A stretch of DNA of 64,000 bases from Fictibacillus arsenicus (GTDB lineage Bacteria; Bacillota; Bacilli; Bacillales; Fictibacillaceae): the NCBI RefSeq assembly GCF_001642935.1, contig NZ_CP016761.1, forward strand, positions 3,596,001 through 3,660,000. Reading direction: 5' to 3'. This document shows, in pieces, positions 1-64,000 of this stretch. Under the pieces are notes generated by a model. That model searched no databases. It had not been told where the DNA came from and was given only the letters and a program-made list of their open reading frames with translations. Each line of letters opens with the position of its first letter. The stretch's first letter is position 1. The translations under genes were made by a program, and so were the position numbers.

Positions 1-900
1 TACTAACGCCGGAACTCTTAAACGATTCAAGATAAAGCTGAATAAACCAGCTGTAGAAATTATGATCATAACAATGGATGTTGTTACTGCCGATTCTTTA
101 AAAATCTTAGGCAGCTCTTTCCACTTGATTTCGCGATAAATGAATACACCAACAATGAATGCATAAGCGACTGCGACTACAGCAGCTTCTGTTGGCGTGA
201 AGATTCCTCCATAAATACCACCAAGTACAATAATGGGCATCAATAATGATAGAATTGCGCTTTTAAATGCTTTGAACGTATCGCTGACGTTTGCTTTTTC
301 TACTCCAAGATAGCCTTTTCTTTTTGAAACAAAGTAAGCTGAAATCAATAACGATATCGTAATAACGATCCCAGGAATGACACCTGCCATAAACATATCT
401 CCTACAGACTGCTTGGCTGCTATTCCGTATAAGATAAGAGGGATACTTGGTGGGATGATTACGCCAAGCGCCCCAGATACGGCCTGGTTTGCACTAGCAA
501 AGTTCACATGGTAGCCTTTTGCAATCATAGCTGGAATCAAAATCGACCCGATAGCTGCTGTAGTGGCTGCCCCTGATCCAGAGATAGCAGCAAAGAACAT
601 GGAAGTAATGATAACAACCATCGCAAGACCACCCGTAATATGCCCAACAAGACTACTTGCAAAGTTTACGAGTCTTTGTGATATACCACCAACTTGCATC
701 AAGTATCCTGCCAGAATAAAGAATGGAATCGCCATTAAAGGAAATGAATTAATTGAATTAAACATCTGCTGAGGTACCAACTGTAATGGTGCGAGATCTC
801 CCATCCCAGCAATTAAAGTTGTTGATAATCCTAATGCTATGGCAATAGGTGTACCTATAATAAAGAGGAATGCTAATGATAAAAAGAGTAAAGCGACCAT
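1..900 (-). CDS. TRAP transporter large permease DctM (3' end outside window)
   Basis: Large membrane subunit of a TRAP carboxylate transporter, which imports an organic acid with sodium or proton symport. The first 300 codons are present and the frame stays open to base 1; family members have about 425 residues, so about 70 percent is seen. ATG at 900 follows AAGGAGG by 8 bases and abuts the TAG of the DctQ gene, so the two are translationally coupled. Long hydrophobic helices alternate with the conserved AISGSGAATTAAIG segment and a VIIPPSIPLILYG segment typical of DctM. It is the last visible gene of the operon that starts at the LacI regulator. The substrate is not readable from sequence. 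Confidence 0.93.
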   Translation of the reverse strand, partial: MVALLFLSLAFLFIIGTPIAIALGLSTTLIAGMGDLAPLQLVPQQMFNSINSFPLMAIPFFILAGYLMQVGGISQRLVNFASSLVGHITGGLAMVVIITSMFFAAISGSGAATTAAIGSILIPAMIAKGYHVNFASANQAVSGALGVIIPPSIPLILYGIAAKQSVGDMFMAGVIPGIVITISLLISAYFVSKRKGYLGVEKANVSDTFKAFKSAILSLLMPIIVLGGIYGGIFTPTEAAVVAVAYAFIVGVFIYREIKWKELPKIFKESAVTTSIVMIIISTAGLFSFILNRLRVPALV

Positions 901-1395
901 CTATAATTCCTCCTTACCAATAAAGTCTTCTATTAAACTAGCAACCGTATTAATTAGCATTAATGCTCCACCTACAGGAACAGCAAGCATTGGCCAAAAC
1001 ATGGACAATCCAGTTGTAGGAGCAGTTTGAAACGATACATTTTGCGCCATCTTGAAGCCATAGATAATGAGTATGATATAAAACACACTCGTACAAACAG
1101 ACATGATTACTTTTAGAACTTTTGCTCGATTACCTGTTAACTTGTTTTGCAGAATATCTACTGCGATAAGCGAACCTTCCTTAACTGCATAAGCTGCACC
1201 TAATAAAGTTAGCCAGATCATCAGAAACCTAGAAGCCTCTTCCGAAAAAGTAAGAGAATTACCTGCTACAAATCTTGCGAATACTTGCCAAGTAATGAGT
1301 ACGCTCATGACTGCAAGCATAATAAATAACAAATATCCAACCACTCTATTTAGTAGGTTTGTTAGTCTTACATATTGTCTTAATGTGTGTACCAT
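901..1395 (-). CDS. TRAP transporter small permease DctQ
   Basis: Small membrane subunit of the same TRAP transporter, 164 residues with four predicted helices, the normal size and topology for DctQ. The family signature is visible as EEASRFLMIWLTLLGAAYAV at about residues 52-71. The start at 1395 lies 5 bases behind AAGGAGGGG. It sits between the binding protein gene upstream and dctM downstream; its stop codon touches the dctM start. A G/C-rich stem-loop (1415-1429) separates it from the binding protein gene and may set the ratio of the subunits. Confidence 0.93.
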   Translation of the reverse strand: MVHTLRQYVRLTNLLNRVVGYLLFIMLAVMSVLITWQVFARFVAGNSLTFSEEASRFLMIWLTLLGAAYAVKEGSLIAVDILQNKLTGNRAKVLKVIMSVCTSVFYIILIIYGFKMAQNVSFQTAPTTGLSMFWPMLAVPVGGALMLINTVASLIEDFIGKEEL

Positions 1396-1414
1396 TCTAA
1401 CCCCTCCTTAGAGA

Positions 1415-1429
1415 GGGGGGAGTCCCCCC
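1415..1429 (-). other. intercistronic stem-loop between dctP and dctQ
   Basis: Six G and six C around a three-base loop form a strong hairpin in the 41-base gap between the binding protein gene and the small permease gene. There is no U-run after it, so it is not a standard terminator. In other transporters such hairpins protect the binding-protein mRNA; that role here is inference. Confidence 0.5.
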
Positions 1430-1436
1430 AATAAAA

Positions 1437-2450
1437 TTAATAATCGTAATTTCTGACTTTATTGATCAGTTCTTCATTAATTTCTGGTGCCCATTTTTTA
1501 TATACAGGTTCTACTGCTTTTCTGAACGCTTCTAAATCTGGTGATGCAACTTCCATTCCATTTTCCTCTAGCTTTTTAAGTGATTCCTTCTCCAGTCGCT
1601 GACTTGCTTCACGCTGTACTGGTGTTGCGAGCTTCGCGGCTTCTAAGACTGCATCCTGATCTTCTTTTGATAAAGAGTCAAACAATTGTTTGCTCATCAT
1701 AAATGGTAGTGGAGAGTATACATGACCTGTTAGATTGAGATATTTTTGCACTTCATGAAAACGCACATCTAAGATTGTTGGAATCGGATTTTCTTGGCTT
1801 TCAATTACCCCTTGTTGAAGGGCTGTATATACTTCAGGCCAAGCCATTGGTGTAGCATCTGCTCCGAATGCTCTCCATGTATCAACTTGAACTTCACTTT
1901 CTTGCGTTCTGTGCTTGATTCCTTTTAAATCATCTGGTTTATTTATTAGGCGCACATTGTTTGTTTCATGACGCACACCATTTTCCATCCAAGACAACAC
2001 TTTTACGTTTGCCTGATCTTCTATTTTTTTTGCTAATTCTTCCCCGATTTCTCCATCAAGTACCGCATAAGCATGATCTACATCTTTAAATAAATAAGGT
2101 AAGTCAAACATTAAAATATCTTTTACAAAGCTGCCGATAGGGCCTGTAGAAGCAACTCCCATATCGATCGTATTGATCCCCATACCTTCTACTACTTCAC
2201 GCTCTCCACCAAGTTCGTTATTATAATGAAGTTTTACAGACAACCGTCCATCGGTTAGGCGTTCTAGTTCCTTCTTGAATTTCTTTAAACCTTCATCATG
2301 ATGAGACCCTTCACCTAGTGGCAGACTCACATCGAAAACTCGTTCTTCTCCGTCAGCAGATGCACCACTCGTTTTATCTGCACCACAACCCGTCATAACT
2401 AGCATGGAAAGAATAAGCGACAAAACGATTAAAAGATGTCCTTTTTTCAT
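1437..2450 (-). CDS. TRAP transporter substrate-binding lipoprotein DctP
   Basis: Extracytoplasmic solute receptor of the TRAP system, 337 residues. The N-terminus is a lipoprotein signal: KK, a hydrophobic stretch and the lipobox VMTGC with Cys at residue 22, so it is probably anchored to the outer face of the membrane. Family segments are visible: GIKHRTQESEV, with the Arg that clamps the substrate carboxylate in DctP proteins, then MAWPEVYTALQQGVIESQEN. It lies downstream of the CoA-transferase gene and upstream of dctQ and dctM. The linked CoA enzymes suggest a short-chain hydroxy- or keto-acid as ligand, which is inference only. Confidence 0.92.
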   Translation of the reverse strand: MKKGHLLIVLSLILSMLVMTGCGADKTSGASADGEERVFDVSLPLGEGSHHDEGLKKFKKELERLTDGRLSVKLHYNNELGGEREVVEGMGINTIDMGVASTGPIGSFVKDILMFDLPYLFKDVDHAYAVLDGEIGEELAKKIEDQANVKVLSWMENGVRHETNNVRLINKPDDLKGIKHRTQESEVQVDTWRAFGADATPMAWPEVYTALQQGVIESQENPIPTILDVRFHEVQKYLNLTGHVYSPLPFMMSKQLFDSLSKEDQDAVLEAAKLATPVQREASQRLEKESLKKLEENGMEVASPDLEAFRKAVEPVYKKWAPEINEELINKVRNYDY

Positions 2451-2476
2451 TTTTAAATTTCCTCCCCTTTTTGATA

Positions 2477-4084
2477 TTAGTTAGCAACAGAAACCCTGTT
2501 TTTAGAAACGCTGCCATAAAATGATTCTTCGAAACCCATACATCCCTCCGTAAAAATATCAGCATCCATGAGTTTTAAATCATTTGAGATAATTGGGCTA
2601 AAATCCATATGCGCTAAAATGTCTCGATCAATATCAATGCCAGGTGCAATTTCAATTAATTCAACGCCTTGCTTTGTTAGTTGAAAGACCGCCCGTTCTG
2701 TTACATACAATACATTCTGGTTCTGTTCTTTAGCATAGTTACCGCTAAAAGTAATTTGGTTAACTGATTGTTTGAATTTTCTGAATTTACCTTCCGTAAT
2801 AATCTCTACCTTTTGATCACGAATCGCTAGTTCACAACCTCCTGCTGTAAACGTTGAACAAAAGACTACTTTTCTAGCGTTTTGAGTAATATCAATGAAT
2901 CCACCACACCCAGCTGTCTTACTTCCAAATTTACTGACATTCACATTTCCTACTTCATCTATTTCTGCCGTACCCATGTAGGTGATGTCTACACCTCTGC
3001 CCGTATAATAATCAAATTGATAGGGGTGTTCGATAATCGCCTCAGCGTTACGAGTGATACCAAAGTCTGTTCCCCCAAGCGGCTGACCGCCGATTGCGCC
3101 TGACTCAATCGTTAAAATGATATCTTCTAATATTCCTTCTTCTTTAGAAACTGGCCCTACTGTATCACCTGGGATTCCTGTCCCTAAATTCACAACAGCT
3201 CCAGGAAATAGTTCTTTAACAGCTCGTCTTCCAATAATTTTTCGCATGTTTAATGGAATTGGAGCAAGTTCCTCAAGTGGTTCTTTTAACCATCCGCTGA
3301 ATACGGGATTATAATAGGTACATGCTGTTTGGCGATGATTTTGCTCTGGTTCATCCGCAACCAGAATATGATCAACATAGATACCTGGTATAACTACATC
3401 TTTTGGAGCAAGTGTCCCACGTTTTACATAGTTCTTAACTTGAACTATAACTTCTCCGCCGTATCTTTTGGTTGCTTGAGCCACAGATATAGCTTCTAGC
3501 TTTAATGCTTCATCTTCCATGGTAATATTGCCAAATTCATCGGCGGTCGTTCCCCGTATTATACATACATCCAAAGGCACTTCTTTATAAAAGAGGTATT
3601 CTTCATCATGAATGTGAATTAAATCTACTAAACTCTCACTTTGCTTAGCACTCTCATTCATACGACCGCCTTCAATTCTAGGGTCAACGTACGTTCCGAG
3701 TCCTACCTTTGAGAAATTACCAGGTTTTCCACCCGCCATTGCACGAAACAAATGCGTGAGCTGGCCTTGAGGAAGGCAATGTGCTTCAACATCATTGTTA
3801 TGAATAAGTTCTCCCCATCTTGGAGCAAGTCCCCAATGTGAGCCTATGATCTTAGATACGAGTCCTTTATGAGCCAGGTGCTCTATACCATTGATTCGAT
3901 CGCTATGACCAGCTGCATGAATGAGTGTTAATTGATTCGGATAGCCTTTTGTTAAAAAGCTCTCTTCTAGCTCTTTCAGAAATGTCTCACATGCACCCAT
4001 TAAGGTGAATCCGCATAATGCTAACGTGCTCTTATTTTGAATAGAGGAGACAACGGAAGATGCATTTGTCTTTTTCTTGTTCAT
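2477..4084 (-). CDS. family I acyl-CoA:carboxylate CoA-transferase (YdiF-like)
   Basis: Moves CoA from an acyl-CoA donor to a free carboxylate, activating an imported acid without ATP. At 535 residues it is the fused alpha-beta form seen in E. coli YdiF and propionate/acetate CoA-transferases, not the two-subunit form. The beta half contains ILTIESGAIGG, where the Glu is the expected catalytic residue that forms the CoA thioester, followed by QPLGGTDFG. An N-terminal TLIHAAGHSD segment belongs to the alpha half. It lies between the dehydrogenase and TRAP genes, so a likely job is to activate the acid brought in by the transporter. Confidence 0.9.
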   Translation of the reverse strand: MNKKKTNASSVVSSIQNKSTLALCGFTLMGACETFLKELEESFLTKGYPNQLTLIHAAGHSDRINGIEHLAHKGLVSKIIGSHWGLAPRWGELIHNNDVEAHCLPQGQLTHLFRAMAGGKPGNFSKVGLGTYVDPRIEGGRMNESAKQSESLVDLIHIHDEEYLFYKEVPLDVCIIRGTTADEFGNITMEDEALKLEAISVAQATKRYGGEVIVQVKNYVKRGTLAPKDVVIPGIYVDHILVADEPEQNHRQTACTYYNPVFSGWLKEPLEELAPIPLNMRKIIGRRAVKELFPGAVVNLGTGIPGDTVGPVSKEEGILEDIILTIESGAIGGQPLGGTDFGITRNAEAIIEHPYQFDYYTGRGVDITYMGTAEIDEVGNVNVSKFGSKTAGCGGFIDITQNARKVVFCSTFTAGGCELAIRDQKVEIITEGKFRKFKQSVNQITFSGNYAKEQNQNVLYVTERAVFQLTKQGVELIEIAPGIDIDRDILAHMDFSPIISNDLKLMDADIFTEGCMGFEESFYGSVSKNRVSVAN

Positions 4085-4107
4085 CTCATCAACCTCTTCT
4101 TTTTTAT

Positions 4108-5007
4108 TTAAAGCGTTACTGATACTTTCTCAGATTCTACTTTTTCTCCCTTTTCATTGTAGGTATAGAATCCCCGCCCCGTTTTTCTTCCGAGATTTCC
4201 AGATTCCACAAGCTTTTTTAACAATGGTGCAGGACGATATTTCGAATCATCAAATCCTTCATACAGACCTTTCATTGTTGCTAATAATACGTCTAATCCT
4301 ACAAAGTCCGCTAACATGATAGGGCCCATTTTATGATTAGCTCCAAACTTCATTGCATCATCCACATCTTCGGGTTTTGCACCTTCCATGACACAGTAGA
4401 TCGCTTCATTGACCATAGGTATCAACATACGGTTTACTAGGAAACCCGGATAGTCCTTACAAGTAACGCCATTCTTTCCGATATCTTTTACAAACTGAAG
4501 TGTTGTATCATATGTCTCTGATGAAGTAACTATGGATGGGATAATTTCTACTAAATTCATAATTGGTGCAGGATAAAAGAAATGCAGTCCTATTACTTTT
4601 TCGGGTCGTTTTGTGGATCCTCCGATTGCAGCAATAGATAAACCTGATGTGTTTGATGCTAATATCGCATCTTCATTGAGGATATGATCTAGTTGAGTAA
4701 ATACTTTCTTCTTGATTTCTAATTCTTCTGGAACAGCTTCAATGACTAAATCAGCGTCATGAATTTCGTTGATTTCAAAGGTTGCATGAACATGTTGTAG
4801 TGTTTTTTGAACGTGCTCGGCAGGGCATTTCCCTTTCTCCGCTTTACGTTGGAGATTCTTTTCAATTAAATCTACCGCTTTCTGCAAACGCTCCTGGTCA
4901 ACCTCAACCATGTAGACATCTTTTCCAGACTCTGCGATCACTTGAGTAATACCTGAACCCATGAGTCCTCCGCCAATTACAGCTACTTTATTAATTGCCT
5001 TCATCAT
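4108..5007 (-). CDS. 3-hydroxyacyl-CoA (3-hydroxybutyryl-CoA) dehydrogenase
   Basis: NAD-dependent oxidation of (S)-3-hydroxyacyl-CoA to 3-ketoacyl-CoA in the cytoplasm. 299 residues, close to the usual 280-300. The N-terminal Rossmann motif [14 protein letters not shown] is at residues 8-21; [17 protein letters not shown] carries the catalytic His, and [11 protein letters not shown] the Glu region; the C-terminal helical domain with GFLVNRML follows. Two ATGs are adjacent, so the start may be 5004. The next gene upstream is an SDR that may act on the opposite enantiomer, giving the operon access to both hydroxyacyl-CoA stereoisomers. Confidence 0.93.
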
Positions 5008-5029
5008 ATTTCCTCCCCTTGGTTAGAAA

Positions 5030-5770
5030 TTAAAGGACCATTCCACCACCGACATTGATGAGTTCTCCATTTATGTAAGATGCTTGGTCTGATGCTAAAA
5101 ACGCAATGCAATTTGCAACATCTTCTGGTTTACCTGCTCTCCCCATAGGGATCTTGGAAACCATGATGTCCCACACTTTTTCAGGCACACCGCGAGTCAT
5201 GTCTGTATCAATAAAACCTGGACAGATCGCATTAACCGTGATGTTCTTTTTTCCTAGTTCTCTTGCTGCTGTTTTTGTTAGTCCTACTACACCAGCTTTT
5301 GCTGCGGCATAGTTTGCTTGACCAACGTTACCCAGCCAACTGGCAGATGATATGTTTACAATTCTGCCGTGTTCTTGTTCACGCATGATCTGACTAGCTG
5401 GTTTCATCGTATTAAATACACCTGTTAAATTTACGCCTAAAACTGCATCCCATTGTCCGTGATCCATCTTATGCAACATGGAATCTCTGTTAATTCCTGC
5501 ATTGTTAACAAGGATATCTAATCTTCCATGTTTTTGTGCTGTTTCTTCAACAAGTCTCTTGGCTTCTTCTTTTACTGCGACGTTGCAAAGAAATACTTCA
5601 GCACGACCACCATTTGTTATGATCTCTTCTTTTGTCGCTTCTGCTCCTTCTTCATTCATATCACTAATGACAACATGTGCTCCTAACTCCGCTAATTTTT
5701 CAGCTATACCTTTTCCTAATCCACGCGCCGCTCCAGTTACAACTGCTACTTTTCCAGTCAAATCGATCAT
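5030..5770 (-). CDS. SDR 3-oxoacyl reductase / acetoacetyl-CoA reductase (FabG/PhaB-like)
   Basis: NAD(P)-dependent short-chain dehydrogenase of 246 residues, the classical SDR size. Visible motifs: VTGAARGLGKGIAEKL at the cofactor site, NNAGINRD, the catalytic Ser in NISSASW, and YAAAK with the active Tyr and Lys. ICPGFIDTDMT and a NVGGG C-terminal end are FabG-like. FabG/PhaB enzymes work on (R)-3-hydroxyacyl thioesters. Given the operon, the likely substrate is a CoA ester such as (R)-3-hydroxybutyryl-CoA rather than an ACP ester; that is inference from context. A housekeeping fabG would be expected elsewhere, in a fatty acid cluster. Confidence 0.9.
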   Translation of the reverse strand: MIDLTGKVAVVTGAARGLGKGIAEKLAELGAHVVISDMNEEGAEATKEEIITNGGRAEVFLCNVAVKEEAKRLVEETAQKHGRLDILVNNAGINRDSMLHKMDHGQWDAVLGVNLTGVFNTMKPASQIMREQEHGRIVNISSASWLGNVGQANYAAAKAGVVGLTKTAARELGKKNITVNAICPGFIDTDMTRGVPEKVWDIMVSKIPMGRAGKPEDVANCIAFLASDQASYINGELINVGGGMVL

Positions 5771-5797
5771 GTTGTTTCCTCCACTCTCTATCTGTAT

Positions 5798-6976
5798 TTA
5801 TACTAATTCAAACAACGTTGCGATGCCTTGACCTCCACCAATACACATTGTTGAAACACCGCGTTTTGCGTTTCTTCTTTTAAGTTCCTCAAGTAATTTA
5901 ATGGTGATAATAGCACCTGATGCCCCAATCGGATGACCAAATGCAATCGCCCCGCCATTTACGTTTACTCTTTCTTTCTCTATTCCAAGGTCCTTTATAA
6001 CAGCAACCGATTGTGCGGCAAAAGCCTCATTCAATTCCATCAGATCAATCTGATCTAATGTAAGGTTTGCTTTTGCAAGAAGGTTCTTGACACCCGGTGC
6101 AGGAGCAAAGCCCATCACTTCTGGATCAACACCCGCTAAAGCTTGTTCTCGGACATAAGCGAGAGGTGCTAACCCTAGTTGTTCCGCTTTATAACTACTC
6201 ATCAAAACAAGTGCAGCTGCTCCGTTATTAATCCCTGAAGAGTTACCAGCTGTAACGGTACCCCCTTCTTTAAAAGCAGGTTTTAGCTTAGATAATTTCT
6301 CTAGAGTCGTGCCTCTTCTAGGATGTTCATCCGTATCAAAGATCGTAACTTCTCCTCTTTTCCCTTTCACTTCAACGGGAACAATCTGTTCTTTAAGATA
6401 ACCATTGTCGATTGCTTCAATTGCTTTCATCTGACTTTCATAAGCAAATTGGTCTTGTTCTTCCCTTGTTATACCGTAACGTTCAGCTACAATCTCTGCT
6501 GTTATTCCCATAGGGTAGTTACCAAAAGGATCTGTAAGCGCTGTCAATAAACCGTCTTCTAATTGAGCATGACCAAATTTATATCCATAGCGCCCTTTTC
6601 GAACGTAATATGGGAGCTGATCCATATTTTCGGTTCCACCTGCAACGACTACCTCTGCATTTCCAGACTGGATCTGTTGCACTGCACTGTTTATGGCTTG
6701 CAAACCAGAACCACAAAGGCGATTTACGGTATAAGCATTACTAGATGAAGGAATACCTGCACGGATTGCGCACATTCTAGCTATGAATGCGCTTTCAGCA
6801 ACTTGCCCAACACAGCCCATTACGACTTCATCAATCGTATCTGAACTAATTCCTGCTCGAGAAATTGCATCTTTTATCGCTGAAGCACCTAAATCAGCTG
6901 CGTGAACGCCAGAGATAGCGCCTCCCATTGTACCAATCGCTGTCCTTGCATAACTAACAATAACTACTTCCTTCAT
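5798..6976 (-). CDS. acetyl-CoA C-acetyltransferase (thiolase)
   Basis: Thiolase of 392 residues, the standard length. It splits acetoacetyl-CoA into two acetyl-CoA, or runs in reverse. All active-site blocks are present: the nucleophilic Cys in [11 protein letters not shown] near residue 88, [18 protein letters not shown], the His in [11 protein letters not shown], and the second Cys in MCIGGGQG near the C-terminus. It follows the LacI regulator by 2 bases and starts the enzyme series of the operon. With the dehydrogenases and CoA-transferase it completes a route from an imported hydroxy- or keto-acid to acetyl-CoA. Confidence 0.94.
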
Positions 6977-6978
6977 AT

Positions 6979-8013
6979 TTACTCCACCATCCCCATTTTC
7001 AGTTTTTTGACAATATCACTGCTTTCACGAATGATTAACTTAGGCTCTAACAAAAAATTCTTATGAGGTTGTTCTTCTTTTTCTTTATTCGCTAGTATTT
7101 GCATTAAGATTTCAGCACCAATCCTGCCTATTTCATACGTATGAACATCTATGGTTGTTAGCGGAATTCGAAAATCTTCTGAGAAAGATATATTATCAGA
7201 TCCAATCACAGAAACCTCTTCTGGCACTTTGTATCCAGCATCGAGCAATGCTTTGATTGCACCAAATGCCATAATATCACTTGCTGCAAAAACTGCTGTT
7301 GGAACATCACCTGTTGCAAGAAGACTATTCATATCGTTATAGGCACTCGTAATCTGGTAATCACTCATAATCATTCGGTTTTCTTTTAAAGCTAATCCAT
7401 GTTCTAATAACGCCTTTTTATAACCTTCTTCGCGTTGAACACTATTCAACCGTCCACCTCCCATAAAGGCTATATCACGATGGCCTAAATTAACCAGATA
7501 GTCGGTTGCCATCTTTCCAACTTTCTCGCTATCGATCCGAACGACGTTTCCTTGATAATCATCCGGTGCACGATTAATGAGAACGTGTGGGATGCCTTCT
7601 TTTTGAAGAAGCTGCGTGCAAGGTGAATTATTTTCATCTATGGTTGCCAGGATAATACCATCTACCCCTTGATCCAACATAGATTGAAGAAGCTCGTACT
7701 CTTTTTCCGAATCATCCCCTGTTGGACAAAGTATTAAATGGTATCCATTAGCTAGGGCTATATCTTCTACACCTTTTAACATGAGCGGATAAAACGGATT
7801 GGTGATTTCAGTAACCGTCACTCCGATTAACTTTGATTCTTTTCTTTTTAAACTCCTGGCGATCTTGTTCGGTCGATAACCCAGCTCATCAATTGCTTTC
7901 TCCACTCTTGCTTTTAAATCCTCACTTACAAACTTTGTTTTATTTACAACAGCTGATACAGTAGCAATTGACACATTGGCTTTTTTTGCTACATCTTTAA
8001 TCGTGATTGTCAC
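6979..8013 (-). CDS. LacI-family transcriptional regulator
   Basis: Transcription factor with an N-terminal LacI helix-turn-helix (TIKDVAKKANVSIATVSAVV), the hinge RPNKIARSLKRKESKLIGV, and a periplasmic-binding-protein-like sensor domain with NPFYPLMLKG and a C-terminal TTIDVHTYEIGR segment. I place the start at the GTG at 8013, 8 bases behind GGGAG; a GTG three codons earlier (8022) is possible but overlaps that ribosome site. It is the first gene of the thiolase-TRAP operon and has CG-centred palindromes just upstream (8027-8054 and 8102-8129), which points to autoregulation and control of the operon. The effector is unknown, possibly the transported acid or a CoA ester of it. Confidence 0.93.
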   Translation of the reverse strand: MTITIKDVAKKANVSIATVSAVVNKTKFVSEDLKARVEKAIDELGYRPNKIARSLKRKESKLIGVTVTEITNPFYPLMLKGVEDIALANGYHLILCPTGDDSEKEYELLQSMLDQGVDGIILATIDENNSPCTQLLQKEGIPHVLINRAPDDYQGNVVRIDSEKVGKMATDYLVNLGHRDIAFMGGGRLNSVQREEGYKKALLEHGLALKENRMIMSDYQITSAYNDMNSLLATGDVPTAVFAASDIMAFGAIKALLDAGYKVPEEVSVIGSDNISFSEDFRIPLTTIDVHTYEIGRIGAEILMQILANKEKEEQPHKNFLLEPKLIIRESSDIVKKLKMGMVE

Positions 8014-8026
8014 ATCATCCACTCCC

Positions 8027-8054
8027 AGAAAAACGTTTAGCTAGATAGTTAAAA
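8027..8054. promoter_or_regulatory. putative LacI-family operator, imperfect copy
   Basis: The 17 bases AGAAAAACGTTTAGCTA repeat exactly the left part of the perfect palindrome 75 bp away; the right arm has decayed. It contains one AAACGTTT box (8031-8038) and lies immediately before the ribosome site of the regulator gene. Confidence 0.55.
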
Positions 8055-8101
8055 AATATAAATTATTCGTGTATTTATTGCACTTCACTCGGTTATTTTT
8101 C

Positions 8102-8129
8102 AGAAAAACGTTTAGCTAAACGTTTTTCT
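8102..8129. promoter_or_regulatory. putative LacI-family operator, perfect 28-bp palindrome
   Basis: A perfect 28-bp palindrome made of two AAACGTTT boxes (8106-8113 and 8118-8125) around AGCT. AAACGTTT with a central CG is the typical core of LacI-family sites. It lies in the gap between the glycerate kinase stop and the regulator start, where the operon promoter should be. Its centre is 75 bp from the imperfect copy, about seven helical turns, so one tetramer could bridge both. Confidence 0.7.
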
Positions 8130-8174
8130 TGTTTATCATTGTATGATAATTCAGAAAATAAATCTATACCTTTT

Positions 8175-9311
8175 TTAAAACTTTTTTAATTTTAGTGATC
8201 GAGCTATATTCTCAGATGTTATTTCAACATTCTCTTTGGCATGCAATAATGCTTCGTCTAGAGTACTCACACCATTCACGATACTAAATACAGCATCTAT
8301 TCCATACTCATAAATCCTTTCATAACCTATCCCTAAACTTCCAGCAAGACCGATGACAGGTATGTTGTATTGTTTTGCCCGTTTTGCAACTCCTATCGGT
8401 GCTTTTCCTTGTATAGTTTGTGAATCTATTCTTCCTTCACCCGTGATGACTAAATCGGCATCCTGACTAACAGATTCAAAATTAACAATATCTAAGACTG
8501 TTTCAATCCCATTTTTTAAACGTCCGTTTAAAAATGCAATGACCCCTGCACCTAAACCACCCGCCGCACCTGCTCCTGGGATATTTTTAACATTCAAATT
8601 CATGAATTCTTGTATTACATCACCAAGCTGGTTTAATCCCATATCTAAATAAGCAACCATTTCTGGAGTGGCACCTTTTTGGGGTCCAAAAACAGCTGAA
8701 GCTCCTAAATGACCTACAAGTGGATTCGTTACATCACAAGCAGCTTCAATTCTCATGTGTTTAAGTCTATGATCTAAGCCGGTTACATCCATACTTCTAA
8801 TTTGGTTCAGGGAGTCTCCTTGCATTAGAAGTTCTTCTCCATTTTCATCATAAAACGCAATTCCTAAAGCAGAAGCCATGCCTGTACCACCATCATTCGT
8901 AGCTGATCCCCCAAGACCTAAAACAATCCGTTCAACTCCATGATTCAATGCGTCGAGAATTAATTCTCCTGTACCTCTTGTAGAAGTTAGTAGTGGATTT
9001 CTATGTTCTCTAGGAATATGATGAAGTCCAGATGCTGCTGCCATCTCAATCACTGCTGTCTTTTCGTCACCTGTAATCCCATAAAAGGCTTCTACTAAAC
9101 TTCCAAGCGGTCCGGTTACCTTTTTTTTGATCAGTTTCCCGTCAGTTGCATCGATTATAGCTTGTACGGTTCCCTCTCCTCCATCAGCAATGGGAATCTT
9201 AAGGTAATTTGCATTTGGAAAGACTTTACGAAACCCTTTTTCAACGTGATAACATACCTCCATTGCCGTCATACTTTCCTTAAATGAATCTGGTGCAATA
9301 ACAATTTTCAT
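8175..9311 (-). CDS. glycerate kinase (GlxK/GarK family)
   Basis: ATP-dependent phosphorylation of glycerate to 2-phosphoglycerate (or 3-phosphoglycerate), linking glycerate or glyoxylate breakdown to glycolysis. The protein begins with KIVIAPDSFKESMTA, the family signature, followed by IADGGEGT, RGTGELILDAL, LGLGGSATNDGG and ITGEGRIDSQT. Length is 378 residues, as expected. I use the ATG at 9311, which gives the family N-terminus; an ATG five codons earlier (9326) is possible but directly touches the GGAG. It points the same way as the LacI operon and no clear terminator separates them, yet no shared pathway is obvious. Confidence 0.93.
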   Translation of the reverse strand: MKIVIAPDSFKESMTAMEVCYHVEKGFRKVFPNANYLKIPIADGGEGTVQAIIDATDGKLIKKKVTGPLGSLVEAFYGITGDEKTAVIEMAAASGLHHIPREHRNPLLTSTRGTGELILDALNHGVERIVLGLGGSATNDGGTGMASALGIAFYDENGEELLMQGDSLNQIRSMDVTGLDHRLKHMRIEAACDVTNPLVGHLGASAVFGPQKGATPEMVAYLDMGLNQLGDVIQEFMNLNVKNIPGAGAAGGLGAGVIAFLNGRLKNGIETVLDIVNFESVSQDADLVITGEGRIDSQTIQGKAPIGVAKRAKQYNIPVIGLAGSLGIGYERIYEYGIDAVFSIVNGVSTLDEALLHAKENVEITSENIARSLKLKKF

Positions 9312-9476
9312 TGGACAATTATTCATCTCCTTTAAAAAATAGAGTGCTTTCTAGAGTTATTCGATTATTCGACAGTTCTTGCAAGATTCCTTTTTAAATA
9401 ACTACCATATGAATTTTTCCTTTATTTGTTTGGATTATTATTGTATATGCATGTAAATAATAGGGGGTAACAATAG

Positions 9477-9920
9477 ATGATCTATATTTTACTTCTGTTT
9501 GCTCTAATTGCAGGCATGGCACTACCAACACAATTCAGCATCAATGCGCAGTTAAGGACTTTAGTCGGTTCTCCTATCCTGGCATCCACCATTTCATTTA
9601 TTGTTGGATCGATCGCACTGTTGATTATTTCATTCTTTAATCATGGAATAAAAGTTAGTAAAGGTTGGATAGAGGCACCTTGGTGGGTTTGGACAGGCGG
9701 CCTGTTAGGGGCTTTTTATGTAGTTGCCACCATTGTCTTAATACCTAGAATCGGTGCAGCATCAACAGTAGCTTTCATTCTAACTGGACAAATCATAGCT
9801 TCTGTACTCATTGATCATTTTGGACTTCTTGGGGTGCATGTTCAGCCGATCAATCTCTTTAAACTTATTGGGGTTTCCCTCATTATTATAGGGGTGTATT
9901 TTGTACAGAAATATAAATAA
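9477..9920 (+). CDS. DMT-superfamily small transporter (YdcZ/DUF606 type)
   Basis: 147-residue integral membrane protein with about five hydrophobic helices and almost no soluble part. The order MALPTQFSINAQLRTLVGSPILA, GLLGAFYVVATIVLIPRIGAA and LTGQIIASVLIDHFG matches the YdcZ (DUF606) branch of the drug/metabolite transporter superfamily. These half-size proteins often act as pairs, but no partner is adjacent. It stands alone between a divergent glycerate kinase gene and a terminator. Ribosome site AGGGGG lies about 10 bases before the ATG. The substrate is unknown. Confidence 0.82.
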   Translation: MIYILLLFALIAGMALPTQFSINAQLRTLVGSPILASTISFIVGSIALLIISFFNHGIKVSKGWIEAPWWVWTGGLLGAFYVVATIVLIPRIGAASTVAFILTGQIIASVLIDHFGLLGVHVQPINLFKLIGVSLIIIGVYFVQKYK

Positions 9921-9949
9921 ATAAGATCATATAGCAAAGCGATTTCAAC

Positions 9950-9990
9950 AAGGCATGAGTTCGGTACCCACCGGGCTCATGCCTTATTTG
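9950..9990 (+). terminator. intrinsic terminator after the YdcZ-type gene
   Basis: AAGGCATGAG (9950-9959) pairs with CTCATGCCTT (9976-9985), followed by a short T-rich tail. Confidence 0.65.
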
Positions 9991-10181
9991 TATCGGATTT
10001 CGGGCATTACAAATCTACCATTCTCATCTTAAGGAATTTTAACCAGTTTCATAGATACCGGGATATCATTCTAGGTTCAGTTGCCTATTTATTCGACAAA
10101 AAGGGTGTTATTGATTCTAGTCTAATTGTTTTTATGCTAATTTTAAAAATAATCAAAAAATTAAATTTTAGGAGGAAGAAT

Positions 10182-11849
10182 ATGAAAAAAGTCTTTCGCG
10201 CAACTTCTATGGCCGTCGTGCTTTCTCTTACCGCCGGGTTAACCAGTCCTATAACGGGGTGGGTCGCAACATCTTCAGCTGCCGAACAGGAAAAAGAATT
10301 TATCCCTTACTATGGAACCGGTCCAAGCTACGTTCAACCGGACAACATTTCTTACCTCTTCCCAAAGCCTGATGTAACTTTCAACACCCCTGCTTTTCAA
10401 AAAGATAAAGTACCTTTTACAAGCCAAGAAGAAATGATGGGGCTCTTACAGAAGCTTGCCTACAAAAATAAGAACGCTAAACTGACCATACTCGGCAAAT
10501 CCCAAGAAGGTCGGGATATTCCACTCTTGCTCTTCAGTAAAGATCACCATAAAAAAGGAAAAAGCCATAAGAAAAAGCCGCTCGTCTGGGTACAGAGCCA
10601 AATTCATGGTAATGAACCAGCAGCAGGAGAATCCGCTCTCGTCCTGGCCCAGTGGCTGGCAGAAGGTAAATTAGGAAATGTACTGGACAAGGTGGATGTC
10701 GCCATCGTACCAAGGGTGAACCCCGACGGCTCCTATTACTTCAAGCGTACGGTCGCAAACAATAATGACGCAAACCGCGATTTTATGAAGGTCGAATACC
10801 CAGAGGTACAGTTGATACATAAAGCAATCAATGCGTATCAGCCTGAGGTCGTACTCGATGCCCATGAATATACGGTGAATCCATCCCCATTGAAACAGTT
10901 TGGAGAAAAAGGCTCCATCGCTTCCTATGACTTGTTGATTTCTTCTGCCAAAAACCTAAATATACCGGAAAAGCTGCGCAAGGAGTCGGACAACCTTCTG
11001 CTTCCAAAAGTAAATAAAACGCTGGATAAAGAAAACCTCAGCCACCACGATTACTATACACTTGCGATGGAGGGAGATAAACTCGTCGCCACGGAAGGAA
11101 GCACGGAGACAAGGATTGGACGAAATGCACTAGGATTGAAAAATACATTCACTTATCTAATTGAAACCCGTGGGATCAATATCGGCCGTGCTGACTTTGA
11201 ACGACGTGTATATGCACAGGTCGTAGCGCAGTCTTCCTTTATAAAAAATACGGCCGACAATGCAGATAAAGTACAAAAAGCTGTTGCAGAGGCACGTGCT
11301 GAAGTAATCATAAAAGGAAAAAGAGCGAATGATGATGATAAAATTGTCGTGACAAGCGAAAACAAACAGATTTCAGACCAAAAGCTTGAAGTTGTAGATC
11401 TGGCTAAGGCTGCTAAAACAGACATTCCGATCGTATGGGCAGATTCAACCGAAGCTTATCCAACATTAGAGCGTGAACGGCCAACGGCTTATATCCTCCC
11501 CCCTGGTCCTGGACACGATGATGTCGCAAAGAAACTTCAGATACTTGGTGTGCGTGTTGAAAAGCTTAAAAAACCAGCCGTTCTTCCTGTTGAGAGTTAT
11601 GAGGTGACCAGCAGCACGGTTTCAGACGGTACAAATACAGTAACAACAGAAGTAAACGAAAAAACACATTCCTTCCCAGCAGGCAGTTATGTGTTCTCGA
11701 TGGCTCAACAAAACGCTAACTTTATCGCCCTTGCCCTTGAACCGGAATCAGTCGACAGCTATGTAACCTATAACTTCATTTCTGCAAAAAAAGGCGATGA
11801 GCTTCCTGTTTACCGGTATATGCAAGGAAAACAGCCGAAAACGAACTAA
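10182..11849 (+). CDS. secreted M14-family zinc carboxypeptidase
   Basis: Exported metallo-carboxypeptidase of 555 residues. An N-terminal signal peptide is visible (MKKVFRATSMAVVLSLTAG, then alanine-rich ASSAAEQ near residue 36). M14 zinc ligands are present: HGNEPAAGES (His and Glu) and the later His in VVLDAHEYT. NPDGSYYFKRT and RDFMKVEYPE match substrate-binding blocks, and YLIETRGI carries the general-base Glu. A C-terminal part of about 180 residues has no motif I know. The ATG at 10182, 6 bases behind GGAGGA, is preferred; an upstream in-frame start at 10134 would spoil the signal peptide. It is monocistronic, with a terminator behind it. The substrate may be peptides or peptidoglycan stems. 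Confidence 0.9.
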   Translation: MKKVFRATSMAVVLSLTAGLTSPITGWVATSSAAEQEKEFIPYYGTGPSYVQPDNISYLFPKPDVTFNTPAFQKDKVPFTSQEEMMGLLQKLAYKNKNAKLTILGKSQEGRDIPLLLFSKDHHKKGKSHKKKPLVWVQSQIHGNEPAAGESALVLAQWLAEGKLGNVLDKVDVAIVPRVNPDGSYYFKRTVANNNDANRDFMKVEYPEVQLIHKAINAYQPEVVLDAHEYTVNPSPLKQFGEKGSIASYDLLISSAKNLNIPEKLRKESDNLLLPKVNKTLDKENLSHHDYYTLAMEGDKLVATEGSTETRIGRNALGLKNTFTYLIETRGINIGRADFERRVYAQVVAQSSFIKNTADNADKVQKAVAEARAEVIIKGKRANDDDKIVVTSENKQISDQKLEVVDLAKAAKTDIPIVWADSTEAYPTLERERPTAYILPPGPGHDDVAKKLQILGVRVEKLKKPAVLPVESYEVTSSTVSDGTNTVTTEVNEKTHSFPAGSYVFSMAQQNANFIALALEPESVDSYVTYNFISAKKGDELPVYRYMQGKQPKTN

Positions 11850-11880
11850 TTGAATTCGTGTTAAGTCAGCCAGAGGACAA

Positions 11881-11909
11881 AAGAGCGATTACAGTGATCG
11901 CTCTTTTTT
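11881..11909 (+). terminator. intrinsic terminator after the M14 peptidase gene
   Basis: AAGAGCGAT (11881-11889) pairs with ATCGCTCTT (11897-11905) and runs into TTTT. Confidence 0.85.
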
Positions 11910-12132
11910 GTGATGTTGTCCTAAAAAGTTAAACAGATGTTTAAAAAATTTTAGAAATGACACATTGAATCAAGTTTAATTCCCGCTTTTCTATTAACAC
12001 TTTTACTAGAAATTAAAAAACGATACCAAAACCTTTATGATCTAAAGAAAATATTTAGTTGACCGTCGTTAAATATTTACATTCCTTTGCTATTCTCTTT
12101 TTGTACAACCAATTCTAAGGGAGGGAATACAC

Positions 12133-13041
12133 TTGAAAAAAGTATTACGGTCATTGATCTTGTTAACATTTGCATTTGTATTGTTTGGGAGTACCTATTC
12201 TACTTCACAAGGGGCACTTGCTTCAGAACAAAAGGGACAAGCTTCCACGATGGATTTAAAAGTCATGACGTACAATTTGAGATACTTAAATACCACTGAC
12301 CCATCACCGCACACCTGGGCAGAACGCCGTCCCGCTGTAAAGAAGCTCATCGAAATGGAAAGACCTGATATATTTGGAACCCAGGAAGCCGTGTACCAAC
12401 AAGTGAAAGAAGTGGATGAAGACCTAAAGGATTACGAATGGATTGGTCTAGGCCGTGAAGGTGGAAGCAAAGGAGAATTCATGGCGGTTTACTATAACAA
12501 ACATCGTTTTTCTCCTGTAGAATACGACCACTACTGGTTATCCGATACTCCGGACGAAATAGGTTCTATGTCATGGGGAAACACCATTAAGCGAATGGTC
12601 ACATGGGTAAAGTTCCTCGATAAAAAGACGAATCAACAATTTTACTTTGTGAACACACACTTTGATCATCGTTCCGTGGAAGCACGAGAGAAAAGTGCGG
12701 GATTGATCGCAGAAAAAACAAAAGAATTTGATCCAGCATTGCCGGTATTGTTAACAGGTGACTTTAATACAGGTCCTGGCAGCACACCACATCAAACCCT
12801 CATAAAAGAAGGATCTTTTGTGGATACCATGGATGCAGCAGCCCAAAAAGTCAATGGCCATCTCGGTACATTCAATGGATCCAAAGATCCTACTGGTGGA
12901 GGTCCAGACAGTCGGATAGACTGGATCATGACTAAAGGGAATGTGACAACTCATAAAACCGAAATCTTGAATTACCAGAAGAACGGTCAGTTTCCAAGTG
13001 ATCATTATCCAGTGCTTAGCAATTTGACATTGCATTATTAA
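12133..13041 (+). CDS. secreted endonuclease/exonuclease/phosphatase-fold protein
   Basis: 302 residues, TTG start behind GGGAGGGAAT. A signal peptide of about 30 residues (KKVLRSLILLTFAFVLFGS) precedes the EEP fold. Fold motifs: LKVMTYNLRYLN at the start of the domain, GTQEA with the metal-binding Glu, the catalytic His in FVNTHFDHRS, LLTGDFNTGP with Asp and Asn, and the C-terminal pair RIDWIM and SDHYPV. This family covers secreted DNases, sphingomyelinases and sugar or lipid phosphodiesterases. The WAERRP segment near residue 59 resembles the subgroup of uncharacterised exported EEP proteins. The exact substrate cannot be read. It is monocistronic. Confidence 0.88.
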   Translation: MKKVLRSLILLTFAFVLFGSTYSTSQGALASEQKGQASTMDLKVMTYNLRYLNTTDPSPHTWAERRPAVKKLIEMERPDIFGTQEAVYQQVKEVDEDLKDYEWIGLGREGGSKGEFMAVYYNKHRFSPVEYDHYWLSDTPDEIGSMSWGNTIKRMVTWVKFLDKKTNQQFYFVNTHFDHRSVEAREKSAGLIAEKTKEFDPALPVLLTGDFNTGPGSTPHQTLIKEGSFVDTMDAAAQKVNGHLGTFNGSKDPTGGGPDSRIDWIMTKGNVTTHKTEILNYQKNGQFPSDHYPVLSNLTLHY

Positions 13042-13057
13042 ACTATTCCGAACTACT

Positions 13058-13088
13058 AAGTCCCCAGAGGTTGGGGGCTTTTTGTTTT
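13058..13088 (+). terminator. intrinsic terminator after the EEP-fold gene
   Basis: AAGTCCCC (13058-13065) pairs with GGGGGCTT (13073-13080, one T-G pair), followed by TTTTGTTTT. Confidence 0.85.
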
Positions 13089-13140
13089 TAGACGCACGTT
13101 TGGTAAATCAATATATAAAAACGTATAATTAATGGTAGTC

Positions 13141-13578
13141 TCACCTTTTATATTTATTTAAATGGATATTCCAAAGAGTGAGGACTCCGTAAAACATTAA
13201 ATATGTATAGATTAATAAGGATTCTTTTTGGTGACCTGCTCTAACCTGTAACCCCAACCACTCCATACCCTCCTTATATAAAACAAACATGGAAAAAGCC
13301 AGGATTAAACTAATTAAAACGGAATATTTAAATCGTATTTTTTGCATAAACAACAGCAGGATCTGCATGCCAATCATCGTCATAAATAACAAATTAGATA
13401 GATATATATACTCTTCATCCCACACAAGGTAACCGTTCATAACACTTTCGGAGATAAACATAAAAATTGTTAGTATAATACTTACAATAATAGTTGGAAC
13501 AGTTCTCGTATTTTTTTGGATCAATTTGTATTTAATTCTATTAAAAAAAAGTATCGATTGCTGCTTCAATTTCAGCAT
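13141..13578 (-). CDS. hypothetical membrane protein, 145 residues
   Basis: I do not recognise this protein. It has four hydrophobic segments: VPTIIVSIILTIFMFIS, YLSNLLFMTMIGMQILLLF, YSVLISLILAFSMFVLY and a shorter one near the C-terminus (LIYTYLMFYGVLTLW), with a basic N-terminus, so it is probably a small integral membrane protein. The ATG at 13578 has no clear ribosome site, and the first 38 bases overlap a 42-codon frame upstream that does have one. The two may be translationally coupled, or this gene may start further in. It lies in a region of short, poorly conserved genes. Confidence 0.5.
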   Translation of the reverse strand: MLKLKQQSILFFNRIKYKLIQKNTRTVPTIIVSIILTIFMFISESVMNGYLVWDEEYIYLSNLLFMTMIGMQILLLFMQKIRFKYSVLISLILAFSMFVLYKEGMEWLGLQVRAGHQKESLLIYTYLMFYGVLTLWNIHLNKYKR

Positions 13579-13669
13579 TTGTTGGTGAAATTAATGTTTT
13601 ACTTTCCACAAAAAGTTTTGTTGCAGGTACTTTCTTCTGTCCATTTTTAGCACAAAATCCCCAAGACAT
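13541..13669 (-). CDS. small hypothetical protein, 42 residues
   Basis: A short frame beginning MSWGFCAKNGQKKVPATK and ending with a run of Phe. Support for it being real is the ribosome site AGGAG placed 8 bases before the ATG, and its position at the head of the membrane protein gene, whose start lies inside it. There is one Cys and no membrane helix. I know no family for it. It could be a leader peptide, a small secreted peptide or the remnant of a longer gene. Confidence 0.4.
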   Translation of the reverse strand: MSWGFCAKNGQKKVPATKLFVESKTLISPTNAEIEAAIDTFF

Positions 13670-13927
13670 TGACTACGCTCCTAATATGTTTATTTTTCTA
13701 TATACACATCATATATCAGTAAACGACTGGAAATTTTATACTTTATTGCAAATTGGGCTTGTTGGAGATAAAGAAGTAGAAATCGTTATGCCTCAAGGCA
13801 ATTGTATAGGTTGGTTGTCTAGAAATGTTGATGCGTGCTCTCGTCTCTTTTCAGCACTGAACATCCCGCAAAGTGTTCCAAGCATAAACGTTTTCGCTTT
13901 GTGTTTCAATGTTACACTTCTCATAAT

Positions 13928-14338
13928 CTAGTTTAGAACTTTATTTTTTCGTTTTATTAAGTGTTTTTTAGTTTTTGGTTCCGAAGAGTCAAATATTTGA
14001 AAAACAAAGACATTATGAGCAAATCCTCCACTTGCTCGATATGTTTTATGCACTTTAAGAATCCCCGCCGCTTTCGCTTTTCGCAGCATCCTTACAAATG
14101 TTGCTCGTGATAAGCCTCCCTGCTTTCCTGTACATGCAGTTACAAGTGTTTCAATTTTGGCATTGGCTACTCCAGGTACACGAACGCTGTACTGACTTAA
14201 TACTTCAAACGCAATGAATTCAGACCTAGTGAAGAGATCCGGATGGTGCTGAAGAAACTTCTCCTTGTGATCATTAAACTCCGCTACACTATTAAACCTG
14301 CTTAGATTTTTGAATTGATAGATGTTCCTGCTCTCAAT
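13928..14338 (-). CDS. winged-helix DNA-binding protein, apparent ATT start
   Basis: An open frame of 136 codons without any ATG, GTG or TTG in its first half. It begins after an in-frame TAA at 14351-14353, with AAAGGGGG followed 6 bases later by ATT (14336-14338), so ATT is the best start. The product contains FNDHKEKFLQHHPDLFTRSE, then VPGVANAKIETLVTACTG, GLSRATFVRMLRKAKAAG and ILKVHKTYRASGGFAHNVF, which read as a winged helix-turn-helix, like Bacillus accessory and plasmid/phage-type helix-turn-helix proteins. The protein-like composition is clear. The alternative is a pseudogene with a damaged start. Confidence 0.6.
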   Translation of the reverse strand: MESRNIYQFKNLSRFNSVAEFNDHKEKFLQHHPDLFTRSEFIAFEVLSQYSVRVPGVANAKIETLVTACTGKQGGLSRATFVRMLRKAKAAGILKVHKTYRASGGFAHNVFVFQIFDSSEPKTKKHLIKRKNKVLN

Positions 14339-14437
14339 TTTCTTCCCCCTTTATTTATTGACTCATCTATAAGTGTTTTAAAGAAGAAAAAAAGAGCCAT
14401 TGCTGAGAAAAAAATTTTTGTAATGGCATGCAACGAT

Positions 14438-14462
14438 GTTTATTCCATTGTGAGATGGGAAG
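14438..14462 (+). promoter_or_regulatory. sigma-B-like promoter of the GSP39-like gene
   Basis: GTTTAT (14438-14443), 13-base spacer, GGGAAG (14457-14462) resembles the sigma-B consensus GTTTAA / GGGTAT. The downstream gene belongs to a family whose Bacillus subtilis member is a sigma-B general stress protein, which supports the match. Confidence 0.45.
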
Positions 14463-14501
14463 AAAGGAGTTATGAGAGATTAAAAAGGAGTGATATATAA
14501 A

Positions 14502-15368
14502 ATGTCTAATCAAAATCATCCAACAGGTCAACCAGCACAGCATCAAAATAAGCAGCCGGGTGTTGAAACAGAAATGACACCAAGACCACAATCTGAAAGT
14601 CCCACTTATAAAGGAAGCGGAAAACTGAAGAACAAGTCTACTTTAATTACAGGTGGTGACAGCGGAATCGGAAAAGCAGCTGCAATCGCCTTTGCAAAAG
14701 AAGGCGCGAATGTTGCCATCGTATATTTAGAGGAGTCTGGTGATGCTGAAGAAACAAAGAGGCAAATAGAAGAAGAAGGCGTGAAGTGTTTACTTATTCG
14801 AGGAGATATAGGAGATGAATCATTCTGTGAGCAAGCTGTACGTGATGTAGTTGGTTCATTTGGAGGACTCGACGTTCTGGTTAATAATGCAGCAGAACAG
14901 CATCCGCAGCAGAACTTTGAAGATATTACAGCAGAACAGCTCGAAAAAACGTTCCGTACGAATATTTTCTCTATGTTCCACTTAACAAAAGCTGCACTCC
15001 CTCATTTGAAGCAAGGAAGCAGCATCATTAATACAGCGTCGATCACAGCGTACCAGGGACATCCGGAGTTGATCGATTACGCTTCAACTAAAGGGGCTAT
15101 TGTTTCGTTTACCCGCTCGTTGTCAAATAACTTGGTTAAGAAGGGAATTCGTGTTAACGGGGTCGCACCAGGACCAATTTGGACACCACTTATTCCTTCA
15201 ACATTCTCTGCAGATAAAGTGGAAAAGTTTGGTAAGGATACGCCGATGGGACGACCAGGACAACCGGAAGAACTTGCACCAGCTTATGTGTACTTAGCTA
15301 GTGAGGATTCTTCGTATGTGTCAGGGCAGATGATTCATATTAATGGTGGTAAGGTAGTTAATGGATAG
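14502..15368 (+). CDS. SDR oxidoreductase, general stress protein 39 (YdaD/YhdF) type
   Basis: Short-chain dehydrogenase of 288 residues with the hydrophilic N-terminal extension typical of the GSP39 group (HPTGQPAQHQNKQPG and MTPRPQSESP). The core has ITGGDSGIGKAAAIAFAKEG at the cofactor site, LVNNAAEQHPQ, the catalytic Ser in INTASITAYQG, YASTKGA with Tyr and Lys, and VAPGPIWTPLIP. ATG at 14502 lies 11 bases behind AAGGAG; a GTG at 14490 inside the ribosome site is unlikely. A sigma-B-like promoter just upstream fits a stress protein. Its physiological substrate is unknown. It is monocistronic, ending in a bidirectional terminator. Confidence 0.92.
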   Translation: MSNQNHPTGQPAQHQNKQPGVETEMTPRPQSESPTYKGSGKLKNKSTLITGGDSGIGKAAAIAFAKEGANVAIVYLEESGDAEETKRQIEEEGVKCLLIRGDIGDESFCEQAVRDVVGSFGGLDVLVNNAAEQHPQQNFEDITAEQLEKTFRTNIFSMFHLTKAALPHLKQGSSIINTASITAYQGHPELIDYASTKGAIVSFTRSLSNNLVKKGIRVNGVAPGPIWTPLIPSTFSADKVEKFGKDTPMGRPGQPEELAPAYVYLASEDSSYVSGQMIHINGGKVVNG

Positions 15369-15370
15369 TT

Positions 15371-15402
15371 AAAAAGAGTCCAAACAAATTGGACTCTTTT
15401 TT
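15371..15402. terminator. bidirectional terminator between the GSP39-like gene and galE
   Basis: AAAAAGAGTCCAA (15371-15383) pairs with TTGGACTCTTTTT (15389-15401). The A-run on one side and T-run on the other serve both convergent genes, including the end of the exopolysaccharide operon. Confidence 0.88.
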
Positions 15403-15432
15403 AACATTATATTGAATACTTCCCACTTAACT

Positions 15433-16464
15433 TTAATTTAATACTTTATTATATGTTGAATAACCATTTTTATTATTACGTTGCCAATTCCAAGAATCTC
15501 GTAACATACTTTTCAAATCTCTTTCTGCCTTCCAATTAAGCTCTTTAAAAGCTTTTTCAGGATTAGCATAACAAACTGCTATATCTCCTGACCTACGTTC
15601 TACTATTTTATATGAAATTTTCTTTCCAGAAATCTCTTCAAAAGTTTTAATAACATCTAGAACACTATAACTATTTCCAGTACCCAAGTTATAAACATTA
15701 AATCCTGTAGTATTTTTAGATTGATCTAATGCTTTAATATGTCCTATCGCTAAATCAATAACATGTATATAATCTCTTAACCCCGTTCCATCTGGCGTAG
15801 GATAATCATTTCCAAAGATCTTTAATTCGTCTAATTTTCCTACTGCAACTTGAGTAATATATGGTACTAAATTATTTGGAATATCGTTAGGATCTTCGCC
15901 AATTAGTGTGCTTTCATGCGCACCGATAGGATTAAAATAACGGAGAAGAGTTATATTCCATTCTTTATCCGAAATGTATAAATCCTCCAAAATTTGTTCT
16001 AGCATCAATTTGGTTCTCCCATATGGGTTTGTTGCTCCTAGTTTTGAATCTTCTGTTAACGGATTCTCATTAAAACGACTATACACAGTGGCAGAAGAAC
16101 TAAAAACTAACCTTTTCACCCCGAAATTCCCCATTATTTCACAAAGATTAAGTGTCCCAGTAATATTATTTTGATAATATTTAAGGGGTATTCTATTTGA
16201 CTCTCCAACAGCCTTTAAACCAGCAAAATGTATTACTGCTTCAATATTATTTTGGTGAAAAACAGCTGATATTTCATCTTTGTTAAGTAAATCTGCTTTG
16301 TAAAATTTAATTTCTTTTCCTGTAATTTCTTTAACCCTATCTAGGGCAATGAGATTACTATTAGAAAGGTTATCCAAAACAACAACTTCATACCCCGCTT
16401 TTAATAGTTCTACGCATGTATGAGATCCAATATAACCCGTTCCCCCAGTAACAAGTATTTGCAT
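15433..16464 (-). CDS. galE: UDP-glucose 4-epimerase
   Basis: Interconverts UDP-glucose and UDP-galactose (or the N-acetyl forms), supplying galactose-type donors for the polysaccharide. 343 residues. TGGTGYIGSHT binds NAD at the N-terminus, FSSSATVYS holds the catalytic Ser/Thr region, NPYGRTK the Tyr and Lys, and LRYFNPIGAHESTLIGEDP is the classical GalE block. ATG at 16464 lies behind GGAGGTTAAT; an earlier ATG at 16476 overlaps the ribosome site. It is the last gene of the exopolysaccharide operon, closed by the shared terminator. Confidence 0.95.
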   Translation of the reverse strand: MQILVTGGTGYIGSHTCVELLKAGYEVVVLDNLSNSNLIALDRVKEITGKEIKFYKADLLNKDEISAVFHQNNIEAVIHFAGLKAVGESNRIPLKYYQNNITGTLNLCEIMGNFGVKRLVFSSSATVYSRFNENPLTEDSKLGATNPYGRTKLMLEQILEDLYISDKEWNITLLRYFNPIGAHESTLIGEDPNDIPNNLVPYITQVAVGKLDELKIFGNDYPTPDGTGLRDYIHVIDLAIGHIKALDQSKNTTGFNVYNLGTGNSYSVLDVIKTFEEISGKKISYKIVERRSGDIAVCYANPEKAFKELNWKAERDLKSMLRDSWNWQRNNKNGYSTYNKVLN

Positions 16465-16518
16465 ATTAACCTCCATGTATTATAGTAGTAATAATATACT
16501 AAGATTTTGGTGGTACTC

Positions 16519-16620
16519 ATGAAGAACAATCAACCCTTTGGTTCAGGTTGCCTGTGGGCAATAATAATAAATATATTTCTTTGGTTAATAATCATAATTA
16601 TCATTCAACAATTTACTTAA
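16519..16620 (+). CDS. possible 33-residue membrane peptide
   Basis: A short frame on the strand opposite to the operon, filling the gap between galE and the glycosyltransferase gene. It starts MKNNQPFGSGCLW and continues as one Ile-rich hydrophobic stretch ending QQFT, so it would be a single-span membrane peptide. GGTGG lies 5-6 bases before the ATG. The composition (polar head, aromatic border, hydrophobic span) is more protein-like than chance AT-rich sequence, but the evidence is thin and I know no homologue. Confidence 0.3.
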   Translation: MKNNQPFGSGCLWAIIINIFLWLIIIIIIQQFT

Positions 16621-17740
16621 GAACTTCTTTATAAATCTCTTTCATGTCTTGTTTTATACTATTTAAGTCATACTCATTAGCTTTCTCTTTACTTTTTTGA
16701 CCCATAACATTTATTTTATTATTATCTTCTAAAAGAGTACAAATTTTCTTAGCTGTTATTTCATCTGCTCCAACAGGAACTAAGTAACCATTTATACCAT
16801 TGGAGACTAAATCTCGATTACCTCTGATATTAGTAGCAAGAATTGGTTTTGAGGATGCCATAGCCTCTATTATTGATTTGGGTAAGCCTTCTCTTTTTGA
16901 TAACAATACTTTAATGTTAGATACTTTCAATAAACTAGATATGTCTGTTCGAAAACCTAAAAACTTTATCTCTTCATGGAGGTTTTCCTTTTGAACGATA
17001 TATTTCAACTCTTGTTCATTCTCTCCATAACCAACTAATAAACATTTAATATTATTATGTTTTTGTTTTACTATTTTAATAGCATTGATAAGTTGAATAT
17101 GGTTTTTATTATTATTTAATTCAGCTATACAAATTATAACAAAATCATTTTTTCTTAAACCAAGCTGTTTTCTTAGTTTGGTGCTGTTGTTATGAGCAAG
17201 TGAATAATAAGATGTATCTACACCTACACCTTTTACATAACGCACTCTGTTATCAGAAATAAAATTTCTAGCTCTACAATAGTCTTCTTTATTAATTGTA
17301 ATGAGAATTCTGGTGAACTTTGCCATAAATCGTTCAAGTGGATAATAAAGAATCCAATTTATTATTGGCGCGCTCTTAAAAAAGTGAAATCCATGTGCTG
17401 TATATATTACATTCTGAGTATTAGTTACCTTTGCAGCAATTCGAACAAGAAAACTTGCTATAGGAGTATGAACATGAATCATAGAATATTTATTTTTGCG
17501 AAAACTATTAATTAGATTGCGTAATGCTTTAACATTATTAAAACTAAATGGATTTCTACTAAAATCAACATCATGACAAATAACATTCATGTTTAACAAA
17601 CTAGTTTTTCCTCTATCAAACGAACCATACACATGCAATTCATATCCCATTTCTTGCAAAATTTTAATATAAGGTAAATGAAAGGCTTCCAAGTGACGGT
17701 AAACAGTTGCTATAAAAGCTATTTTCTTTATACTTTTCAT
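16613..17740 (-). CDS. glycosyltransferase family 4 (EpsF/EpsD-like)
   Basis: GT-B glycosyltransferase of 375 residues that adds a sugar from a nucleotide donor to the lipid-linked repeat unit at the cytoplasmic face. The N-terminal half begins KKIAFIATVYRHLEAFHLPY and carries VIYTAHGFHF; the C-terminal half has FVIICIAELNNNKNH, LVGYGENEQELK, and the nucleotide-binding block REGLPKSIIEAMASSKPILAT. It is the only conventional glycosyltransferase in the operon besides the initiating enzyme, so the repeat unit is very simple or other transferases lie elsewhere. The DNA here is noticeably AT-rich compared with the flanks. Confidence 0.9.
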   Translation of the reverse strand: MKSIKKIAFIATVYRHLEAFHLPYIKILQEMGYELHVYGSFDRGKTSLLNMNVICHDVDFSRNPFSFNNVKALRNLINSFRKNKYSMIHVHTPIASFLVRIAAKVTNTQNVIYTAHGFHFFKSAPIINWILYYPLERFMAKFTRILITINKEDYCRARNFISDNRVRYVKGVGVDTSYYSLAHNNSTKLRKQLGLRKNDFVIICIAELNNNKNHIQLINAIKIVKQKHNNIKCLLVGYGENEQELKYIVQKENLHEEIKFLGFRTDISSLLKVSNIKVLLSKREGLPKSIIEAMASSKPILATNIRGNRDLVSNGINGYLVPVGADEITAKKICTLLEDNNKINVMGQKSKEKANEYDLNSIKQDMKEIYKEVLK

Positions 17741-17757
17741 TAATTCACCTTCTGTTA

Positions 17758-18276
17758 TTACTTAAATCGAACTACTTTTGCAGGGTTACCTAATGCAATT
17801 GCATTTTCTGGTATTGATTTTGTAACGACACTACCTGCACCAATTACAGAATTATTACCAATGGTAACACCTGGTAAAATTACACAATTAGATCCGATCC
17901 AAACATTTTCTCCTATATATACAGTTTTAGGGGTTGATTGTTGATTTATATATAAAACTCCAGGTTTCATTCCATGATTAGATCCAAAAATAAATGTTCC
18001 AGGACCCATACCAGTATTGTTACCAATGTGGATTTTTCCAACCCCGGCCCATAATATACAATTGTTTTGTATACGAATATTTTTTCCCATTCTTATATTT
18101 TCAGGGTCTTTTATTGATACACTTGGATGTATAATACATGAAGAAATATTTTTTATTTTATGGTAAGGATAAGAATATTGATAAACAAAAAACAGAATTT
18201 TTTTAAATATTAAGTACCATGTTAGTGGGCTAAAAAACAAGCCTAAATTAATTAATAATAATTTAAATTTTTTCAT
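17758..18276 (-). CDS. hexapeptide-repeat acyltransferase
   Basis: Left-handed beta-helix O-acyltransferase of 172 residues. Hexapeptide repeats are visible from about residue 50: SIKDPENIRMGKNIRIQNNC, GNNTGMGPGTFIFGSNHG, and VWIGSNCVILPGVTIGNNSV, ending ALGNPAKVVR. The His in SNHG is the likely catalytic base. A hydrophobic N-terminus (LLLINLGLFFSPLTWYL) could attach it to the membrane. It probably acetylates the polysaccharide or a precursor; serine acetyltransferase-like proteins of this type are common in capsule loci. It overlaps the flippase gene by 14 bases. Confidence 0.85.
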   Translation of the reverse strand: MKKFKLLLINLGLFFSPLTWYLIFKKILFFVYQYSYPYHKIKNISSCIIHPSVSIKDPENIRMGKNIRIQNNCILWAGVGKIHIGNNTGMGPGTFIFGSNHGMKPGVLYINQQSTPKTVYIGENVWIGSNCVILPGVTIGNNSVIGAGSVVTKSIPENAIALGNPAKVVRFK

Positions 18277-19762
18277 GCAAACCTCTTTTTTTCTTTAATA
18301 AATTTTTTATTAATAGCCTGTCATCTTCTAACAAAAGGAATTTCCAACCAATAATTGGAGTTGTGAATATAAATAGAACAATAAATGTTATTAAAGAAAT
18401 ATGATATTTGTGAAAAACTATACTTAAAATTAGATTTATAGCTACATAAATTGATACTTTGAACTTATTGTTTGCATATGTTTTAAAACCTAATTTTTTT
18501 CTTGCATATATAACCATCCCAATATTCCAACAAATTTGTCCAATGGCGGTAACAAGAGCTGCTCCAATCCCACCATAAAAAGAAACTAGTAAAAGATAGG
18601 ATGGTAACATTAACAACACGATAATAGTTAGTATATAAGCTATTCCTTTTTCATTATTTGTCATTTGAAGTACTAGGGAAACTGAGCCTGTACTGGAATT
18701 AACTATCTGTGAAATAAGTAAGATATACATGTATAAAATTGCAGAGTTGGATTCAAATCCAAACAGTTGGAAAATAAAATCGCTTGTGAAAAATAAGATG
18801 ACCGAACTTATACTAGCTAAAGTTAAGCACCAACGAGCGGACATTCCGATTATCTCGATTAACTGCTTTTTATCTCCAGAATCATAAGCACTCGCTACTA
18901 ACGGGGCCATAATACTATTTACTCCGACTAAAGCTATGGAACCAACTAGTACTGTTCTTGCTGCAGCAGAATAATATGCCACCTCAGGCTTAGATGCTAA
19001 AAACCCAATAATGAGTATATCAATTCCAGTGATAACATAAGTTAAAAAGTTCACTCCTAGAATACCAGGAGCTTCTTTAAGTGATTTTTTTAGTGAAAAA
19101 TTTTCTGCATTATCATTAAATTGAGATATTTTTAAATTTCTATTAAAGATAGTTATTCCAATTATAGGAGTGATGATGGAACTGATAAAAAAGCATATTG
19201 ATAAAAGATTAATATTAATACTTTTAAAAGGTAAAAGAAAAAGTAATAAAGTTATTATGATTCCATAAAATAATACTAGATGTACCAATGATGATTTGCC
19301 TACTTTTTTTATAGCCCTTAAATATTGTCCTATAGCAAATACTAAAGAAAAACCTGGAAGACTTAATATCAAAAAAACATACGCAAAGTTTGAATTATGA
19401 TCAACTCTTAAGAAAATTAATTCTTTAAAAAATAACATTAATATAGATAAAAATAGAGAAAGAGAAACTATAAAAAGACTATATTTTTTAAACAATGTTC
19501 TTATTAAATGGATATTATTTTTTCTTTGAAAAATAGCTATTTTCCTTAAGCCCAGCCTATCCAAGCCATACCTTGAAAAAATCGCTAAAAAGGAAAGTAT
19601 AGAAAAATAAGTGAAAAACACCCCAGCGTCATAGGGATTCAATAATCTTATAGTGAGAATATTAAAAATGTATTGTGTGCCATACCCAATAACAACCATT
19701 AATATTCCTATAATAGAACCTTTCGCAAACTGGCCCCCGACTTTTCTAGAATCCGGACTCAA
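18263..19762 (-). CDS. polysaccharide flippase (Wzx/MATE-like)
   Basis: Integral membrane protein of 499 residues with about 12-14 helices, moving the lipid-linked repeat unit across the cytoplasmic membrane. N-terminal GGQFAKGSIIGILMVVIGYG and IFNILTIRLLNPYDAGVFF are typical of the polysaccharide_synt/Wzx family. A TTG start at 19762 lies 9 bases behind GGAGG inside the end of the deacetylase gene. Neighbours Wzy, Wzz and an initiating transferase point to a Wzx/Wzy-dependent pathway. Confidence 0.88.
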   Translation of the reverse strand: MSPDSRKVGGQFAKGSIIGILMVVIGYGTQYIFNILTIRLLNPYDAGVFFTYFSILSFLAIFSRYGLDRLGLRKIAIFQRKNNIHLIRTLFKKYSLFIVSLSLFLSILMLFFKELIFLRVDHNSNFAYVFLILSLPGFSLVFAIGQYLRAIKKVGKSSLVHLVLFYGIIITLLLFLLPFKSININLLSICFFISSIITPIIGITIFNRNLKISQFNDNAENFSLKKSLKEAPGILGVNFLTYVITGIDILIIGFLASKPEVAYYSAAARTVLVGSIALVGVNSIMAPLVASAYDSGDKKQLIEIIGMSARWCLTLASISSVILFFTSDFIFQLFGFESNSAILYMYILLISQIVNSSTGSVSLVLQMTNNEKGIAYILTIIVLLMLPSYLLLVSFYGGIGAALVTAIGQICWNIGMVIYARKKLGFKTYANNKFKVSIYVAINLILSIVFHKYHISLITFIVLFIFTTPIIGWKFLLLEDDRLLIKNLLKKKRGLHEKI

Positions 19763-20768
19763 TTCTTATTTCCTCCATGACTTTTTGAGATACCTCACTC
19801 ATATTGGCACTTTTCATATTATATTTTTCTTTTAAATATAGAAATTGGTCTAGAATCTCTATTAAGTTATTAAGATTTTCCTCAACATTTTTTCCAAAGT
19901 TATGTGGGTGCCACCATATATGGTAAGCATTACCGTTTCTAGCGGCATACTCCATGTCCTTCTTTATACGGTTAACTTTATATTTTTCAAATGCTTTAAG
20001 ACTCTTCGAATAAGGACGTAAGAAACGACTTGATGGTACATTTATGGGAATATTTTTAGTTACATTAGTCAATGAGAAGGTATTATGACCAAATAAGTTT
20101 AAATATGAATCTAAGAACCGCAAAATACGTTTAAGTTTATTATTTTTTTCAATCTCATTTTTAGCTTTGTAAATAAAATTAGGTTCGGTACCTCTATATG
20201 ATGTTATTCCATAATTATTACAAATCTTAAGATATTCTTTATTAATTTGATTTCTCGGAAAGACTACACTTTTACATGTCAAACCATTCTCATTAAAAGT
20301 TTGGATAGTGGTTTCTATATCTTTAGTAAAAGAAAATTCGTTCTGTCCATCCTCTAAACAATAGAAATGTGAGAATGTATGAGATCCTATTTCCTGTGAA
20401 GGTGTTTTTTTTATTTTTTCAATTAGTGATCTTGAAAAATGAAGGGAGTTATTCATATTAATATTTTCAAAATTTTTATTGATATATATATAGGAATTAT
20501 TCTCAGGATTAGAGTAGTTGGGTTTTTCAAATGGTAAACTCTTTTTTAAATCAATTAATCCATCGTAAAACAAAAAACCAACTATAGCCCAAGTTGCATG
20601 AATATCATATCTTTTAAAAATCTCTAGTATTTTAGGTATTGCTACATAAACCCCCTCTAAATTTTCTCTATATTCTTCAAGAGAAACTTTATCAAACATT
20701 CCCCAATAAAGTTCAAAATCGAGAGATATTATTAGCATGCCCTCTTTCTGACTTTTAACATCATTCAT
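19746..20768 (-). CDS. polysaccharide deacetylase (NodB-fold, CE4-like)
   Basis: Predicted metal-dependent deacetylase of 340 residues. LIISLDFELYWGMFDK near the N-terminus carries the catalytic and metal-binding Asp, and EIGSHTFSHFY holds the two metal-binding His residues, as in NodB enzymes. HIWWHPHNFGK near residue 285 supplies the late His. There is no signal peptide, so it would act in the cytoplasm, for example on a lipid-linked or nucleotide-linked N-acetyl sugar before export, unlike most secreted PNAG deacetylases. Overlaps both neighbours (17 and 4 bases), a sign of tight coupling. Confidence 0.85.
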   Translation of the reverse strand: MNDVKSQKEGMLIISLDFELYWGMFDKVSLEEYRENLEGVYVAIPKILEIFKRYDIHATWAIVGFLFYDGLIDLKKSLPFEKPNYSNPENNSYIYINKNFENINMNNSLHFSRSLIEKIKKTPSQEIGSHTFSHFYCLEDGQNEFSFTKDIETTIQTFNENGLTCKSVVFPRNQINKEYLKICNNYGITSYRGTEPNFIYKAKNEIEKNNKLKRILRFLDSYLNLFGHNTFSLTNVTKNIPINVPSSRFLRPYSKSLKAFEKYKVNRIKKDMEYAARNGNAYHIWWHPHNFGKNVEENLNNLIEILDQFLYLKEKYNMKSANMSEVSQKVMEEIRIESGF

Positions 20769-21940
20769 AATCTAAACTTCTCTCTTTCTTTTTTTAAAAT
20801 CAACTTTCTATAATGAACAATACAAACCCAGCCTAAACCAAGTAAGAACCAATAGTGTCGCCAATGTAAGATATCTACCACTAAAGAGTTTACAAAGGTT
20901 CCTATTAAAACTACTAAAATCACCAGGGGAAGATTAAATTTATAATTTAATATTGATATCTTTATTAACTTAATAACCAAATAAAAAAATAAGCATAAAT
21001 AAATTATTAAAGTAAAGATTCCTGTTTCAGCCGCAAGTCTTAATAACGTATTATGTGGTGATAGATTATAAGTAGAAATAAATTGACCCGGTCCAATTCC
21101 TGTAAATAAATGTTCACCTGTTACACTTAAAGCATGGGTTTGAGAATTTAATCTTTCTGAATCGTAATTTTGTAATTGAATTCTATTCATTAATTGATCA
21201 AAAACTTGAAGATTACTATTTATATTAAAAATATAAATAATAATTACGCTTAAAAAGAAGGTAACAGGGATAAGTTTAAGCAATAATTTTTTATTCTTGT
21301 ATACTTTCATTAACATATAAAGTATAAAACTAATAAATAGATTAACCCAAGCAGCCCTAGACATAGCCAATGTAATAGCAATGAGGACTATTAAAATCGA
21401 GGTGAGTTTCAAAAGAAACTTTTTTTTAAATAAAAAATTCGATTTAATATCTTCAAGTAATAAAATAATGATAGGGATTAAAAACGGACTAAAAACATTA
21501 GGATCTTGAAAAAAACCACTGAGTCTAATATCAAATTTAATTACTTTATTAGAAAATGGAGTCTCGATTAAATAACTCACTAAAGATATAAAACTTGTTA
21601 GAACTCCACCATAAATATATCCTATTAATATTTTTTTAATATATTCGACTTCCTCTAGTACTACCCTAATCAGAATCATTGCTACTATGAGAAGGATGGT
21701 GATAGCGTTCCATATGAAACTAGCAAATTTATCTTCAGCCACCAAAACAGTAAAAATGCTAAGTAAGGCAAATACATATAATAAGAAAAAGATAAATTTA
21801 TCTTCATTTACAAGTTGAAACTTTATATTATTGAGTAAAATAAAAGTTAATAAAAAAAGCACAATTACTTCAAATGCCGCTGGATCTTGCATTTGAAAAG
21901 ATAAACTAAAAGAAAGAACAATTATAATTAAACTTTTCAA
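20765..21940 (-). CDS. O-antigen ligase/Wzy-type polymerase
   Basis: Polytopic membrane protein of 391 residues with about ten or eleven helices. The segment ILLLEDIKS, then a long periplasmic loop region containing SVTGEHLFTGIGPGQFIST and SPHNTLLRLAAETGIFTLI, matches the Wzy_C/O-antigen ligase family (HNTLL is the recurring motif). It would polymerise flipped repeat units at the outer face of the membrane. It lies between the sugar transferase and deacetylase genes in the exopolysaccharide operon. Confidence 0.85.
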   Translation of the reverse strand: MKSLIIIVLSFSLSFQMQDPAAFEVIVLFLLTFILLNNIKFQLVNEDKFIFFLLYVFALLSIFTVLVAEDKFASFIWNAITILLIVAMILIRVVLEEVEYIKKILIGYIYGGVLTSFISLVSYLIETPFSNKVIKFDIRLSGFFQDPNVFSPFLIPIIILLLEDIKSNFLFKKKFLLKLTSILIVLIAITLAMSRAAWVNLFISFILYMLMKVYKNKKLLLKLIPVTFFLSVIIIYIFNINSNLQVFDQLMNRIQLQNYDSERLNSQTHALSVTGEHLFTGIGPGQFISTYNLSPHNTLLRLAAETGIFTLIIYLCLFFYLVIKLIKISILNYKFNLPLVILVVLIGTFVNSLVVDILHWRHYWFLLGLGWVCIVHYRKLILKKEREKFRL

Positions 21941-22017
21941 AATGAGTAAAGGTTGTGTGTTAGTAGTGTTTATGTTTTTAAAAATAGTGTTCTTCCTCTC
22001 TTTCTCTCAAATGAAAA

Positions 22018-22677
22018 TTACCTAGCGCCATTTCCGGTTACTATCACATTAAAGGTTTTTATTAAAATGTGAAAATCTAAATAAAGTGAGACGTTATTAA
22101 TATAAAATAAATCTAACTCTAATTTTTCTTTTGGATTAATTTCATATCCACCATTTACCTGAGCCCATCCAGTCAGTCCGGGTTTAACCTTTATCCTTTC
22201 ATTAAAACCAGGTATTTCATTGTTAAATTGCTGTGTAAAAAACGGCCTTTCAGGTCTTGGTCCTATTAAACTCATTTCCCCTTTTAATATATTAATAAAT
22301 TGAGGAATTTCATCTATTCTTGTTTTACGAATAAACATTCCTACTCGAGTAATTCGGGTATCATTTTTCTTTGCCCATTGTGGACCTTGTTCTTCAGCGT
22401 TTACAAACATAGATCTTAATTTATATATTAGAAATATCTCTCCATTTAAACCAACTCGTTCTTGGGTATAAAACACTGGTCCTCTTGATTCTATTTTTAT
22501 TAAAATCGAAAAAAGAGCTAGAATAGGGAGGAAAAAAATAAGACCCAAAAAAGCTGCTATCCAGTCAAAGATAACTTTAATATTTTTGTAACCACATTTT
22601 TCATTTTTCTCTTTTTGATTAATTTCTTCTCTTATTTGTCTTTCAACAAATACCTGACTCAGTTCTTTTACTCCCAT
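22018..22677 (-). CDS. undecaprenyl-phosphate sugar phosphotransferase (EpsL type)
   Basis: Initiating transferase that puts the first sugar-1-phosphate on undecaprenyl phosphate. 219 residues: the short monotopic form with one membrane helix (VIFDWIAAFLGLIFFLPILALF) followed by the catalytic domain. Diagnostic blocks are FYTQERVGLNGEIFLIYKLR, TRITRVGMFIRKTRIDEIPQ, GEMSLIGPRPERP and VKPGLTGWAQVNG. It lacks the large N-terminal region of WbaP-type enzymes. It follows the phosphatase gene by 14 bases, so priming, export control and phosphorylation are co-expressed. Confidence 0.93.
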   Translation of the reverse strand: MGVKELSQVFVERQIREEINQKEKNEKCGYKNIKVIFDWIAAFLGLIFFLPILALFSILIKIESRGPVFYTQERVGLNGEIFLIYKLRSMFVNAEEQGPQWAKKNDTRITRVGMFIRKTRIDEIPQFINILKGEMSLIGPRPERPFFTQQFNNEIPGFNERIKVKPGLTGWAQVNGGYEINPKEKLELDLFYINNVSLYLDFHILIKTFNVIVTGNGAR

Positions 22678-22691
22678 ATTCGTTTTTCCCC

Positions 22692-23468
22692 CTAAAATCT
22701 ATTAATAATTTTACTAAAAAAAGTTTGATTCATAATATTGTTAGGCTCTTCTTTCATAACCGAATCCCCAACGGTCAGAAGCCGTGCGTTTTCCTCGAAA
22801 AAGTATCTTAGATGAGTTCCATACTCTTTTTGAACTTGCTCATAAGCTTCTCTTAATGCAAATGGTCTTTTGACTGTGTCATGTGCATCGCTCGCGATAA
22901 AGTGTGTTAAATTACTTTCGATAATTTTTTGTGTAAAAGACTTAACTTTTCTTCCTGACCTGCCGATATAAGAGCTGGCGGTTACTTGAGTTAATGTGCC
23001 GTTTTTCACAAAATTAAAAAGAGCGTCTGGCTGCTCCATAAAATAGCTGTTGCGTTCCGGGTGAACGATAACCGGAGTTAAACCTTTTAGCTGCGAGTCA
23101 AAAAACAATCTTTCTGCATAGTTCGGCACATGATTCGCAGGGAATTCTACAAAAATGTAGTTCCCGTTGTTATTAACAGATAGCAACTCATCCTTGTCGT
23201 ATGTTTCCAGCATTTCTCCAAAAAGTCTGATCTCCTGCCCTGACAAAACACATAGGGGTATATTCATGTCCTTTAATGTGCGATTGAGTTCTTCAGTTTT
23301 TGCTATGATCTCATTTTTAGTATTTATGAATCTTCTGTTGTAATGTGGGGTAGCTAAAATAGTTGATATACCGTTTTCTACCGCATTTTTAGCCATTTCA
23401 ATGGACTCTTCCATACGAGCTGGTCCATCATCAAGGCCCGGTAGTATATGACAATGTATATCTATCAT
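22692..23468 (-). CDS. PHP-family protein-tyrosine phosphatase (CpsB/YwqE type)
   Basis: Manganese-dependent tyrosine phosphatase of 258 residues that dephosphorylates the cognate BY-kinase. PHP motifs: MIDIHCHILPGLDDGP at the N-terminus (metal-binding His residues), ATPHYNRRF, VIVHPERN, and FIASDAHD near residue 195. Its gene lies downstream of the kinase gene across a 171-base gap that holds a hairpin, so it may be made at a lower level than the kinase. With kinase and Wzz it forms the chain-length and export control module. Confidence 0.93.
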   Translation of the reverse strand: MIDIHCHILPGLDDGPARMEESIEMAKNAVENGISTILATPHYNRRFINTKNEIIAKTEELNRTLKDMNIPLCVLSGQEIRLFGEMLETYDKDELLSVNNNGNYIFVEFPANHVPNYAERLFFDSQLKGLTPVIVHPERNSYFMEQPDALFNFVKNGTLTQVTASSYIGRSGRKVKSFTQKIIESNLTHFIASDAHDTVKRPFALREAYEQVQKEYGTHLRYFFEENARLLTVGDSVMKEEPNNIMNQTFFSKIINRF

Positions 23469-23601
23469 TCATTCACCCTCTTTCTTTAAAAGTTATTTCA
23501 GAAAGCAGGATATTTGAAGAAGTAGTGGATTTTAAAGAAGGACTTTTGCATTATTTTTACATCTAAAAGTATCCTACCATAGTTTGGTTAATGGTAAAAC
23601 A

Positions 23602-23634
23602 GGGAGAATTTGTCGAATCTTGACTAATTCTCCT
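23602..23634 (-). terminator. weak terminator or attenuator hairpin between kinase and phosphatase genes
   Basis: GGAGAATT (23603-23610) pairs with AATTCTCC (23626-23633). Read on the minus strand it is followed only by CTGTTTTACC, so termination should be partial; it would separate the Wzz-kinase pair from the rest of the operon. Confidence 0.5.
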
Positions 23635-23639
23635 TTTTA

Positions 23640-24323
23640 TTAGTAATAATAGTAATACTGTTCCTGCTTTTGATTTTTACCGTTCAGTACAACACCTAAT
23701 AATCTGCTTTTCCCAACTTGAAGTAAATCTTTCGCTTTCTTTGCAGCATCTTGATCAGTTGATCCACTTCTAACTACTAAGATGGTACCGTCCGATAGAT
23801 TCGTTAGAACTTGCGCATCCGTTACTGCAAGTACAGGCGGACTGTCGAATAGAATAATGTCGAATTCATTTTCAGCTTTTGCAACAAGCTCTTTCATGCT
23901 GTTAGACCCTAATAATTCTGATGGGTTTGGAGGTATTGGACCCGACGTCAGAATATGAAGATTTTCAACCGCCGTTTGTTGGATCACTTGTTCAATTTTT
24001 GACTGGCGTGATAAAACATTTGTCAGACCAGAAGTGTTTGGAAGACTGAATGTATTTGCGACTGTCGGTTTTCTTAAGTCTGCATCAATCAGCAAGACTT
24101 TTTTTCCTTGCTGTGCAAAAGCAATCGCAAGGTTAGCAACTGTTGTTGATTTCCCTTCACCAGGCTTTGGTGACGTGATGACAATCTTTTTTATGTCTTG
24201 ATCGACACTTGCAAACTGTATATTTGTTCGAAGTGTTCTATATGATTCGAATACAGGAGATTTGCTGTTTAAGTCAGCTACTAACAATCTTTGATTATTT
24301 AGCTTTTTCTTACTCTTAAACAT
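23640..24323 (-). CDS. BY-kinase (CpsD/YwqD type tyrosine kinase)
   Basis: Bacterial tyrosine autokinase, 227 residues, regulating polysaccharide export together with the adjacent Wzz-like adaptor. Walker A SPKPGEGKSTTVANLA, Walker A' VLLIDADLRKPT and Walker B IILFDSPPV are all present, and the protein ends in a cluster of five Tyr residues, the autophosphorylation tail. I place the start at the ATG at 24323, 8 bases behind AAGGAGG and overlapping the end of the Wzz gene; a longer form from 24389 would lie inside that gene without a ribosome site. Confidence 0.94.
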   Translation of the reverse strand: MFKSKKKLNNQRLLVADLNSKSPVFESYRTLRTNIQFASVDQDIKKIVITSPKPGEGKSTTVANLAIAFAQQGKKVLLIDADLRKPTVANTFSLPNTSGLTNVLSRQSKIEQVIQQTAVENLHILTSGPIPPNPSELLGSNSMKELVAKAENEFDIILFDSPPVLAVTDAQVLTNLSDGTILVVRSGSTDQDAAKKAKDLLQVGKSRLLGVVLNGKNQKQEQYYYYY

Positions 24324-25047
24324 TAAGCGAACCTCCTTTTTCAAGCGCAGCTTCTTTTTTGTTTCTCTTTTTTTCGGGTTGGAACTCACTAATCGTTCCT
24401 AAAACCGGCAGCCCTAGAACGTTCTCGATATCTTGCTCGGTTTTAATTGTTGTATCCATATACTCTAGTAAGAAAGCTAGTCCTACTCCAGCCATTAACC
24501 CTACTACAAGTGCAATTGCAATGTTCAGTAATGGTTTCGGCTTAATCGGGCTAGGATCTTCGGCTAATTGTGCTTTTGAAAGAATACTTACATTATCTAC
24601 GTTCATAATTGTAACGATTTCTTTCTTAAAGACATCTCCGATTGTGTTAGCTAATTGAACAGCCTGCGCAGGGTCTTTATCCTCAACCGAAACCTCTACT
24701 ACTTGTGAATTTTCTTTTGAACTAACTGTGATCTGTTCGTTTATTTGGCCGACGGTAGTATCCAAATTCATTTGTGCAATAACTTTTTCTAAGATGACCG
24801 GACTTTTCATAATAACATTGTAAGTATTAATTAAGTCCAAGTTTGTCTGTACTTGATTTATATCAATTTGCTTATCTTCCTTTGATTGGTTTACCAGAAG
24901 CTGAGTTGAAGCTTGGTAGATGGGAGTCAGGAAATAAAAGCTGATTACTCCGGCAGTCACTGCTGCAATTACCGTTAAAGATATGATAAGCCATAGTCGT
25001 TTTCGTAATATAGCAAAAAGTTCTTTCAAGTTAATTGTCTCTTCCAT
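24316..25047 (-). CDS. Wzz-family chain-length regulator and kinase activator (YwqC type)
   Basis: Membrane adaptor of 243 residues that activates the BY-kinase and controls polymer length. Two membrane helices flank an extracellular domain: WLIISLTVIAAVTAGVISFYF near residue 18 and IAIALVVGLMAGVGLAFLLE near residue 180, with the proline-rich PSPIKPKP before the second. The C-terminal VLGLPVLGTI segment is the kinase-contact region. ATG at 25047 lies 5 bases behind GGAGG. First gene of the exopolysaccharide operon, 26-30 bases behind an extended -10 promoter. Confidence 0.92.
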   Translation of the reverse strand: MEETINLKELFAILRKRLWLIISLTVIAAVTAGVISFYFLTPIYQASTQLLVNQSKEDKQIDINQVQTNLDLINTYNVIMKSPVILEKVIAQMNLDTTVGQINEQITVSSKENSQVVEVSVEDKDPAQAVQLANTIGDVFKKEIVTIMNVDNVSILSKAQLAEDPSPIKPKPLLNIAIALVVGLMAGVGLAFLLEYMDTTIKTEQDIENVLGLPVLGTISEFQPEKKRNKKEAALEKGGSLNV

Positions 25048-25073
25048 GGGTTCCTCCATTACTTGATTTACAA

Positions 25074-25088
25074 TAAATTATTATAGCA
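25074..25088 (-). promoter_or_regulatory. promoter of the exopolysaccharide operon (extended -10)
   Basis: On the minus strand TGC TATAAT (25088 to 25080) is an exact extended -10; no good -35 is seen. It lies about 33 bases before the Wzz start codon. The remaining 250 bases upstream show nothing else that I recognise. Confidence 0.55.
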
Positions 25089-25317
25089 CAAGTATTTACA
25101 TATTAAAGGATAGACTTGAAAATTCTTATAGTTATTTTGCACATTTGTTACAATAGTCACGAAATCGTAATATAAAAACCTTTTTATCCCTAATTGTCAG
25201 AATGCTTAAAATTGTTATTCTTGTATAAAAAAACTTTTAATCAATATTAATTGCTTAATGTTTATCTCAGGTGGAAATTTTGATGACCCAGGTTTGTCCA
25301 ATATATTACAACTAAAA

Positions 25318-25340
25318 AAACCGGCTAAAATGCCCGGTTT
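25318..25340 (-). terminator. terminator of the threonine-synthase-like gene
   Basis: AAACCGG (25318-25324) pairs with CCGGTTT (25334-25340); on the minus strand it runs into a T-run (TTTTTTTAG). Confidence 0.75.
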
Positions 25341-25361
25341 ACTTTTTTCGTTTTGACCCTG

Positions 25362-26460
25362 TTAATTAGTTTTAATTCCTGCACCACATAAAGGAATCAC
25401 AGTCTTCTCAACAGATGAACGATTATATTTTAAATAACCTGCATAGTTAGCAGCTGTTGTTGGTTCTACATAGAATCCTTTGCTAGCGAGTTCGACACGG
25501 GCATGAACGATCTCTTTCTCAGAAGTGGTGATGAACTCACCATTTGTTGCTTTGACTGCTTCTAGAATTTGTGCAGAACGGGCGGGTTTTGCAATGGCGA
25601 TTCCTTCTGCCAAAGTCCCATTGTTCTTTACTTCAGCTACTCCTTGATTGGTAATAAACGCGCTGGCTAACGGTGCACAGTTTTCTGCTTGTACCGCGAC
25701 GATTTTCGGCATTTTATTTGTTACTCCACTTTCCTTCAACTCCTTGAATCCGTAGTAAGCTCCTAATAACAACGTTCCATTGCCAACAGGGATTATGAGC
25801 GTATCCGGAACGAACTGCAGTTGTTCCCAAATTTCATAAGCATATGTTTTTGTGCCTTCATAGAAGAAAGGATTGTACACATGGCTCGCATAAAACGTTC
25901 CCTCTTTTGTTACTGCTTGTTGCGCGGCGGTGGCCACGTCTTCGCGGCTTCCTTTAATTGCCCGGATCATTGCGCCATGTGCTTGGATTTGAGCGATTTT
26001 TTTCGGAGACGTTGTATCACTGAGAAAAACATCACAAGTTATGCCAGCACGTTTTGCGTATGCGGCAATGGATGTTCCGGCGTTGCCGCTGCTATCTGCG
26101 ATCACTTTCGTCACACCCAGTTCTTTTGCTTTTGCAATCAATACGGCTGCACCGCGATCTTTAAAAGATAAGGTTGGCATCATATAATCGACTTTTACAA
26201 AGGTATTCGGTTCTTTTTCGTCTAATACAAATTAGCGGCGTGTTTCCTTCCCCCATCGAAACGGATTTCCAGATGTCCGATTGAAACGGCAGAACATCCT
26301 GGTATATCCACATCGTTGGGATCTTATTTTGCAGCCGGGATGGATGAAACACAACTTTTTCTTTTACTAGATCTAACATACCTCCACATTTACATCGCCA
26401 TACAAGCTCTGTTACATCGTACCGTGCAGAACAAGAATAACATACGAATTGTTCGCTCAT
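25362..26460 (-). pseudogene. threonine-synthase-like PLP enzyme, frameshifted
   Basis: PLP-dependent lyase of the threonine synthase type, normally making threonine from O-phosphohomoserine. The ATG at 26460 follows AAGGGAG by 8 bases. The first frame has a Zn-ribbon-like start (CYSCSARYDV then CKCGG) and MGEGNTPLI, then loses homology; the second frame resumes LDEKEPNTFVKVDYMMPTLS, with the PLP Lys in LSFKDRGAAV, then SSGNAGTSIAAYAK and the C-terminal LCGAGIKT. One extra base near 26225-26235 (between PLI and LDEKEP) explains the break. Everything else is intact, so this is a recent mutation or a sequencing error. A second threonine synthase elsewhere would make it dispensable. Confidence 0.85.
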
Positions 26461-26555
26461 TCCATGAACTCCCTTTTGTAGGATTAAAAATATGTACATA
26501 TATATGTTTCTCATGTAAACAGAATGACCATGACACACAAGTAAAAATTGCATTT

Positions 26556-26646
26556 GGCTCAGTCACTTTGACGTTTGGTTCATAGGATGGCAGTTTCAGT
26601 TCATAGAGTGCCGCTTTTGGTTCATAGCCAGTGATTTGATTCATAG
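26556..26646. repeat. 21-bp-period repeat array 1 (GGTTCATAG cores)
   Basis: Five cores resembling GGTTCATAG begin at 26556, 26577, 26598, 26619 and 26638: spacing 21, 21, 21 and 19. The bases between cores vary. It lies in the 375-base gap between the threonine-synthase-like gene and the symporter operon. Confidence 0.75.
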
Positions 26647-26733
26647 AGACATCATTTTAAAAAGCCTTTTGGTAGAGTAACTTTTTCTAATGGTTAATTA
26701 CTATTATAATTTTCAAAATTTTTAAATAATATA

Positions 26734-26763
26734 TTGACTTTACATAATTTGCCTCGCTATACT
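26734..26763 (+). promoter_or_regulatory. sigma-A promoter of the D-amino-acid operon
   Basis: TTGACT (26734-26739), 18-base spacer, TATACT (26758-26763). Just downstream are inverted repeats TTGAAG/CTTCAA and ACTTCA/TGAAGT overlapping the expected start of transcription, possible sites for the RpiR regulator of the operon. Confidence 0.7.
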
Positions 26764-26835
26764 TTACTTGAAGCGAAGACTTCAAAATTAAATATTTATG
26801 AAGTTTTTACATCAAAATAAAGGAGGTAATGCATT

Positions 26836-27120
26836 TTGAGAGAACAAGAAGAATTCGTAGAAGATCCCCGATTCGCACAATGTAACAAGGAAATGTGGGC
26901 TACTTTAGGCTTGTTTGTTGTCAACATCCTTCTAGTCGGTGGTATTTCTTTATGGTTTGGACTTAATAAATCGGCTGAATCAATGAGATATATTCTTGGT
27001 TTTCCTGCTTGGTTCTTCTGGGGATGTTTAGTCGGAACCATTGTTTTTTGTATTCTTCCCTATTTTATGATCAAGGTATTTTTTAAAGATATGTCTATTG
27101 AAGCTGAGGATGAAAGGTAG
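26836..27120 (+). CDS. YhdT-family small membrane protein
   Basis: 94-residue protein with two membrane helices (LGLFVVNILLVGGISLWFG and AWFFWGCLVGTIVFCILPYF) and acidic ends. It matches the YhdT family, whose genes sit directly before SSS-type symporters such as panF; the same arrangement is seen here with 11 bases between the genes. It probably assists the symporter. TTG start at 26836, 9 bases behind AGGAGG; the promoter lies about 75 bases upstream. Confidence 0.85.
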   Translation: MREQEEFVEDPRFAQCNKEMWATLGLFVVNILLVGGISLWFGLNKSAESMRYILGFPAWFFWGCLVGTIVFCILPYFMIKVFFKDMSIEAEDER

Positions 27121-27131
27121 GTGTTCTTTAA

Positions 27132-28622
27132 ATGAAATGGGATGTTCTCATACCGATAGTTCTTTCTTTAATTGTTACATTTTTAATTGGAGGTATACTC
27201 CATAAATATATAAAAGTTAAAACCACTAGTTTCCAGGAGGACTACTTTATAGGTGGACGCTCTCTAGGCCCATTTGTGTTAACCTTTACTCTTTTAGCTT
27301 CAGCAGCTAGTGCGGGTACTTTTATTGGCTCTCCGGGAGTGGCCTATAATTCCGGATTTAGCTGGGTGCTTATTTTACTTACACAAGTAGGAATGGGTGT
27401 TTATATTCTAGGAATTCTCGGGAAGAAGTTTGCTATTGTGGCGAGAAAAATTAATGCGGTCACTTTAACGGACTTTTTTAGGGAAAGGTATCAAAGTAAA
27501 GCCGTTGTATTAGGCAGTTCAATAGGAGTTATTCTTTTCATCAGTGCTTATATGGTCGCGCAGTTTGTAGGTGGCGCAAGGATTCTTGAGTCTATTACAG
27601 GATTACCTTATAAAACAGGATTAATAATATTTGGATTGGCAGTTGTTCTTTATACAGTCTACGGCGGTTTTAGAGCAGTGGCAATAACCGATGCGATCCA
27701 GGGTATCATCATGATCTTTGGAGGAGTCCTCCTTTGGATATTCTTTTTGGTTAAAACGGAAGGATTTAGCGGTTTAATTGGCAAGCTGGCTACGGAACAT
27801 CCTGAGATGGTTGAATTGCCAGGACCTTCTGGAGCAACCCCATTAATGCTTTTTTCTTATTTCATGCTTTTCGGAATTGCTGCCATTGGATTACCGCATG
27901 CTTCCGTTAGAGGAATGACCTTTAAAAATACGGAATCCATGCATAAATCGATTATCTACAGCGGATTAGTTATGGCATTATTTAGTATCGGATTCGCTAC
28001 TCTCGGTCCATTCGTAAAGGTATTATATCCAGATATTTCAGTACCGGACATGGCATTACCAACATTAATACTGGATATTATGCCAGGATGGGTAGCTGGA
28101 ATCGTTTTATCAGCACCACTTGCAGCTATTATGTCAACAGTCAACTCTATGCTGCTCGTTACCAGTGCTTCAGTTGTTAAAGATATTTATTTAAACTATA
28201 TCAATCCAAATGCTAGTGAAAAGAAGATTTCAAAGCTTTCCTATTTTACTACGCTCATTATCGGAGTTGGTGTCGTTTTATTTGCCCTAACCCCACCCGA
28301 CTATCTGCAATACCTTGTGGTGTATGCAATCGGTGGTCTTGAGGCTACTTTTTTTGCTCCTATTGTTTTTGGTCTATATTGGAAGAGGGCCACTACATGG
28401 GGGGCAATCGTTTCAATGTACGCAGGATTAATTAGCTATGTTGTTCTTGGCGAGTTGTATCCCAATCCATTCGGAATGCAAACTATTGTGACAGCTACAG
28501 GACTTTCCATTCTAATCATGATAATAGTAAGCTATTTGACGCCTCAACCGTCTCAACAAATTATTAATAAATTCTGGGGTATGCAAAAAAACAGCTCAAC
28601 TATTAAGAAAGCTATTGGATGA
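27132..28622 (+). CDS. sodium:solute symporter (SSS family, PanF-like)
   Basis: Sodium-driven uptake transporter of 496 residues with about 13 membrane helices. Family segments: DYFIGGRSLGPFVLTFTLLA, SAASAGTFIGSPGVAYNSG, VYGGFRAVAITDAIQGIIM and the sodium-site-like LAAIMSTVNSMLLVTSAS. Its pairing with a YhdT protein recalls pantothenate permease, but the genes behind it concern D-amino acids and N-acyl amino acids, so an amino acid derivative or dipeptide is the more likely substrate here. That assignment is inference from context. Confidence 0.9.
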   Translation: MKWDVLIPIVLSLIVTFLIGGILHKYIKVKTTSFQEDYFIGGRSLGPFVLTFTLLASAASAGTFIGSPGVAYNSGFSWVLILLTQVGMGVYILGILGKKFAIVARKINAVTLTDFFRERYQSKAVVLGSSIGVILFISAYMVAQFVGGARILESITGLPYKTGLIIFGLAVVLYTVYGGFRAVAITDAIQGIIMIFGGVLLWIFFLVKTEGFSGLIGKLATEHPEMVELPGPSGATPLMLFSYFMLFGIAAIGLPHASVRGMTFKNTESMHKSIIYSGLVMALFSIGFATLGPFVKVLYPDISVPDMALPTLILDIMPGWVAGIVLSAPLAAIMSTVNSMLLVTSASVVKDIYLNYINPNASEKKISKLSYFTTLIIGVGVVLFALTPPDYLQYLVVYAIGGLEATFFAPIVFGLYWKRATTWGAIVSMYAGLISYVVLGELYPNPFGMQTIVTATGLSILIMIIVSYLTPQPSQQIINKFWGMQKNSSTIKKAIG

Positions 28623-28645
28623 ATATAGAGAGGTAATAAACCAAC

Positions 28646-29509
28646 ATGAAACAGCTTAAAGAAAGAATCAGAATTAACTTCGAACAATTAACAAAAAGGC
28701 AACAAATCGTTGCTAAATATATAAGTGACAATACCGAAAAAGTTGCTTTTTATACAGCTAAGGAACTAGGAGATATAACTAACACGAGTGAATCGACGGT
28801 AATACGTTTTTGCTACAACCTTGGATTTTCCGGTTACAGCGATCTGCAAAAACTGATCCAAGACACCGTTTTAAGCGAAAAACAAAAGGCACCACTAGAA
28901 AACTATCTGAATTCCACTGGTTCAATCATACAAAGCAATCATCTTGTAGAACACACACTGACTGAAGACATAGCTTATATCAGCAAACTATCTTCTTCTA
29001 TAAATGAAGAATACTTACAGTCTATTATTAAAAAAATAATAGATTCAGAGAACCGTTTTGTAGTGGGATTCAGAAGTTCACATGCACCAGCTAGCTGGCT
29101 CACATTCAGTTTGAATGTCGTGATTGGCAAAACCCAAATGTATCGAGGTGATACAGATGATGCGATCTATTTAATATCACAGATTACAGATAAAAGTTTA
29201 GTAATCGCATTCTCCCTCCCTCGCTATACACAAGAGACCGTAACCTTTGTTAAAGCAGCCAAGAAAAAAGGAGCAACTATACTCGCTATAACAGATGACG
29301 AACTTTCACCGGTTGGTATTCATGCAGATTATATATTGAAAGTGGAGACCCCTTCCCCATCTGCTTTGAAAGGGATGCCTATTATTTTTTCACTTCTCAA
29401 TGTATTAGTTAACGGAGTAGCCGTTACTGGATGGGATGAAGTACAAAAGAGATTGGAAGAATACGAGAATATAAGCCAAGACTTCTCCCCTTTTGTAAAA
29501 CCGGATTAA
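28646..29509 (+). CDS. RpiR-family transcriptional regulator (HTH plus SIS domain)
   Basis: 287 residues. The N-terminal helix-turn-helix is RpiR-type (LTKRQQIVAKYISDN, then TAKELGDITNTSESTVIRFC and GFSGYSDLQ), and the C-terminal half is a SIS domain, usually a sugar-phosphate sensor (VVGFRSSHAPA, VIAFSLPRYTQETV, AAKKKGATILAITDDELSP). It lies inside the operon it probably controls, between the symporter and racemase genes. RpiR proteins next to N-acyl amino acid genes may respond to a non-sugar ligand; the ligand here is unknown. Confidence 0.9.
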   Translation: MKQLKERIRINFEQLTKRQQIVAKYISDNTEKVAFYTAKELGDITNTSESTVIRFCYNLGFSGYSDLQKLIQDTVLSEKQKAPLENYLNSTGSIIQSNHLVEHTLTEDIAYISKLSSSINEEYLQSIIKKIIDSENRFVVGFRSSHAPASWLTFSLNVVIGKTQMYRGDTDDAIYLISQITDKSLVIAFSLPRYTQETVTFVKAAKKKGATILAITDDELSPVGIHADYILKVETPSPSALKGMPIIFSLLNVLVNGVAVTGWDEVQKRLEEYENISQDFSPFVKPD

Positions 29510-29536
29510 GATTAGCTCAATGAAAGGAATACACTC

Positions 29537-30667
29537 ATGGAAATTGAAAACATCGATCTGCATCGGTTAAAAATGCCTTTAAAAACACCTTTTGAAACAA
29601 GTTTTGGAAGATTGACCTACAAAGATTTTTTGGTGGTATGTGTGAATGGTGAAGGTCAAACAGGATATGGGGAGAGTGTATCATTGCCTTTCCCTATCTA
29701 TAATGAAGAAACAACTGACACTGTAAAATATATGCTTAAAGAATTCTTCATCCCTAAGCTCCTGAAACTTGATGGGATCGATCATCCCGAACAATTGCAG
29801 TCTATTTTTAAACCCATTCGTCGTAATCAAATGGCAAAAGCTGCGATTGAAGGTGCTGTATGGGACTTGTATTGCAAGAAAAAAGGAATATCTCTTTCTG
29901 AAGCCTTAGGGGGAACCAAGAAAGAAATTGATGTAGGTGTAAGTATTGGGATTGAGCCCGGAATACCTGAAGTTTTAGAGAAGGTAGAAACATTTATTAA
30001 TCAGGGCTATAAAAAGATCAAGCTGAAGATTAAACCTGGTTTCGACTTAGAACCGATAGCAGCTATAAGGGACCGGTTCGGGTCTGATATCCCGCTCATG
30101 GCTGATGCAAACTCTGCTTATACCCTTGAAGATATCCATTTGTTAAGACAACTTGATCCTTTTCATTTAATGATGATTGAGCAGCCACTTGCTCATGATG
30201 ACATTATTGATCACGTGAAATTGCAAAGTGAACTCTCAACACCTATCTGCTTGGATGAAAGTATCCATTCCTATGAAGATGCAAGAAAAGCAATTGAAAT
30301 TGGAGCTTGTAAAATAATCAACATTAAAATTGGACGCGTTGGTGGTTTGGCAGAGGCAGTAAAAATACACGATTTATGTAAGAGTAATGGAATCCCCGTA
30401 TGGTGTGGCGGCATGCTTGAGGCAGGTATCGGACGTGCCCATAACATTGCACTTTCATCATTGGATAATTTTCTTATTCCTGGTGACACTTCTGCCTCAA
30501 ACCGGTATTGGGAAACAGATATTGTTACACCAGAGGTTGATTTCCTTCGTCCTGGAACATTAGCTGTTCCTGATGGTTATGGAATAGGATATGAGATCAA
30601 CGAAAAAGTAATGGAGAAATATAGGCTGGAAACCGAATCATTCTCAAAAGAAAAGTCTATCTATTAA
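29537..30667 (+). CDS. menC: N-succinylamino acid racemase / o-succinylbenzoate synthase family enzyme
   Basis: Enolase-superfamily enzyme of 376 residues, strongly like the Geobacillus NSAR/OSBS proteins in my memory: KTPFETSFGRL, RRNQMAKAAIEGAVWDLY, LGGTKKEIDVGVSIGI and CGGMLEAGIGRAHNIALSS. Catalytic Lys residues are in IKLKIKPG and INIKIGRVGG; the metal ligands are in MADANSAY, MIEQPLA and CLDESIHS. Members of this subgroup are often named MenC, but the neighbours here (GNAT and M20 genes, no menaquinone genes) fit the racemase role: turning N-succinyl-D-amino acids into the L-form. The MenC activity may be retained. Confidence 0.88.
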   Translation: MEIENIDLHRLKMPLKTPFETSFGRLTYKDFLVVCVNGEGQTGYGESVSLPFPIYNEETTDTVKYMLKEFFIPKLLKLDGIDHPEQLQSIFKPIRRNQMAKAAIEGAVWDLYCKKKGISLSEALGGTKKEIDVGVSIGIEPGIPEVLEKVETFINQGYKKIKLKIKPGFDLEPIAAIRDRFGSDIPLMADANSAYTLEDIHLLRQLDPFHLMMIEQPLAHDDIIDHVKLQSELSTPICLDESIHSYEDARKAIEIGACKIINIKIGRVGGLAEAVKIHDLCKSNGIPVWCGGMLEAGIGRAHNIALSSLDNFLIPGDTSASNRYWETDIVTPEVDFLRPGTLAVPDGYGIGYEINEKVMEKYRLETESFSKEKSIY

Positions 30668-30685
30668 ATAACAGGAGGTTTATCT

Positions 30686-32293
30686 ATGTTAGATTATATT
30701 ATTAAAAATGGACATGTTTATGACGGAACGGAAAATCCTTGGACAAAATCTGATATTGGAATTAAAGACGGTATCATTAGCAGAATTGGTGATTTATCCA
30801 GTGAGAATGCAAAACAAGTGATTCAGGCAGAAAAACTTGCTGTAACTCCCGGTTTTATTGACACGCACGTTCATTCAGACCTTCTTTGTACGAAACCTGA
30901 AATTCATAAAATCAAAGTTTTACAAGGAGTTACTACAGAGTTATTTGGACAGGATGGTATTTCAGTAGCTCCAGTATCTGAAACAACCAAACCTCTTTGG
31001 CAGAAGCAACTTAAAGGGTTAAACGGTGATATAGGAGATTGGCCTTGGAATACAATTGAAGAATACCTAAATTTTTTAGATCACTCAGATATAGCCGGGA
31101 ATGCCACTTACCTCGTTCCTCACGGGGCTGTACGTACATTAGTTATGGGCTTTGACGGAAGAAAAGCCACCACAGAAGAAATGATTCAAATGAGGGAGTT
31201 GGTTGAAGAAGGGATGAAACAAGGCGCTGTCGGTCTTTCATCCGGACTTGTCTACCCTCCAAACGTTTACTCATGCAAAGAAGAACTGATTGAAATCTGC
31301 AAAGGCGCCTCAAAATATGATGGTTGTTTTGTTGTCCACATTCGTAATGAAAGTAATAAGTCTTTGGAAGCACTAGAGGAAGTCATTGATGTGGCAAGAC
31401 AGTCGGGTGTGAGACTTCATGTTTCCCATTTTAAAGTTGCAGGAAAAGTGAATCGTAAAAAATATGAACAGGCTCTTATCAGAATGGATGAAGCAAGGAA
31501 TGAAGGGATAGAAGTAACGTTTGACCAATACCCTTATACAGCCGGGTCAACCGTTTTTCATGCTATCTTACCTCCATGGATGCATTCGGGCGGAACTTCA
31601 AACTTGCTTGAAAAATTAAAGGATTCCGAAGTACAGGCTAGGATAAAAGATGATTTTAAAAATAACTCAGACTTTGAAAATTGGGTGTTGAATTGCGGAT
31701 GGGAGAATATAGTCCTTACTTCTGTTACAACAGAAAACAATCGCTGGGTGGAAGGGAAGAACATGATTAAAATAGCTGAATCATTAAATCTTGAACCTGC
31801 TGATGCTGCATTCAAACTCCTCCTTGAAGAAAATGGCGGAATTACTATGCTTATTCATTGGGGTGATGAAGAAGTTATTACGGGTGGTATGAAGCATCCT
31901 TTGCAAATTGTAGGTTCGGACGGAATCTTCGGAGGTAAACCTCACCCACGATTGTATGGGACGTATCCAAGAGTGTTGGGACACTTTGTCAGAGAGAAAC
32001 AAGCCCTTACACTTGAACAAGCCATACGGAAAATGACCGGTGCACCTTCCCAATTGCTGCGTTTGAAAAATAGAGGTCTCCTGCGAGAAGGTTATGCAGC
32101 AGATATTGTTATTTTTGATCCGCAAACTATACAGGATAATGCTACTTATGAAGACCCGTTACAGGAACCAACTGGAATTCACTATGTTTTTGTTAATGGT
32201 CAATTAGCAGCTGAGAACGGAAATTATTTAGGGGTAACCGCTGGGAGAGTGTTACGACGGGAGTCTGAATATGCTAAAAACATATCAGTTTAA
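30686..32293 (+). CDS. N-acyl-D-amino-acid deacylase (D-aminoacylase)
   Basis: Zinc amidohydrolase of 535 residues, cleaving N-acyl-D-amino acids to the free D-amino acid and a fatty or acetic acid. The amidohydrolase motif GFIDTHVHSDLLC is near residue 55; LHVSHFKVAGK supplies another ligand His, IVGSDGIFGGKPHPRLYG the metal Asp region, and GYAADIVIFDP closes the beta-sandwich. ATG at 30686, 7 bases behind AGGAGG. It feeds D-amino acids into the succinylation-racemisation steps encoded by its neighbours. It overlaps the GNAT gene by 23 bases. Confidence 0.92.
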   Translation: MLDYIIKNGHVYDGTENPWTKSDIGIKDGIISRIGDLSSENAKQVIQAEKLAVTPGFIDTHVHSDLLCTKPEIHKIKVLQGVTTELFGQDGISVAPVSETTKPLWQKQLKGLNGDIGDWPWNTIEEYLNFLDHSDIAGNATYLVPHGAVRTLVMGFDGRKATTEEMIQMRELVEEGMKQGAVGLSSGLVYPPNVYSCKEELIEICKGASKYDGCFVVHIRNESNKSLEALEEVIDVARQSGVRLHVSHFKVAGKVNRKKYEQALIRMDEARNEGIEVTFDQYPYTAGSTVFHAILPPWMHSGGTSNLLEKLKDSEVQARIKDDFKNNSDFENWVLNCGWENIVLTSVTTENNRWVEGKNMIKIAESLNLEPADAAFKLLLEENGGITMLIHWGDEEVITGGMKHPLQIVGSDGIFGGKPHPRLYGTYPRVLGHFVREKQALTLEQAIRKMTGAPSQLLRLKNRGLLREGYAADIVIFDPQTIQDNATYEDPLQEPTGIHYVFVNGQLAAENGNYLGVTAGRVLRRESEYAKNISV

Positions 32294-33128
32294 AGAAATA
32301 AAAGAACTGCATCATTTACAGGAAGCAGTTAAACTTCAAATGGAAACATGGGGAAAAGAAGTGATATCTTCTCTTCCCCACTTAGTAGCTGCCATTCATA
32401 ACGGAGGTTGTGTAATTGGTGTTCTGGAAGATGAACGTTTAATCGGTTTTTGTTATGGTTTTCCCGGTATTAGTGAAACACATCCAAAACCTTATTTAGT
32501 TTCACACATGATGGCTATACATCCTGACTATCAGAATCAAAAACTAGGTGAAAAATTAAAGTTTAAACAAAGGGAATGGGCCATAGATAAGGGCTACGAA
32601 AGAATGAATTGGACCTTTGACCCGTTAGAAATTAAGAATGGTTATCTTAACCTTACAAAGCTAGGTGGTCATGTAAAAACGTATATCAAATCCTATTATG
32701 GCGAGATGAATGACAAGCTTAACAAGGGTACGCCTTCTGATCGATTCCTGTTGGAATGGGAACTGCAATCTCCTGTTGTTATTGAGGCTTCTAAAGGACA
32801 AAAAAACACTTCACCTCGGTGGAATAACTATCCCTTATTTTTAAATTTCTCACTAAATGGAGAAATACCACATGCAGAGAGTATTAAAAAACTTTCTGAT
32901 GAAAGTGGAGTTTTAGTTCCCGTACCTAAACAGATTCAAAGACTGAAAAAAATATCCCCTGAAACAGCCTTCAACTGGCGAATGGAGATTAGAAATGCAG
33001 TTACAAAACTTCTCTCTAACGATTACATCTTAAGGGGTGTTTTATTAGACACGGAAATTGGCTATTATGTCTTTGAAAAATCAGGGGTGAATTTAAATGA
33101 AAGCTATAAAACGCTGGACAAATCATAA
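32271..33128 (+). CDS. GNAT acyltransferase, probable D-amino acid N-succinyltransferase
   Basis: 285 residues, GNAT fold of the COG3375 type. RLIGFCYGFPGI and SHMMAIHPDYQNQKLGEKLK form the acyl-CoA binding block; MNWTFDPLEIKNGYLNLTKLG is a distinctive conserved stretch of this group. In the Geobacillus pathway described by the Gerlt group a protein of this kind succinylates D-amino acids before the racemase acts; the neighbours here are the same, so I infer that role. The C-terminal 100 residues are less conserved. It overlaps both neighbours, which suggests coupled translation. Confidence 0.82.
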   Translation: MLKTYQFKEIKELHHLQEAVKLQMETWGKEVISSLPHLVAAIHNGGCVIGVLEDERLIGFCYGFPGISETHPKPYLVSHMMAIHPDYQNQKLGEKLKFKQREWAIDKGYERMNWTFDPLEIKNGYLNLTKLGGHVKTYIKSYYGEMNDKLNKGTPSDRFLLEWELQSPVVIEASKGQKNTSPRWNNYPLFLNFSLNGEIPHAESIKKLSDESGVLVPVPKQIQRLKKISPETAFNWRMEIRNAVTKLLSNDYILRGVLLDTEIGYYVFEKSGVNLNESYKTLDKS

Positions 33129-34275
33129 AAGCCAACTCATTTTTGATATATTTAACTATTTAAATACAAATCCAGAGGTTAGTTGGAAAGAAGAAAAAAC
33201 AAAGGAATTTATCCTAAAGGAAGCTCAAAAATTAGATTTTGAAGTTGAAACATTTGAAAATCATTGTGGTGTTGTCTTAAATTGGTACGGTGAAGAAAAT
33301 GGAAGAACAATAGCACTTCGAGCTGACATGGATGCTTTATGGCAGAATGTTGATGGAAAGTGGAAAGCCAATCATTCATGTGGGCATGATGCCCATATGA
33401 CAATGACTTTAGCCGCAGCTCATTGTTTAAAACAATTGGGCTTTAAACCGTTGTCAGGAAATGTGAAATTTATTTTTCAGCCCGCAGAAGAGACTGGAAA
33501 AGGCGCATTGGCTCTAATTCAAAATAAAGCCATAGATAATGTCGATTATTTGCTCGGTATCCATGTTCGCCCCAAAATAGAAATGAATATGTCACAAGCA
33601 TCACCCGCCATTTATCATGGTGCAGCTGCTCTTTTAAAAGGAACGATAAAAGGGGTTCAGGCACATGGTTCAAGACCCAATTATGGAATTAACGTTATTG
33701 ATTCATTAGGTTCCATAATCTCTGCTGTTAACGCTGTAAAAGTAGATCCTACAATACCTAGCTCAGTTAAGGTTACTCAGGTCCATGCAGGTGGAAGTAA
33801 TATCAATATTATTCCGGATGAAGCTACATTTTGTATAGATGTACGGTCACAAACAAACAAATCCATGGAAGAACTCCTTAGGAAAGTAAATTCTGCGGTT
33901 TTATATGCTGGTAAAGCCAATGGTGCAGAAGTGAATTTAGAAATTAGTGCTCAAATGGCTGCAGCAAATCGGAGCACTGAAATGGAGGCTATTATTAGTT
34001 CTGTTATTACTGATATCCTTGGAACTGAAGCACTTGTCCCTCCTCCTGTCACACCTGGCGGAGAAGATTTTCATTTTTATACGACCGAGTATCCTAATTT
34101 AAAAGCAACAATGATTGGGTTAGGAACTGATCTAAAGCCAGGACTCCACCATCCAACTATGACTTTCAATCACGACTCTATAATAAATGGCACCGCGTTA
34201 CTCGCCGCTTCCATTATTAAGCTGTTTGAACATACAGGGAACAAAGCGGTGTATGATCATCTTAGTATCTCATAG
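33097..34275 (+). CDS. M20-family metallo-deacylase, probable N-succinyl-L-amino acid desuccinylase
   Basis: 392 residues. M20D motifs: ALRADMDALWQNVDG, then CGHDAHMTMTLAAA with metal-binding His and Asp, FIFQPAEETGKGALALI with the catalytic Glu, and GGEDFHFYT near residue 330. AHGSRPNYGINVIDSL is the dimerisation region. The likely job is to remove the N-acyl group of the racemised L-product, the last step to the free L-amino acid; a general aminoacylase is possible too. ATG at 33097, 7 bases behind AGGGGTG inside the previous gene; a strong terminator follows. Confidence 0.9.
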   Translation: MKAIKRWTNHKSQLIFDIFNYLNTNPEVSWKEEKTKEFILKEAQKLDFEVETFENHCGVVLNWYGEENGRTIALRADMDALWQNVDGKWKANHSCGHDAHMTMTLAAAHCLKQLGFKPLSGNVKFIFQPAEETGKGALALIQNKAIDNVDYLLGIHVRPKIEMNMSQASPAIYHGAAALLKGTIKGVQAHGSRPNYGINVIDSLGSIISAVNAVKVDPTIPSSVKVTQVHAGGSNINIIPDEATFCIDVRSQTNKSMEELLRKVNSAVLYAGKANGAEVNLEISAQMAAANRSTEMEAIISSVITDILGTEALVPPPVTPGGEDFHFYTTEYPNLKATMIGLGTDLKPGLHHPTMTFNHDSIINGTALLAASIIKLFEHTGNKAVYDHLSIS

Positions 34276-34292
34276 AGTCTTGATTGAACTTT

Positions 34293-34331
34293 AAAGAGGA
34301 TGACCAAAACTTGCTCGTCATCCTCTTTTTT
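34293..34331 (+). terminator. terminator of the D-amino-acid operon
   Basis: AAAGAGGATGAC (34293-34304) pairs with GTCATCCTCTTT (34317-34328), followed by more T. Confidence 0.9.
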
Positions 34332-34441
34332 TATGGAATCATGTAAAGTTTTGAAACAAAACTGTTCTTATTTTGAATGTCGAAGGTTATTTGGATGCTT
34401 TTGAGCAGCTGTTTTAATGCCTGGAAGACCAAACACGAAAT

Positions 34442-34533
34442 AAATTCACTTATTTACAGATAATTTCACGAGATTTACTAATAATTTCACGAGAATTTAT
34501 CATAATTTCACGAATTTTTGCCGGAATTTCACA
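34442..34533. repeat. 21-bp-period repeat array 2 (AATTTCACGA cores)
   Basis: Cores AATTTCACGA begin at 34462, 34483 and 34504, and a one-base variant at 34525: exactly 21 bases apart. A weaker unit (AAATTCACTT) begins at 34442. The bases between cores vary. It lies between the convergent M20 and D-serine dehydratase genes, a 365-base stretch with no gene. Confidence 0.85.
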
Positions 34534-34640
34534 GAAATTAAAATATACTCGCGAGCCGACACCGCTCGACACACTCCACAACCAGAAAGACGTAAAGCAA
34601 AGTTCTTATAGGTCAGCCCCCTTTTAAAATTTGTAGCTGA

Positions 34641-35987
34641 TTAATTTATTGTAAACCCTTTTTGGTAATATTCCTTCATCACTTCACTCGGAACCATATT
34701 CCCCCCAGTTCCCCATACAATATGTGATCCACTTTCCATTTTTTCCTGCAATTTATGTTTCGTTACGTATTCTTGACCATCCCGGTGAGAATGGAGCTGA
34801 ATAGGCCCATAAAAACCTGCAAGTGCAGATGGCTCAAAGTAAATATTTTCCTGATCTGCAAGTGTTCGGAGGAAAGAATATAGTCTCTCGTCTTGAATGG
34901 TATAGCAGCCGCTCAGCTGATGACCAATCATGTTGCCAACAAAACTCGAAGGTCTGCCAACTGCTAATCCATCAGCATCAGTAATATTGTCAATACCAAG
35001 CTCCTGTACTGAAATTTTATCTTGTAACCCTGTCATTTGACCGATTAAAAAACATGGCGAATGTGTCGGTTCTGCAAAAAAACAATGAACATGTTCACCA
35101 AATTCCATTTTTAAACCAAACGTGATTCCTCCGGGTCCTCCACCAACCCCACAAGGAAGATAAACAAATAACGGATGTTCTTCGTTAACCGAAATATTCA
35201 TTTCATCAAGTTGCTTTTTTAATCTTGAACCCGCTACAGCATATCCTAAAAAGAGATCCTTAGAGTTTTCATCATCAATAAAATAACAAGCAGGATCCGA
35301 AGCTGCCTGTTTTCGTCCCTCTTCAACTGCTTTGCTGTAGTCTGACTCATACTCTATCACGTTAACTCCCTTGCTCCTCAATAGGTCTTTTTTCCACTGT
35401 TTCGCATCCGCAGACATATGTACAGTCGCTTTAAAACCTAAACGAGCACTTATAATACCAATACTTAATCCTAAGTTACCTGTTGAACCAACTGCAATTG
35501 AGAATTGAGAGAAAAATTGTTTGAATCTTGGATAATCTAAGACTGCATATGAATCTGAAAAAGTAAGCATATCGTGTTCAATGGCAAGTTTTTCTGCATG
35601 TTTTAGTACTTCATAGATTCCGCCTCTTGCCTTTATGGACCCTGATATAGGTAAGTGACTATCACATTTTAATAGGAGCTTGCCTTTTATATCAATCTCA
35701 TAATCTTTTTCCAGAACTCTTTTCATTTTTGGGATTTCAATAAGAGGAGACTCGATGATCCCTTTAGCTGGAGTCGTTTCAGGAAAGGCTTTTTCAATGA
35801 ATGGAGCAAACCTTTTTAAACGTTCTGAAGCATCGACAATGTCCACTTTACTTAAAGAGGAATTCGGGTTATTGGAAGCATCATTTTTATTGATCCAGAA
35901 AACTTCTTTTGTTTTTATTATTTCATCTAGATGTGGATAAGCTTCTATCCATTCTTCAATTCTTTTTCCCTCGATTACCTTGTTCAT
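34641..35987 (-). CDS. dsdA: D-serine dehydratase
   Basis: PLP enzyme of 448 residues turning D-serine into pyruvate and ammonia, which also detoxifies D-serine. The PLP Lys is in [30 protein letters not shown] is the phosphate cup, and [16 protein letters not shown] the glycine-rich cofactor loop. [13 protein letters not shown] in the N-terminal part matches DsdA. It faces the D-amino-acid operon from the opposite strand, so the two may share a D-amino-acid diet though not a transcript. I could not define its promoter with confidence. Confidence 0.94.
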
Positions 35988-36084
35988 TATAATTGATTAC
36001 CTCCTTCTTAAGATTAAGGTAAAGATATTATGAAACTTCTAATACTTACTTTAATTTTATCAGTTATAAGAAAAGTAAAAAAGC

Positions 36085-36112
36085 AAGGGGACAGACCCGG
36101 GTCTGTCCCCTT
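36085..36112. repeat. GGGGACAGACCC palindrome, copy A (also a terminator)
   Basis: A perfect 28-bp palindrome: AAGGGGACAGACCC followed at once by its reverse complement. On the minus strand a T-run (GCTTTTTTAC) follows, so it can end the heparinase-to-YesL operon. Related copies lie at 56910, 59007 and 60276. Confidence 0.85.
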
Positions 36113-36215
36113 ACATTTTTTATTATGAAACCACTACGCAAAAATCCCTTGAGACTCTTGATCTTTGAAGGTCATGCATATTTTTTACGAGTATAAGGTT
36201 AACCCAAAGGTCACT

Positions 36216-36845
36216 CTACATTCCTTTTGGATCAGCCCCACTTTCTATATTTACTGCTTTCGTCACTTTTACAATCCAAAACAGCGACAAACTCACCCCA
36301 AAACAGAGAAGTATATCTATACGTACATAATAGAGACCGATTAAAAGCAACAATCCGATACAAGTTAAAGCCGTTCTTCCCCACTGCTGCATCCCCAATC
36401 TAAGTCCTTTCTGCACAGCAAATTTCAACGTTGCATCAGGCTCACTATAGATCGGCAGCACATACAGCAGCAAGATCAAAACGGCCAGGATGACACTCAT
36501 CAAAAACCCGATCCCCACACTTGCTACAAGCGGGCTTTGCTTTGCAAAGAAAAAGAAGTCCATGTATGCAACCAGCGCGAACACGACCAGAATCGCGTTC
36601 AATTTTTGCGCCTTTTTTAAGTGCTTCCAATATAAACTCCCGTATTGCTTTACGGAACGCACAGGAGTTTTTTGGTGCAGCCAGCTTTTCAAAATATAGA
36701 TTACGGTTAATGTCGCAGGCAGCCAACCAAATATACCAAGCCCAATAACCGTTAAAGCTATCCATAATAGATTCAGCGCTAATAGTCTTATAAACCAATC
36801 GGCAAATACATATACGTATGACATTATTTTTGAGAACACACTCAT
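36216..36845 (-). CDS. YesL-family membrane protein (DUF624)
   Basis: 209 residues with about five hydrophobic helices (ALNLLWIALTVIGLGIFGWLP near the start, then AILVVFALVAYMDFFFF, VGIGFLMSVILAVLILLLYV and two near the C-terminus). The N-terminal FADWFIRLLALNLLW and ATLTVIYILKSWLHQK segments match YesL proteins, which lie in Bacillus loci for pectin and other plant glycans and usually accompany ABC sugar importers. Their job is not settled; assistance to transporter assembly has been suggested. Last gene of the heparinase operon; it overlaps the previous stop codon by one base. Confidence 0.82.
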   Translation of the reverse strand: MSVFSKIMSYVYVFADWFIRLLALNLLWIALTVIGLGIFGWLPATLTVIYILKSWLHQKTPVRSVKQYGSLYWKHLKKAQKLNAILVVFALVAYMDFFFFAKQSPLVASVGIGFLMSVILAVLILLLYVLPIYSEPDATLKFAVQKGLRLGMQQWGRTALTCIGLLLLIGLYYVRIDILLCFGVSLSLFWIVKVTKAVNIESGADPKGM

Positions 36846-37702
36846 TACTCCTCTGCTGAAACTTTCTCCAACTGTGTTAATAATCTTTTCACATATTCGT
36901 AATCTTGTTTGACTCGATCAAACGGCGGCAATGGTGCGTGACACTCCAATGTCACCCAGCCGTTATATTGCTGTTCAATTAATGCTCGGAAAACTGGGGT
37001 ATGATCTACCTCTCCGCTCTCAAGCATCGACTGAACAAAATATTCTGTTCCTCTATTTGTTTTGCTTAAAAAACTGCCTGGCTCTCCTAGGCGTCCGGTC
37101 CGTCTCTCACCTTTTACGTGAACATAATAAAGCTTAGAACCTAATCGTTTAATCGACTCTGCTCCATAATCAGCACGCGAGATAAACATATTTCCGGCAT
37201 CATGAACGAAACCGACATTATCCATGTAAAGATAGCTTAAGAGTTTCAAGGCGTCTTTAGAGCTTTCTACTAACGTGCCATTACCTAACTCAATTACAAT
37301 TTTCTTATTTACTAGTTTTGCTTTATACGCACATTGATTTACCCATTGTGCGGCTTGTTTATAATCATCTTCATCCGCTAGAAAAGCGTTAGGGCCACCC
37401 ACTTGCACCCTGATATAATCTGCATTTAAGTGTACAGAAGCTTCTAGTATGCTATCAAATTCTCTCTCCTCTTCTTCATCTCCTCTATTTCCGCCCATAT
37501 ATCCTGACAAATTGGGAATCTCGAGTTCTAATTCTTTGGCAAGACTACCTATTCTGCGAAAGTCTTGCTCTGTCCATTCCATATGAAAATGAGGGGGACG
37601 GCAGTTGATCTCTAAGCCGTCCAGCCCTAATTGTTTTACCATCTTCAACGTTTCTTCGAGTGAATAGTCCCAGAATATTTTACTAGACGCTGCAAACTTC
37701 AT
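36845..37702 (-). CDS. sugar phosphate isomerase/epimerase (TIM barrel, AP-endonuclease 2 family)
   Basis: 285-residue TIM-barrel protein. KFAASSKIFWDYSLEETL and LGLDGLEINCRPPHFHMEW open the barrel, metal ligand candidates are in VIELGNGTLV, VGFVHDAGNMFI, YYVHVKGERR and WVTLECHAPLPPFD near the C-terminus. Such enzymes isomerise keto sugars or inositol derivatives. Its gene overlaps the aminotransferase gene by 4 bases (ATGA), so the two steps are probably consecutive or act on the same intermediate. There is no signal peptide, so it is cytoplasmic. Confidence 0.82.
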   Translation of the reverse strand: MKFAASSKIFWDYSLEETLKMVKQLGLDGLEINCRPPHFHMEWTEQDFRRIGSLAKELELEIPNLSGYMGGNRGDEEEEREFDSILEASVHLNADYIRVQVGGPNAFLADEDDYKQAAQWVNQCAYKAKLVNKKIVIELGNGTLVESSKDALKLLSYLYMDNVGFVHDAGNMFISRADYGAESIKRLGSKLYYVHVKGERRTGRLGEPGSFLSKTNRGTEYFVQSMLESGEVDHTPVFRALIEQQYNGWVTLECHAPLPPFDRVKQDYEYVKRLLTQLEKVSAEE

Positions 37703-38949
37703 ACGTTCAACCTCTTTCTCATCAAAAAGTATGTTGCGACTTTCTTAATCGCCTCACACGTTTCCTCTAAATCAGTATCCGTATAAAACTCGTTAATATT
37801 TAAACGCACGGCTGTCTTCAATACCATCTCAGCATTCAGACAGTCCCCTTCTTCATACGTTTCCTTAGTAAATTGAAAAGGCGTGTGCGAACCCGGATAA
37901 GCTTCTTTCTTTTGAAACATGGAAAGCTTGTAGATAACTTGCGGGATATATCCAGCACCATTAGGTATCCCTTCAGCCTCTAAGGCTTTTGAAAAGTCAT
38001 CCCGGGAACAGCCCAGCACCTCTTCATCTACCCTGAACATGTAAAACCAGAACGTACTGTAGCTTTCGTTTGAAATAGTTGCAGGGATAATTCCTTCAAT
38101 TCCACTCAACTTCTCCTGCAGCTTCATCCCATACTGATTCCTTTGTTCACAGATCCAATGAAGCTTCTTAAGCTGAGCGATCCCAACGGCTCCCTGAAGC
38201 TCCGTCATCCGGTAGTTAGGAGCTAAAAAAGAAATGTCTTTATCCACATCTGTTCCGAGACGCTGATAGTTTTTATCGGCAAAAGCATGTGCCTTCCTAT
38301 AATCATCCTCATTACCTGAGTTTACGGTAACAATCCCGCCATCGCCGGTCGAAATATGTTTAAAATCATTCGTGCTGAAACATCCGTAGTCACCAATTGT
38401 CCCTGTCAGCTTTCCTTTATAGGTGGCCAGATAGCTTTGAGCACAGTCTTCAATCACTATTAAGTTATACTTTTTCGCCAGCTCCATTATTCCGTCCATT
38501 TCACACGGATTGCCTGCCAAATGAACAACAATAATGGCTTTTGTTCGCGGTGTGATCTTCTTTTCAATCTCTTTCGCGGTCATGTTATAGCTGGTCGGAC
38601 AAACATCCGCAAACACAGGAACCGCATTTTGATACAGAATCCCGATAATCGTCCCTTGGTCCGTAATCGGGCTCGTAATGACTTCGTCGCCTTCTGTTAC
38701 TCCGGCTGCACCGAGCGCAACATGAATAGCTGCGGTTCCAGATGATGTTGCCACACTATATGGCACTCCATACATCTCATTAAAGGTATTTAAAAATGTC
38801 TTCACTTTATTGCCAAAGTGATAAAAAAGAGTATTTTGTTCAAGAGCCTCCATCACTTGAAGAGCTTCGTCCAAGCCAAAACGCTTTCCGCTTCCAAAAG
38901 GAGTTGTTTTAGTTTTTTTACCGCCATAAATAGCTAGTTCCGAATTCAT
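37699..38949 (-). CDS. DegT/DnrJ/EryC1/StrS-family aminotransferase-like protein
   Basis: 416 residues. PLP-dependent sugar aminotransferases of this family act on keto sugars; some members are dehydratases or lack activity. AVATSSGTAAIHVALGAAGV binds the cofactor, VIEDCAQSY carries the PLP Asp, and FSTNDFKHISTGDGGIV holds the Schiff-base Lys, so it looks active. ATG at 38949 lies 7 bases behind GGAGG. In a glycan degradation locus such a gene is unexpected: it may deaminate an amino sugar or act on a keto product of the lyase. It overlaps its downstream neighbour. Confidence 0.87.
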   Translation of the reverse strand: MNSELAIYGGKKTKTTPFGSGKRFGLDEALQVMEALEQNTLFYHFGNKVKTFLNTFNEMYGVPYSVATSSGTAAIHVALGAAGVTEGDEVITSPITDQGTIIGILYQNAVPVFADVCPTSYNMTAKEIEKKITPRTKAIIVVHLAGNPCEMDGIMELAKKYNLIVIEDCAQSYLATYKGKLTGTIGDYGCFSTNDFKHISTGDGGIVTVNSGNEDDYRKAHAFADKNYQRLGTDVDKDISFLAPNYRMTELQGAVGIAQLKKLHWICEQRNQYGMKLQEKLSGIEGIIPATISNESYSTFWFYMFRVDEEVLGCSRDDFSKALEAEGIPNGAGYIPQVIYKLSMFQKKEAYPGSHTPFQFTKETYEEGDCLNAEMVLKTAVRLNINEFYTDTDLEETCEAIKKVATYFLMRKRLNV

Positions 38950-38951
38950 GT

Positions 38952-40628
38952 TCACCCCTCCATTAACGCTTCGTTTCGAGGTATAGCATGGGTCGTTTTT
39001 AAACAATTCAAACCAAATTGAGTAACGGTATCAGCAGATTTTTCTGTGGTTGGGATAATAAAGACCATTTCATGTGACGTTTCTGGTCCATCTATAATGG
39101 GAGTAAGCGTGTCTGAAAGCCCCGTAATCTTTACCGATCGCTTTTCCCGCTCCCAGCTGTTTATCTCACATCCGGTCCAGAAAACAAATCCTTCTTTTTT
39201 AGCCGTATCCACTAGTTCAACAAAAGCTTCCCTGACAGCAGGCTGTGTGTATAGATGAATCTGGTGAAAGAGAAAATGAGCCACTCCCTTCACTTGCTTT
39301 ACCGCATTCAAAAACGGTTTAATTACGGAAGTATCTGCTAGCGCATGATGATTTATATCCTGCGTTAAAAATCCAACCTCCAGTACATCATAGTTCCTGT
39401 TTTGTTCATCTGCCCACGCCACCGGAAAAAACGGATGACACGTTCCGAAGAGCATGCCGATGTTCCCTTTCTTACTCGGTCCTCTGCTTTCATCACTTTG
39501 AATCCCGTTCTCTTCACACCATTTAAAAAACTCTCCCCAGCCTTCAAATCGCGTGTAGTGATTTTTATTTGAAATGACCTTTGTTTTTCCCGTCGCTTTT
39601 TTGAGCCACTTTAGCTGCCGTTTAAATTCTTCTGCACCCCATATTCCGTTATCCATCTGAAGCGCATTGTAATGAAGTGCAATTTCCTGACCGGCATCCA
39701 TCATTTCCGAATAAAGTTCAGGTGAATATCCCGGCTCTATCATGCACCAAGTTGCCCTCACGTCCGTTTGTTTAACTAAATCAAGCGTTGTATAAGCAGA
39801 TTGATCGTTATTCGTGTCGCTATCAAATGAAATCATTGCCATTTGGTCGACATCTTTCGGCCAATAGGCTTTAAACGGCAACGTTGATCCTTCTTGAAGC
39901 AGTTCTTTTACGAGTTGAGAGAAAAACGCTTCCTTCCACAGATCAGCATAAGGATGAGGGAAGTAAGGAACCCCTGTTTTTGTCTGAACGCGATCCCTTT
40001 CCCAATCCAACGAAAACTCATCGTCTGCTTTTAAAATCCCTTCATCTAAATTAGCTGTTCCATCTGGTGCGGGAACTCCATCTTTTGTAACGGGGTTCAA
40101 ACCTTGCTGCAAGGTAACAACCGTAGTTGGAATATCTACAGCCCACCTGCAAAATTTCCCCGTGCCATACGTAAAAGTTTGATAAAGCGAAGAACCGTTT
40201 TCTTCAATCTGCCCAATGGACTTTAGAGCACCTTCACCGTGCCAAGGAACACTGTTGAAAAAGCGAAGGGGAACTTGATCTGTCCCCTTAGCTTCAACAC
40301 GCGCATATCCTTGTTTTAAAAACTCTGCTCCCCTCATCCCAAACTCACCAGCTAGTGTGTTCAGACCAGCAAAAGAAATAAGTGTACCGCCTTGCTTCAT
40401 AAACGTTTTTAAATCGTTTATCTTTGACTCGGACTCTTCACAAACGGCAGCAATGATACAATCGTATTTCAGCATTTCGTTCTCATCTACTGTATTAATC
40501 CACTCGTAGGGTGCACCTATATGATCTAAAATCTCACCCACATAAATCCCAAAAATATTCTCTCCACGATCCCAAAGCATATGTGCCGCTTCAGAATCTA
40601 GCAATATACCGACTCTTGCCATCCTCAT
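38952..40628 (-). CDS. two-domain protein: glutamine-amidotransferase-like fold plus polysaccharide deacetylase-like domain
   Basis: 558 residues without a signal peptide. The N-terminal 190 residues (ARVGILLDSEAAHMLWDRG, IIAAVCEESESKINDLKTF, GGTLISFAGL) read as a class I amidotransferase-like or beta-galactosidase trimerisation-like fold. The second part resembles NodB barrels: MAMISFDSDTNND (catalytic Asp region), then IALHYNALQMDN and a late WTGCEINSW. Metal-binding His residues are not in the classical SHTxxH form, so catalysis is uncertain. ATG at 40628, 8 bases behind AAAGGGG. Neighbours suggest work on a lyase product. Confidence 0.65.
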   Translation of the reverse strand: MRMARVGILLDSEAAHMLWDRGENIFGIYVGEILDHIGAPYEWINTVDENEMLKYDCIIAAVCEESESKINDLKTFMKQGGTLISFAGLNTLAGEFGMRGAEFLKQGYARVEAKGTDQVPLRFFNSVPWHGEGALKSIGQIEENGSSLYQTFTYGTGKFCRWAVDIPTTVVTLQQGLNPVTKDGVPAPDGTANLDEGILKADDEFSLDWERDRVQTKTGVPYFPHPYADLWKEAFFSQLVKELLQEGSTLPFKAYWPKDVDQMAMISFDSDTNNDQSAYTTLDLVKQTDVRATWCMIEPGYSPELYSEMMDAGQEIALHYNALQMDNGIWGAEEFKRQLKWLKKATGKTKVISNKNHYTRFEGWGEFFKWCEENGIQSDESRGPSKKGNIGMLFGTCHPFFPVAWADEQNRNYDVLEVGFLTQDINHHALADTSVIKPFLNAVKQVKGVAHFLFHQIHLYTQPAVREAFVELVDTAKKEGFVFWTGCEINSWEREKRSVKITGLSDTLTPIIDGPETSHEMVFIIPTTEKSADTVTQFGLNCLKTTHAIPRNEALMEG

Positions 40629-40641
40629 ATGAAAAACCCCT

Positions 40642-43278
40642 TTACTCTGTGACTGTAATCTTGCAAACTGCGCTATACTCCCCGTCTTCTGTTGTAATCG
40701 TAATGTTTGCTGTTCCCGGATTTAACGCTTTTACATTTCCAACTCCGTCAACCGATGCAACGTTACTATTATCAGAGGACCATGAAACTTTTTTATTCGT
40801 TGCGATTTCCGGATAAACAACAGCATTAAGCTTTACCGATTCACCCGCTTTTAATGAAACTTCATCTGTGGCAAGCTCCACATGGGTAACCGAAACCGTC
40901 GGATCGTTCACCGTATAACGAATCAGGTGGCTCTTTTCCTTCATATAAAAGTTGCCTAATTTATCTTGCGCAAGTCCGCCGATTGCTCCTGAATGAAGTT
41001 CTGTGATCTCTTTTGTTTCTGAATCGATCCAGAAGAAATGACCATCAATAGTTGTGTACATTTTTTGATCTTTTTCCGACCAAACCATTTGGGCATCACC
41101 CCATCTTGCACCGTTTATATCAAATTTTTCATCCGAGTAGACAACCTCTTTTGTATCTGTGTCAAAGATAAACAGATTCCCATCTGCCCAGCCCCAAATG
41201 TTGCCGTCTGGTCCTTTTTTTAGGGCAGTAATGGACTGTGCACCTGGAACAGGAACGAGCTCTAGCGTTTTTTGTTTAGAAGCAACATCATATAAAAATA
41301 ACTTTGCTTCTGTCTCTGAAGGATCTTGACCAAGACCTCCGCGAATCGTTGTACCGCCATAAACAACACCATTACTGTAAGCTAACGAAACAACTGATTG
41401 GTCTTGAACAATGTTTCTGTGCGTTTCTACTGTTTTTGTTTCTGTATCATAAACCGTTAGAGCACCGCCAAGCTTTCCATAGTCAGGAATGGTTCCAATA
41501 AATAATTTGTTCTCCTCTTCTACTCCTAACATGGCATATGGACGGTCCTGTTCGGTTGCCTTTAAATCAAACAGCAAGACAGGGTTTACGTTTCTTTTCC
41601 ACGGTTTTGTTGTGTCATGTTCATAAATCTTTGCGCCAGGATAAACGCCGTAATAGATTTTATTGCCAATTGATGTTATTCCTTCTGACTGCCCAACACC
41701 TGAGAACTGCTCTTTCGTATTGGATTCAGGGTTGTAGATAGATACGCCTCCTGATAAGAAACCTGAACTATATATGTTTCCATCTGGCCCTGCAAAAATA
41801 GACTTGATTTCTGTCGGCTGGCGCAGCAATGGCAGTTTTGACACTTGCAGCTTTTTTGTCTCCAGATTGTACTTGATATACGTCCCGTTGTAGTTCCCAG
41901 CCAGTGCTGATAACGAATAGCCTGGGAATTCAGGATCGCCATAGTTAAGCATTCCGAATCCAACGATATTCTCTCCTAAACTAATTCCAGTATCGCCCGT
42001 TTCTTTTGTTTGAATGTTATAAGTAAGCAACTTTCCGCCAAATGTGTAGTAGATCGTCTCATTGTCGGGTGCAAGTGGTGAAATTCCTCTCGAGTGGGCA
42101 CTGAACGAACTGTCCACTTGCTCTGTTTCAAGGTCAATTACCAGCATCGGGTACGTACTGTTTTCCACTCTCGCAAAAAGTTTTCCACCTGCAATATTCA
42201 TGTCATAAACAGATTTGGCAGTGGCATATTCTGCGGGCAGAATATCTGTTTTTTCTTGAGTATTCAAGTTAAACTTAATCAAATGTGCGTGCGATCCAAT
42301 TCCGGCATACACCGTATTCGTTTCAGCGTTGTACTCGATGCTTCTAACGTACTCTTCACCTTCTATCATCGAACCGTAGTTGGTTATCCCTTTTGCAGGG
42401 TCATACTCAAATACTTTTGCACGAGGGTACGTACCCCCATAGATTTTTCCGTCCTTGCCTGGCTTGAGATCCCAGATTACAGTTTCGTTCGGGATGGCTT
42501 GCCCCAGGTCAACAACCGTTTTTGCTGCTGGATCATACTCGTATAAATGTCCCTGAGAATAAGACCCGACATACACTTTTCCGTTATCAGCTACTGTAAT
42601 AGCCCATGCCCCAGCTGCACCTGGCAAGTCATACACTTCCAATGACTCTTTCGTCTCTGCATCCAACACCTGCAGTTTTGCGGGTTCTCCAACGACAACC
42701 GTATAAATTCGATGTTCACCGTTCTCTGTAGTTACAATTGAGCCTTCCATGACTGTCAGGTTTGAGATTTGTACAGCTAAATCCTCAATCTTTGTTTCAA
42801 CATTTACTTTGTTTACAGCTTCTGTAATGACATTGCCATCCTTGCTAATGAGCTGAAAACGAACGGAGTATTGACCTTCCTTTGAAAACTTCAGCGTACC
42901 GTTATGTTTATATTCAAAGTCGCTTGGAAGATCTAACGAATCTACTGTTCCTTTATTTAAAACCGATTCTGGCTTCCCTTCTTCAAGTTCATAGCGGAAC
43001 AAAACATCTCCTGGTCCCGAAACTTTTTCAAAAACGAGTTTGGTACCTTCATAGCCTTTTTTTCTATTAACGGTTTCTATTTTTAAAGTCCCTTCGAGAT
43101 AGCTTCCTACTTGAACCGTTTCTGGAAAATCAAATTTCATCTCATATTCAGAGTGATTTCTTTTTGTAGTTTCAGCGTTTTCTTCTCCCCACACAGATAA
43201 CGGCATGGACATTGTAAAGGTAGATAAGAATAGAACAAAAGCAAGTAAAGTAATGATAGGCCGGTTTTTCCAATACAT
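40642..43278 (-). CDS. secreted beta-propeller protein with C-terminal bacterial Ig-like (Big_2) domain
   Basis: 878 residues, exported: the N-terminal RPIITLLAFVLFLSTFTMS followed by an Ala-X-Glu-rich junction is a signal peptide. About residues 45-170 form an Ig-like beta domain. Then come repeated blades, such as YDLPGAAGAWAITVADNGKV and VWDLKPGKDGKIYGGTYPRA, typical of a WD40/NHL-like beta-propeller. The last 85 residues are a Big_2 domain (VELATDEVSLKAGESVKLNA, NSNVASVDGVGNVKALNPGT). It probably binds or presents a glycan at the cell surface. A related propeller without signal is encoded at 48396-50174. Confidence 0.8.
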   Translation of the reverse strand: MYWKNRPIITLLAFVLFLSTFTMSMPLSVWGEENAETTKRNHSEYEMKFDFPETVQVGSYLEGTLKIETVNRKKGYEGTKLVFEKVSGPGDVLFRYELEEGKPESVLNKGTVDSLDLPSDFEYKHNGTLKFSKEGQYSVRFQLISKDGNVITEAVNKVNVETKIEDLAVQISNLTVMEGSIVTTENGEHRIYTVVVGEPAKLQVLDAETKESLEVYDLPGAAGAWAITVADNGKVYVGSYSQGHLYEYDPAAKTVVDLGQAIPNETVIWDLKPGKDGKIYGGTYPRAKVFEYDPAKGITNYGSMIEGEEYVRSIEYNAETNTVYAGIGSHAHLIKFNLNTQEKTDILPAEYATAKSVYDMNIAGGKLFARVENSTYPMLVIDLETEQVDSSFSAHSRGISPLAPDNETIYYTFGGKLLTYNIQTKETGDTGISLGENIVGFGMLNYGDPEFPGYSLSALAGNYNGTYIKYNLETKKLQVSKLPLLRQPTEIKSIFAGPDGNIYSSGFLSGGVSIYNPESNTKEQFSGVGQSEGITSIGNKIYYGVYPGAKIYEHDTTKPWKRNVNPVLLFDLKATEQDRPYAMLGVEEENKLFIGTIPDYGKLGGALTVYDTETKTVETHRNIVQDQSVVSLAYSNGVVYGGTTIRGGLGQDPSETEAKLFLYDVASKQKTLELVPVPGAQSITALKKGPDGNIWGWADGNLFIFDTDTKEVVYSDEKFDINGARWGDAQMVWSEKDQKMYTTIDGHFFWIDSETKEITELHSGAIGGLAQDKLGNFYMKEKSHLIRYTVNDPTVSVTHVELATDEVSLKAGESVKLNAVVYPEIATNKKVSWSSDNSNVASVDGVGNVKALNPGTANITITTEDGEYSAVCKITVTE

Positions 43279-43290
43279 GTTTAAATCCTC

Positions 43291-45894
43291 CTATATTCTT
43301 AACTGAATTTGGTGTTCTCCTTTATCAATCACAAGACGCAGTTCAGACGAATTCTTAACATCAATCAAACTTTCGTTTACCTTCACCGATTGCACTGTCC
43401 CCTTAGCCGCTAGGTAGATCTGCTGCTGCGTGCCTGAAGAAATCCAAATGGTATGAAGATCTCCATCTTTTTCAATGGCAAATGAACAAGCTTCTTTAGA
43501 GACAAGCCAAATTTCATTGTTTAATAAATAACTGCCGTTAATACACCCCCATCTGTTTTTGTTTTGATAGAAATAATGCGCATCCGTATAATCTTTACCA
43601 ACATTTAAACGGCTGTTTAATAGATTAATAACAAGCGTGTTTGTTGAACGATCCTTCCAGTTTAAAATGATTAATTCATCAGTTCTCTTCACATGAGGTG
43701 GTGACTTTTCATTTTGAAATCTTACTAAGTCAGACAGTGGTTCCTTTTTTATAAAAAACTCAGCCATGCCCATATGGTAATTACTAGACTTATCGTTTTT
43801 CTCGATTACACGAAACGAAATCGTATTTTTCCCTTTTCTAAGCGGATGTTTTCCTAAATCATGAATAGCCCCATGCAATTCAAACTCGTAATACCCATCT
43901 ATTGTTGCGGCAATACTGCCATTCACCTCTATCTCATAAACCCCTTGCTTATGACTCAAATAAGGGCGGTAATAAAGAAAGTAATCCCCTTCACTATCAC
44001 AGGAAAAGGTAAACGAAATCTGATCTTCAATTTTCTGCGAATGAAAATAGACATAGGGATAGTTTGCTGCCCTTCTTTCCAACAGCCTGTCTGTCTTGCA
44101 TTTCACGGGCAGATTGATAAACGAACAAGTTCCCTCTTCTGCCTTTCCATATAAAGGGTTAATCCAAGATATCGTTGGTCCTTCCTGGCTTTTCACTGAG
44201 AGTTCAAGATACTTTCCATAGGACTCTGCACCTTCAAACTCCTTCAGTTCACTTGAGACTAACTTAGGATGTAAAAACTTGAGATCCAATCCATGATTCT
44301 CGCCATAAAGCCTATATGACACTTGGCTTTGTTCAATCCATTGACCTAACGAATGAAACAAATACGTAAGATTTTCGTTTTGATCGCTGACCACATCATC
44401 AATTACAAGATAGTTTGTCTTGTTGATGTGAAATATTTTTCGATTCCAAATCAAGGGGATTTCATATACATGCTCAGAAGAACCTTCTACATACTCAAAA
44501 AAAGAAGATAGCAAAGACTGTTTTATCGAGCTTTTTCCTAACGTGGTTTGCCCTTTTCCATTTACGAGCATGCAGTTATGACCGATAGTTTCAAGGGTAA
44601 AGTCACGTCTCGGTCCGGGGACATAATCTTGATAACCCGGATTTGTCAGTAGCCACTCCCCTGAAACGTTCACGGTAATATTATTTTGGTCAAGATGATT
44701 GTGATCTCGTTCAGAAGGACTCGATGTGAACCCAAGCATGTGGGTATGATCCTTCCAGCCAGATCGAAGAGCAGCCCACCCTATCGATGGGAATATTTTA
44801 GAGGTTGGAAAATCTTCTATATCATCTGGTGAAGCAGCATATTCATCTGCATTCTTCAAATAAAAAAGAACATCTTCAGACCAATAAGCATGCTTCCTTA
44901 AATAGTCATACAAAATTGGACTTTTACACGTATTGGATAAAAGCACAAGCAGACTGGTTACATCTAAATTGGTGTAGGAATCAGAAAAGTTAGCAAAAGT
45001 TGCTTGATTACCACATCCTTGAAAATAAAAAATTTGATTTAAAATATCGTTTGTTAAATAAGGATGGTGGATCAATGAATTGCCAGTAATCCGATAATTT
45101 GCATACAACGCCTTCACGATGTTATGAAGTGCGACCGTATCATAATGCAGTCCCTCTGATTCACGACGGTTGAGTTTCGCGTCTAAGTAGTTCGAAAAGT
45201 AACGCTCAGCTTCGTTCACATACACATCCATGTCTTCTTTTCGTCCCTTAAGACATAGAGCCCCAATCATCATAGCTGACATGCCGGCAACAAAGATGTT
45301 GTGCTGATCAGAGGCACCAAATAATTTAAGCAGTGGTTTCAATCCCTTTTCTTGGATCGAATCCTCTACAATGTTTTTTTCATCTGAAGATAGTTCGTGA
45401 TAAAGAAGATCGTACGAAAAAGAGACACACATCGTAATAATCGGAAGGCTCAGACTCCACAACGCACTTTTAGCAGGGAATTCAAACCATCTTTCAAACC
45501 GGCAGAGCGATAAAAGAATATCTTTAGCCTTTTCCAAGTATTCTTTTTGATTAGTAAGGCAGTATGCTTTTGTGAGTGTTTCTAGCCTTGTTTTAACATG
45601 AAGCGAAACTTGGGTCCAAAACGGATATTCTGTATATCCAGGGGGATCATCAAGGCTAAGAATATCGCTGATCTGAATCGGATAGTTCATCGTGATGATA
45701 GTAGGAGCGTTTGGATATGTAATCGTAAATCGATATTCGTTGCAGTATTGATTCGCTTCTTGGAAGAAGTTCTCCCCGATCGCTTGAAAATTTATATTCA
45801 TTCGATTCGGATCACTGCTCGTTAAACGATTCCTTATCGTGCAGAGTTCCTCATTCGTAAAAAACAACCTTGGACTTGAGAGCTGTTTGATCAT
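43291..45894 (-). CDS. heparinase II/III-family polysaccharide lyase-like protein
   Basis: 867 residues. An alpha/alpha barrel in the N-terminal half (AYCLTNQKEYLEKAKDILLS, FSYDLLYHELSSDEKN) and beta sheets in the second half. The heparinase II/III block is clear near residues 415-440: SSPSERDHNHLDQNNITV, with the His pair expected for metal binding or catalysis, then GEWLLTNPGYQDYVPG. There is no signal peptide, so it should cleave imported oligosaccharides. The substrate class, uronate-containing glycan, is inference from family. ATG at 45894 lies behind AAGGAGGTG. Confidence 0.82.
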   Translation of the reverse strand: MIKQLSSPRLFFTNEELCTIRNRLTSSDPNRMNINFQAIGENFFQEANQYCNEYRFTITYPNAPTIITMNYPIQISDILSLDDPPGYTEYPFWTQVSLHVKTRLETLTKAYCLTNQKEYLEKAKDILLSLCRFERWFEFPAKSALWSLSLPIITMCVSFSYDLLYHELSSDEKNIVEDSIQEKGLKPLLKLFGASDQHNIFVAGMSAMMIGALCLKGRKEDMDVYVNEAERYFSNYLDAKLNRRESEGLHYDTVALHNIVKALYANYRITGNSLIHHPYLTNDILNQIFYFQGCGNQATFANFSDSYTNLDVTSLLVLLSNTCKSPILYDYLRKHAYWSEDVLFYLKNADEYAASPDDIEDFPTSKIFPSIGWAALRSGWKDHTHMLGFTSSPSERDHNHLDQNNITVNVSGEWLLTNPGYQDYVPGPRRDFTLETIGHNCMLVNGKGQTTLGKSSIKQSLLSSFFEYVEGSSEHVYEIPLIWNRKIFHINKTNYLVIDDVVSDQNENLTYLFHSLGQWIEQSQVSYRLYGENHGLDLKFLHPKLVSSELKEFEGAESYGKYLELSVKSQEGPTISWINPLYGKAEEGTCSFINLPVKCKTDRLLERRAANYPYVYFHSQKIEDQISFTFSCDSEGDYFLYYRPYLSHKQGVYEIEVNGSIAATIDGYYEFELHGAIHDLGKHPLRKGKNTISFRVIEKNDKSSNYHMGMAEFFIKKEPLSDLVRFQNEKSPPHVKRTDELIILNWKDRSTNTLVINLLNSRLNVGKDYTDAHYFYQNKNRWGCINGSYLLNNEIWLVSKEACSFAIEKDGDLHTIWISSGTQQQIYLAAKGTVQSVKVNESLIDVKNSSELRLVIDKGEHQIQLRI

Positions 45895-45945
45895 GTAACA
45901 CACCTCCTTGTAGACGTGTATTTTACTTGTATGCGAAAAAGTATA

Positions 45946-45977
45946 GAAAAAAGGCAATGAAGGGGGAACATTGCCTT
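45946..45977 (-). terminator. terminator of the GntR-fusion gene
   Basis: AAGGCAATG (45951-45959) pairs with CATTGCCTT (45969-45977); on the minus strand a T-run follows. It overlaps the stop codon of the regulator gene and separates it from the heparinase operon. Confidence 0.88.
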
Positions 45978-47373
45978 ATTTCACAGATGTCAGGGTCTTG
46001 CTATCCAGTAAATGCTGCAATCTGCTGCAAACCTCATCAGGTCTTTCCATGTTTGCCCACAACAGATGAAGTTCATATTGAATGTTAATGATCTCTGCTT
46101 GAGAAAGTTCGAGATCTTTAACCGGAATAGCGGAGTTCATTGATTCAATAAACGCATGATAATGATCAGGATGAATCTTTTTATTAATCAATTCCTTATT
46201 CTCTGCGACCTTACGAGAAGCCGGAATGGTGCACATGTTTTTCTTCATCATGGTTTGTGCTTCATCACTTACCATAAAATCGACTAGTGATTTAGCGACT
46301 TCTTTATAAGAGCTCTCAGCATTGATCCCGAGTCCTCCACCTAAGAGAAGAGTGGCGGCATCTTTCTGTTTCGGCAGCTCCATAACATCCCAGTCGAATC
46401 CGCAATCTTTGAATTCATTCATAAAATAATAGGTTGTTAAAATCATCGCCGCACGTTTCTTCATAAAAAGATTCTCTGCAAGCTGATTGCTTCCGTGTGT
46501 AAAGACAGGTGAAACTTTGTGTTTATACATCAGATCTACACAATATTGAAGAGCTTCTATATTTTCTTTTTGCTGAATGACGGATTTACCGCTTTTTCTA
46601 AATCCCCCGCTATTCTGCAATAAAAATACTGGCCACCTGTTTGGTGCTGATGAAAAACAAAAGCCAAATGCCTCAACGATATCGTCATTTTTCACAACTG
46701 TGCTCTCTTTCGAAACATGAAGCAGGTCTTGCCATGTCTGGATGACAGGTTTCTTTGGCTGAATAAGATCTTTGTTATAACAGATCACCACGGGTGAAAA
46801 GACGAATGGAACTGCTTTTTGTTTGTTTTGATGCGTAAACATACTTGTTACTGCGTCATACGTTTCAAATTTCGAAGGTTTATATTCTTCTAAAAGGTCT
46901 GTTCCTTTCAGCTCCGCCACATCACGGAAATGATAATCAGAGAGAATAAACACATCCGGCCCATATCCGTTTTCAATCCGGGAAAGAATCGTTTTTGCAT
47001 AGCTATCGTTTGGATATATCTCCAAATCTACTTTTACGAAAGGATTTCTCTCTTCGAATAACGCGATCATTTTTTTTACTACTTCTATTTCATATGAAGT
47101 TGAGAACCATGCTAATTTAATGCTTTGTTTATTTTGATTTTCCTTGAGAACGACACGGTTTCCCTTACCTGGAATCTTTTCAATTAAGCCTTCTTCAACC
47201 AACTCAGCTAATCCCTTTCGAATCGATACCCTGCTTAGTTCAAATTCTTGGGACAGCGTGTTTTCTGGGAGAATAAATTCTCCGGGCTTTATGTTCCCGC
47301 TTAGGATTTCATTTCGTAATTTTTTTGTATAGTATTGATATTTCTCTTGAAAATCATCTCTTTTTCTTAGCAA
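45976..47373 (-). CDS. GntR-type DNA-binding domain fused to an extracellular-type sugar-binding domain
   Basis: 465 residues. The first 75 are a GntR winged helix (YQYYTKKLRNEILSGNIKPG, LPENTLSQEFELSRVSIRKG, EEGLIEKIPGKGNRVV). The remaining 390 resemble an ABC sugar-binding protein: NPFVKVDLEIYPNDSYAKTI, GPDVFILSDYHFRDVAELKG, then LLLGGGLGINAESSYKEVAK and KNMCTIPASRKVAEN. There is no signal peptide, so this binding-protein fold must sense a ligand inside the cell, probably the imported oligosaccharide. The start is uncertain: a TTG at 47373 lies 9 bases behind GGAG, while 47388 overlaps it. It is expressed from the transporter operon. Confidence 0.85.
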   Translation of the reverse strand: MLRKRDDFQEKYQYYTKKLRNEILSGNIKPGEFILPENTLSQEFELSRVSIRKGLAELVEEGLIEKIPGKGNRVVLKENQNKQSIKLAWFSTSYEIEVVKKMIALFEERNPFVKVDLEIYPNDSYAKTILSRIENGYGPDVFILSDYHFRDVAELKGTDLLEEYKPSKFETYDAVTSMFTHQNKQKAVPFVFSPVVICYNKDLIQPKKPVIQTWQDLLHVSKESTVVKNDDIVEAFGFCFSSAPNRWPVFLLQNSGGFRKSGKSVIQQKENIEALQYCVDLMYKHKVSPVFTHGSNQLAENLFMKKRAAMILTTYYFMNEFKDCGFDWDVMELPKQKDAATLLLGGGLGINAESSYKEVAKSLVDFMVSDEAQTMMKKNMCTIPASRKVAENKELINKKIHPDHYHAFIESMNSAIPVKDLELSQAEIINIQYELHLLWANMERPDEVCSRLQHLLDSKTLTSVK

Positions 47374-47391
47374 TACAGCTCTCTCCAAACA

Positions 47392-48408
47392 TTAATTATT
47401 GGCGTTTAAATGTACCTCTAATAATTCATACGCCATCTTTCTTATAAATTCGGGAAAATCATGTCCGTTATTTCCGCAAAGTTGAATAAACTTACCTTTT
47501 TCATCAAGCCAATGATATAAATCATCTATTAGTTTCATTGATTCAATCGCTGGTTCATAGTGTGGGAAAATATGATCGTTAAACGACATCCAGTTGAAAA
47601 ATGGAATCGGCGCCACTAATGAAGCAATTTCATGAAATTCAAAAGGGACTTGCCCCTGATTAATATCTTCACTCAGCTTGGGGATGTGTGAAAACCATTC
47701 ACGTTTTCCCCAACGGTGTTTTTCTGGATCACCTTTGAAAGTAGAAAACCCGCAGCTGCATATGACACATTTAATCCGCTCATCCAATCCTGCCAGAAAA
47801 TAGGCATTGTACCCGCCAAGAGAATGACCGATTGTTCCTATATTTTTGGAATTAACCTCAGGCAGCTGTTGAAGCAAGCTTACACCATACATATGATCAG
47901 TCAGCATTTTTCCAACCGCTGTTTGATCGGGATGTTTTTCATAGAATGCTTTTGTATGAAAAGAGCTTTCACCTTTTTTGACTCGTTCGCCTGCTGTAAT
48001 GGCGTCTGGTGCAAGTACGGTAAAACCTCGATTTACAAGTTCCAATGCATACAACCGGTTTTCTCTTCCATATTCTGTAGCGATATCGGTTTTTCCTTTT
48101 TCATCAGTAGGATGAAGCGCTATGATGCCTGGCCGAGATTCATTCAAGTTCCGAGGTATTAATAAAAGAGCCGGTACATAATCTCCATCTGCTGATTGAT
48201 AGGAGATCAGCTTCTCTATATAGTTTTCTTTTTCCGTTTCTTTGATTGTAGTCCACTCTATTTTTGCAGGAGGATAGGATATCTTTCCTAAATAGGACAG
48301 CCAGCTTGCTTTTATTTTTTGTTTCTTTTGCTGCCATTCGCTTTTTGTTGTACTCTCGGTAATCAGGCTCGGCAATGGGTTGTTGTTTAGATCATTCAAA
48401 CGATACAT
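47392..48408 (-). CDS. alpha/beta-hydrolase, esterase-like
   Basis: 338 residues, cytoplasmic. The nucleophile elbow is GTIGHSLGGYNAYFLAG with Ser near residue 195; the likely Asp is in FNWMSFNDHIFPHYEP and the His in CGNNGHDFPEFIR, so a full catalytic triad is present. RPGIIALHPTDEKGKTD and FTVLAPDAITAGERV resemble dienelactone-hydrolase and acetyl-xylan-esterase-like proteins. In this locus it may remove acyl groups from an imported sugar. It overlaps the propeller gene by 13 bases. Confidence 0.82.
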   Translation of the reverse strand: MYRLNDLNNNPLPSLITESTTKSEWQQKKQKIKASWLSYLGKISYPPAKIEWTTIKETEKENYIEKLISYQSADGDYVPALLLIPRNLNESRPGIIALHPTDEKGKTDIATEYGRENRLYALELVNRGFTVLAPDAITAGERVKKGESSFHTKAFYEKHPDQTAVGKMLTDHMYGVSLLQQLPEVNSKNIGTIGHSLGGYNAYFLAGLDERIKCVICSCGFSTFKGDPEKHRWGKREWFSHIPKLSEDINQGQVPFEFHEIASLVAPIPFFNWMSFNDHIFPHYEPAIESMKLIDDLYHWLDEKGKFIQLCGNNGHDFPEFIRKMAYELLEVHLNANN

Positions 48409-50174
48409 GACAAATCCTTTTCCAAAGGCAGCCGATGAAGCGCTGTGCCGCTCGCGTAATAAAGATGTATGTTTATAATCGTGCCACCCATGGTTGCTTC
48501 CTGCTTTAATGGATAAAGCAGCTTAATATTCGTATCGGTTACCTCTATGATCGCTTTTGAAAAAACAAGGACAAAGCGATTCTCTTTTCTTTTTATCATA
48601 CCTTCTCTAACAATATGACCATATTGCTGTAAGTTTTCTCGATACATTTCCTTCTTATTTTTAAGATCCCATACTATATAAAGAGAACAACTTGTTACAA
48701 TATGCAGAAACCCTTGTTCACAGATTGAAAGCTGAACAATTTCTCTAATACCTTTAAGCGGCATTCGATCTAAGATTTTTTTACTTTTAATATCGAGTAA
48801 TAAAATAGCAGCCGTGTTGGTAATCGGTTTTGCTCCCCCTGGTGTTTCAACGCTCGTTCCAGCAACAACATAATCTTTTTCATAAGGAGAAAGAGCAATC
48901 ACACTTTGACCTTGCACAAGATCATGATTCTCCCACACATCTATTTTTTCGGTTATGGGGTCAAGTATGGCAAGGCCTCCGCCTACGGTGCCATAAGCAC
49001 CAAAACCTCCAAAAACAATACATGACTGGTCATTCAGAATAGCTGATGCCCTTGGTCTATATATCTGCGGAACTGAAGCGAGATAATCAACCGCTAAACG
49101 GCCATCTGGCTGCTGCAGGAGCTTATGGATATGACCTCCTGCATAAGCTGCTCCGTAAAGAGCATCTCCCCATTGTGTATATGTGCATATATTGCCGCCT
49201 CCACCATATTTAATGGTTTGTTCCGGATAAACCATAAATTTTCCTTTAAACGAAAAAAGCCTTAGCGGATGATTGGATGTACCTATCACATGTCCGTTGT
49301 ATTTCGTTACCGGGGAAAGATCAGCTCCAGTCGATTCATAATCTAATGAATACGTTTGATCGTTTATCGTAAACCGCTTACTTGGAAGGCTGTACGTAAC
49401 CTTTTTATCAAGTAAATGTGCGTTTTTGATCCGATGAAATCCTGATCCTTGCGTAGAAAGCTTCAACTTCTTAGGCTGCTCTATACGAGTACATTTCCCG
49501 TCTGAAAGCGAAAACCAATTTGCCTCCTCATGATTAGCATCATCACTTCCGTACACCTTTCCGTCTATCGTTTGAAAGATCAAACCATATCCGGTGGTTC
49601 TCTCATCATCCTTTATAAAAGTATATTTTCCACTTTTTTCAGGGTGGTACGCAACAAGATCCTTTCGCTGTGTCCCAATGCCGGCATATATCCAGCCGTC
49701 TTTACAAACTGCCATTGAACCTGTATACATCTCTGTTTCGTCTAGCTGATCAAGTATGGTCAACTTTTTATACTGTGGATCATATTGAGATAAATATGTT
49801 CCTGGATAAGAACTAAAATAAACATTTTTCAGTGACGCCGTCATACTAATCCCTGCAATTTCTTCACTATGCAAAGGATGTTTTTGCATATCGAACCAGC
49901 TATTTTCATCAGGATCAAAAACTAAGATTGTATTTCCTGCAGCCGTGTAAAACAGACCTGAACCATCACTGCAGGAATCATAAGGATATTCACCTTTCAC
50001 TTGATCAGGAAAATCTAACTGGTTCACATGATGATTATCGAGGTTAACGGATAATACTAACCCTTTTGCTGCCATAACCAAGTAAGGGACTTCATTCCGT
50101 ATACAGATTGCGGCTGTTCGATTTTCCAATACGTTTACCGGTATTCCCAGTGAAACGGTGTTAACTGTCTCCAT
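48396..50174 (-). CDS. cytoplasmic beta-propeller protein, relative of the secreted propeller
   Basis: 592 residues without a signal peptide or membrane helix. Repeating blades: YSSYPGTYLSQYDPQYKK-like (VYFSSYPGTYLSQYDPQYKK), AVCKDGWIYAGIGTQRKDL, TQWGDALYGAAYAGGHIHKL. The stretch ENHDLVQGQSVIALSPYEKD corresponds to NIVQDQSVVSLAYSNGVVYG of the secreted protein, so the two are paralogues. No catalytic residues are obvious; lyases with propeller folds exist, so an enzyme for the same glycan is possible. It lies directly after the ABC permease gene. Confidence 0.72.
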   Translation of the reverse strand: METVNTVSLGIPVNVLENRTAAICIRNEVPYLVMAAKGLVLSVNLDNHHVNQLDFPDQVKGEYPYDSCSDGSGLFYTAAGNTILVFDPDENSWFDMQKHPLHSEEIAGISMTASLKNVYFSSYPGTYLSQYDPQYKKLTILDQLDETEMYTGSMAVCKDGWIYAGIGTQRKDLVAYHPEKSGKYTFIKDDERTTGYGLIFQTIDGKVYGSDDANHEEANWFSLSDGKCTRIEQPKKLKLSTQGSGFHRIKNAHLLDKKVTYSLPSKRFTINDQTYSLDYESTGADLSPVTKYNGHVIGTSNHPLRLFSFKGKFMVYPEQTIKYGGGGNICTYTQWGDALYGAAYAGGHIHKLLQQPDGRLAVDYLASVPQIYRPRASAILNDQSCIVFGGFGAYGTVGGGLAILDPITEKIDVWENHDLVQGQSVIALSPYEKDYVVAGTSVETPGGAKPITNTAAILLLDIKSKKILDRMPLKGIREIVQLSICEQGFLHIVTSCSLYIVWDLKNKKEMYRENLQQYGHIVREGMIKRKENRFVLVFSKAIIEVTDTNIKLLYPLKQEATMGGTIINIHLYYASGTALHRLPLEKDLSCIV

Positions 50175-50195
50175 ATCATCACCTTACCTGCGCAT

Positions 50196-50999
50196 CTATT
50201 TCAAACCAGATAATGAAATCCCTTCTGTAAAATACTTTTGGAAGAAGATAAAAACTAAAAATGTCGGGATAAAGGATAAGGTAGCTCCTGCCATCTGCAG
50301 CCCAAAGTTTCCTGTTTTATCAAGCAAAGTCGCTAATCCAACCGTTAATGGGTACATCTCTTCAGATGTTGTAAAAATCAACGGTGAAAATAGATCGTTC
50401 CAGTTACCGATAAATGCAAATGTTCCAATGGTTGCCATCGCTGGCTTCGATAATGGCATGATGACTTTAAAGAAAATCTGCAGGTCTGTCGCTCCATCCA
50501 TCCAAGCTGCCTCTTCAAGCTCTTTCGGAATAGATTGAAGATACTGCCTGATCAAGAATACGCCCATTATCGTCCATAGTTCAGGAACGATGAAAACAAG
50601 ATACGTATCAATCCAGCCAAGATAGTTATAAAGAATATAGTTCGGGATGATTAAAAGCTGACGGGGAACCATAACCATCGCTAGCAGTGACCAGAAGATA
50701 ACCTCTTTGCCTTTGAACTGCTTTTTCGCGAAGATATATCCAATCAATGTACAAAAGAAAACTTGCGTCATTACCGGAATGATCGTAATAATAACTGAGT
50801 TCATGAACCATCTCGGGAAGGATTCATTAATCAATATTTGAACGTAATTTTCTAATGTCGGTGTTGTAGGAAGCCAAAACAGCGGATCAGCAACAAACAA
50901 TTCAAGATCGTTAAAAGAGCCCGAAATCATGATGACAAAAGGGGCAAAGAAGCAAATGGCTATTATCGATACAAGTACGTAAATAATCGCTTTTTTCAA
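50196..50999 (-). CDS. ABC sugar transporter permease (MalG/YesQ type)
   Basis: Inner-membrane permease with six helices, 267 residues. The cytoplasmic EAA loop is clear: EEAAWMDGATDLQIFFKVIM, the site that contacts the ATPase. N-terminal VLVSIIAICFFAPFVIMISG and a C-terminal YFTEGISLSGLK are typical of MalG-like proteins. I set the start at the TTG at 50999, 7 bases behind AGGGG; a TTG at 51035 inside the previous gene has no ribosome site. No ATPase gene is in the cluster, so a shared MsmX-type ATPase is expected. Confidence 0.92.
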   Translation of the reverse strand: MKKAIIYVLVSIIAICFFAPFVIMISGSFNDLELFVADPLFWLPTTPTLENYVQILINESFPRWFMNSVIITIIPVMTQVFFCTLIGYIFAKKQFKGKEVIFWSLLAMVMVPRQLLIIPNYILYNYLGWIDTYLVFIVPELWTIMGVFLIRQYLQSIPKELEEAAWMDGATDLQIFFKVIMPLSKPAMATIGTFAFIGNWNDLFSPLIFTTSEEMYPLTVGLATLLDKTGNFGLQMAGATLSFIPTFLVFIFFQKYFTEGISLSGLK

Positions 51000-51009
51000 A
51001 ATCTCACCC

Positions 51010-51963
51010 CTAGTAATAGCTGACTTCTTTTCCAAAGTACTTTCTTTGGATCAGTGAAATCACGAGTATAATCATAAATAAAATGTAAGCCAGTACACTC
51101 GCATAACCGAGTCTTAATGATGTAAAAGCTACTGTATACATGTAATAAACAATGGTCGTTGTAGAGTAGTCTGGGCCGCCTCCTGTTAAGAGATAAGCAG
51201 AGTCAAAGACTTGGAATGACCCGATCGTTGTAAAGATCGCTACATAAAAATGAGTCGGCTTTAATAACGGAAAGGTGATCAGCCAAAATGATTTCCATCC
51301 CGTTGCACCATCAATGGAAGCTGATTCGTACAAATGACGCGGAATTGAATTCAATCCCGCCAAATAATAAATCATCGTGCTTCCCGCTACTTTAAACACA
51401 CTTAGAAAAGCGAGTGTTAACAGCGCAAGTTTCTTACTTGAAAAAAAGCTTATGGATTCAAAACCAAACCACGAAAGAACATAATTTACAACACCGTAAT
51501 CATTTCCGTTAAAAAGCCACGCCCAAATGCCAGCGATAACAACAAATGACGTTACTACAGGTAAAAAGAAAACTCCCTTAAAAAATTTCCCTCCCCATAA
51601 TCCCATATGTAAAAAGGATGCGAGGATCAATCCTAACGCCATTGTGGGCACAACATAATACAGAGTAAAAAGTGTTGTGTTATATAAGGACTGCCACGCC
51701 ATTTCATCATGTAAAACGGCTTTCCAGTTTGCCAGCCCTATAAATTTCGGTTCACCGATGATCGGCCAGTTCATGAAGCTTAAAAATAAACTGCCAATCA
51801 GCGGCAACCCTTGAAATATTGCAAAATGAATAAAGACAGGGATTAAAACAAAATAGACTAATTTGTTCTTCTTCCATGACTTTTTTAATTGAACTGACAT
51901 GGATGGTTTATTCTGAGGCTGATTGTGTTTTGGGTGATTAAGATCAACTGCTGGTTGTGCCAA
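51010..51963 (-). CDS. ABC sugar transporter permease (MalF/YesP type)
   Basis: Permease subunit of 317 residues with six helices after a hydrophilic N-terminus. LIPVFIHFAIFQGLPLIGSL opens the first helix and YESASIDGATGWKSFWLITF is the EAA loop. Length and order fit the sugar ABC family CUT1. TTG start at 51963 behind GGAGGG. It lies after the binding protein gene, from which it is separated by a stem-loop, and before its partner permease. The substrate is probably an oligosaccharide released by an extracellular enzyme. Confidence 0.93.
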   Translation of the reverse strand: MAQPAVDLNHPKHNQPQNKPSMSVQLKKSWKKNKLVYFVLIPVFIHFAIFQGLPLIGSLFLSFMNWPIIGEPKFIGLANWKAVLHDEMAWQSLYNTTLFTLYYVVPTMALGLILASFLHMGLWGGKFFKGVFFLPVVTSFVVIAGIWAWLFNGNDYGVVNYVLSWFGFESISFFSSKKLALLTLAFLSVFKVAGSTMIYYLAGLNSIPRHLYESASIDGATGWKSFWLITFPLLKPTHFYVAIFTTIGSFQVFDSAYLLTGGGPDYSTTTIVYYMYTVAFTSLRLGYASVLAYILFMIILVISLIQRKYFGKEVSYY

Positions 51964-51992
51964 CGCCTTCCCTCCTTGAGGTTTAGCAAACA

Positions 51993-52020
51993 GGACAGAT
52001 AAAACGATGTTTATCTGTCC
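51993..52020 (-). other. intercistronic stem-loop between binding protein and permease genes
   Basis: GGACAGATAAA (51993-52003) is the exact inverse of TTTATCTGTCC (52010-52020), with a 6-base loop. No U-run follows on the minus strand. Like the malE-malF hairpin it may stabilise the upstream mRNA and lower permease expression; inference. Confidence 0.6.
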
Positions 52021-52036
52021 CGAGCCTTAAATTTAT

Positions 52037-53311
52037 TTAGCCTTCTTGGTCGATAGTTGCTTGAATCTTCTCTTCAAGTGCTTTAATCACATCTTTAGGT
52101 GAGGATTCTCCTAAAAGTACCTTTTGGAAGCTGGATTGAACATCAGGTCCAATTTTTCTTCCAACAGGGTGAAGCACACCCGCGTTCGCTACTTTTGCTT
52201 GCTCTACAAGTTTGGACATTAATTCGTCCCCTTCATAGATATCAGCAGCAGATTTTCTTGGCGGGATATATCCAGCCATCTTACAGAATGCGCTCATGTT
52301 TTCTGTATTTGTTAAGTACTCGATGAACTTTGCCGCTTCCTTTTGGTGCTTACTAGACGTTGGAACAACAAAGCTTCCTGTCGTGCCATACGTCACTTGT
52401 TCTTTATTTTCAAGAATTGGGCCAATTCCCCATTCAAACCCTAAATCTTTGTCTCGGTTTGCAGGTACGAAGTTGTTTGGATACATTAAGACCGCAAGCT
52501 TACCAGCCATGAAGTTCGCGATCCCACCATCTGTTTCAGTCGCTGTATCTTTTGATAGATAACCCGCTTTGAAAAGGCTGTTAATATATTCATAGGCTTC
52601 TACTGATTCCGGACTATTCACCATCACTTCGCCTTTTTTGTTGATAATGTCTCCACCCGCTTGCCAGATAAACGGATAGATACTCATATTTGGCGTTCCT
52701 CCGCCAGAGAAGTTAATGAGGAACTTTCCTTGTTCTTTCAGTTTTGGTCCTAAGGCTTCCAGCTCATCCCATGTTTTCGGCAGGTTATCAGGGTCTCCGC
52801 CAGCCGCTTTAATAAGGTCCAGGTTATAGTAATATGTCATAACACTGTTCAGCATCGGAAGTCCGTACGTCTTCCCGTCATACGTTACAACATTTAATGC
52901 AGACTCGTTATAATCTTCTAAAGTAGCTTTATCAACGTGATCATTTACAGGAGCTAAGATATTCATAGATACATATTGTGCTAGCTGGTCAGGAATTGAA
53001 TAAAAAGCATCCGGTCCGTTTTTAGAAGCTAAAGCTGTAAGGATTTTCTCTTCACGGTTTGCCCAAGGCAGGATTTGAAGATCAATCTCTACATTTTTAT
53101 TCTCTTTTTCATAGTTAGAAATTACATTGTCCCAAAAGACTTTTTCTTCTCCACCAATATCATCTCCTCCCATAAAAGGGTGGGACCATATCTTGAGTTT
53201 TACCTTTTCATCTGAGGAACCACCTGCTGATTCTTTATCAGAACAACCAGCTAAAAATACAGATAGCATTAACAGCATTGAAAACAAACTAAGTATTACC
53301 TTGCGTTTCAT
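52037..53311 (-). CDS. ABC transporter sugar-binding lipoprotein (CUT1)
   Basis: 424 residues. Lipoprotein signal: KRKVILSLFSMLLMLSVFLAGC with Cys at residue 23. Family features: VKLKIWSHPFMGGDD, SNYEKENKNVEIDLQILPW, GPDAFYSIPDQLAQYVSMN, GKTYGLPMLNSVMTYYYNLD, and AKFIEYLTNTENMSAF near the C-terminus. It captures an oligosaccharide for the two permeases downstream. It heads its own operon; a good sigma-A promoter with an adjoining inverted repeat lies about 100 bases upstream. Confidence 0.93.
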   Translation of the reverse strand: MKRKVILSLFSMLLMLSVFLAGCSDKESAGGSSDEKVKLKIWSHPFMGGDDIGGEEKVFWDNVISNYEKENKNVEIDLQILPWANREEKILTALASKNGPDAFYSIPDQLAQYVSMNILAPVNDHVDKATLEDYNESALNVVTYDGKTYGLPMLNSVMTYYYNLDLIKAAGGDPDNLPKTWDELEALGPKLKEQGKFLINFSGGGTPNMSIYPFIWQAGGDIINKKGEVMVNSPESVEAYEYINSLFKAGYLSKDTATETDGGIANFMAGKLAVLMYPNNFVPANRDKDLGFEWGIGPILENKEQVTYGTTGSFVVPTSSKHQKEAAKFIEYLTNTENMSAFCKMAGYIPPRKSAADIYEGDELMSKLVEQAKVANAGVLHPVGRKIGPDVQSSFQKVLLGESSPKDVIKALEEKIQATIDQEG

Positions 53312-53369
53312 CGCTTTTCCCCCTAATTTTTAATGGTTTAGGACTGACTAAGGTGGTGAGAAGATAAAT

Positions 53370-53394
53370 AAATACATGTATATGACCTGTATTT
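53370..53394. promoter_or_regulatory. inverted repeat next to the transporter promoter, possible operator
   Basis: AAATACATGT and ACCTGTATTT are inverted copies with one mismatch, 5 bases apart; ATACATGTAT inside it is itself palindromic. It abuts the -10 box, at the expected start of transcription, a good place for a repressor such as the GntR fusion. Confidence 0.5.
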
Positions 53395-53423
53395 ATAATA
53401 ATAAATACTTCCACAATAGTCAA
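53395..53423 (-). promoter_or_regulatory. sigma-A promoter of the sugar transporter operon
   Basis: On the minus strand TTGACT (53423-53418), a 17-base spacer, then TATTAT (53400-53395). Confidence 0.75.
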
Positions 53424-53436
53424 TATATTCCGAAAA

Positions 53437-54675
53437 TTAATTTGTCCTTTCTTTAAACATGTAAATAACTTTTGGTCTTCCTCTAAAACTTGTTTTTTCT
53501 TGTCCGGCAATTTCAACTAATTGTGCATCTTGCCATTTTAATAGAATACGATGAGCACTTCTTAATGTTATATCTGAAACATTTGCAAAATCATTTGCAG
53601 TGAAGTGAACAGATTCTTTTCGGGATAAAAAGGCTTTAAGTCGATCCATGTGGACAGCCGTCATTCCAACTTGTTTGGCCTCCTTTATGGCATCCGCGTT
53701 CGTTACAATCGTGTGATAGGTCGCTGGTGAACCAAAAGCAATAGGGCCAAATACAGATTGGTCTTCCCTTACGACATAACAGGCACTTTTCTTAAAGGCT
53801 AAAGCGTGTTCCAAAGCAATCTTCGAATATGCTCCAGCCTGTTTGTGCGAGGCATGAAACCCTATTCCCATATGAATCACCGCATCTTCATTGCCTGAAA
53901 TGAGCGGAAGATATTTGTAGCCTTGCGTAACTCTTTCAAAAATCCCTCTTTTAGAGGTAAGTACAAAATAATTGTTATGTGCTTTTACGAGATGACCATC
54001 AACAAGATTTGCTAGCTTTTCTAAAAGCTGCGGTTCTCCTTTTTGTAATCGAATGCTCCCCACTACTGCTTGATGCTCTTTTTTTCGGCGTGTTTCAGTC
54101 GAAAGAAGAGCTCGCTCCAGTGCAACGATCATATCCTGATCTGTTGGATAAATAAAATTTTTTGGGGTTTCGGTTAGCCCGAAAAAAGTTCTTTTGCTTG
54201 CCGTTAGAACCATTGGATAGTTAAAACCATCAATGTTGACCATATGCTGGTGAATCAAGGGTTCATTTGTGGCAGATGTTGAAGATGCCATTTTTAATTC
54301 ACCTAAAAATGCTGTTTCTTTTAAAAGATTTTTTATAAGCGGTTCACTTAAAGAGTCCACCGATAGCACATCAACGGCATCCAGTATGTTTGCATTCATG
54401 TATAGAATTCGATAAAGGCTAGAAGCTGAAGGATATAAAAAGTGTACAGGAAAGCTAAAATCTAAATCATTCACTTTCAAAAAAGAATCATAGTCAAATA
54501 ATAATGCGACTTCTAAACTTGCATCTGAATGTAATAAAGAGTCCTTAATATTCTCTGCATGACATTCAAAATAAAAAGGATCAAAGGATGGAAATTGCTT
54601 TATAATGAGTCTAATTTGGTTCAGCATATAAGAGTCCCCAAATAGACCAATTGATATTTTTGTATAGTTATCCAT
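53437..54675 (-). CDS. unrecognised multidomain regulator with C-terminal helix-turn-helix
   Basis: 412 residues, cytoplasmic. I do not recognise the family. The N-terminus (SIGLFGDSYMLNQIRLII, then VALLFDYDSF) looks like a receiver-like or other alpha/beta domain. The middle (VVGSIRLQKGEPQLLEKLAN, HMGIGFHASHKQAGAYSKIA) resembles a degenerate nucleotidyl-cyclase/GGDEF-like region as found in CdaR-type regulators. The last 70 residues (FTANDFANVSDITLRSAHRI, RGRPKVIYMF) read as a winged helix. It lies between the aldolase gene and the transporter promoter, so it may control the locus. Confidence 0.6.
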   Translation of the reverse strand: MDNYTKISIGLFGDSYMLNQIRLIIKQFPSFDPFYFECHAENIKDSLLHSDASLEVALLFDYDSFLKVNDLDFSFPVHFLYPSASSLYRILYMNANILDAVDVLSVDSLSEPLIKNLLKETAFLGELKMASSTSATNEPLIHQHMVNIDGFNYPMVLTASKRTFFGLTETPKNFIYPTDQDMIVALERALLSTETRRKKEHQAVVGSIRLQKGEPQLLEKLANLVDGHLVKAHNNYFVLTSKRGIFERVTQGYKYLPLISGNEDAVIHMGIGFHASHKQAGAYSKIALEHALAFKKSACYVVREDQSVFGPIAFGSPATYHTIVTNADAIKEAKQVGMTAVHMDRLKAFLSRKESVHFTANDFANVSDITLRSAHRILLKWQDAQLVEIAGQEKTSFRGRPKVIYMFKERTN

Positions 54676-54739
54676 ACCAAACTCTCCGATAGTGTAAGAC
54701 TTCTATTTGGTAAGTTCGGCTTCTATTGTTGAATTCCTT

Positions 54740-55804
54740 TTAATAATTTACCTTTGATTTCCACGATTCTATATGCCGCTGTACGAATTGATCATCATTC
54801 AGATGAGGGTACATGGTGTAAACTCTGTCAATTTCCTCTTTTTGCCCCTCTGATAATTTTTCTTCAGGATTTAAACACCATATGCCTTTTAATAGACCTT
54901 GCCTTCTAAGTACCTCGTGAATTCCTGCAATGCATCCTTTAAACTGATTGTTCACATCAAAAAAAGCAGCGTTGCAATCCGTTACTTCTATTCCGGTTGC
55001 AAGAAACTCAGATGTGCTTTTTTTCCTTTCTTTGATTTGTTGAAGAAGGTTTACAGCCTGATTCGTCCACACTGCCCAATGACCTAAAAGACCTCCTACA
55101 ATCTCTTTTTCACGGTACTCATCATTTATTCTAAATCGATAGGTTGTAAGAAGATCAGCGACGATATTGTCATCATTTCCGGTATAAAGTACAATTTCCT
55201 CGTAACGAGAAGATTCACACACTGCCCTTACGACATCAAGCGTTTGGTATCTGTTAAAAGGAGCTAGTTTAATAGCCATCACATTATCGATTTCGCAGAA
55301 GGCTTTCCAAAAATCATAGCTTAATATTCTTCCTCCTACTGAAGGCTGAAGGTAAAAGCCAAACACCGGCATGATTGCTGCCACTTCTTTTGTTCGTTGA
55401 AGGAGCTGGTCTTCCGAATAGTGATGAAGCCCTCCCATGCTTAGGAGACCAAGGTGATAACCGTGTTTTAGGGCTAGGTTAGCTTCTTGTACTGCTTGTT
55501 CCGTTTCGCCGCATATCCCTGCAATTTTGATAAAACTATCTTTTTGAGAGCTGTTGGCGATTTCTTCTGATGCAAGCGACAGAACTTTTTCGTATAAATT
55601 GTGTTGTGGCAAGCGGATTTCAAACTGTGTAGTGTGTACTCCCACTGCAACTCCACCAGCCCCGCTAGCCAGGTAATATTTAGTTAGAAGACGCTGATGT
55701 TCTTCGTCTAATGTTCGATCCTCATGGAGAGCTAGCGGATGTGCTGGAATGACCACGCCCTGATGAAGCCGATCTTTTATGGCAGACGATAATCTCTCAG
55801 TCAC
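54740..55804 (-). CDS. DapA-family (dihydrodipicolinate synthase-like) aldolase
   Basis: 354 residues, longer than DapA (about 290). The TIM-barrel Schiff-base Lys is in NVMAIKLAPFNRYQTLD, and VIPAHPLALHEDRTLDEEHQ and AGGVAVGVHTTQFEIRL correspond to the N-terminal barrel and the glycine loop. Family members cleave or form keto-acid sugars such as KDG, or act as N-acetylneuraminate lyase. In this locus it could split a keto-deoxy sugar acid from the lyase product. It starts 1 base after the epimerase stop codon, so they are coupled. Confidence 0.82.
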   Translation of the reverse strand: MTERLSSAIKDRLHQGVVIPAHPLALHEDRTLDEEHQRLLTKYYLASGAGGVAVGVHTTQFEIRLPQHNLYEKVLSLASEEIANSSQKDSFIKIAGICGETEQAVQEANLALKHGYHLGLLSMGGLHHYSEDQLLQRTKEVAAIMPVFGFYLQPSVGGRILSYDFWKAFCEIDNVMAIKLAPFNRYQTLDVVRAVCESSRYEEIVLYTGNDDNIVADLLTTYRFRINDEYREKEIVGGLLGHWAVWTNQAVNLLQQIKERKKSTSEFLATGIEVTDCNAAFFDVNNQFKGCIAGIHEVLRRQGLLKGIWCLNPEEKLSEGQKEEIDRVYTMYPHLNDDQFVQRHIESWKSKVNY

Positions 55805-56821
55805 TTAAAAAGCCCCCTCCCGTTCTTGAAATTTAGAAGGTTTGTTCAGTGTTTCTCCTCCTTGCTTCACCCAGTTTGCTGTCCAATCAATCATTTCAGC
55901 TAGAGTGACCGAAGGATAGCCAAACATCTTAAATGCTTGTGCTGCATTGCTTAAAAGCGATCGATCAGATTCTTCATTTATAAAGATTGGAACTTTGTTA
56001 AATTGCTTGCCAAATTCTTCTGCTGCGTAACGGACGGAGAGTGTTTCGGGTCCTGTTACGTTTAGGATTTTAGCAGGTGATGAGCAATAATTTAGTGATC
56101 GTATCGCCCAGTCATTGGCATCTCCTTGCCAGATGACGTTCGCATTCCCCATGCTAAGGTTGATCGGCTTTTGCTGATACACAGATTCAGCTATATCCAT
56201 CAGTACCCCATATCGGAGGTCAATGGCATAATTCAATCTAAAAATTAGGGTTGGTGTATTGTTTGTTTTGGAAAAATGCTCAAAAATACGTTCTCTGCCT
56301 AAACAAGATTGAGCGTATTCACCAATCGGATTGGTTTGTGAAGATTCTGTCGAGCCTCCATAATTTACGGATGTTAATGGATACACGTTTCCGGTAGAAA
56401 AAGCTACTATATTTGAGTCTTTGAACGTTTCAGCAACTTTACCTGGGAGATATGCGTTCATCGCCCATGTAAAACTTTCGTTGCCGGAAGTGCCAAATTT
56501 GTTTCCTGCCATGTAGATGACGTTTTGAAGCTTTGGAAGTTTGTTCAGGTCTTGTTCGTTGAGTAAGTCGGCAGCAATCGTTTGAATTCCCTCATTTTCA
56601 AGCTCTTGCTGAAGATTGCCTTTTGAAAATCGTGACACTCCAATTACTTTTTTGCTGACTCCTGCTTGGTTTATTGCTCGTTTCGCAAGTTTAGCTAGGC
56701 TCGGTCCCATTTTCCCGCCTACACCAAGAATAAGAATATCACCGTCCATCTTCGAGACTTCTTCAACGAGTCGATCAGACGGGCGAGACAATTTGTCTTC
56801 CGATTCGTGTACACTCTTCAT
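55805..56821 (-). CDS. NAD-dependent epimerase/dehydratase family protein
   Basis: 338 residues, extended SDR fold. The Rossmann motif is ILILGVGGKMGPSLAKLAKR near residue 30; VIYMAGNKFGTSG, FSTGNVYPLTSV and YAQSCLGRERIFEHF follow, with the Tyr-X3-Lys pair replaced (YAQSC), so the usual catalytic dyad is not in standard form. Early residues are hydrophilic. It is the first gene of its own short operon. It may act on a nucleotide-free sugar acid such as a uronate (compare uronate dehydrogenases), but this is inference. Confidence 0.78.
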   Translation of the reverse strand: MKSVHESEDKLSRPSDRLVEEVSKMDGDILILGVGGKMGPSLAKLAKRAINQAGVSKKVIGVSRFSKGNLQQELENEGIQTIAADLLNEQDLNKLPKLQNVIYMAGNKFGTSGNESFTWAMNAYLPGKVAETFKDSNIVAFSTGNVYPLTSVNYGGSTESSQTNPIGEYAQSCLGRERIFEHFSKTNNTPTLIFRLNYAIDLRYGVLMDIAESVYQQKPINLSMGNANVIWQGDANDWAIRSLNYCSSPAKILNVTGPETLSVRYAAEEFGKQFNKVPIFINEESDRSLLSNAAQAFKMFGYPSVTLAEMIDWTANWVKQGGETLNKPSKFQEREGAF

Positions 56822-56909
56822 AGAATTCCTCCTTCACTTAAGTCTTGTTTTTATGTTAAAAAATTTTGGGATGTCTAAAATAGGACCAAAAATAACTTAA
56901 GAATTTAAG

Positions 56910-56950
56910 AAGGGGGTCTGTCCCGGGGACAGACCCGGGACAGACCCCTT
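56910..56950. repeat. GGGGACAGACCC palindrome family, copy B
   Basis: GGGGTCTGTCCCGG (56913-56926) and CCGGGACAGACCCC (56935-56948) form a 14-bp stem with an 8-base loop. The 12-mer GGGGACAGACCC also appears in the middle, so it looks like a rearranged or doubled copy. Confidence 0.8.
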
Positions 56951-56997
56951 ACAATTACAAATCTACTCAATATGTCCACATCAGACATACACACAAA

Positions 56998-57042
56998 AAA
57001 TCCCCTAAATCCACGATTATCTCTAGTGGATTTGGGGGATTT
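56998..57042 (-). terminator. terminator of the nitronate monooxygenase gene
   Basis: AAATCCCCTAAATCCAC (56998-57014) pairs with GTGGATTTGGGGGATTT (57026-57042); the minus strand continues GGGATTTTTTGTG. Confidence 0.9.
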
Positions 57043-57076
57043 AGTTCTAAAAGTCTACCTTTTCCCTTAATTTGGT

Positions 57077-58048
57077 TTATTTTAATTGAATGAATTCTTG
57101 TGATTGCAGCGCATTCTTATATTCAAGTGTTAGTTCTTCTACAACATCCTTAACTCTTGAAACATTCTTAACACTTCCTACTCCTTGTCCAGCTGACCAG
57201 ATATCTTTCCAGGCTTTAGCCTTGGATTCTGAGAATGACAGATCTACAGAATCTTTTTTCAGCATGTTGTCCACATCATACCCTGCTCTTTTCAAGGATG
57301 GTAAAAGATAATTTCCTTTGATTCCGCTTATTGCATCCGTATAGATGAGATCTTCTAACGTCGACTCAATCAGCATCTGTCTGTATTCTTCACTTGCCGA
57401 TGATTCTTCTGTCGCGATAAAACGAGTACCCATGTATACCAAGTCTGCTCCAAGGATTTTAGCAGCCAAAATTTCTTCTCCCGTTGAAATAGCGCCCGCC
57501 AGTATCGTAATTCCATCCCAAAACTCTTTAACAGCTTTTAAGAAAGCAAACGGATTCAGTGTTCCCCCATGTCCTCCTGCCCCGCTGCAGACTAAGATAA
57601 GGCCATCAATCCCTGTTTTAGCTGCTTTACGTGCGTGATCGAGTGAAATAACATCTGAAAAAACAAGTCCACCATAACTGTGAACGATTTTTGCTACATC
57701 GCTTGGGTTTCCAAGAGACGTGATGACGATAGGCGGTTCGTATTTTTTTATGAGCTCCATGTCTTCCTCAAAACGTTTATTGGTGCGATGCACAATTAGA
57801 TTGACACCCCAAGGAGCTATTTTAGCGTTAGGATCTGATTGTTGAACTTGTGTAAGTTCTTCTGAAATACGAATCATCCAGTTTTCTAAAAGTTCCGATG
57901 TTCTTGCATTTAATAGAGGAAACGTGCCTACAATTCCGTTTTTACAGCTTTCAATAACCATATCAGGACTTGATACTAAAAACATCGGCGCATTAATAAT
58001 AGGTAATGCGAGCTGATTCGACAGGCTTAGTGGCAATTTATCAGACAT
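57077..58048 (-). CDS. nitronate monooxygenase (2-nitropropane dioxygenase family)
   Basis: FMN-dependent TIM-barrel flavoprotein of 323 residues that oxidises alkyl nitronates. PIINAPMFLVSSPDMVIESC at the N-terminus, then ILVCSGAGGHGG and ILAGAISTGEEILAAKILGA form the FMN phosphate site; GTRFIATEESSASEEYRQ follows. Length and order are normal for the family. It is transcribed alone, divergent to sinI, with its own strong terminator. The physiological role is probably removal of toxic nitronates such as propionate 3-nitronate. Confidence 0.9.
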   Translation of the reverse strand: MSDKLPLSLSNQLALPIINAPMFLVSSPDMVIESCKNGIVGTFPLLNARTSELLENWMIRISEELTQVQQSDPNAKIAPWGVNLIVHRTNKRFEEDMELIKKYEPPIVITSLGNPSDVAKIVHSYGGLVFSDVISLDHARKAAKTGIDGLILVCSGAGGHGGTLNPFAFLKAVKEFWDGITILAGAISTGEEILAAKILGADLVYMGTRFIATEESSASEEYRQMLIESTLEDLIYTDAISGIKGNYLLPSLKRAGYDVDNMLKKDSVDLSFSESKAKAWKDIWSAGQGVGSVKNVSRVKDVVEELTLEYKNALQSQEFIQLK

Positions 58049-58219
58049 ATTGCTTCATCCTTTCATTCAAGAACGTTTATTAGTAGGAATATTCTATACT
58101 TTAATTTCCACAATCCTTTCGCCAATCCTTTTATTTTAATTTATAGGGGTAGTAATATTTTTCTAATATTACATTTATATTACAGCCATTTTCTGACAAC
58201 ATTCTCTTATTTGCTTGTA

Positions 58220-58225
58220 TATAAT
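58220..58225 (+). promoter_or_regulatory. probable -10 box of the sinI transcript
   Basis: TATAAT lies 34 bases before the riboswitch core, as expected for a riboswitch leader. No good -35 at 17 bases is seen, which may mean an activator such as Spo0A is needed. Confidence 0.5.
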
Positions 58226-58258
58226 CAATTTGTGTTAGGAAATTTTACCTAATCATCC

Positions 58259-58344
58259 TTCAGACAAGGGCAAACATTCTCGAAAGAAATGGGCGCAAAG
58301 CCACGGGTCTAAGGCTTATTGCTAAGATCGCCGGGTTACCTGAA
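58259..58344 (+). promoter_or_regulatory. cyclic-di-GMP-I (GEMM) riboswitch in front of sinI
   Basis: The conserved core is present in order: GGGCAAAC (58268-58275), GAAA loop near 58282-58285, GGGCGCAAAGCC (58291-58302), GGGTCTAAGG, then CGCCGGGTTACC (58329-58340). A closing stem pairs TTCAG (58259-58263) with CTGAA (58340-58344). The GGG before CAAAC is intact, as in c-di-GMP-binding members. It ends 29 bases before the sinI GTG, with no terminator between, so the control is probably at translation initiation. Confidence 0.9.
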
Positions 58345-58373
58345 CAAAAAAGCTTATCTGGAGGGATTTTTTA

Positions 58374-58517
58374 GTGGAAAATATTTTGACGTTGGATCGA
58401 GAGTGGATTGAATTGATGAAAGAAGCTAGAGATCACGGTTTCACTAAAGAAGAGATTATGAACTTTTTACAAAATCCTCAATTGGCAATGAATGAATACC
58501 TACTACAAGAAAATTAG
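58374..58517 (+). CDS. sinI: SinI-like anti-repressor
   Basis: 47-residue protein, GTG start 8 bases behind GGAGGG. Its core LDREWIELMKEARDHGFTKE with EEIMNFLQNP is the SinI/SinR dimerisation helix pair, and it resembles the C-terminus of the SinR encoded next to it (LDQEWADLVKEAMGSGVSKE). In B. subtilis SinI binds SinR and frees the biofilm genes. The gene lies in a riboswitch leader, so its translation is probably tied to cyclic-di-GMP. Slightly shorter than B. subtilis SinI (57 residues). Confidence 0.9.
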   Translation: MENILTLDREWIELMKEARDHGFTKEEIMNFLQNPQLAMNEYLLQEN

Positions 58518-58537
58518 TAAGCAGGTCTCATAATTTA

Positions 58538-58566
58538 TTTACTTCCCAAATGTAGAAAGATATAAT
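58538..58566 (+). promoter_or_regulatory. sigma-A promoter in front of sinR
   Basis: TTTACT (58538-58543), 17-base spacer, TATAAT (58561-58566). It lies between sinI and sinR, so sinR can be transcribed without the riboswitch, as with the separate sinR promoter in B. subtilis. Confidence 0.65.
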
Positions 58567-58600
58567 AAAAGCAAATTACTACTAAATGGGGATGCAGATG

Positions 58601-58921
58601 ATGATTGGTGAACGCGTAAAAAAATACCGAACTGAAAAAGGCCTCTCCATTACAGCACTGGCTGATAAAGCAGGGGTTGCAAAATCGTACATAAGTGCTT
58701 TGGAGCGTAATATTCAACAAAATCCATCAATCCAGCTTCTCGAGAAGATTGCTGATGTATTGAATATTCCAGTCGATCACTTAATAATGCCTGAAGTTGA
58801 TACTCAAAACCTAGACCAGGAATGGGCCGATCTTGTTAAAGAAGCCATGGGTTCCGGTGTAAGCAAAGAACAATTTAAAGAGTTTCTTGAATTTAATAAA
58901 TGGAAAAACAAACAAAATTAA
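58601..58921 (+). CDS. sinR: SinR, biofilm master repressor
   Basis: XRE-family DNA-binding protein of 106 residues. The helix-turn-helix is IGERVKKYRTEKGLSITALA with DKAGVAKSYISALERNIQQN, very close to B. subtilis SinR (KAGVAKSYLSSIERN). The C-terminal helices LDQEWADLVKEAMGSGVSKE and FKEFLEFNKWKNKQ are the SinI-binding region. I use the ATG at 58601 by homology; in-frame ATGs at 58586, 58592 and 58598 are possible. It should repress matrix genes, possibly the exopolysaccharide operon at 15433-25047. Confidence 0.94.
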   Translation: MIGERVKKYRTEKGLSITALADKAGVAKSYISALERNIQQNPSIQLLEKIADVLNIPVDHLIMPEVDTQNLDQEWADLVKEAMGSGVSKEQFKEFLEFNKWKNKQN

Positions 58922-58926
58922 TTGAG

Positions 58927-58957
58927 CCACCAGATAAAGATATCTGGTGGTTTTTTC
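58927..58957 (+). terminator. terminator of the sinI-sinR unit
   Basis: CCACCAGATA (58927-58936) pairs with TATCTGGTGG (58941-58950), followed by TTTTTT. Confidence 0.9.
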
Positions 58958-59006
58958 TTTTTTAGGATGTCTTCGTGGAAAGAACAAAGAAGGGGTTTGT
59001 CTTTTT

Positions 59007-59034
59007 ATGGGGACAGACCCGGGTCTGTCCCCAT
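59007..59034. repeat. GGGGACAGACCC palindrome, copy C
   Basis: Perfect 28-bp palindrome ATGGGGACAGACCC plus reverse complement, between sinR and the RsbR-like gene. A partial copy (AGGGGTTTGTC) lies just upstream. Confidence 0.85.
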
Positions 59035-59118
59035 GTCGAAAAAATTAAGTTTCATCCAATACAATTAAGGGTAAAAGATAAGGGTGTTTGTATTTTTTAG
59101 CCTATGGAGGAAATAGAT

Positions 59119-60165
59119 ATGAATAAGACGCCGAATGAATTATTTGATACTCAAAAAAGTGTAGATGTAAATGGTTCTTCTTTTGAATGGGACACTTCCA
59201 AGGGAATTTTCCAATTTGAAGGCGGAGACGTCATGCTGTTTTGGATCGATTCAGCGTTTAAAGTTTTTCTTGATTCTATTGAGGAAATTACAGGTGAAGG
59301 TACAGCTGACCTCGTTTTTGAAACAGCTGGATACCGAACCGGTTTAGTAGTTAGTGATTTTTATAAAAATAAGATTGGCGATATTAAAACGTCCATAGAA
59401 GCCCTGCCAAATATCTATGTAACAGCCGGCTGGGGTAAAACGTTTATCGATGTGAATATAGAAAAGAAAGAAGCAGTGATCACAATCTCCAACAGCTGGG
59501 AAACAAAGGTTAAAAAAGCGCAAGGAAGTAAGCGTATGGGACGCTTCTTACCTGGCCACTGGGCAGGTGTTTTCACTGGATTGTTTGATACACATATGTG
59601 GTATGAAGTTCAAGAGGATGACTCCACATCTGATTTACTAAAAATAAAAATTACTGAGACAGATATTACTCCTAGCGATAATATTCGTGATCTTGTTCAG
59701 CGTGAAGAACAAAACGAAATCATGAAGCTTGAAGCGATGGTTGAGAATCGCACGCGCGAGTTAACAGATCTTATTAGAGAAATTTCATCACCAATCATAC
59801 CTGTAACCGATCATATTGTGGTTATTCCGTTGATCGGTAAATATAATGAGCTGCGTTCTAAAGATATGCTGGAGCATACACTTACGTCGCTGCCGCAGCA
59901 TAGAGCGAAGATTGTGATTTTAGATTTGACAGGTATCAAGTCGATTGATTCAGAGATGATTGATATGTTAAATAAACTCGTTTCTTCTGCCCGTTTGTTT
60001 GGAATGGAAACGCTGCTTGTAGGTATCTCCCCAGAGTTGAGTATGGAAGTAACGAAACACCAATATTCTTTAGGTGATAGCACTTATTTTAGAAACCTTA
60101 AGCATGCGATTCATTTCGCTTTTGCAAAGGAAGGCATGTTCATTCAAGAGCCGAGTCAGCCTTAA
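59119..60165 (+). CDS. RsbR-like STAS protein with N-terminal V4R-like sensor domain
   Basis: 348 residues. The N-terminal 190 residues resemble the XylR_N/V4R type of small-molecule sensor (FEWDTSKGIFQFEGGDVMLF, FLPGHWAGVFTGLF). A short coiled linker (QNEIMKLEAMVENRTRELT) precedes the STAS domain: ISSPIIPVTDHIVVIPLIGK and VILDLTGIKSIDSEMIDML, with the Thr that RsbR proteins phosphorylate. Such proteins form the stressosome that feeds sigma-B. ATG at 59119, 8 bases behind GGAGG; ATG at 59104 overlaps it. Monocistronic. Confidence 0.87.
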   Translation: MNKTPNELFDTQKSVDVNGSSFEWDTSKGIFQFEGGDVMLFWIDSAFKVFLDSIEEITGEGTADLVFETAGYRTGLVVSDFYKNKIGDIKTSIEALPNIYVTAGWGKTFIDVNIEKKEAVITISNSWETKVKKAQGSKRMGRFLPGHWAGVFTGLFDTHMWYEVQEDDSTSDLLKIKITETDITPSDNIRDLVQREEQNEIMKLEAMVENRTRELTDLIREISSPIIPVTDHIVVIPLIGKYNELRSKDMLEHTLTSLPQHRAKIVILDLTGIKSIDSEMIDMLNKLVSSARLFGMETLLVGISPELSMEVTKHQYSLGDSTYFRNLKHAIHFAFAKEGMFIQEPSQP

Positions 60166-60179
60166 AAAGTAAACGAAAG

Positions 60180-60212
60180 CCACGCCATTTCGATAACGGC
60201 GTGGTTTTTTTT
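60180..60212 (+). terminator. terminator of the RsbR-like gene
   Basis: CCACGCC (60180-60186) pairs with GGCGTGG (60198-60204), followed by eight T. Confidence 0.88.
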
Positions 60213-60275
60213 GCTTTTATTCGGTTATTTATCCGCGTCCACCCAGGATGGACAAATAAGAGCTAAATGTATTTG

Positions 60276-60305
60276 TTTGGGGACAGACCCGGGTCTGTCC
60301 CCAAA
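60276..60305. repeat. GGGGACAGACCC palindrome, copy D
   Basis: Perfect 30-bp palindrome: TTTGGGGACAGACCC plus reverse complement, in the gap before the Cys/Lys-rich protein gene. Confidence 0.85.
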
Positions 60306-60438
60306 TCGCCCCACATGTTCCCAATTTTTTAAAACCCCATCATTCGTCTATGCAACTTGTCTTCACCTACATACTATATAGAGAAAGCCGATCTCTGTTT
60401 AAGGAAATCGGTAATATTCCAGAGAGGTGAATATTTAT

Positions 60439-60660
60439 ATGTGTTATAAGTGTGGAGATTTCGACCACTGCAAGTTCGAGGAGGAAAAGAAATCCTGGAA
60501 AAAGGAAGACAAAAAGGAAGACAAAAAGCATGACTTTAAATGCGAATCTTCCAGCTCTTCTAGCTCTGATGTCTTGAAGTGCAAGAAGGTCAAGGTCATG
60601 AAGAAGAAAAAGAAGAAACGCAAATGCTGCTGCGATCCTTGGGCAAGAATCTTGTTCTAG
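60439..60660 (+). CDS. small Cys/Lys/Ser-rich protein, possible spore coat component
   Basis: 73 residues of very biased composition: MCYKCGDFDHCKFEEEKK, lysine-acidic repeats (KKEDKKEDKK), a seven-Ser run, then a K-rich stretch and RKCCCDPWARILF. Six to eight Cys make it a candidate for cross-linked structures such as the spore coat or crust; low complexity prevents family assignment. ATG at 60439 lies 10 bases behind GAGGTG. CATACTATA at 60370-60378 resembles the -10 box of sporulation promoters (sigma-K or sigma-E), but no -35 is convincing. Followed by a terminator. Confidence 0.6.
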   Translation: MCYKCGDFDHCKFEEEKKSWKKEDKKEDKKHDFKCESSSSSSSDVLKCKKVKVMKKKKKKRKCCCDPWARILF

Positions 60661-60668
60661 GATAATAA

Positions 60669-60699
60669 AAAAGGAGACCGAAGTCATCGGGCTCCTTTT
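60669..60699. terminator. bidirectional terminator between the Cys-rich gene and the NlpC/P60 gene
   Basis: AAAAGGAG (60669-60676) with CTCCTTTT (60692-60699), and CCGA with TCGG inside. It serves both convergent genes. Confidence 0.85.
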
Positions 60700-60710
60700 C
60701 CTTTTATATG

Positions 60711-61364
60711 TTACAGACGTTTTGTTCCAATATAACGCGGCTTCCAATATGAGTTATCCATCTCAGAGATCGTTACACCTGATGATGAACCAGCGTGTAT
60801 GAACTTACCGTTCCCGATATAGATCCCCATATGAGATGCACCTGGCTCGTAAGTTTCAAAGAACACTAGATCTCCAACAGCTTGGCTGTACACTTTATAT
60901 CCTGTGTTCGCCCACATATCTTTCACAGTACGCGGCAAATAAATGCTGTGAGAGTTTTTAAATACATAATTGATATATCCAGAACAATCGAAACCGTCAG
61001 GAGTTGTCCCGCCCCACTTGTAAGGCGTCCCCACATAACGCTTTGCATAATCTACTAGATATGAGTTATTAACTTTGTAGACTCCTAGTTTGTTGAATGT
61101 GTTACGTCCAGCTATTCCATCAGCTGTTAATCCTTTTGCACGCTGGAAGCTAACAACGGCGCTCTTTGTATATGAGCCATAATAAGTTGTCGGCGATCCG
61201 CTATATGTAAAATAACCCTTATCGCGCAATATTGTTTGAAGTGTTTTTACATCTGAATGTGTCATTGTTGGACGAAGCGTTTGATCTCCGATATTTGCAA
61301 AAGCTTGTACTGGTGATAATAATAATGCCGATCCTAAAACCGTAGTTGTAATCCATTTTTTCAT
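60711..61364 (-). CDS. secreted NlpC/P60 peptidoglycan hydrolase with a PG-binding domain
   Basis: 217 residues. Signal peptide KKWITTTVLGSALLLSPVQAFA, then one peptidoglycan-binding domain (DVKTLQTILRDKGYFTYSGS and GLTADGIAGRNTFNKLGVYK), then NlpC/P60: YVGTPYKWGGTTPDGFDCSG with the catalytic Cys, HMGIYIGNGKFIHAGSSSG with the His. D-Glu-mDAP type endopeptidases have this set-up. It cleaves cell-wall stem peptides. Monocistronic. Confidence 0.93.
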   Translation of the reverse strand: MKKWITTTVLGSALLLSPVQAFANIGDQTLRPTMTHSDVKTLQTILRDKGYFTYSGSPTTYYGSYTKSAVVSFQRAKGLTADGIAGRNTFNKLGVYKVNNSYLVDYAKRYVGTPYKWGGTTPDGFDCSGYINYVFKNSHSIYLPRTVKDMWANTGYKVYSQAVGDLVFFETYEPGASHMGIYIGNGKFIHAGSSSGVTISEMDNSYWKPRYIGTKRL

Positions 61365-61502
61365 AATATATCCCTAACCCCTTTTATTTTCCAAGTAATC
61401 TATTATTATCCTACTATAGAAAAAGTGGGTTGTGTTTTACGCTTCAATTACGAAAAATAGGCATATTGTCCATCTTGCAAATATTATTATTTTAGTATTC
61501 CT

Positions 61503-62021
61503 TTATTCTAATCCTTCTCTTATAAGAATTTCCTCAACCGACAGAGAGGGTTTTATATTAGGACTTGTAATATCTCCCTCTAATACAAATGCTTCTCCGC
61601 AACCGAAATCTGTAACTTTAAATTCTATATAATCGTGTACATCATGTCCCCCACTTCTACTGTCATGAATACAATTATAATCGATTTCCGTTTTCTTTCC
61701 CTTTTTATCAACGTAAAAATATTTGTTGTCGATTTCGCCACGCGGTTCTGATAAAGAAGTTAAAGCATACCCTTCTTCATTCACTTTAATAACTTTATAG
61801 TCTTTTATTCTCTGAGGTTTGGGTGCTTTTTCAACGTTATATAATACAGTTACCTCACCTACGTAGCCTTCCGGAATTAGATAATATTCTTTGGATTTAA
61901 ACTTGAGGTATTCGACTAAATTGAAGGAGAAATATCCCATCAAAACAATTAGCACAAGTAATCCTGCTCCATTTTGTACGATATTTTTTTCTTCATAACT
62001 TCCTTCTCTCTTTTTAGCCAT
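61503..62021 (-). CDS. hypothetical single-pass membrane protein, DUF6843-like
   Basis: 172 residues. One N-terminal membrane helix (GAGLLVLIVLMGYFSFNLV) and an external domain that begins YYLIPEGYVGEVTVLYNVEK and contains EGYALTSLSEPRG and FYVDKKGKKTEIDYNCIHDS; the IPEGY start resembles DUF6843 proteins. The function is unknown. The gene overlaps the end of the upstream membrane protein gene by 73 bases, so they are probably co-transcribed and may act together. Confidence 0.6.
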   Translation of the reverse strand: MAKKREGSYEEKNIVQNGAGLLVLIVLMGYFSFNLVEYLKFKSKEYYLIPEGYVGEVTVLYNVEKAPKPQRIKDYKVIKVNEEGYALTSLSEPRGEIDNKYFYVDKKGKKTEIDYNCIHDSRSGGHDVHDYIEFKVTDFGCGEAFVLEGDITSPNIKPSLSVEEILIREGLE

Positions 62022-62365
62022 TCATCACAAAGAAAGAATAGCAAAAAAGCACCCACTGCAAATAATCCAAATCCTTTAAGTACTAATATAGTAAGAAAAC
62101 CAAAGAATATATGTATGAATCCGGCTATTAAAAAACGTGTGCTATATAGATTTTTTGTCAGGTTTTCCGATAAGAGTGAAACCGGAATACCATAAAATAA
62201 ACTACCTAACAAAGCTATTATAAAAATAGGAATTACCTCAATAATAATAGCCCATGAAATACCGTATTTCATAAACTCAGGAATCATTAGTATAATTATA
62301 AATAATATAAATATTATAGAGGAATATAAGGCTGCCTCACATTTATCAGTAAAAGTTTTGTTCAT
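61949..62365 (-). CDS. hypothetical membrane protein with four helices
   Basis: 138 residues with four hydrophobic helices (ALYSSIIFILFIIILMIPEF, AIIIEVIPIFIIALLGSLFY, FLIAGFIHIFFGFLTILVLK, FGLFAVGAFLLFFLC) and a basic C-terminal tail (KREKEVMKKKISYK). I do not recognise it. ATG at 62365 lies behind AGGATGGTAATT; a start at 62374 is possible. Its C-terminus overlaps the next gene. Upstream is an IS element, so this pair may now get transcription from the IS side. Confidence 0.55.
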   Translation of the reverse strand: MNKTFTDKCEAALYSSIIFILFIIILMIPEFMKYGISWAIIIEVIPIFIIALLGSLFYGIPVSLLSENLTKNLYSTRFLIAGFIHIFFGFLTILVLKGFGLFAVGAFLLFFLCDEWLKREKEVMKKKISYKMEQDYLC

Positions 62366-62448
62366 AATTACCATCCTATATAAGGTTGTGAATCATTTCA
62401 CAAATAATTATACCAATTATTTCTTTTTCTGGTCTATGGAAAAATAAA

Positions 62449-62458
62449 AAAACCTGCA
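62449..62458. terminator. left arm of an intrinsic terminator split by the IS element
   Basis: AAAACCTGCA here and TGCAGGTTTT at 63757-63766 are exact inverse copies. Without the IS and one GAT they would form a 10-bp stem with the 5-base loop GATGA and a T-run on the minus strand, ending the ABC transporter gene at the right edge. Confidence 0.75.
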
Positions 62459-62545
62459 GATTAGACTAACCTAGGTAGATGAGACACAATAAAACACCTC
62501 CGAAATGATACACTTATTCTAAGTGATAATCGGAGGTGTTTTTGC

Positions 62546-62863
62546 ATGGGCAAAAACGTATATTCAAAAGAAACAAAGTGGGCTGTTGTTAAGGATAAAA
62601 TGAGTGGCCAATTTACGAATGAAGAAATTATGAATAAGTATGGCATTAAAAATGTTTCGCAAATAAAAACATGGGTGAAATGGTATCGTGAAAATCAAGT
62701 ACACCGGTTTAATCAGCCAATAGGCAAACAATACTCTTACGGTCTTGGACCTGATTCAGCTAGTGAAGAGGAAAAAAAGGACCGTCAATTCAATCACTAT
62801 AAACAGGAGAATGAAATCTTAAAAAAGTATTTGGAGATCGAAAAGGAGTTGAAAAAGAAGTAG
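62546..62863 (+). CDS. IS3-family transposase OrfA
   Basis: 105 residues. Helix-turn-helix DNA-binding protein with KWAVVKDKMSGQFTNEEIMN and IKNVSQIKTWVKWYREN, and a C-terminal coiled stretch (EILKKYLEIEKELKKK). It binds the IS ends. The end of the gene contains GAAAAAG (62851-62857), where ribosomes can slip by -1 to make the OrfAB fusion transposase: in the -1 frame the reading continues KEVVLRLVKKLRKKYTV without a stop. Confidence 0.9.
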   Translation: MGKNVYSKETKWAVVKDKMSGQFTNEEIMNKYGIKNVSQIKTWVKWYRENQVHRFNQPIGKQYSYGLGPDSASEEEKKDRQFNHYKQENEILKKYLEIEKELKKK

Positions 62864-62871
62864 TTCTCCGT

Positions 62872-63708
62872 TTGGTAAAAAAATTACGAAAAAAGTACAC
62901 GGTTACGGCTATTCTAAGCGCGCTAAACGTTCCAAGGTCCACATACTATCGTTGGGTGTCTACTCCATCTAATGATTTGTCTAAATCAGAGAAGGTCATT
63001 ATCTCACTTTGTGAAGAGACTAACTATCGGTATGGACATCGTAAAATTAAGAATTTACTTAAACGTCGATATCAAATTAGTTTGAATCGAAATTCGGTGC
63101 AACGTATTATGCAAAAGCATCATCTACAGTGCCGTGTAAAGCCAAAGCGCAAGTGGAAATCTCAAGGGGAATCCATCATTGTCGCACCAAACATTTTAAA
63201 TCGAGATTTTTCAGCAGCTCGACCTAATCAAAAGTGGGTAACAGATATAACATATGTTCAATATGGTTCTATTACATTGTACCTATCGACCATAATGGAT
63301 TTATTTAATAATCAAATTGTGGCTCACAAGCTCTATACCCATCAACAAGTTCCTCTTGTGGCAGATACCTTAAAAGCAGCTTTGGAATCACGAGGGAACC
63401 CCAAAGGGGTTATAATCCACTCAGATCAAGGAAGTGTGTATACATCCTATGGGTATCAACAACTAATAAAGGATAGGAAATTGGTCAGCAGTATGTCCAG
63501 AAGAGGAAATTGTTGGGATAATGCGGTTATTGAGTCCTTCCATTCCAATCTAAAATCTGAAGAATTTCAATATGTGAAGTTTAATTCTATGCCGATAGAT
63601 AAAATCAGGGAAAAAGTAGATCAGTACATGAAGTATTATAATGAAGAGCGTATACAAGAAAAATTAGGCTACCACACCCCAATTGAATTTGGTAGTATGG
63701 CAGCCTAA
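62872..63708 (+). CDS. IS3-family transposase OrfB (integrase core)
   Basis: 278 residues from a TTG at 62872, though it is probably made as a fusion with OrfA. DDE residues are all present: first Asp in KWVTDITYVQYG, second in IIHSDQGSVYTS, Glu in NCWDNAVIESFHSNLKSEEF. SALNVPRSTYYRW is the HTH_21 region. ERIQEKLGYHTPIEF closes the core. Intact, without stops or frameshifts. Confidence 0.92.
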   Translation: MVKKLRKKYTVTAILSALNVPRSTYYRWVSTPSNDLSKSEKVIISLCEETNYRYGHRKIKNLLKRRYQISLNRNSVQRIMQKHHLQCRVKPKRKWKSQGESIIVAPNILNRDFSAARPNQKWVTDITYVQYGSITLYLSTIMDLFNNQIVAHKLYTHQQVPLVADTLKAALESRGNPKGVIIHSDQGSVYTSYGYQQLIKDRKLVSSMSRRGNCWDNAVIESFHSNLKSEEFQYVKFNSMPIDKIREKVDQYMKYYNEERIQEKLGYHTPIEFGSMAA

Positions 63709-63786
63709 CTGGTGGTGTTTTATTATTGTCTCATTTGACTAGGCCAGTCTAGATGATGCAGGTTTTCTAACTGTATATATTTCCAC

Positions 63787-64000
63787 TCAGCCAACAATTT
63801 CACCCAGTGTCTCAGCAAAATTCTTCGACTGTGCAACTGATCCAAACTGCCTTACTTTTTGTTTCGAACCGTAAAAGAGCAGCTCTCCTTCTTTTAAAAT
63901 CAAGAAGGAAGTGCATAGTGTTTCAAGTTCTTGTGCGTCATGGCTGGAATATAGAATCGTCTTTCCTTCACTTCCGAGCTGCCTTAGATCGTTCACGATT
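63787..64000 (-). CDS. ABC transporter ATP-binding protein, C-terminal part (start outside window)
   Basis: Only the last 70 codons are in the window and the frame is open to base 64000. GKTILYSSHDAQELETLCTS is the H-loop region with the switch His, and the following FLILKEGELLFYGSK is the typical end of the nucleotide-binding domain; QFGSVAQSKNFAETLGEIVG closes it. It resembles export-type ATPases (GliA/BcrA-like), but this cannot be settled from the fragment. Its terminator is now split by the IS element. Confidence 0.85.
   Translation of the reverse strand, partial: IVNDLRQLGSEGKTILYSSHDAQELETLCTSFLILKEGELLFYGSKQKVRQFGSVAQSKNFAETLGEIVG

Follow-up and report, generated by a model that had tools for sequence, protein, structure and literature searches.

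A c-di-GMP-I (GEMM-I) aptamer lies directly before a sinI-like gene in the window (the whole 64-kb stretch of DNA that was analysed), and both the identity of the aptamer and its placement before sinI are certain. The arrangement is widespread and not special to the window genome, and because it recurs in many relatives, c-di-GMP probably feeds the sin switch directly. The gene sinI releases the brake on biofilm formation, and a riboswitch in its leader would connect c-di-GMP, a messenger that promotes a sessile lifestyle in many bacteria, directly with the SinI/SinR switch. Read from sequence and modelled folds, the sinI leader is quite probably a translational riboswitch that is turned on by its ligand. 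The features of the locus are collected in Table 1.

Table 1. Features of the sinI-sinR locus, in window positions.
Feature	Position	Strand	Basis
Weak Spo0A-box-like site GTTGTCAGA	58191..58200	-	By eye; at 58192-58200, 7/9 to the assumed consensus TTTGTCRAA
TATAAT, probable -10 of sinI promoter	58220..58225	+	Read from sequence
Anti-Shine-Dalgarno (anti-SD) segment UCCUUCAGA	58256..58264	+	Overlaps P1 5' strand; pairs with 58357-58365 in unconstrained fold
c-di-GMP-I (GEMM-I) aptamer	58259..58343	+	RF01051, 70.4 bits, E 9.1e-12; covariation over 86 sinI-linked homologues
P1 5' strand UUCAG	58259..58263	+	Pairs with 58340-58344
P1 3' strand CUGAA	58340..58344	+	Pairs with 58259-58263
Shine-Dalgarno (SD) region UCUGGAGGG, anti-SD target	58357..58365	+	Sequence, unconstrained and constrained folds
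sinI-like gene, 47 aa, GTG start	58374..58517	+	PF08671 42.6 bits; PDB SinI 1b0n_B E 8.8e-4
Promoter-like site TTTACT-17-TATAAT for sinR	58538..58566	+	Consensus match
sinR-like gene, 106 aa, HTH and SinI dimerisation domain	58601..58921	+	PF01381, PF08671, 1b0n_A
Terminator-like hairpin after sinR, 13 pairs	58924..58953	+	Scan: 1 found, 1.0 expected

The aptamer and the sin genes of the window

The original prediction had placed a complete GEMM-I core 29 bases before a SinI-like gene, itself followed by sinR, and the database searches confirmed it. In an Rfam scan of the 64-kb window, the RF01051 match spanned model positions 1-87, the full length, and its score stood against a gathering cut-off of 35 bits, the PF08671 and 1b0n_A matches identified the two genes, and the distance from the aptamer 3' end to the sinI GTG was 30 nt when counted from the Rfam end, which agrees within one base. 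RF01051 c-di-GMP-I was the sole Rfam family to reach the gathering threshold in the whole window (one overlapping match of the same clan was omitted from the window list). Using an alignment of 86 sinI-linked homologues fitted to the covariance model, 94.2% of the helix cells were paired, and the covariation score was 0.441, whereas shuffles gave 0.228 and slid controls no more than 0.106. Both-sided changes were seen at 15 of the 21 aptamer pairs, with 0/500 shuffles as high, and the aptamer core was nearly invariant.

At the ligand-contact position the window has G, as do 85 of the 86 homologues, and the one left has A; we take this G to correspond to Vc2 G20, the position at which cGAMP-type aptamers carry A. 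A reading in which the aptamer mainly senses another ligand, 3',3'-cGAMP or a variant, could appeal to the single homologue with A and to four sinI-linked loci (L076 and L077 of the family, L092 and L267) that score best with RF03167 c-di-GMP-I-GGC, an Rfam family separate from RF01051. That reading is very unlikely given that the window itself scores best with RF01051, that the G is so widely kept, and that there are seven GGDEF matches in the genome, whose proteins could be the source of c-di-GMP.

The SinI-like ORF passed the Pfam SinI cut-off (31.4 bits for PF08671), and its nearest solved relative was B. subtilis SinI. The 47-aa protein missed the cut-off of the NCBIfam SinI equivalog NF046031 (31.8 bits vs 80), and it is named SinI-like by domain and position, not as an equivalog, with binding to SinR predicted. 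The sinR-like protein scored 62.7 bits with PF01381 and 51.3 bits with PF08671 at its C terminus, its best solved relative was B. subtilis SinR, with a match of 122 bits that covers residues 1-105, and the closest named SinR matches were from Fictibacillus among the matches listed, a list that may omit records of the genome itself. On these matches, the window most probably belongs to a Fictibacillus genome.

The TATAAT before the aptamer was kept in 17 of 18 genus genomes; no good -35 was found at 16-18 nt from it, and the promoter consensus scan did not call the site. The same scan found three promoter-like sites in the region where 4.3 were expected. The TTTACT-17-TATAAT stretch before sinR was visible in 9/9 genus loci read on the plus strand, and sinR of B. 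subtilis has its own promoter. A palindrome, GGGGACAGACCCGGGTCTGTCCCC, follows sinR at about 59008-59033 of the window and is present after sinR in L038-L040 too; a second window copy at about 60300 is suggested by the ORF translations. The palindrome is a dispersed repeat. At 62546-63708 of the window, two ORFs resemble an IS3-type transposase pair by their translations.

Recurrence of the arrangement and sinI as the target

A survey of sinI leaders in relatives, proposed with the original prediction, found the aptamer again in 18/18 genus genomes and at 58 of 101 further loci of the order. The genus of 18 genomes is a GTDB-type grouping, own genome included, with the best SinR match just downstream of RF01051 in each, and named Fictibacillus loci were counted apart. 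Since a SinI-like ORF follows the element in each of these 18 genomes, a chance placement is ruled out. Among the matches listed, the named Fictibacillus loci had the riboswitch in 7 of 10, and it was absent in F. fluitans, F. enclensis, and F. solisalsi. Some Fictibacillus-like genomes, these three species among them (L067, L069, L072, L075, L187, L198, and L203), have sinI-sinR without a riboswitch, and in these a second SinI-domain ORF is convergent to the riboswitch-less pair. Family loci outside the genus had the riboswitch in 8 of 12 cases by Rfam (six RF01051, two RF03167).

For the order, 150 genomes were drawn; 105 of them matched SinR with an E value no worse than 1e-25, and four of these 105 are from the genus. 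The 58 riboswitches at the 101 loci outside the genus were distributed over 26 of 38 families. The split of these loci was 38 with riboswitch and tandem sinI, 20 with riboswitch and convergent sinI, 20 with tandem sinI lacking the riboswitch, and 5 with convergent sinI lacking it; sinI was not seen at 17. One more convergent locus, L277 (23 bits), is below the Rfam cut-off and was excluded from the 58; it is still counted in the 153 leaders used for spacing and hairpins and in the 155 used for the Spo0A-box scan. For order loci L104-L178 (n=75), the analysis began with the upstream side; downstream sequence was then included for the 29 that had no upstream sinI, and it was left out for 16 order loci with a riboswitch-less upstream sinI. 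The riboswitch was also found at 68 of the best 80 named SinR loci, a redundant set that includes Fictibacillus, Neobacillus, Mesobacillus, Cytobacillus, and Evansella among those that carry it. Among 200 genomes drawn from the class, 35 matched SinR with an E value no worse than 1e-15, and 23 loci were searched, 18 of them outside the order; 8 of these 18 scored >60 bits and one further locus 40.9 bits. L317-L319, three genomes that belong to a single family outside the order, show the convergent arrangement, and both an SD and a SinI-like ORF can be seen there; no aptamer match was found in a fourth genome of this family (L315). RF01051 was absent from 14 control genomes, B. subtilis among them; GGDEF proteins do occur in B. 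subtilis.

Of the 23 aptamers that went into the survey covariance model (R1), 19 are sinI-linked genus and family loci; the model matches these 19 training loci by construction, and order loci L078-L178 lie outside it except for duplicates. In the sets of 153-156 aptamers, loci from the genus, the order, and the named list are pooled and near-duplicates occur, so that counts over these sets are not independent. L176, whose sinR-like frame has a stop codon though riboswitch and sinI-like ORF are present, was excluded from the SinR alignment.

A recognised SinI-like ORF starts 17-40 nt after the aptamer in 153 of 156 cases (median 29). No SinI start was assigned by script at L215, L251, and L253; the SinI-like ORF of L215 is visible by eye. 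At tandem loci, the target could be suspected to be the operon as a whole. At convergent loci, the riboswitch stays with sinI, and sinR is on the other strand. Because the element goes with sinI when the gene order changes, sinI is its target, and sinR as the target was rejected on the same observation. At three loci (L087, L088, and L239), two sinI-like genes in a row precede sinR, and each of the two has a separate c-di-GMP-I aptamer. With the element keeping this place, it is barely credible that it is a relic, or a mere transcript-stability element with no ligand-dependent effect on sinI: the sinI genes that lack a riboswitch at 25/101 order loci would fit such a reading, and the near-invariant core, the covarying helices over 86 homologues, and the 17-40 nt distance held in 153 leaders all argue against it.

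The convergent loci also bear on the proposal, made for Paenibacillus in PMC9943018, that the element mainly controls sinR through antisense transcription. An element that lies past the 3' end of sinR in the opposite orientation, as that proposal expects, was found at 20 of the 101 order loci (plus one weak match) and at 57 of the best 80 named loci. In the window, the element shares the strand of sinI and sinR and is not antisense at the 3' end, and the convergent loci, including L317-L319 from the class-wide draw, have a SinI-like ORF a few tens of bases downstream of the element, so that sense control of sinI suffices; the available main text of PMC9943018 contains 0 matches to sinI. Antisense control of sinR as the main function is thus highly improbable.

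A terminator platform was likewise rejected. The gap of 17-40 nt between aptamer and start in 153 leaders leaves no room for a terminator, and control must therefore act via translation or RNA stability; the sole terminator-like call at window positions 58000-59120 sits after sinR. Translational control of sinI by the riboswitch is likely.

Probable expression platform and direction of control

The unconstrained MFE structure of the window pairs the anti-SD, which overlaps the P1 5' strand, with the SD. Over the 18 genus genomes, 94.4% of the cells of this anti-SD/SD helix were paired, and no covariation was detected for it. P1 was paired in 90/90 cells in the genus (slid controls 20-62%), with no covariation within the genus (269/500 column shuffles pair as well). 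The folds used for accessibility begin 40 nt 5' of the aptamer and so include a few bases upstream of the likely transcript start. The genus mean for the SD was 0.13 in the free state and 0.42 with the aptamer enforced in constrained folds, the window values were 0.09 and 0.39, and with shuffled flanks the genus SD was 0.32 accessible in the free state. In the model, enforcing the aptamer costs 10.4 kcal/mol on average within the genus and 15.7 kcal/mol outside it, and a gain in accessibility >0.2 was obtained in only 38 of 68 leaders outside the genus.

The window genus has this 5'-type platform. In 95 of 153 leaders, the other P1 strand can serve: a hairpin is possible between the SD (typically GUAUUUUAGG) and the P1 3' strand with its linker (typically CCUGAAAUAC), compared with 26.1 leaders expected from shuffled linkers. 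These hairpins comprise 23 distinct arm pairs with 93.5% of positions paired; the arms were selected for at least 8/10 pairs, and the arm-shuffle result of 0/1000 is inflated by this selection. A loose C-rich pattern close to the P1 5' strand is present in 48 of the remaining 58 leaders, a count made with no control.

Several of the pairing tests were null or weak, and the thermodynamics alone does not prove a switch. Three classes covered 83 of the 86 leaders in the flank-shuffle comparison, in which the share of shuffles with an equally hidden SD was 17% for the genus, 23% for other 5'-type leaders, and 43% for linker-type leaders; by this measure, hiding of the SD in the free state of linker-type leaders was no better than chance. 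Swapping SDs among 5'-type leaders gave -11.24 kcal/mol for own and -11.04 kcal/mol for swapped pairs, with 1562/5000 permutations as good, and the SD swap over all leaders was null. The P1-3'/SD swap gave weak support in linker-type leaders (98/5000 permutations as good) and none over all leaders (704/5000). Duplexes of upstream sequence with the SD clearly beat their own shuffles in just 18 of 153 leaders. As the aptamer-enforced SD of the genus is only about 0.4 accessible at a cost of 10.4 kcal/mol, co-transcriptional folding or tertiary contacts must contribute; we infer that folding during transcription would favour the switch, since the aptamer emerges ahead of the SD.

Both designs use a P1 strand as the anti-SD, and ligand should therefore turn sinI on, a direction that we hold with reasonable but not full confidence. 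The opposite direction, in which the ligand-bound aptamer lowers sinI translation and c-di-GMP would restrain the matrix genes, is unlikely. It could draw on the enforced aptamer leaving the AUCC beside P1 free to pair with the GGAU that ends the SD, where the window SD is 0.39 free, and on 35 of 86 leaders in which the modelled gain in accessibility does not exceed 0.2. Against it, the anti-SD of both platform classes sits on a P1 strand, so that a P1 stabilised by ligand would remove the anti-SD, and the SD is hidden in the unconstrained genus folds.

Proposed circuit and comparison with known systems

With sinI turned on by ligand, the circuit would run as follows. When c-di-GMP is missing, the anti-SD would cover the SD, little SinI would be made, and SinR would hold the matrix genes off. 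When c-di-GMP is present, the aptamer would close P1 and use up the anti-SD, SinI would be translated, and its binding to SinR would free SinR-repressed genes, for example the tasA-like operon of the window genome. In many relatives, equal logic would be reached with the other P1 strand, the 3' strand and linker hairpinning with the SD.

The gene sinI of B. subtilis is under Spo0A control, and the consensus of the Spo0A box (0A box) is taken here to be TTTGTCRAA. Spo0A-type boxes with at least 8/9 matches were found in the 105 bp upstream of the aptamers in 65 of 155 cases (13.8 expected from mononucleotide shuffles), and 14 of the 155 upstream stretches, whose loci are not independent, have a perfect box. 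The window box, at 7/9, is usual for shuffled sequence and no better than chance; its CTGACAA core was kept in 17/18 genus genomes and was absent in L053. The enrichment of these boxes across the set suggests an AND gate, in which transcription of sinI would probably still depend on Spo0A~P and translation on c-di-GMP. Spo0A control would thus probably be retained rather than replaced. The claim of the original prediction that c-di-GMP feeds the biofilm switch stands in part, in that the riboswitch at sinI, its conservation, and the layout of the platform fit a pro-biofilm control; the probable retention of Spo0A control, the translational platform, and the wide distribution of the arrangement go beyond that prediction.

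On the output side, the only PF12389 (TasA/CalY-type) match of the genome falls in the tasA-like gene cluster (L288, genome 3357000-3372000). Five GTTCTTT boxes of the SinR type, presumably GTTCTYT in general form, lie upstream of the tasA-like operon within 168 bp (L288 9267 to 9434), two of them standing as GTTCTTTTTAAAGAAC. Over the whole 15 kb of L288 there are 12 such boxes against 6.67 expected, with 7/200 shuffles having as many. A SinR paralogue in the same locus may be the protein that binds the boxes. The chain from c-di-GMP through SinI and SinR to the matrix operon appears complete in its parts, each link being predicted from sequence.

The whole genome has seven RF01051 matches, of which the sinI aptamer is one. 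Two c-di-GMP-I aptamers, at 4120-4203 and 9603-9695 (+) of L288, flank the tasA-like cluster; both have an altered core (GGUACAAC...GUCACAAAGC), both precede secreted-looking proteins with a Cu_amine_oxidN1 domain, and a sortase, an LPXTG protein, and the SinR paralogue lie between them. Through these aptamers c-di-GMP may also act directly on the matrix locus. At L290 2152-2319 (-), genome near 795360, a c-di-GMP-I aptamer lies before a Spo0E-like protein (PF09388), with a similar gene in L008; the Spo0E-like family comprises Spo0A~P phosphatases, and this gene would tie c-di-GMP to Spo0A as well. At L289 1140-2075 (+), genome near 1542287, an ORF with a GGDEF match has a c-di-GMP-I aptamer before it, a possible feedback.

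The AND gate and an ancestral state of the riboswitch are plausible, the considerations being about evenly balanced. The same even judgement applies to the fuller proposal that c-di-GMP control of sinI is common and probably ancestral in Bacillales and beyond, is joined to Spo0A~P in an AND gate, uses two unrelated designs with an anti-SD on a P1 strand, was lost by B. subtilis, and that, in some reported cases of an 'antisense' sinR riboswitch, the element acts in sense on a sinI that was overlooked. To our knowledge, c-di-GMP has little role in matrix production of model B. subtilis. A sinI riboswitch would explain how c-di-GMP can drive matrix genes in other Bacillaceae, and it predicts that conclusions from B. 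subtilis are not transferable to them.

The riboswitch class is known and its target has been noted once; the breadth and the circuit role were not found described in the open-licence PMC literature. PMC4342826 (2015) lists '(c-di-GMP)-sinI' for B. methanolicus MGA3 in Table 4 (BMMGA3_08510, RNA-seq-mapped 5' UTR), the same riboswitch class before sinI as in the window; it is a single table entry for one species, and the available text gives no survey, platform, direction, or Spo0A link. PMC9943018 (2023) proposes that a c-di-GMP-I riboswitch of Paenibacillus sp. FSL P4, near the sinR homologue P40081_02330, acts antisense to that gene; it is the same class at a sin-type locus. In its available text sinI goes unmentioned, whereas at the convergent loci found here the element is followed immediately by a SinI-like ORF, which suggests sense control of sinI instead. 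The function of the riboswitch at the sin locus was not tested in the available text of either paper. The original prediction, which knew of no described riboswitch control of sinI, was overstated in view of these two reports. The accessible parts of PMC8876208, PMC10240345, and PMC12452182 contain nothing on riboswitch control of sinI, and no published account of the function, prevalence, platform, or Spo0A link of a sinI riboswitch was found in the open-licence PMC literature.

In B. thuringiensis, according to the sections of PMC7793685 that were available, sinI is up at high c-di-GMP in array data, and c-di-GMP acts through an 'on' riboswitch of cbpA and an 'off' riboswitch of mcpA. These are c-di-GMP riboswitches on surface and motility genes in a Bacillus; their targets are effectors, whereas the target in the window is the regulator SinI. 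With the RF01051 class, the window aptamer shares core and helices in a full-length covariance match, and it differs in its target, the anti-repressor of a biofilm switch, and in a translational platform that would reuse a P1 strand. With sinI-sinR of B. subtilis, the window shares the gene order, as we take it to be, the SinI and SinR domains, and a promoter-like site before sinR. B. subtilis has no RF01051 match, whereas the window genome has one before sinI; if the proposal is true, B. subtilis, the basis of the sin-circuit model, is a lineage that lost the sinI riboswitch.
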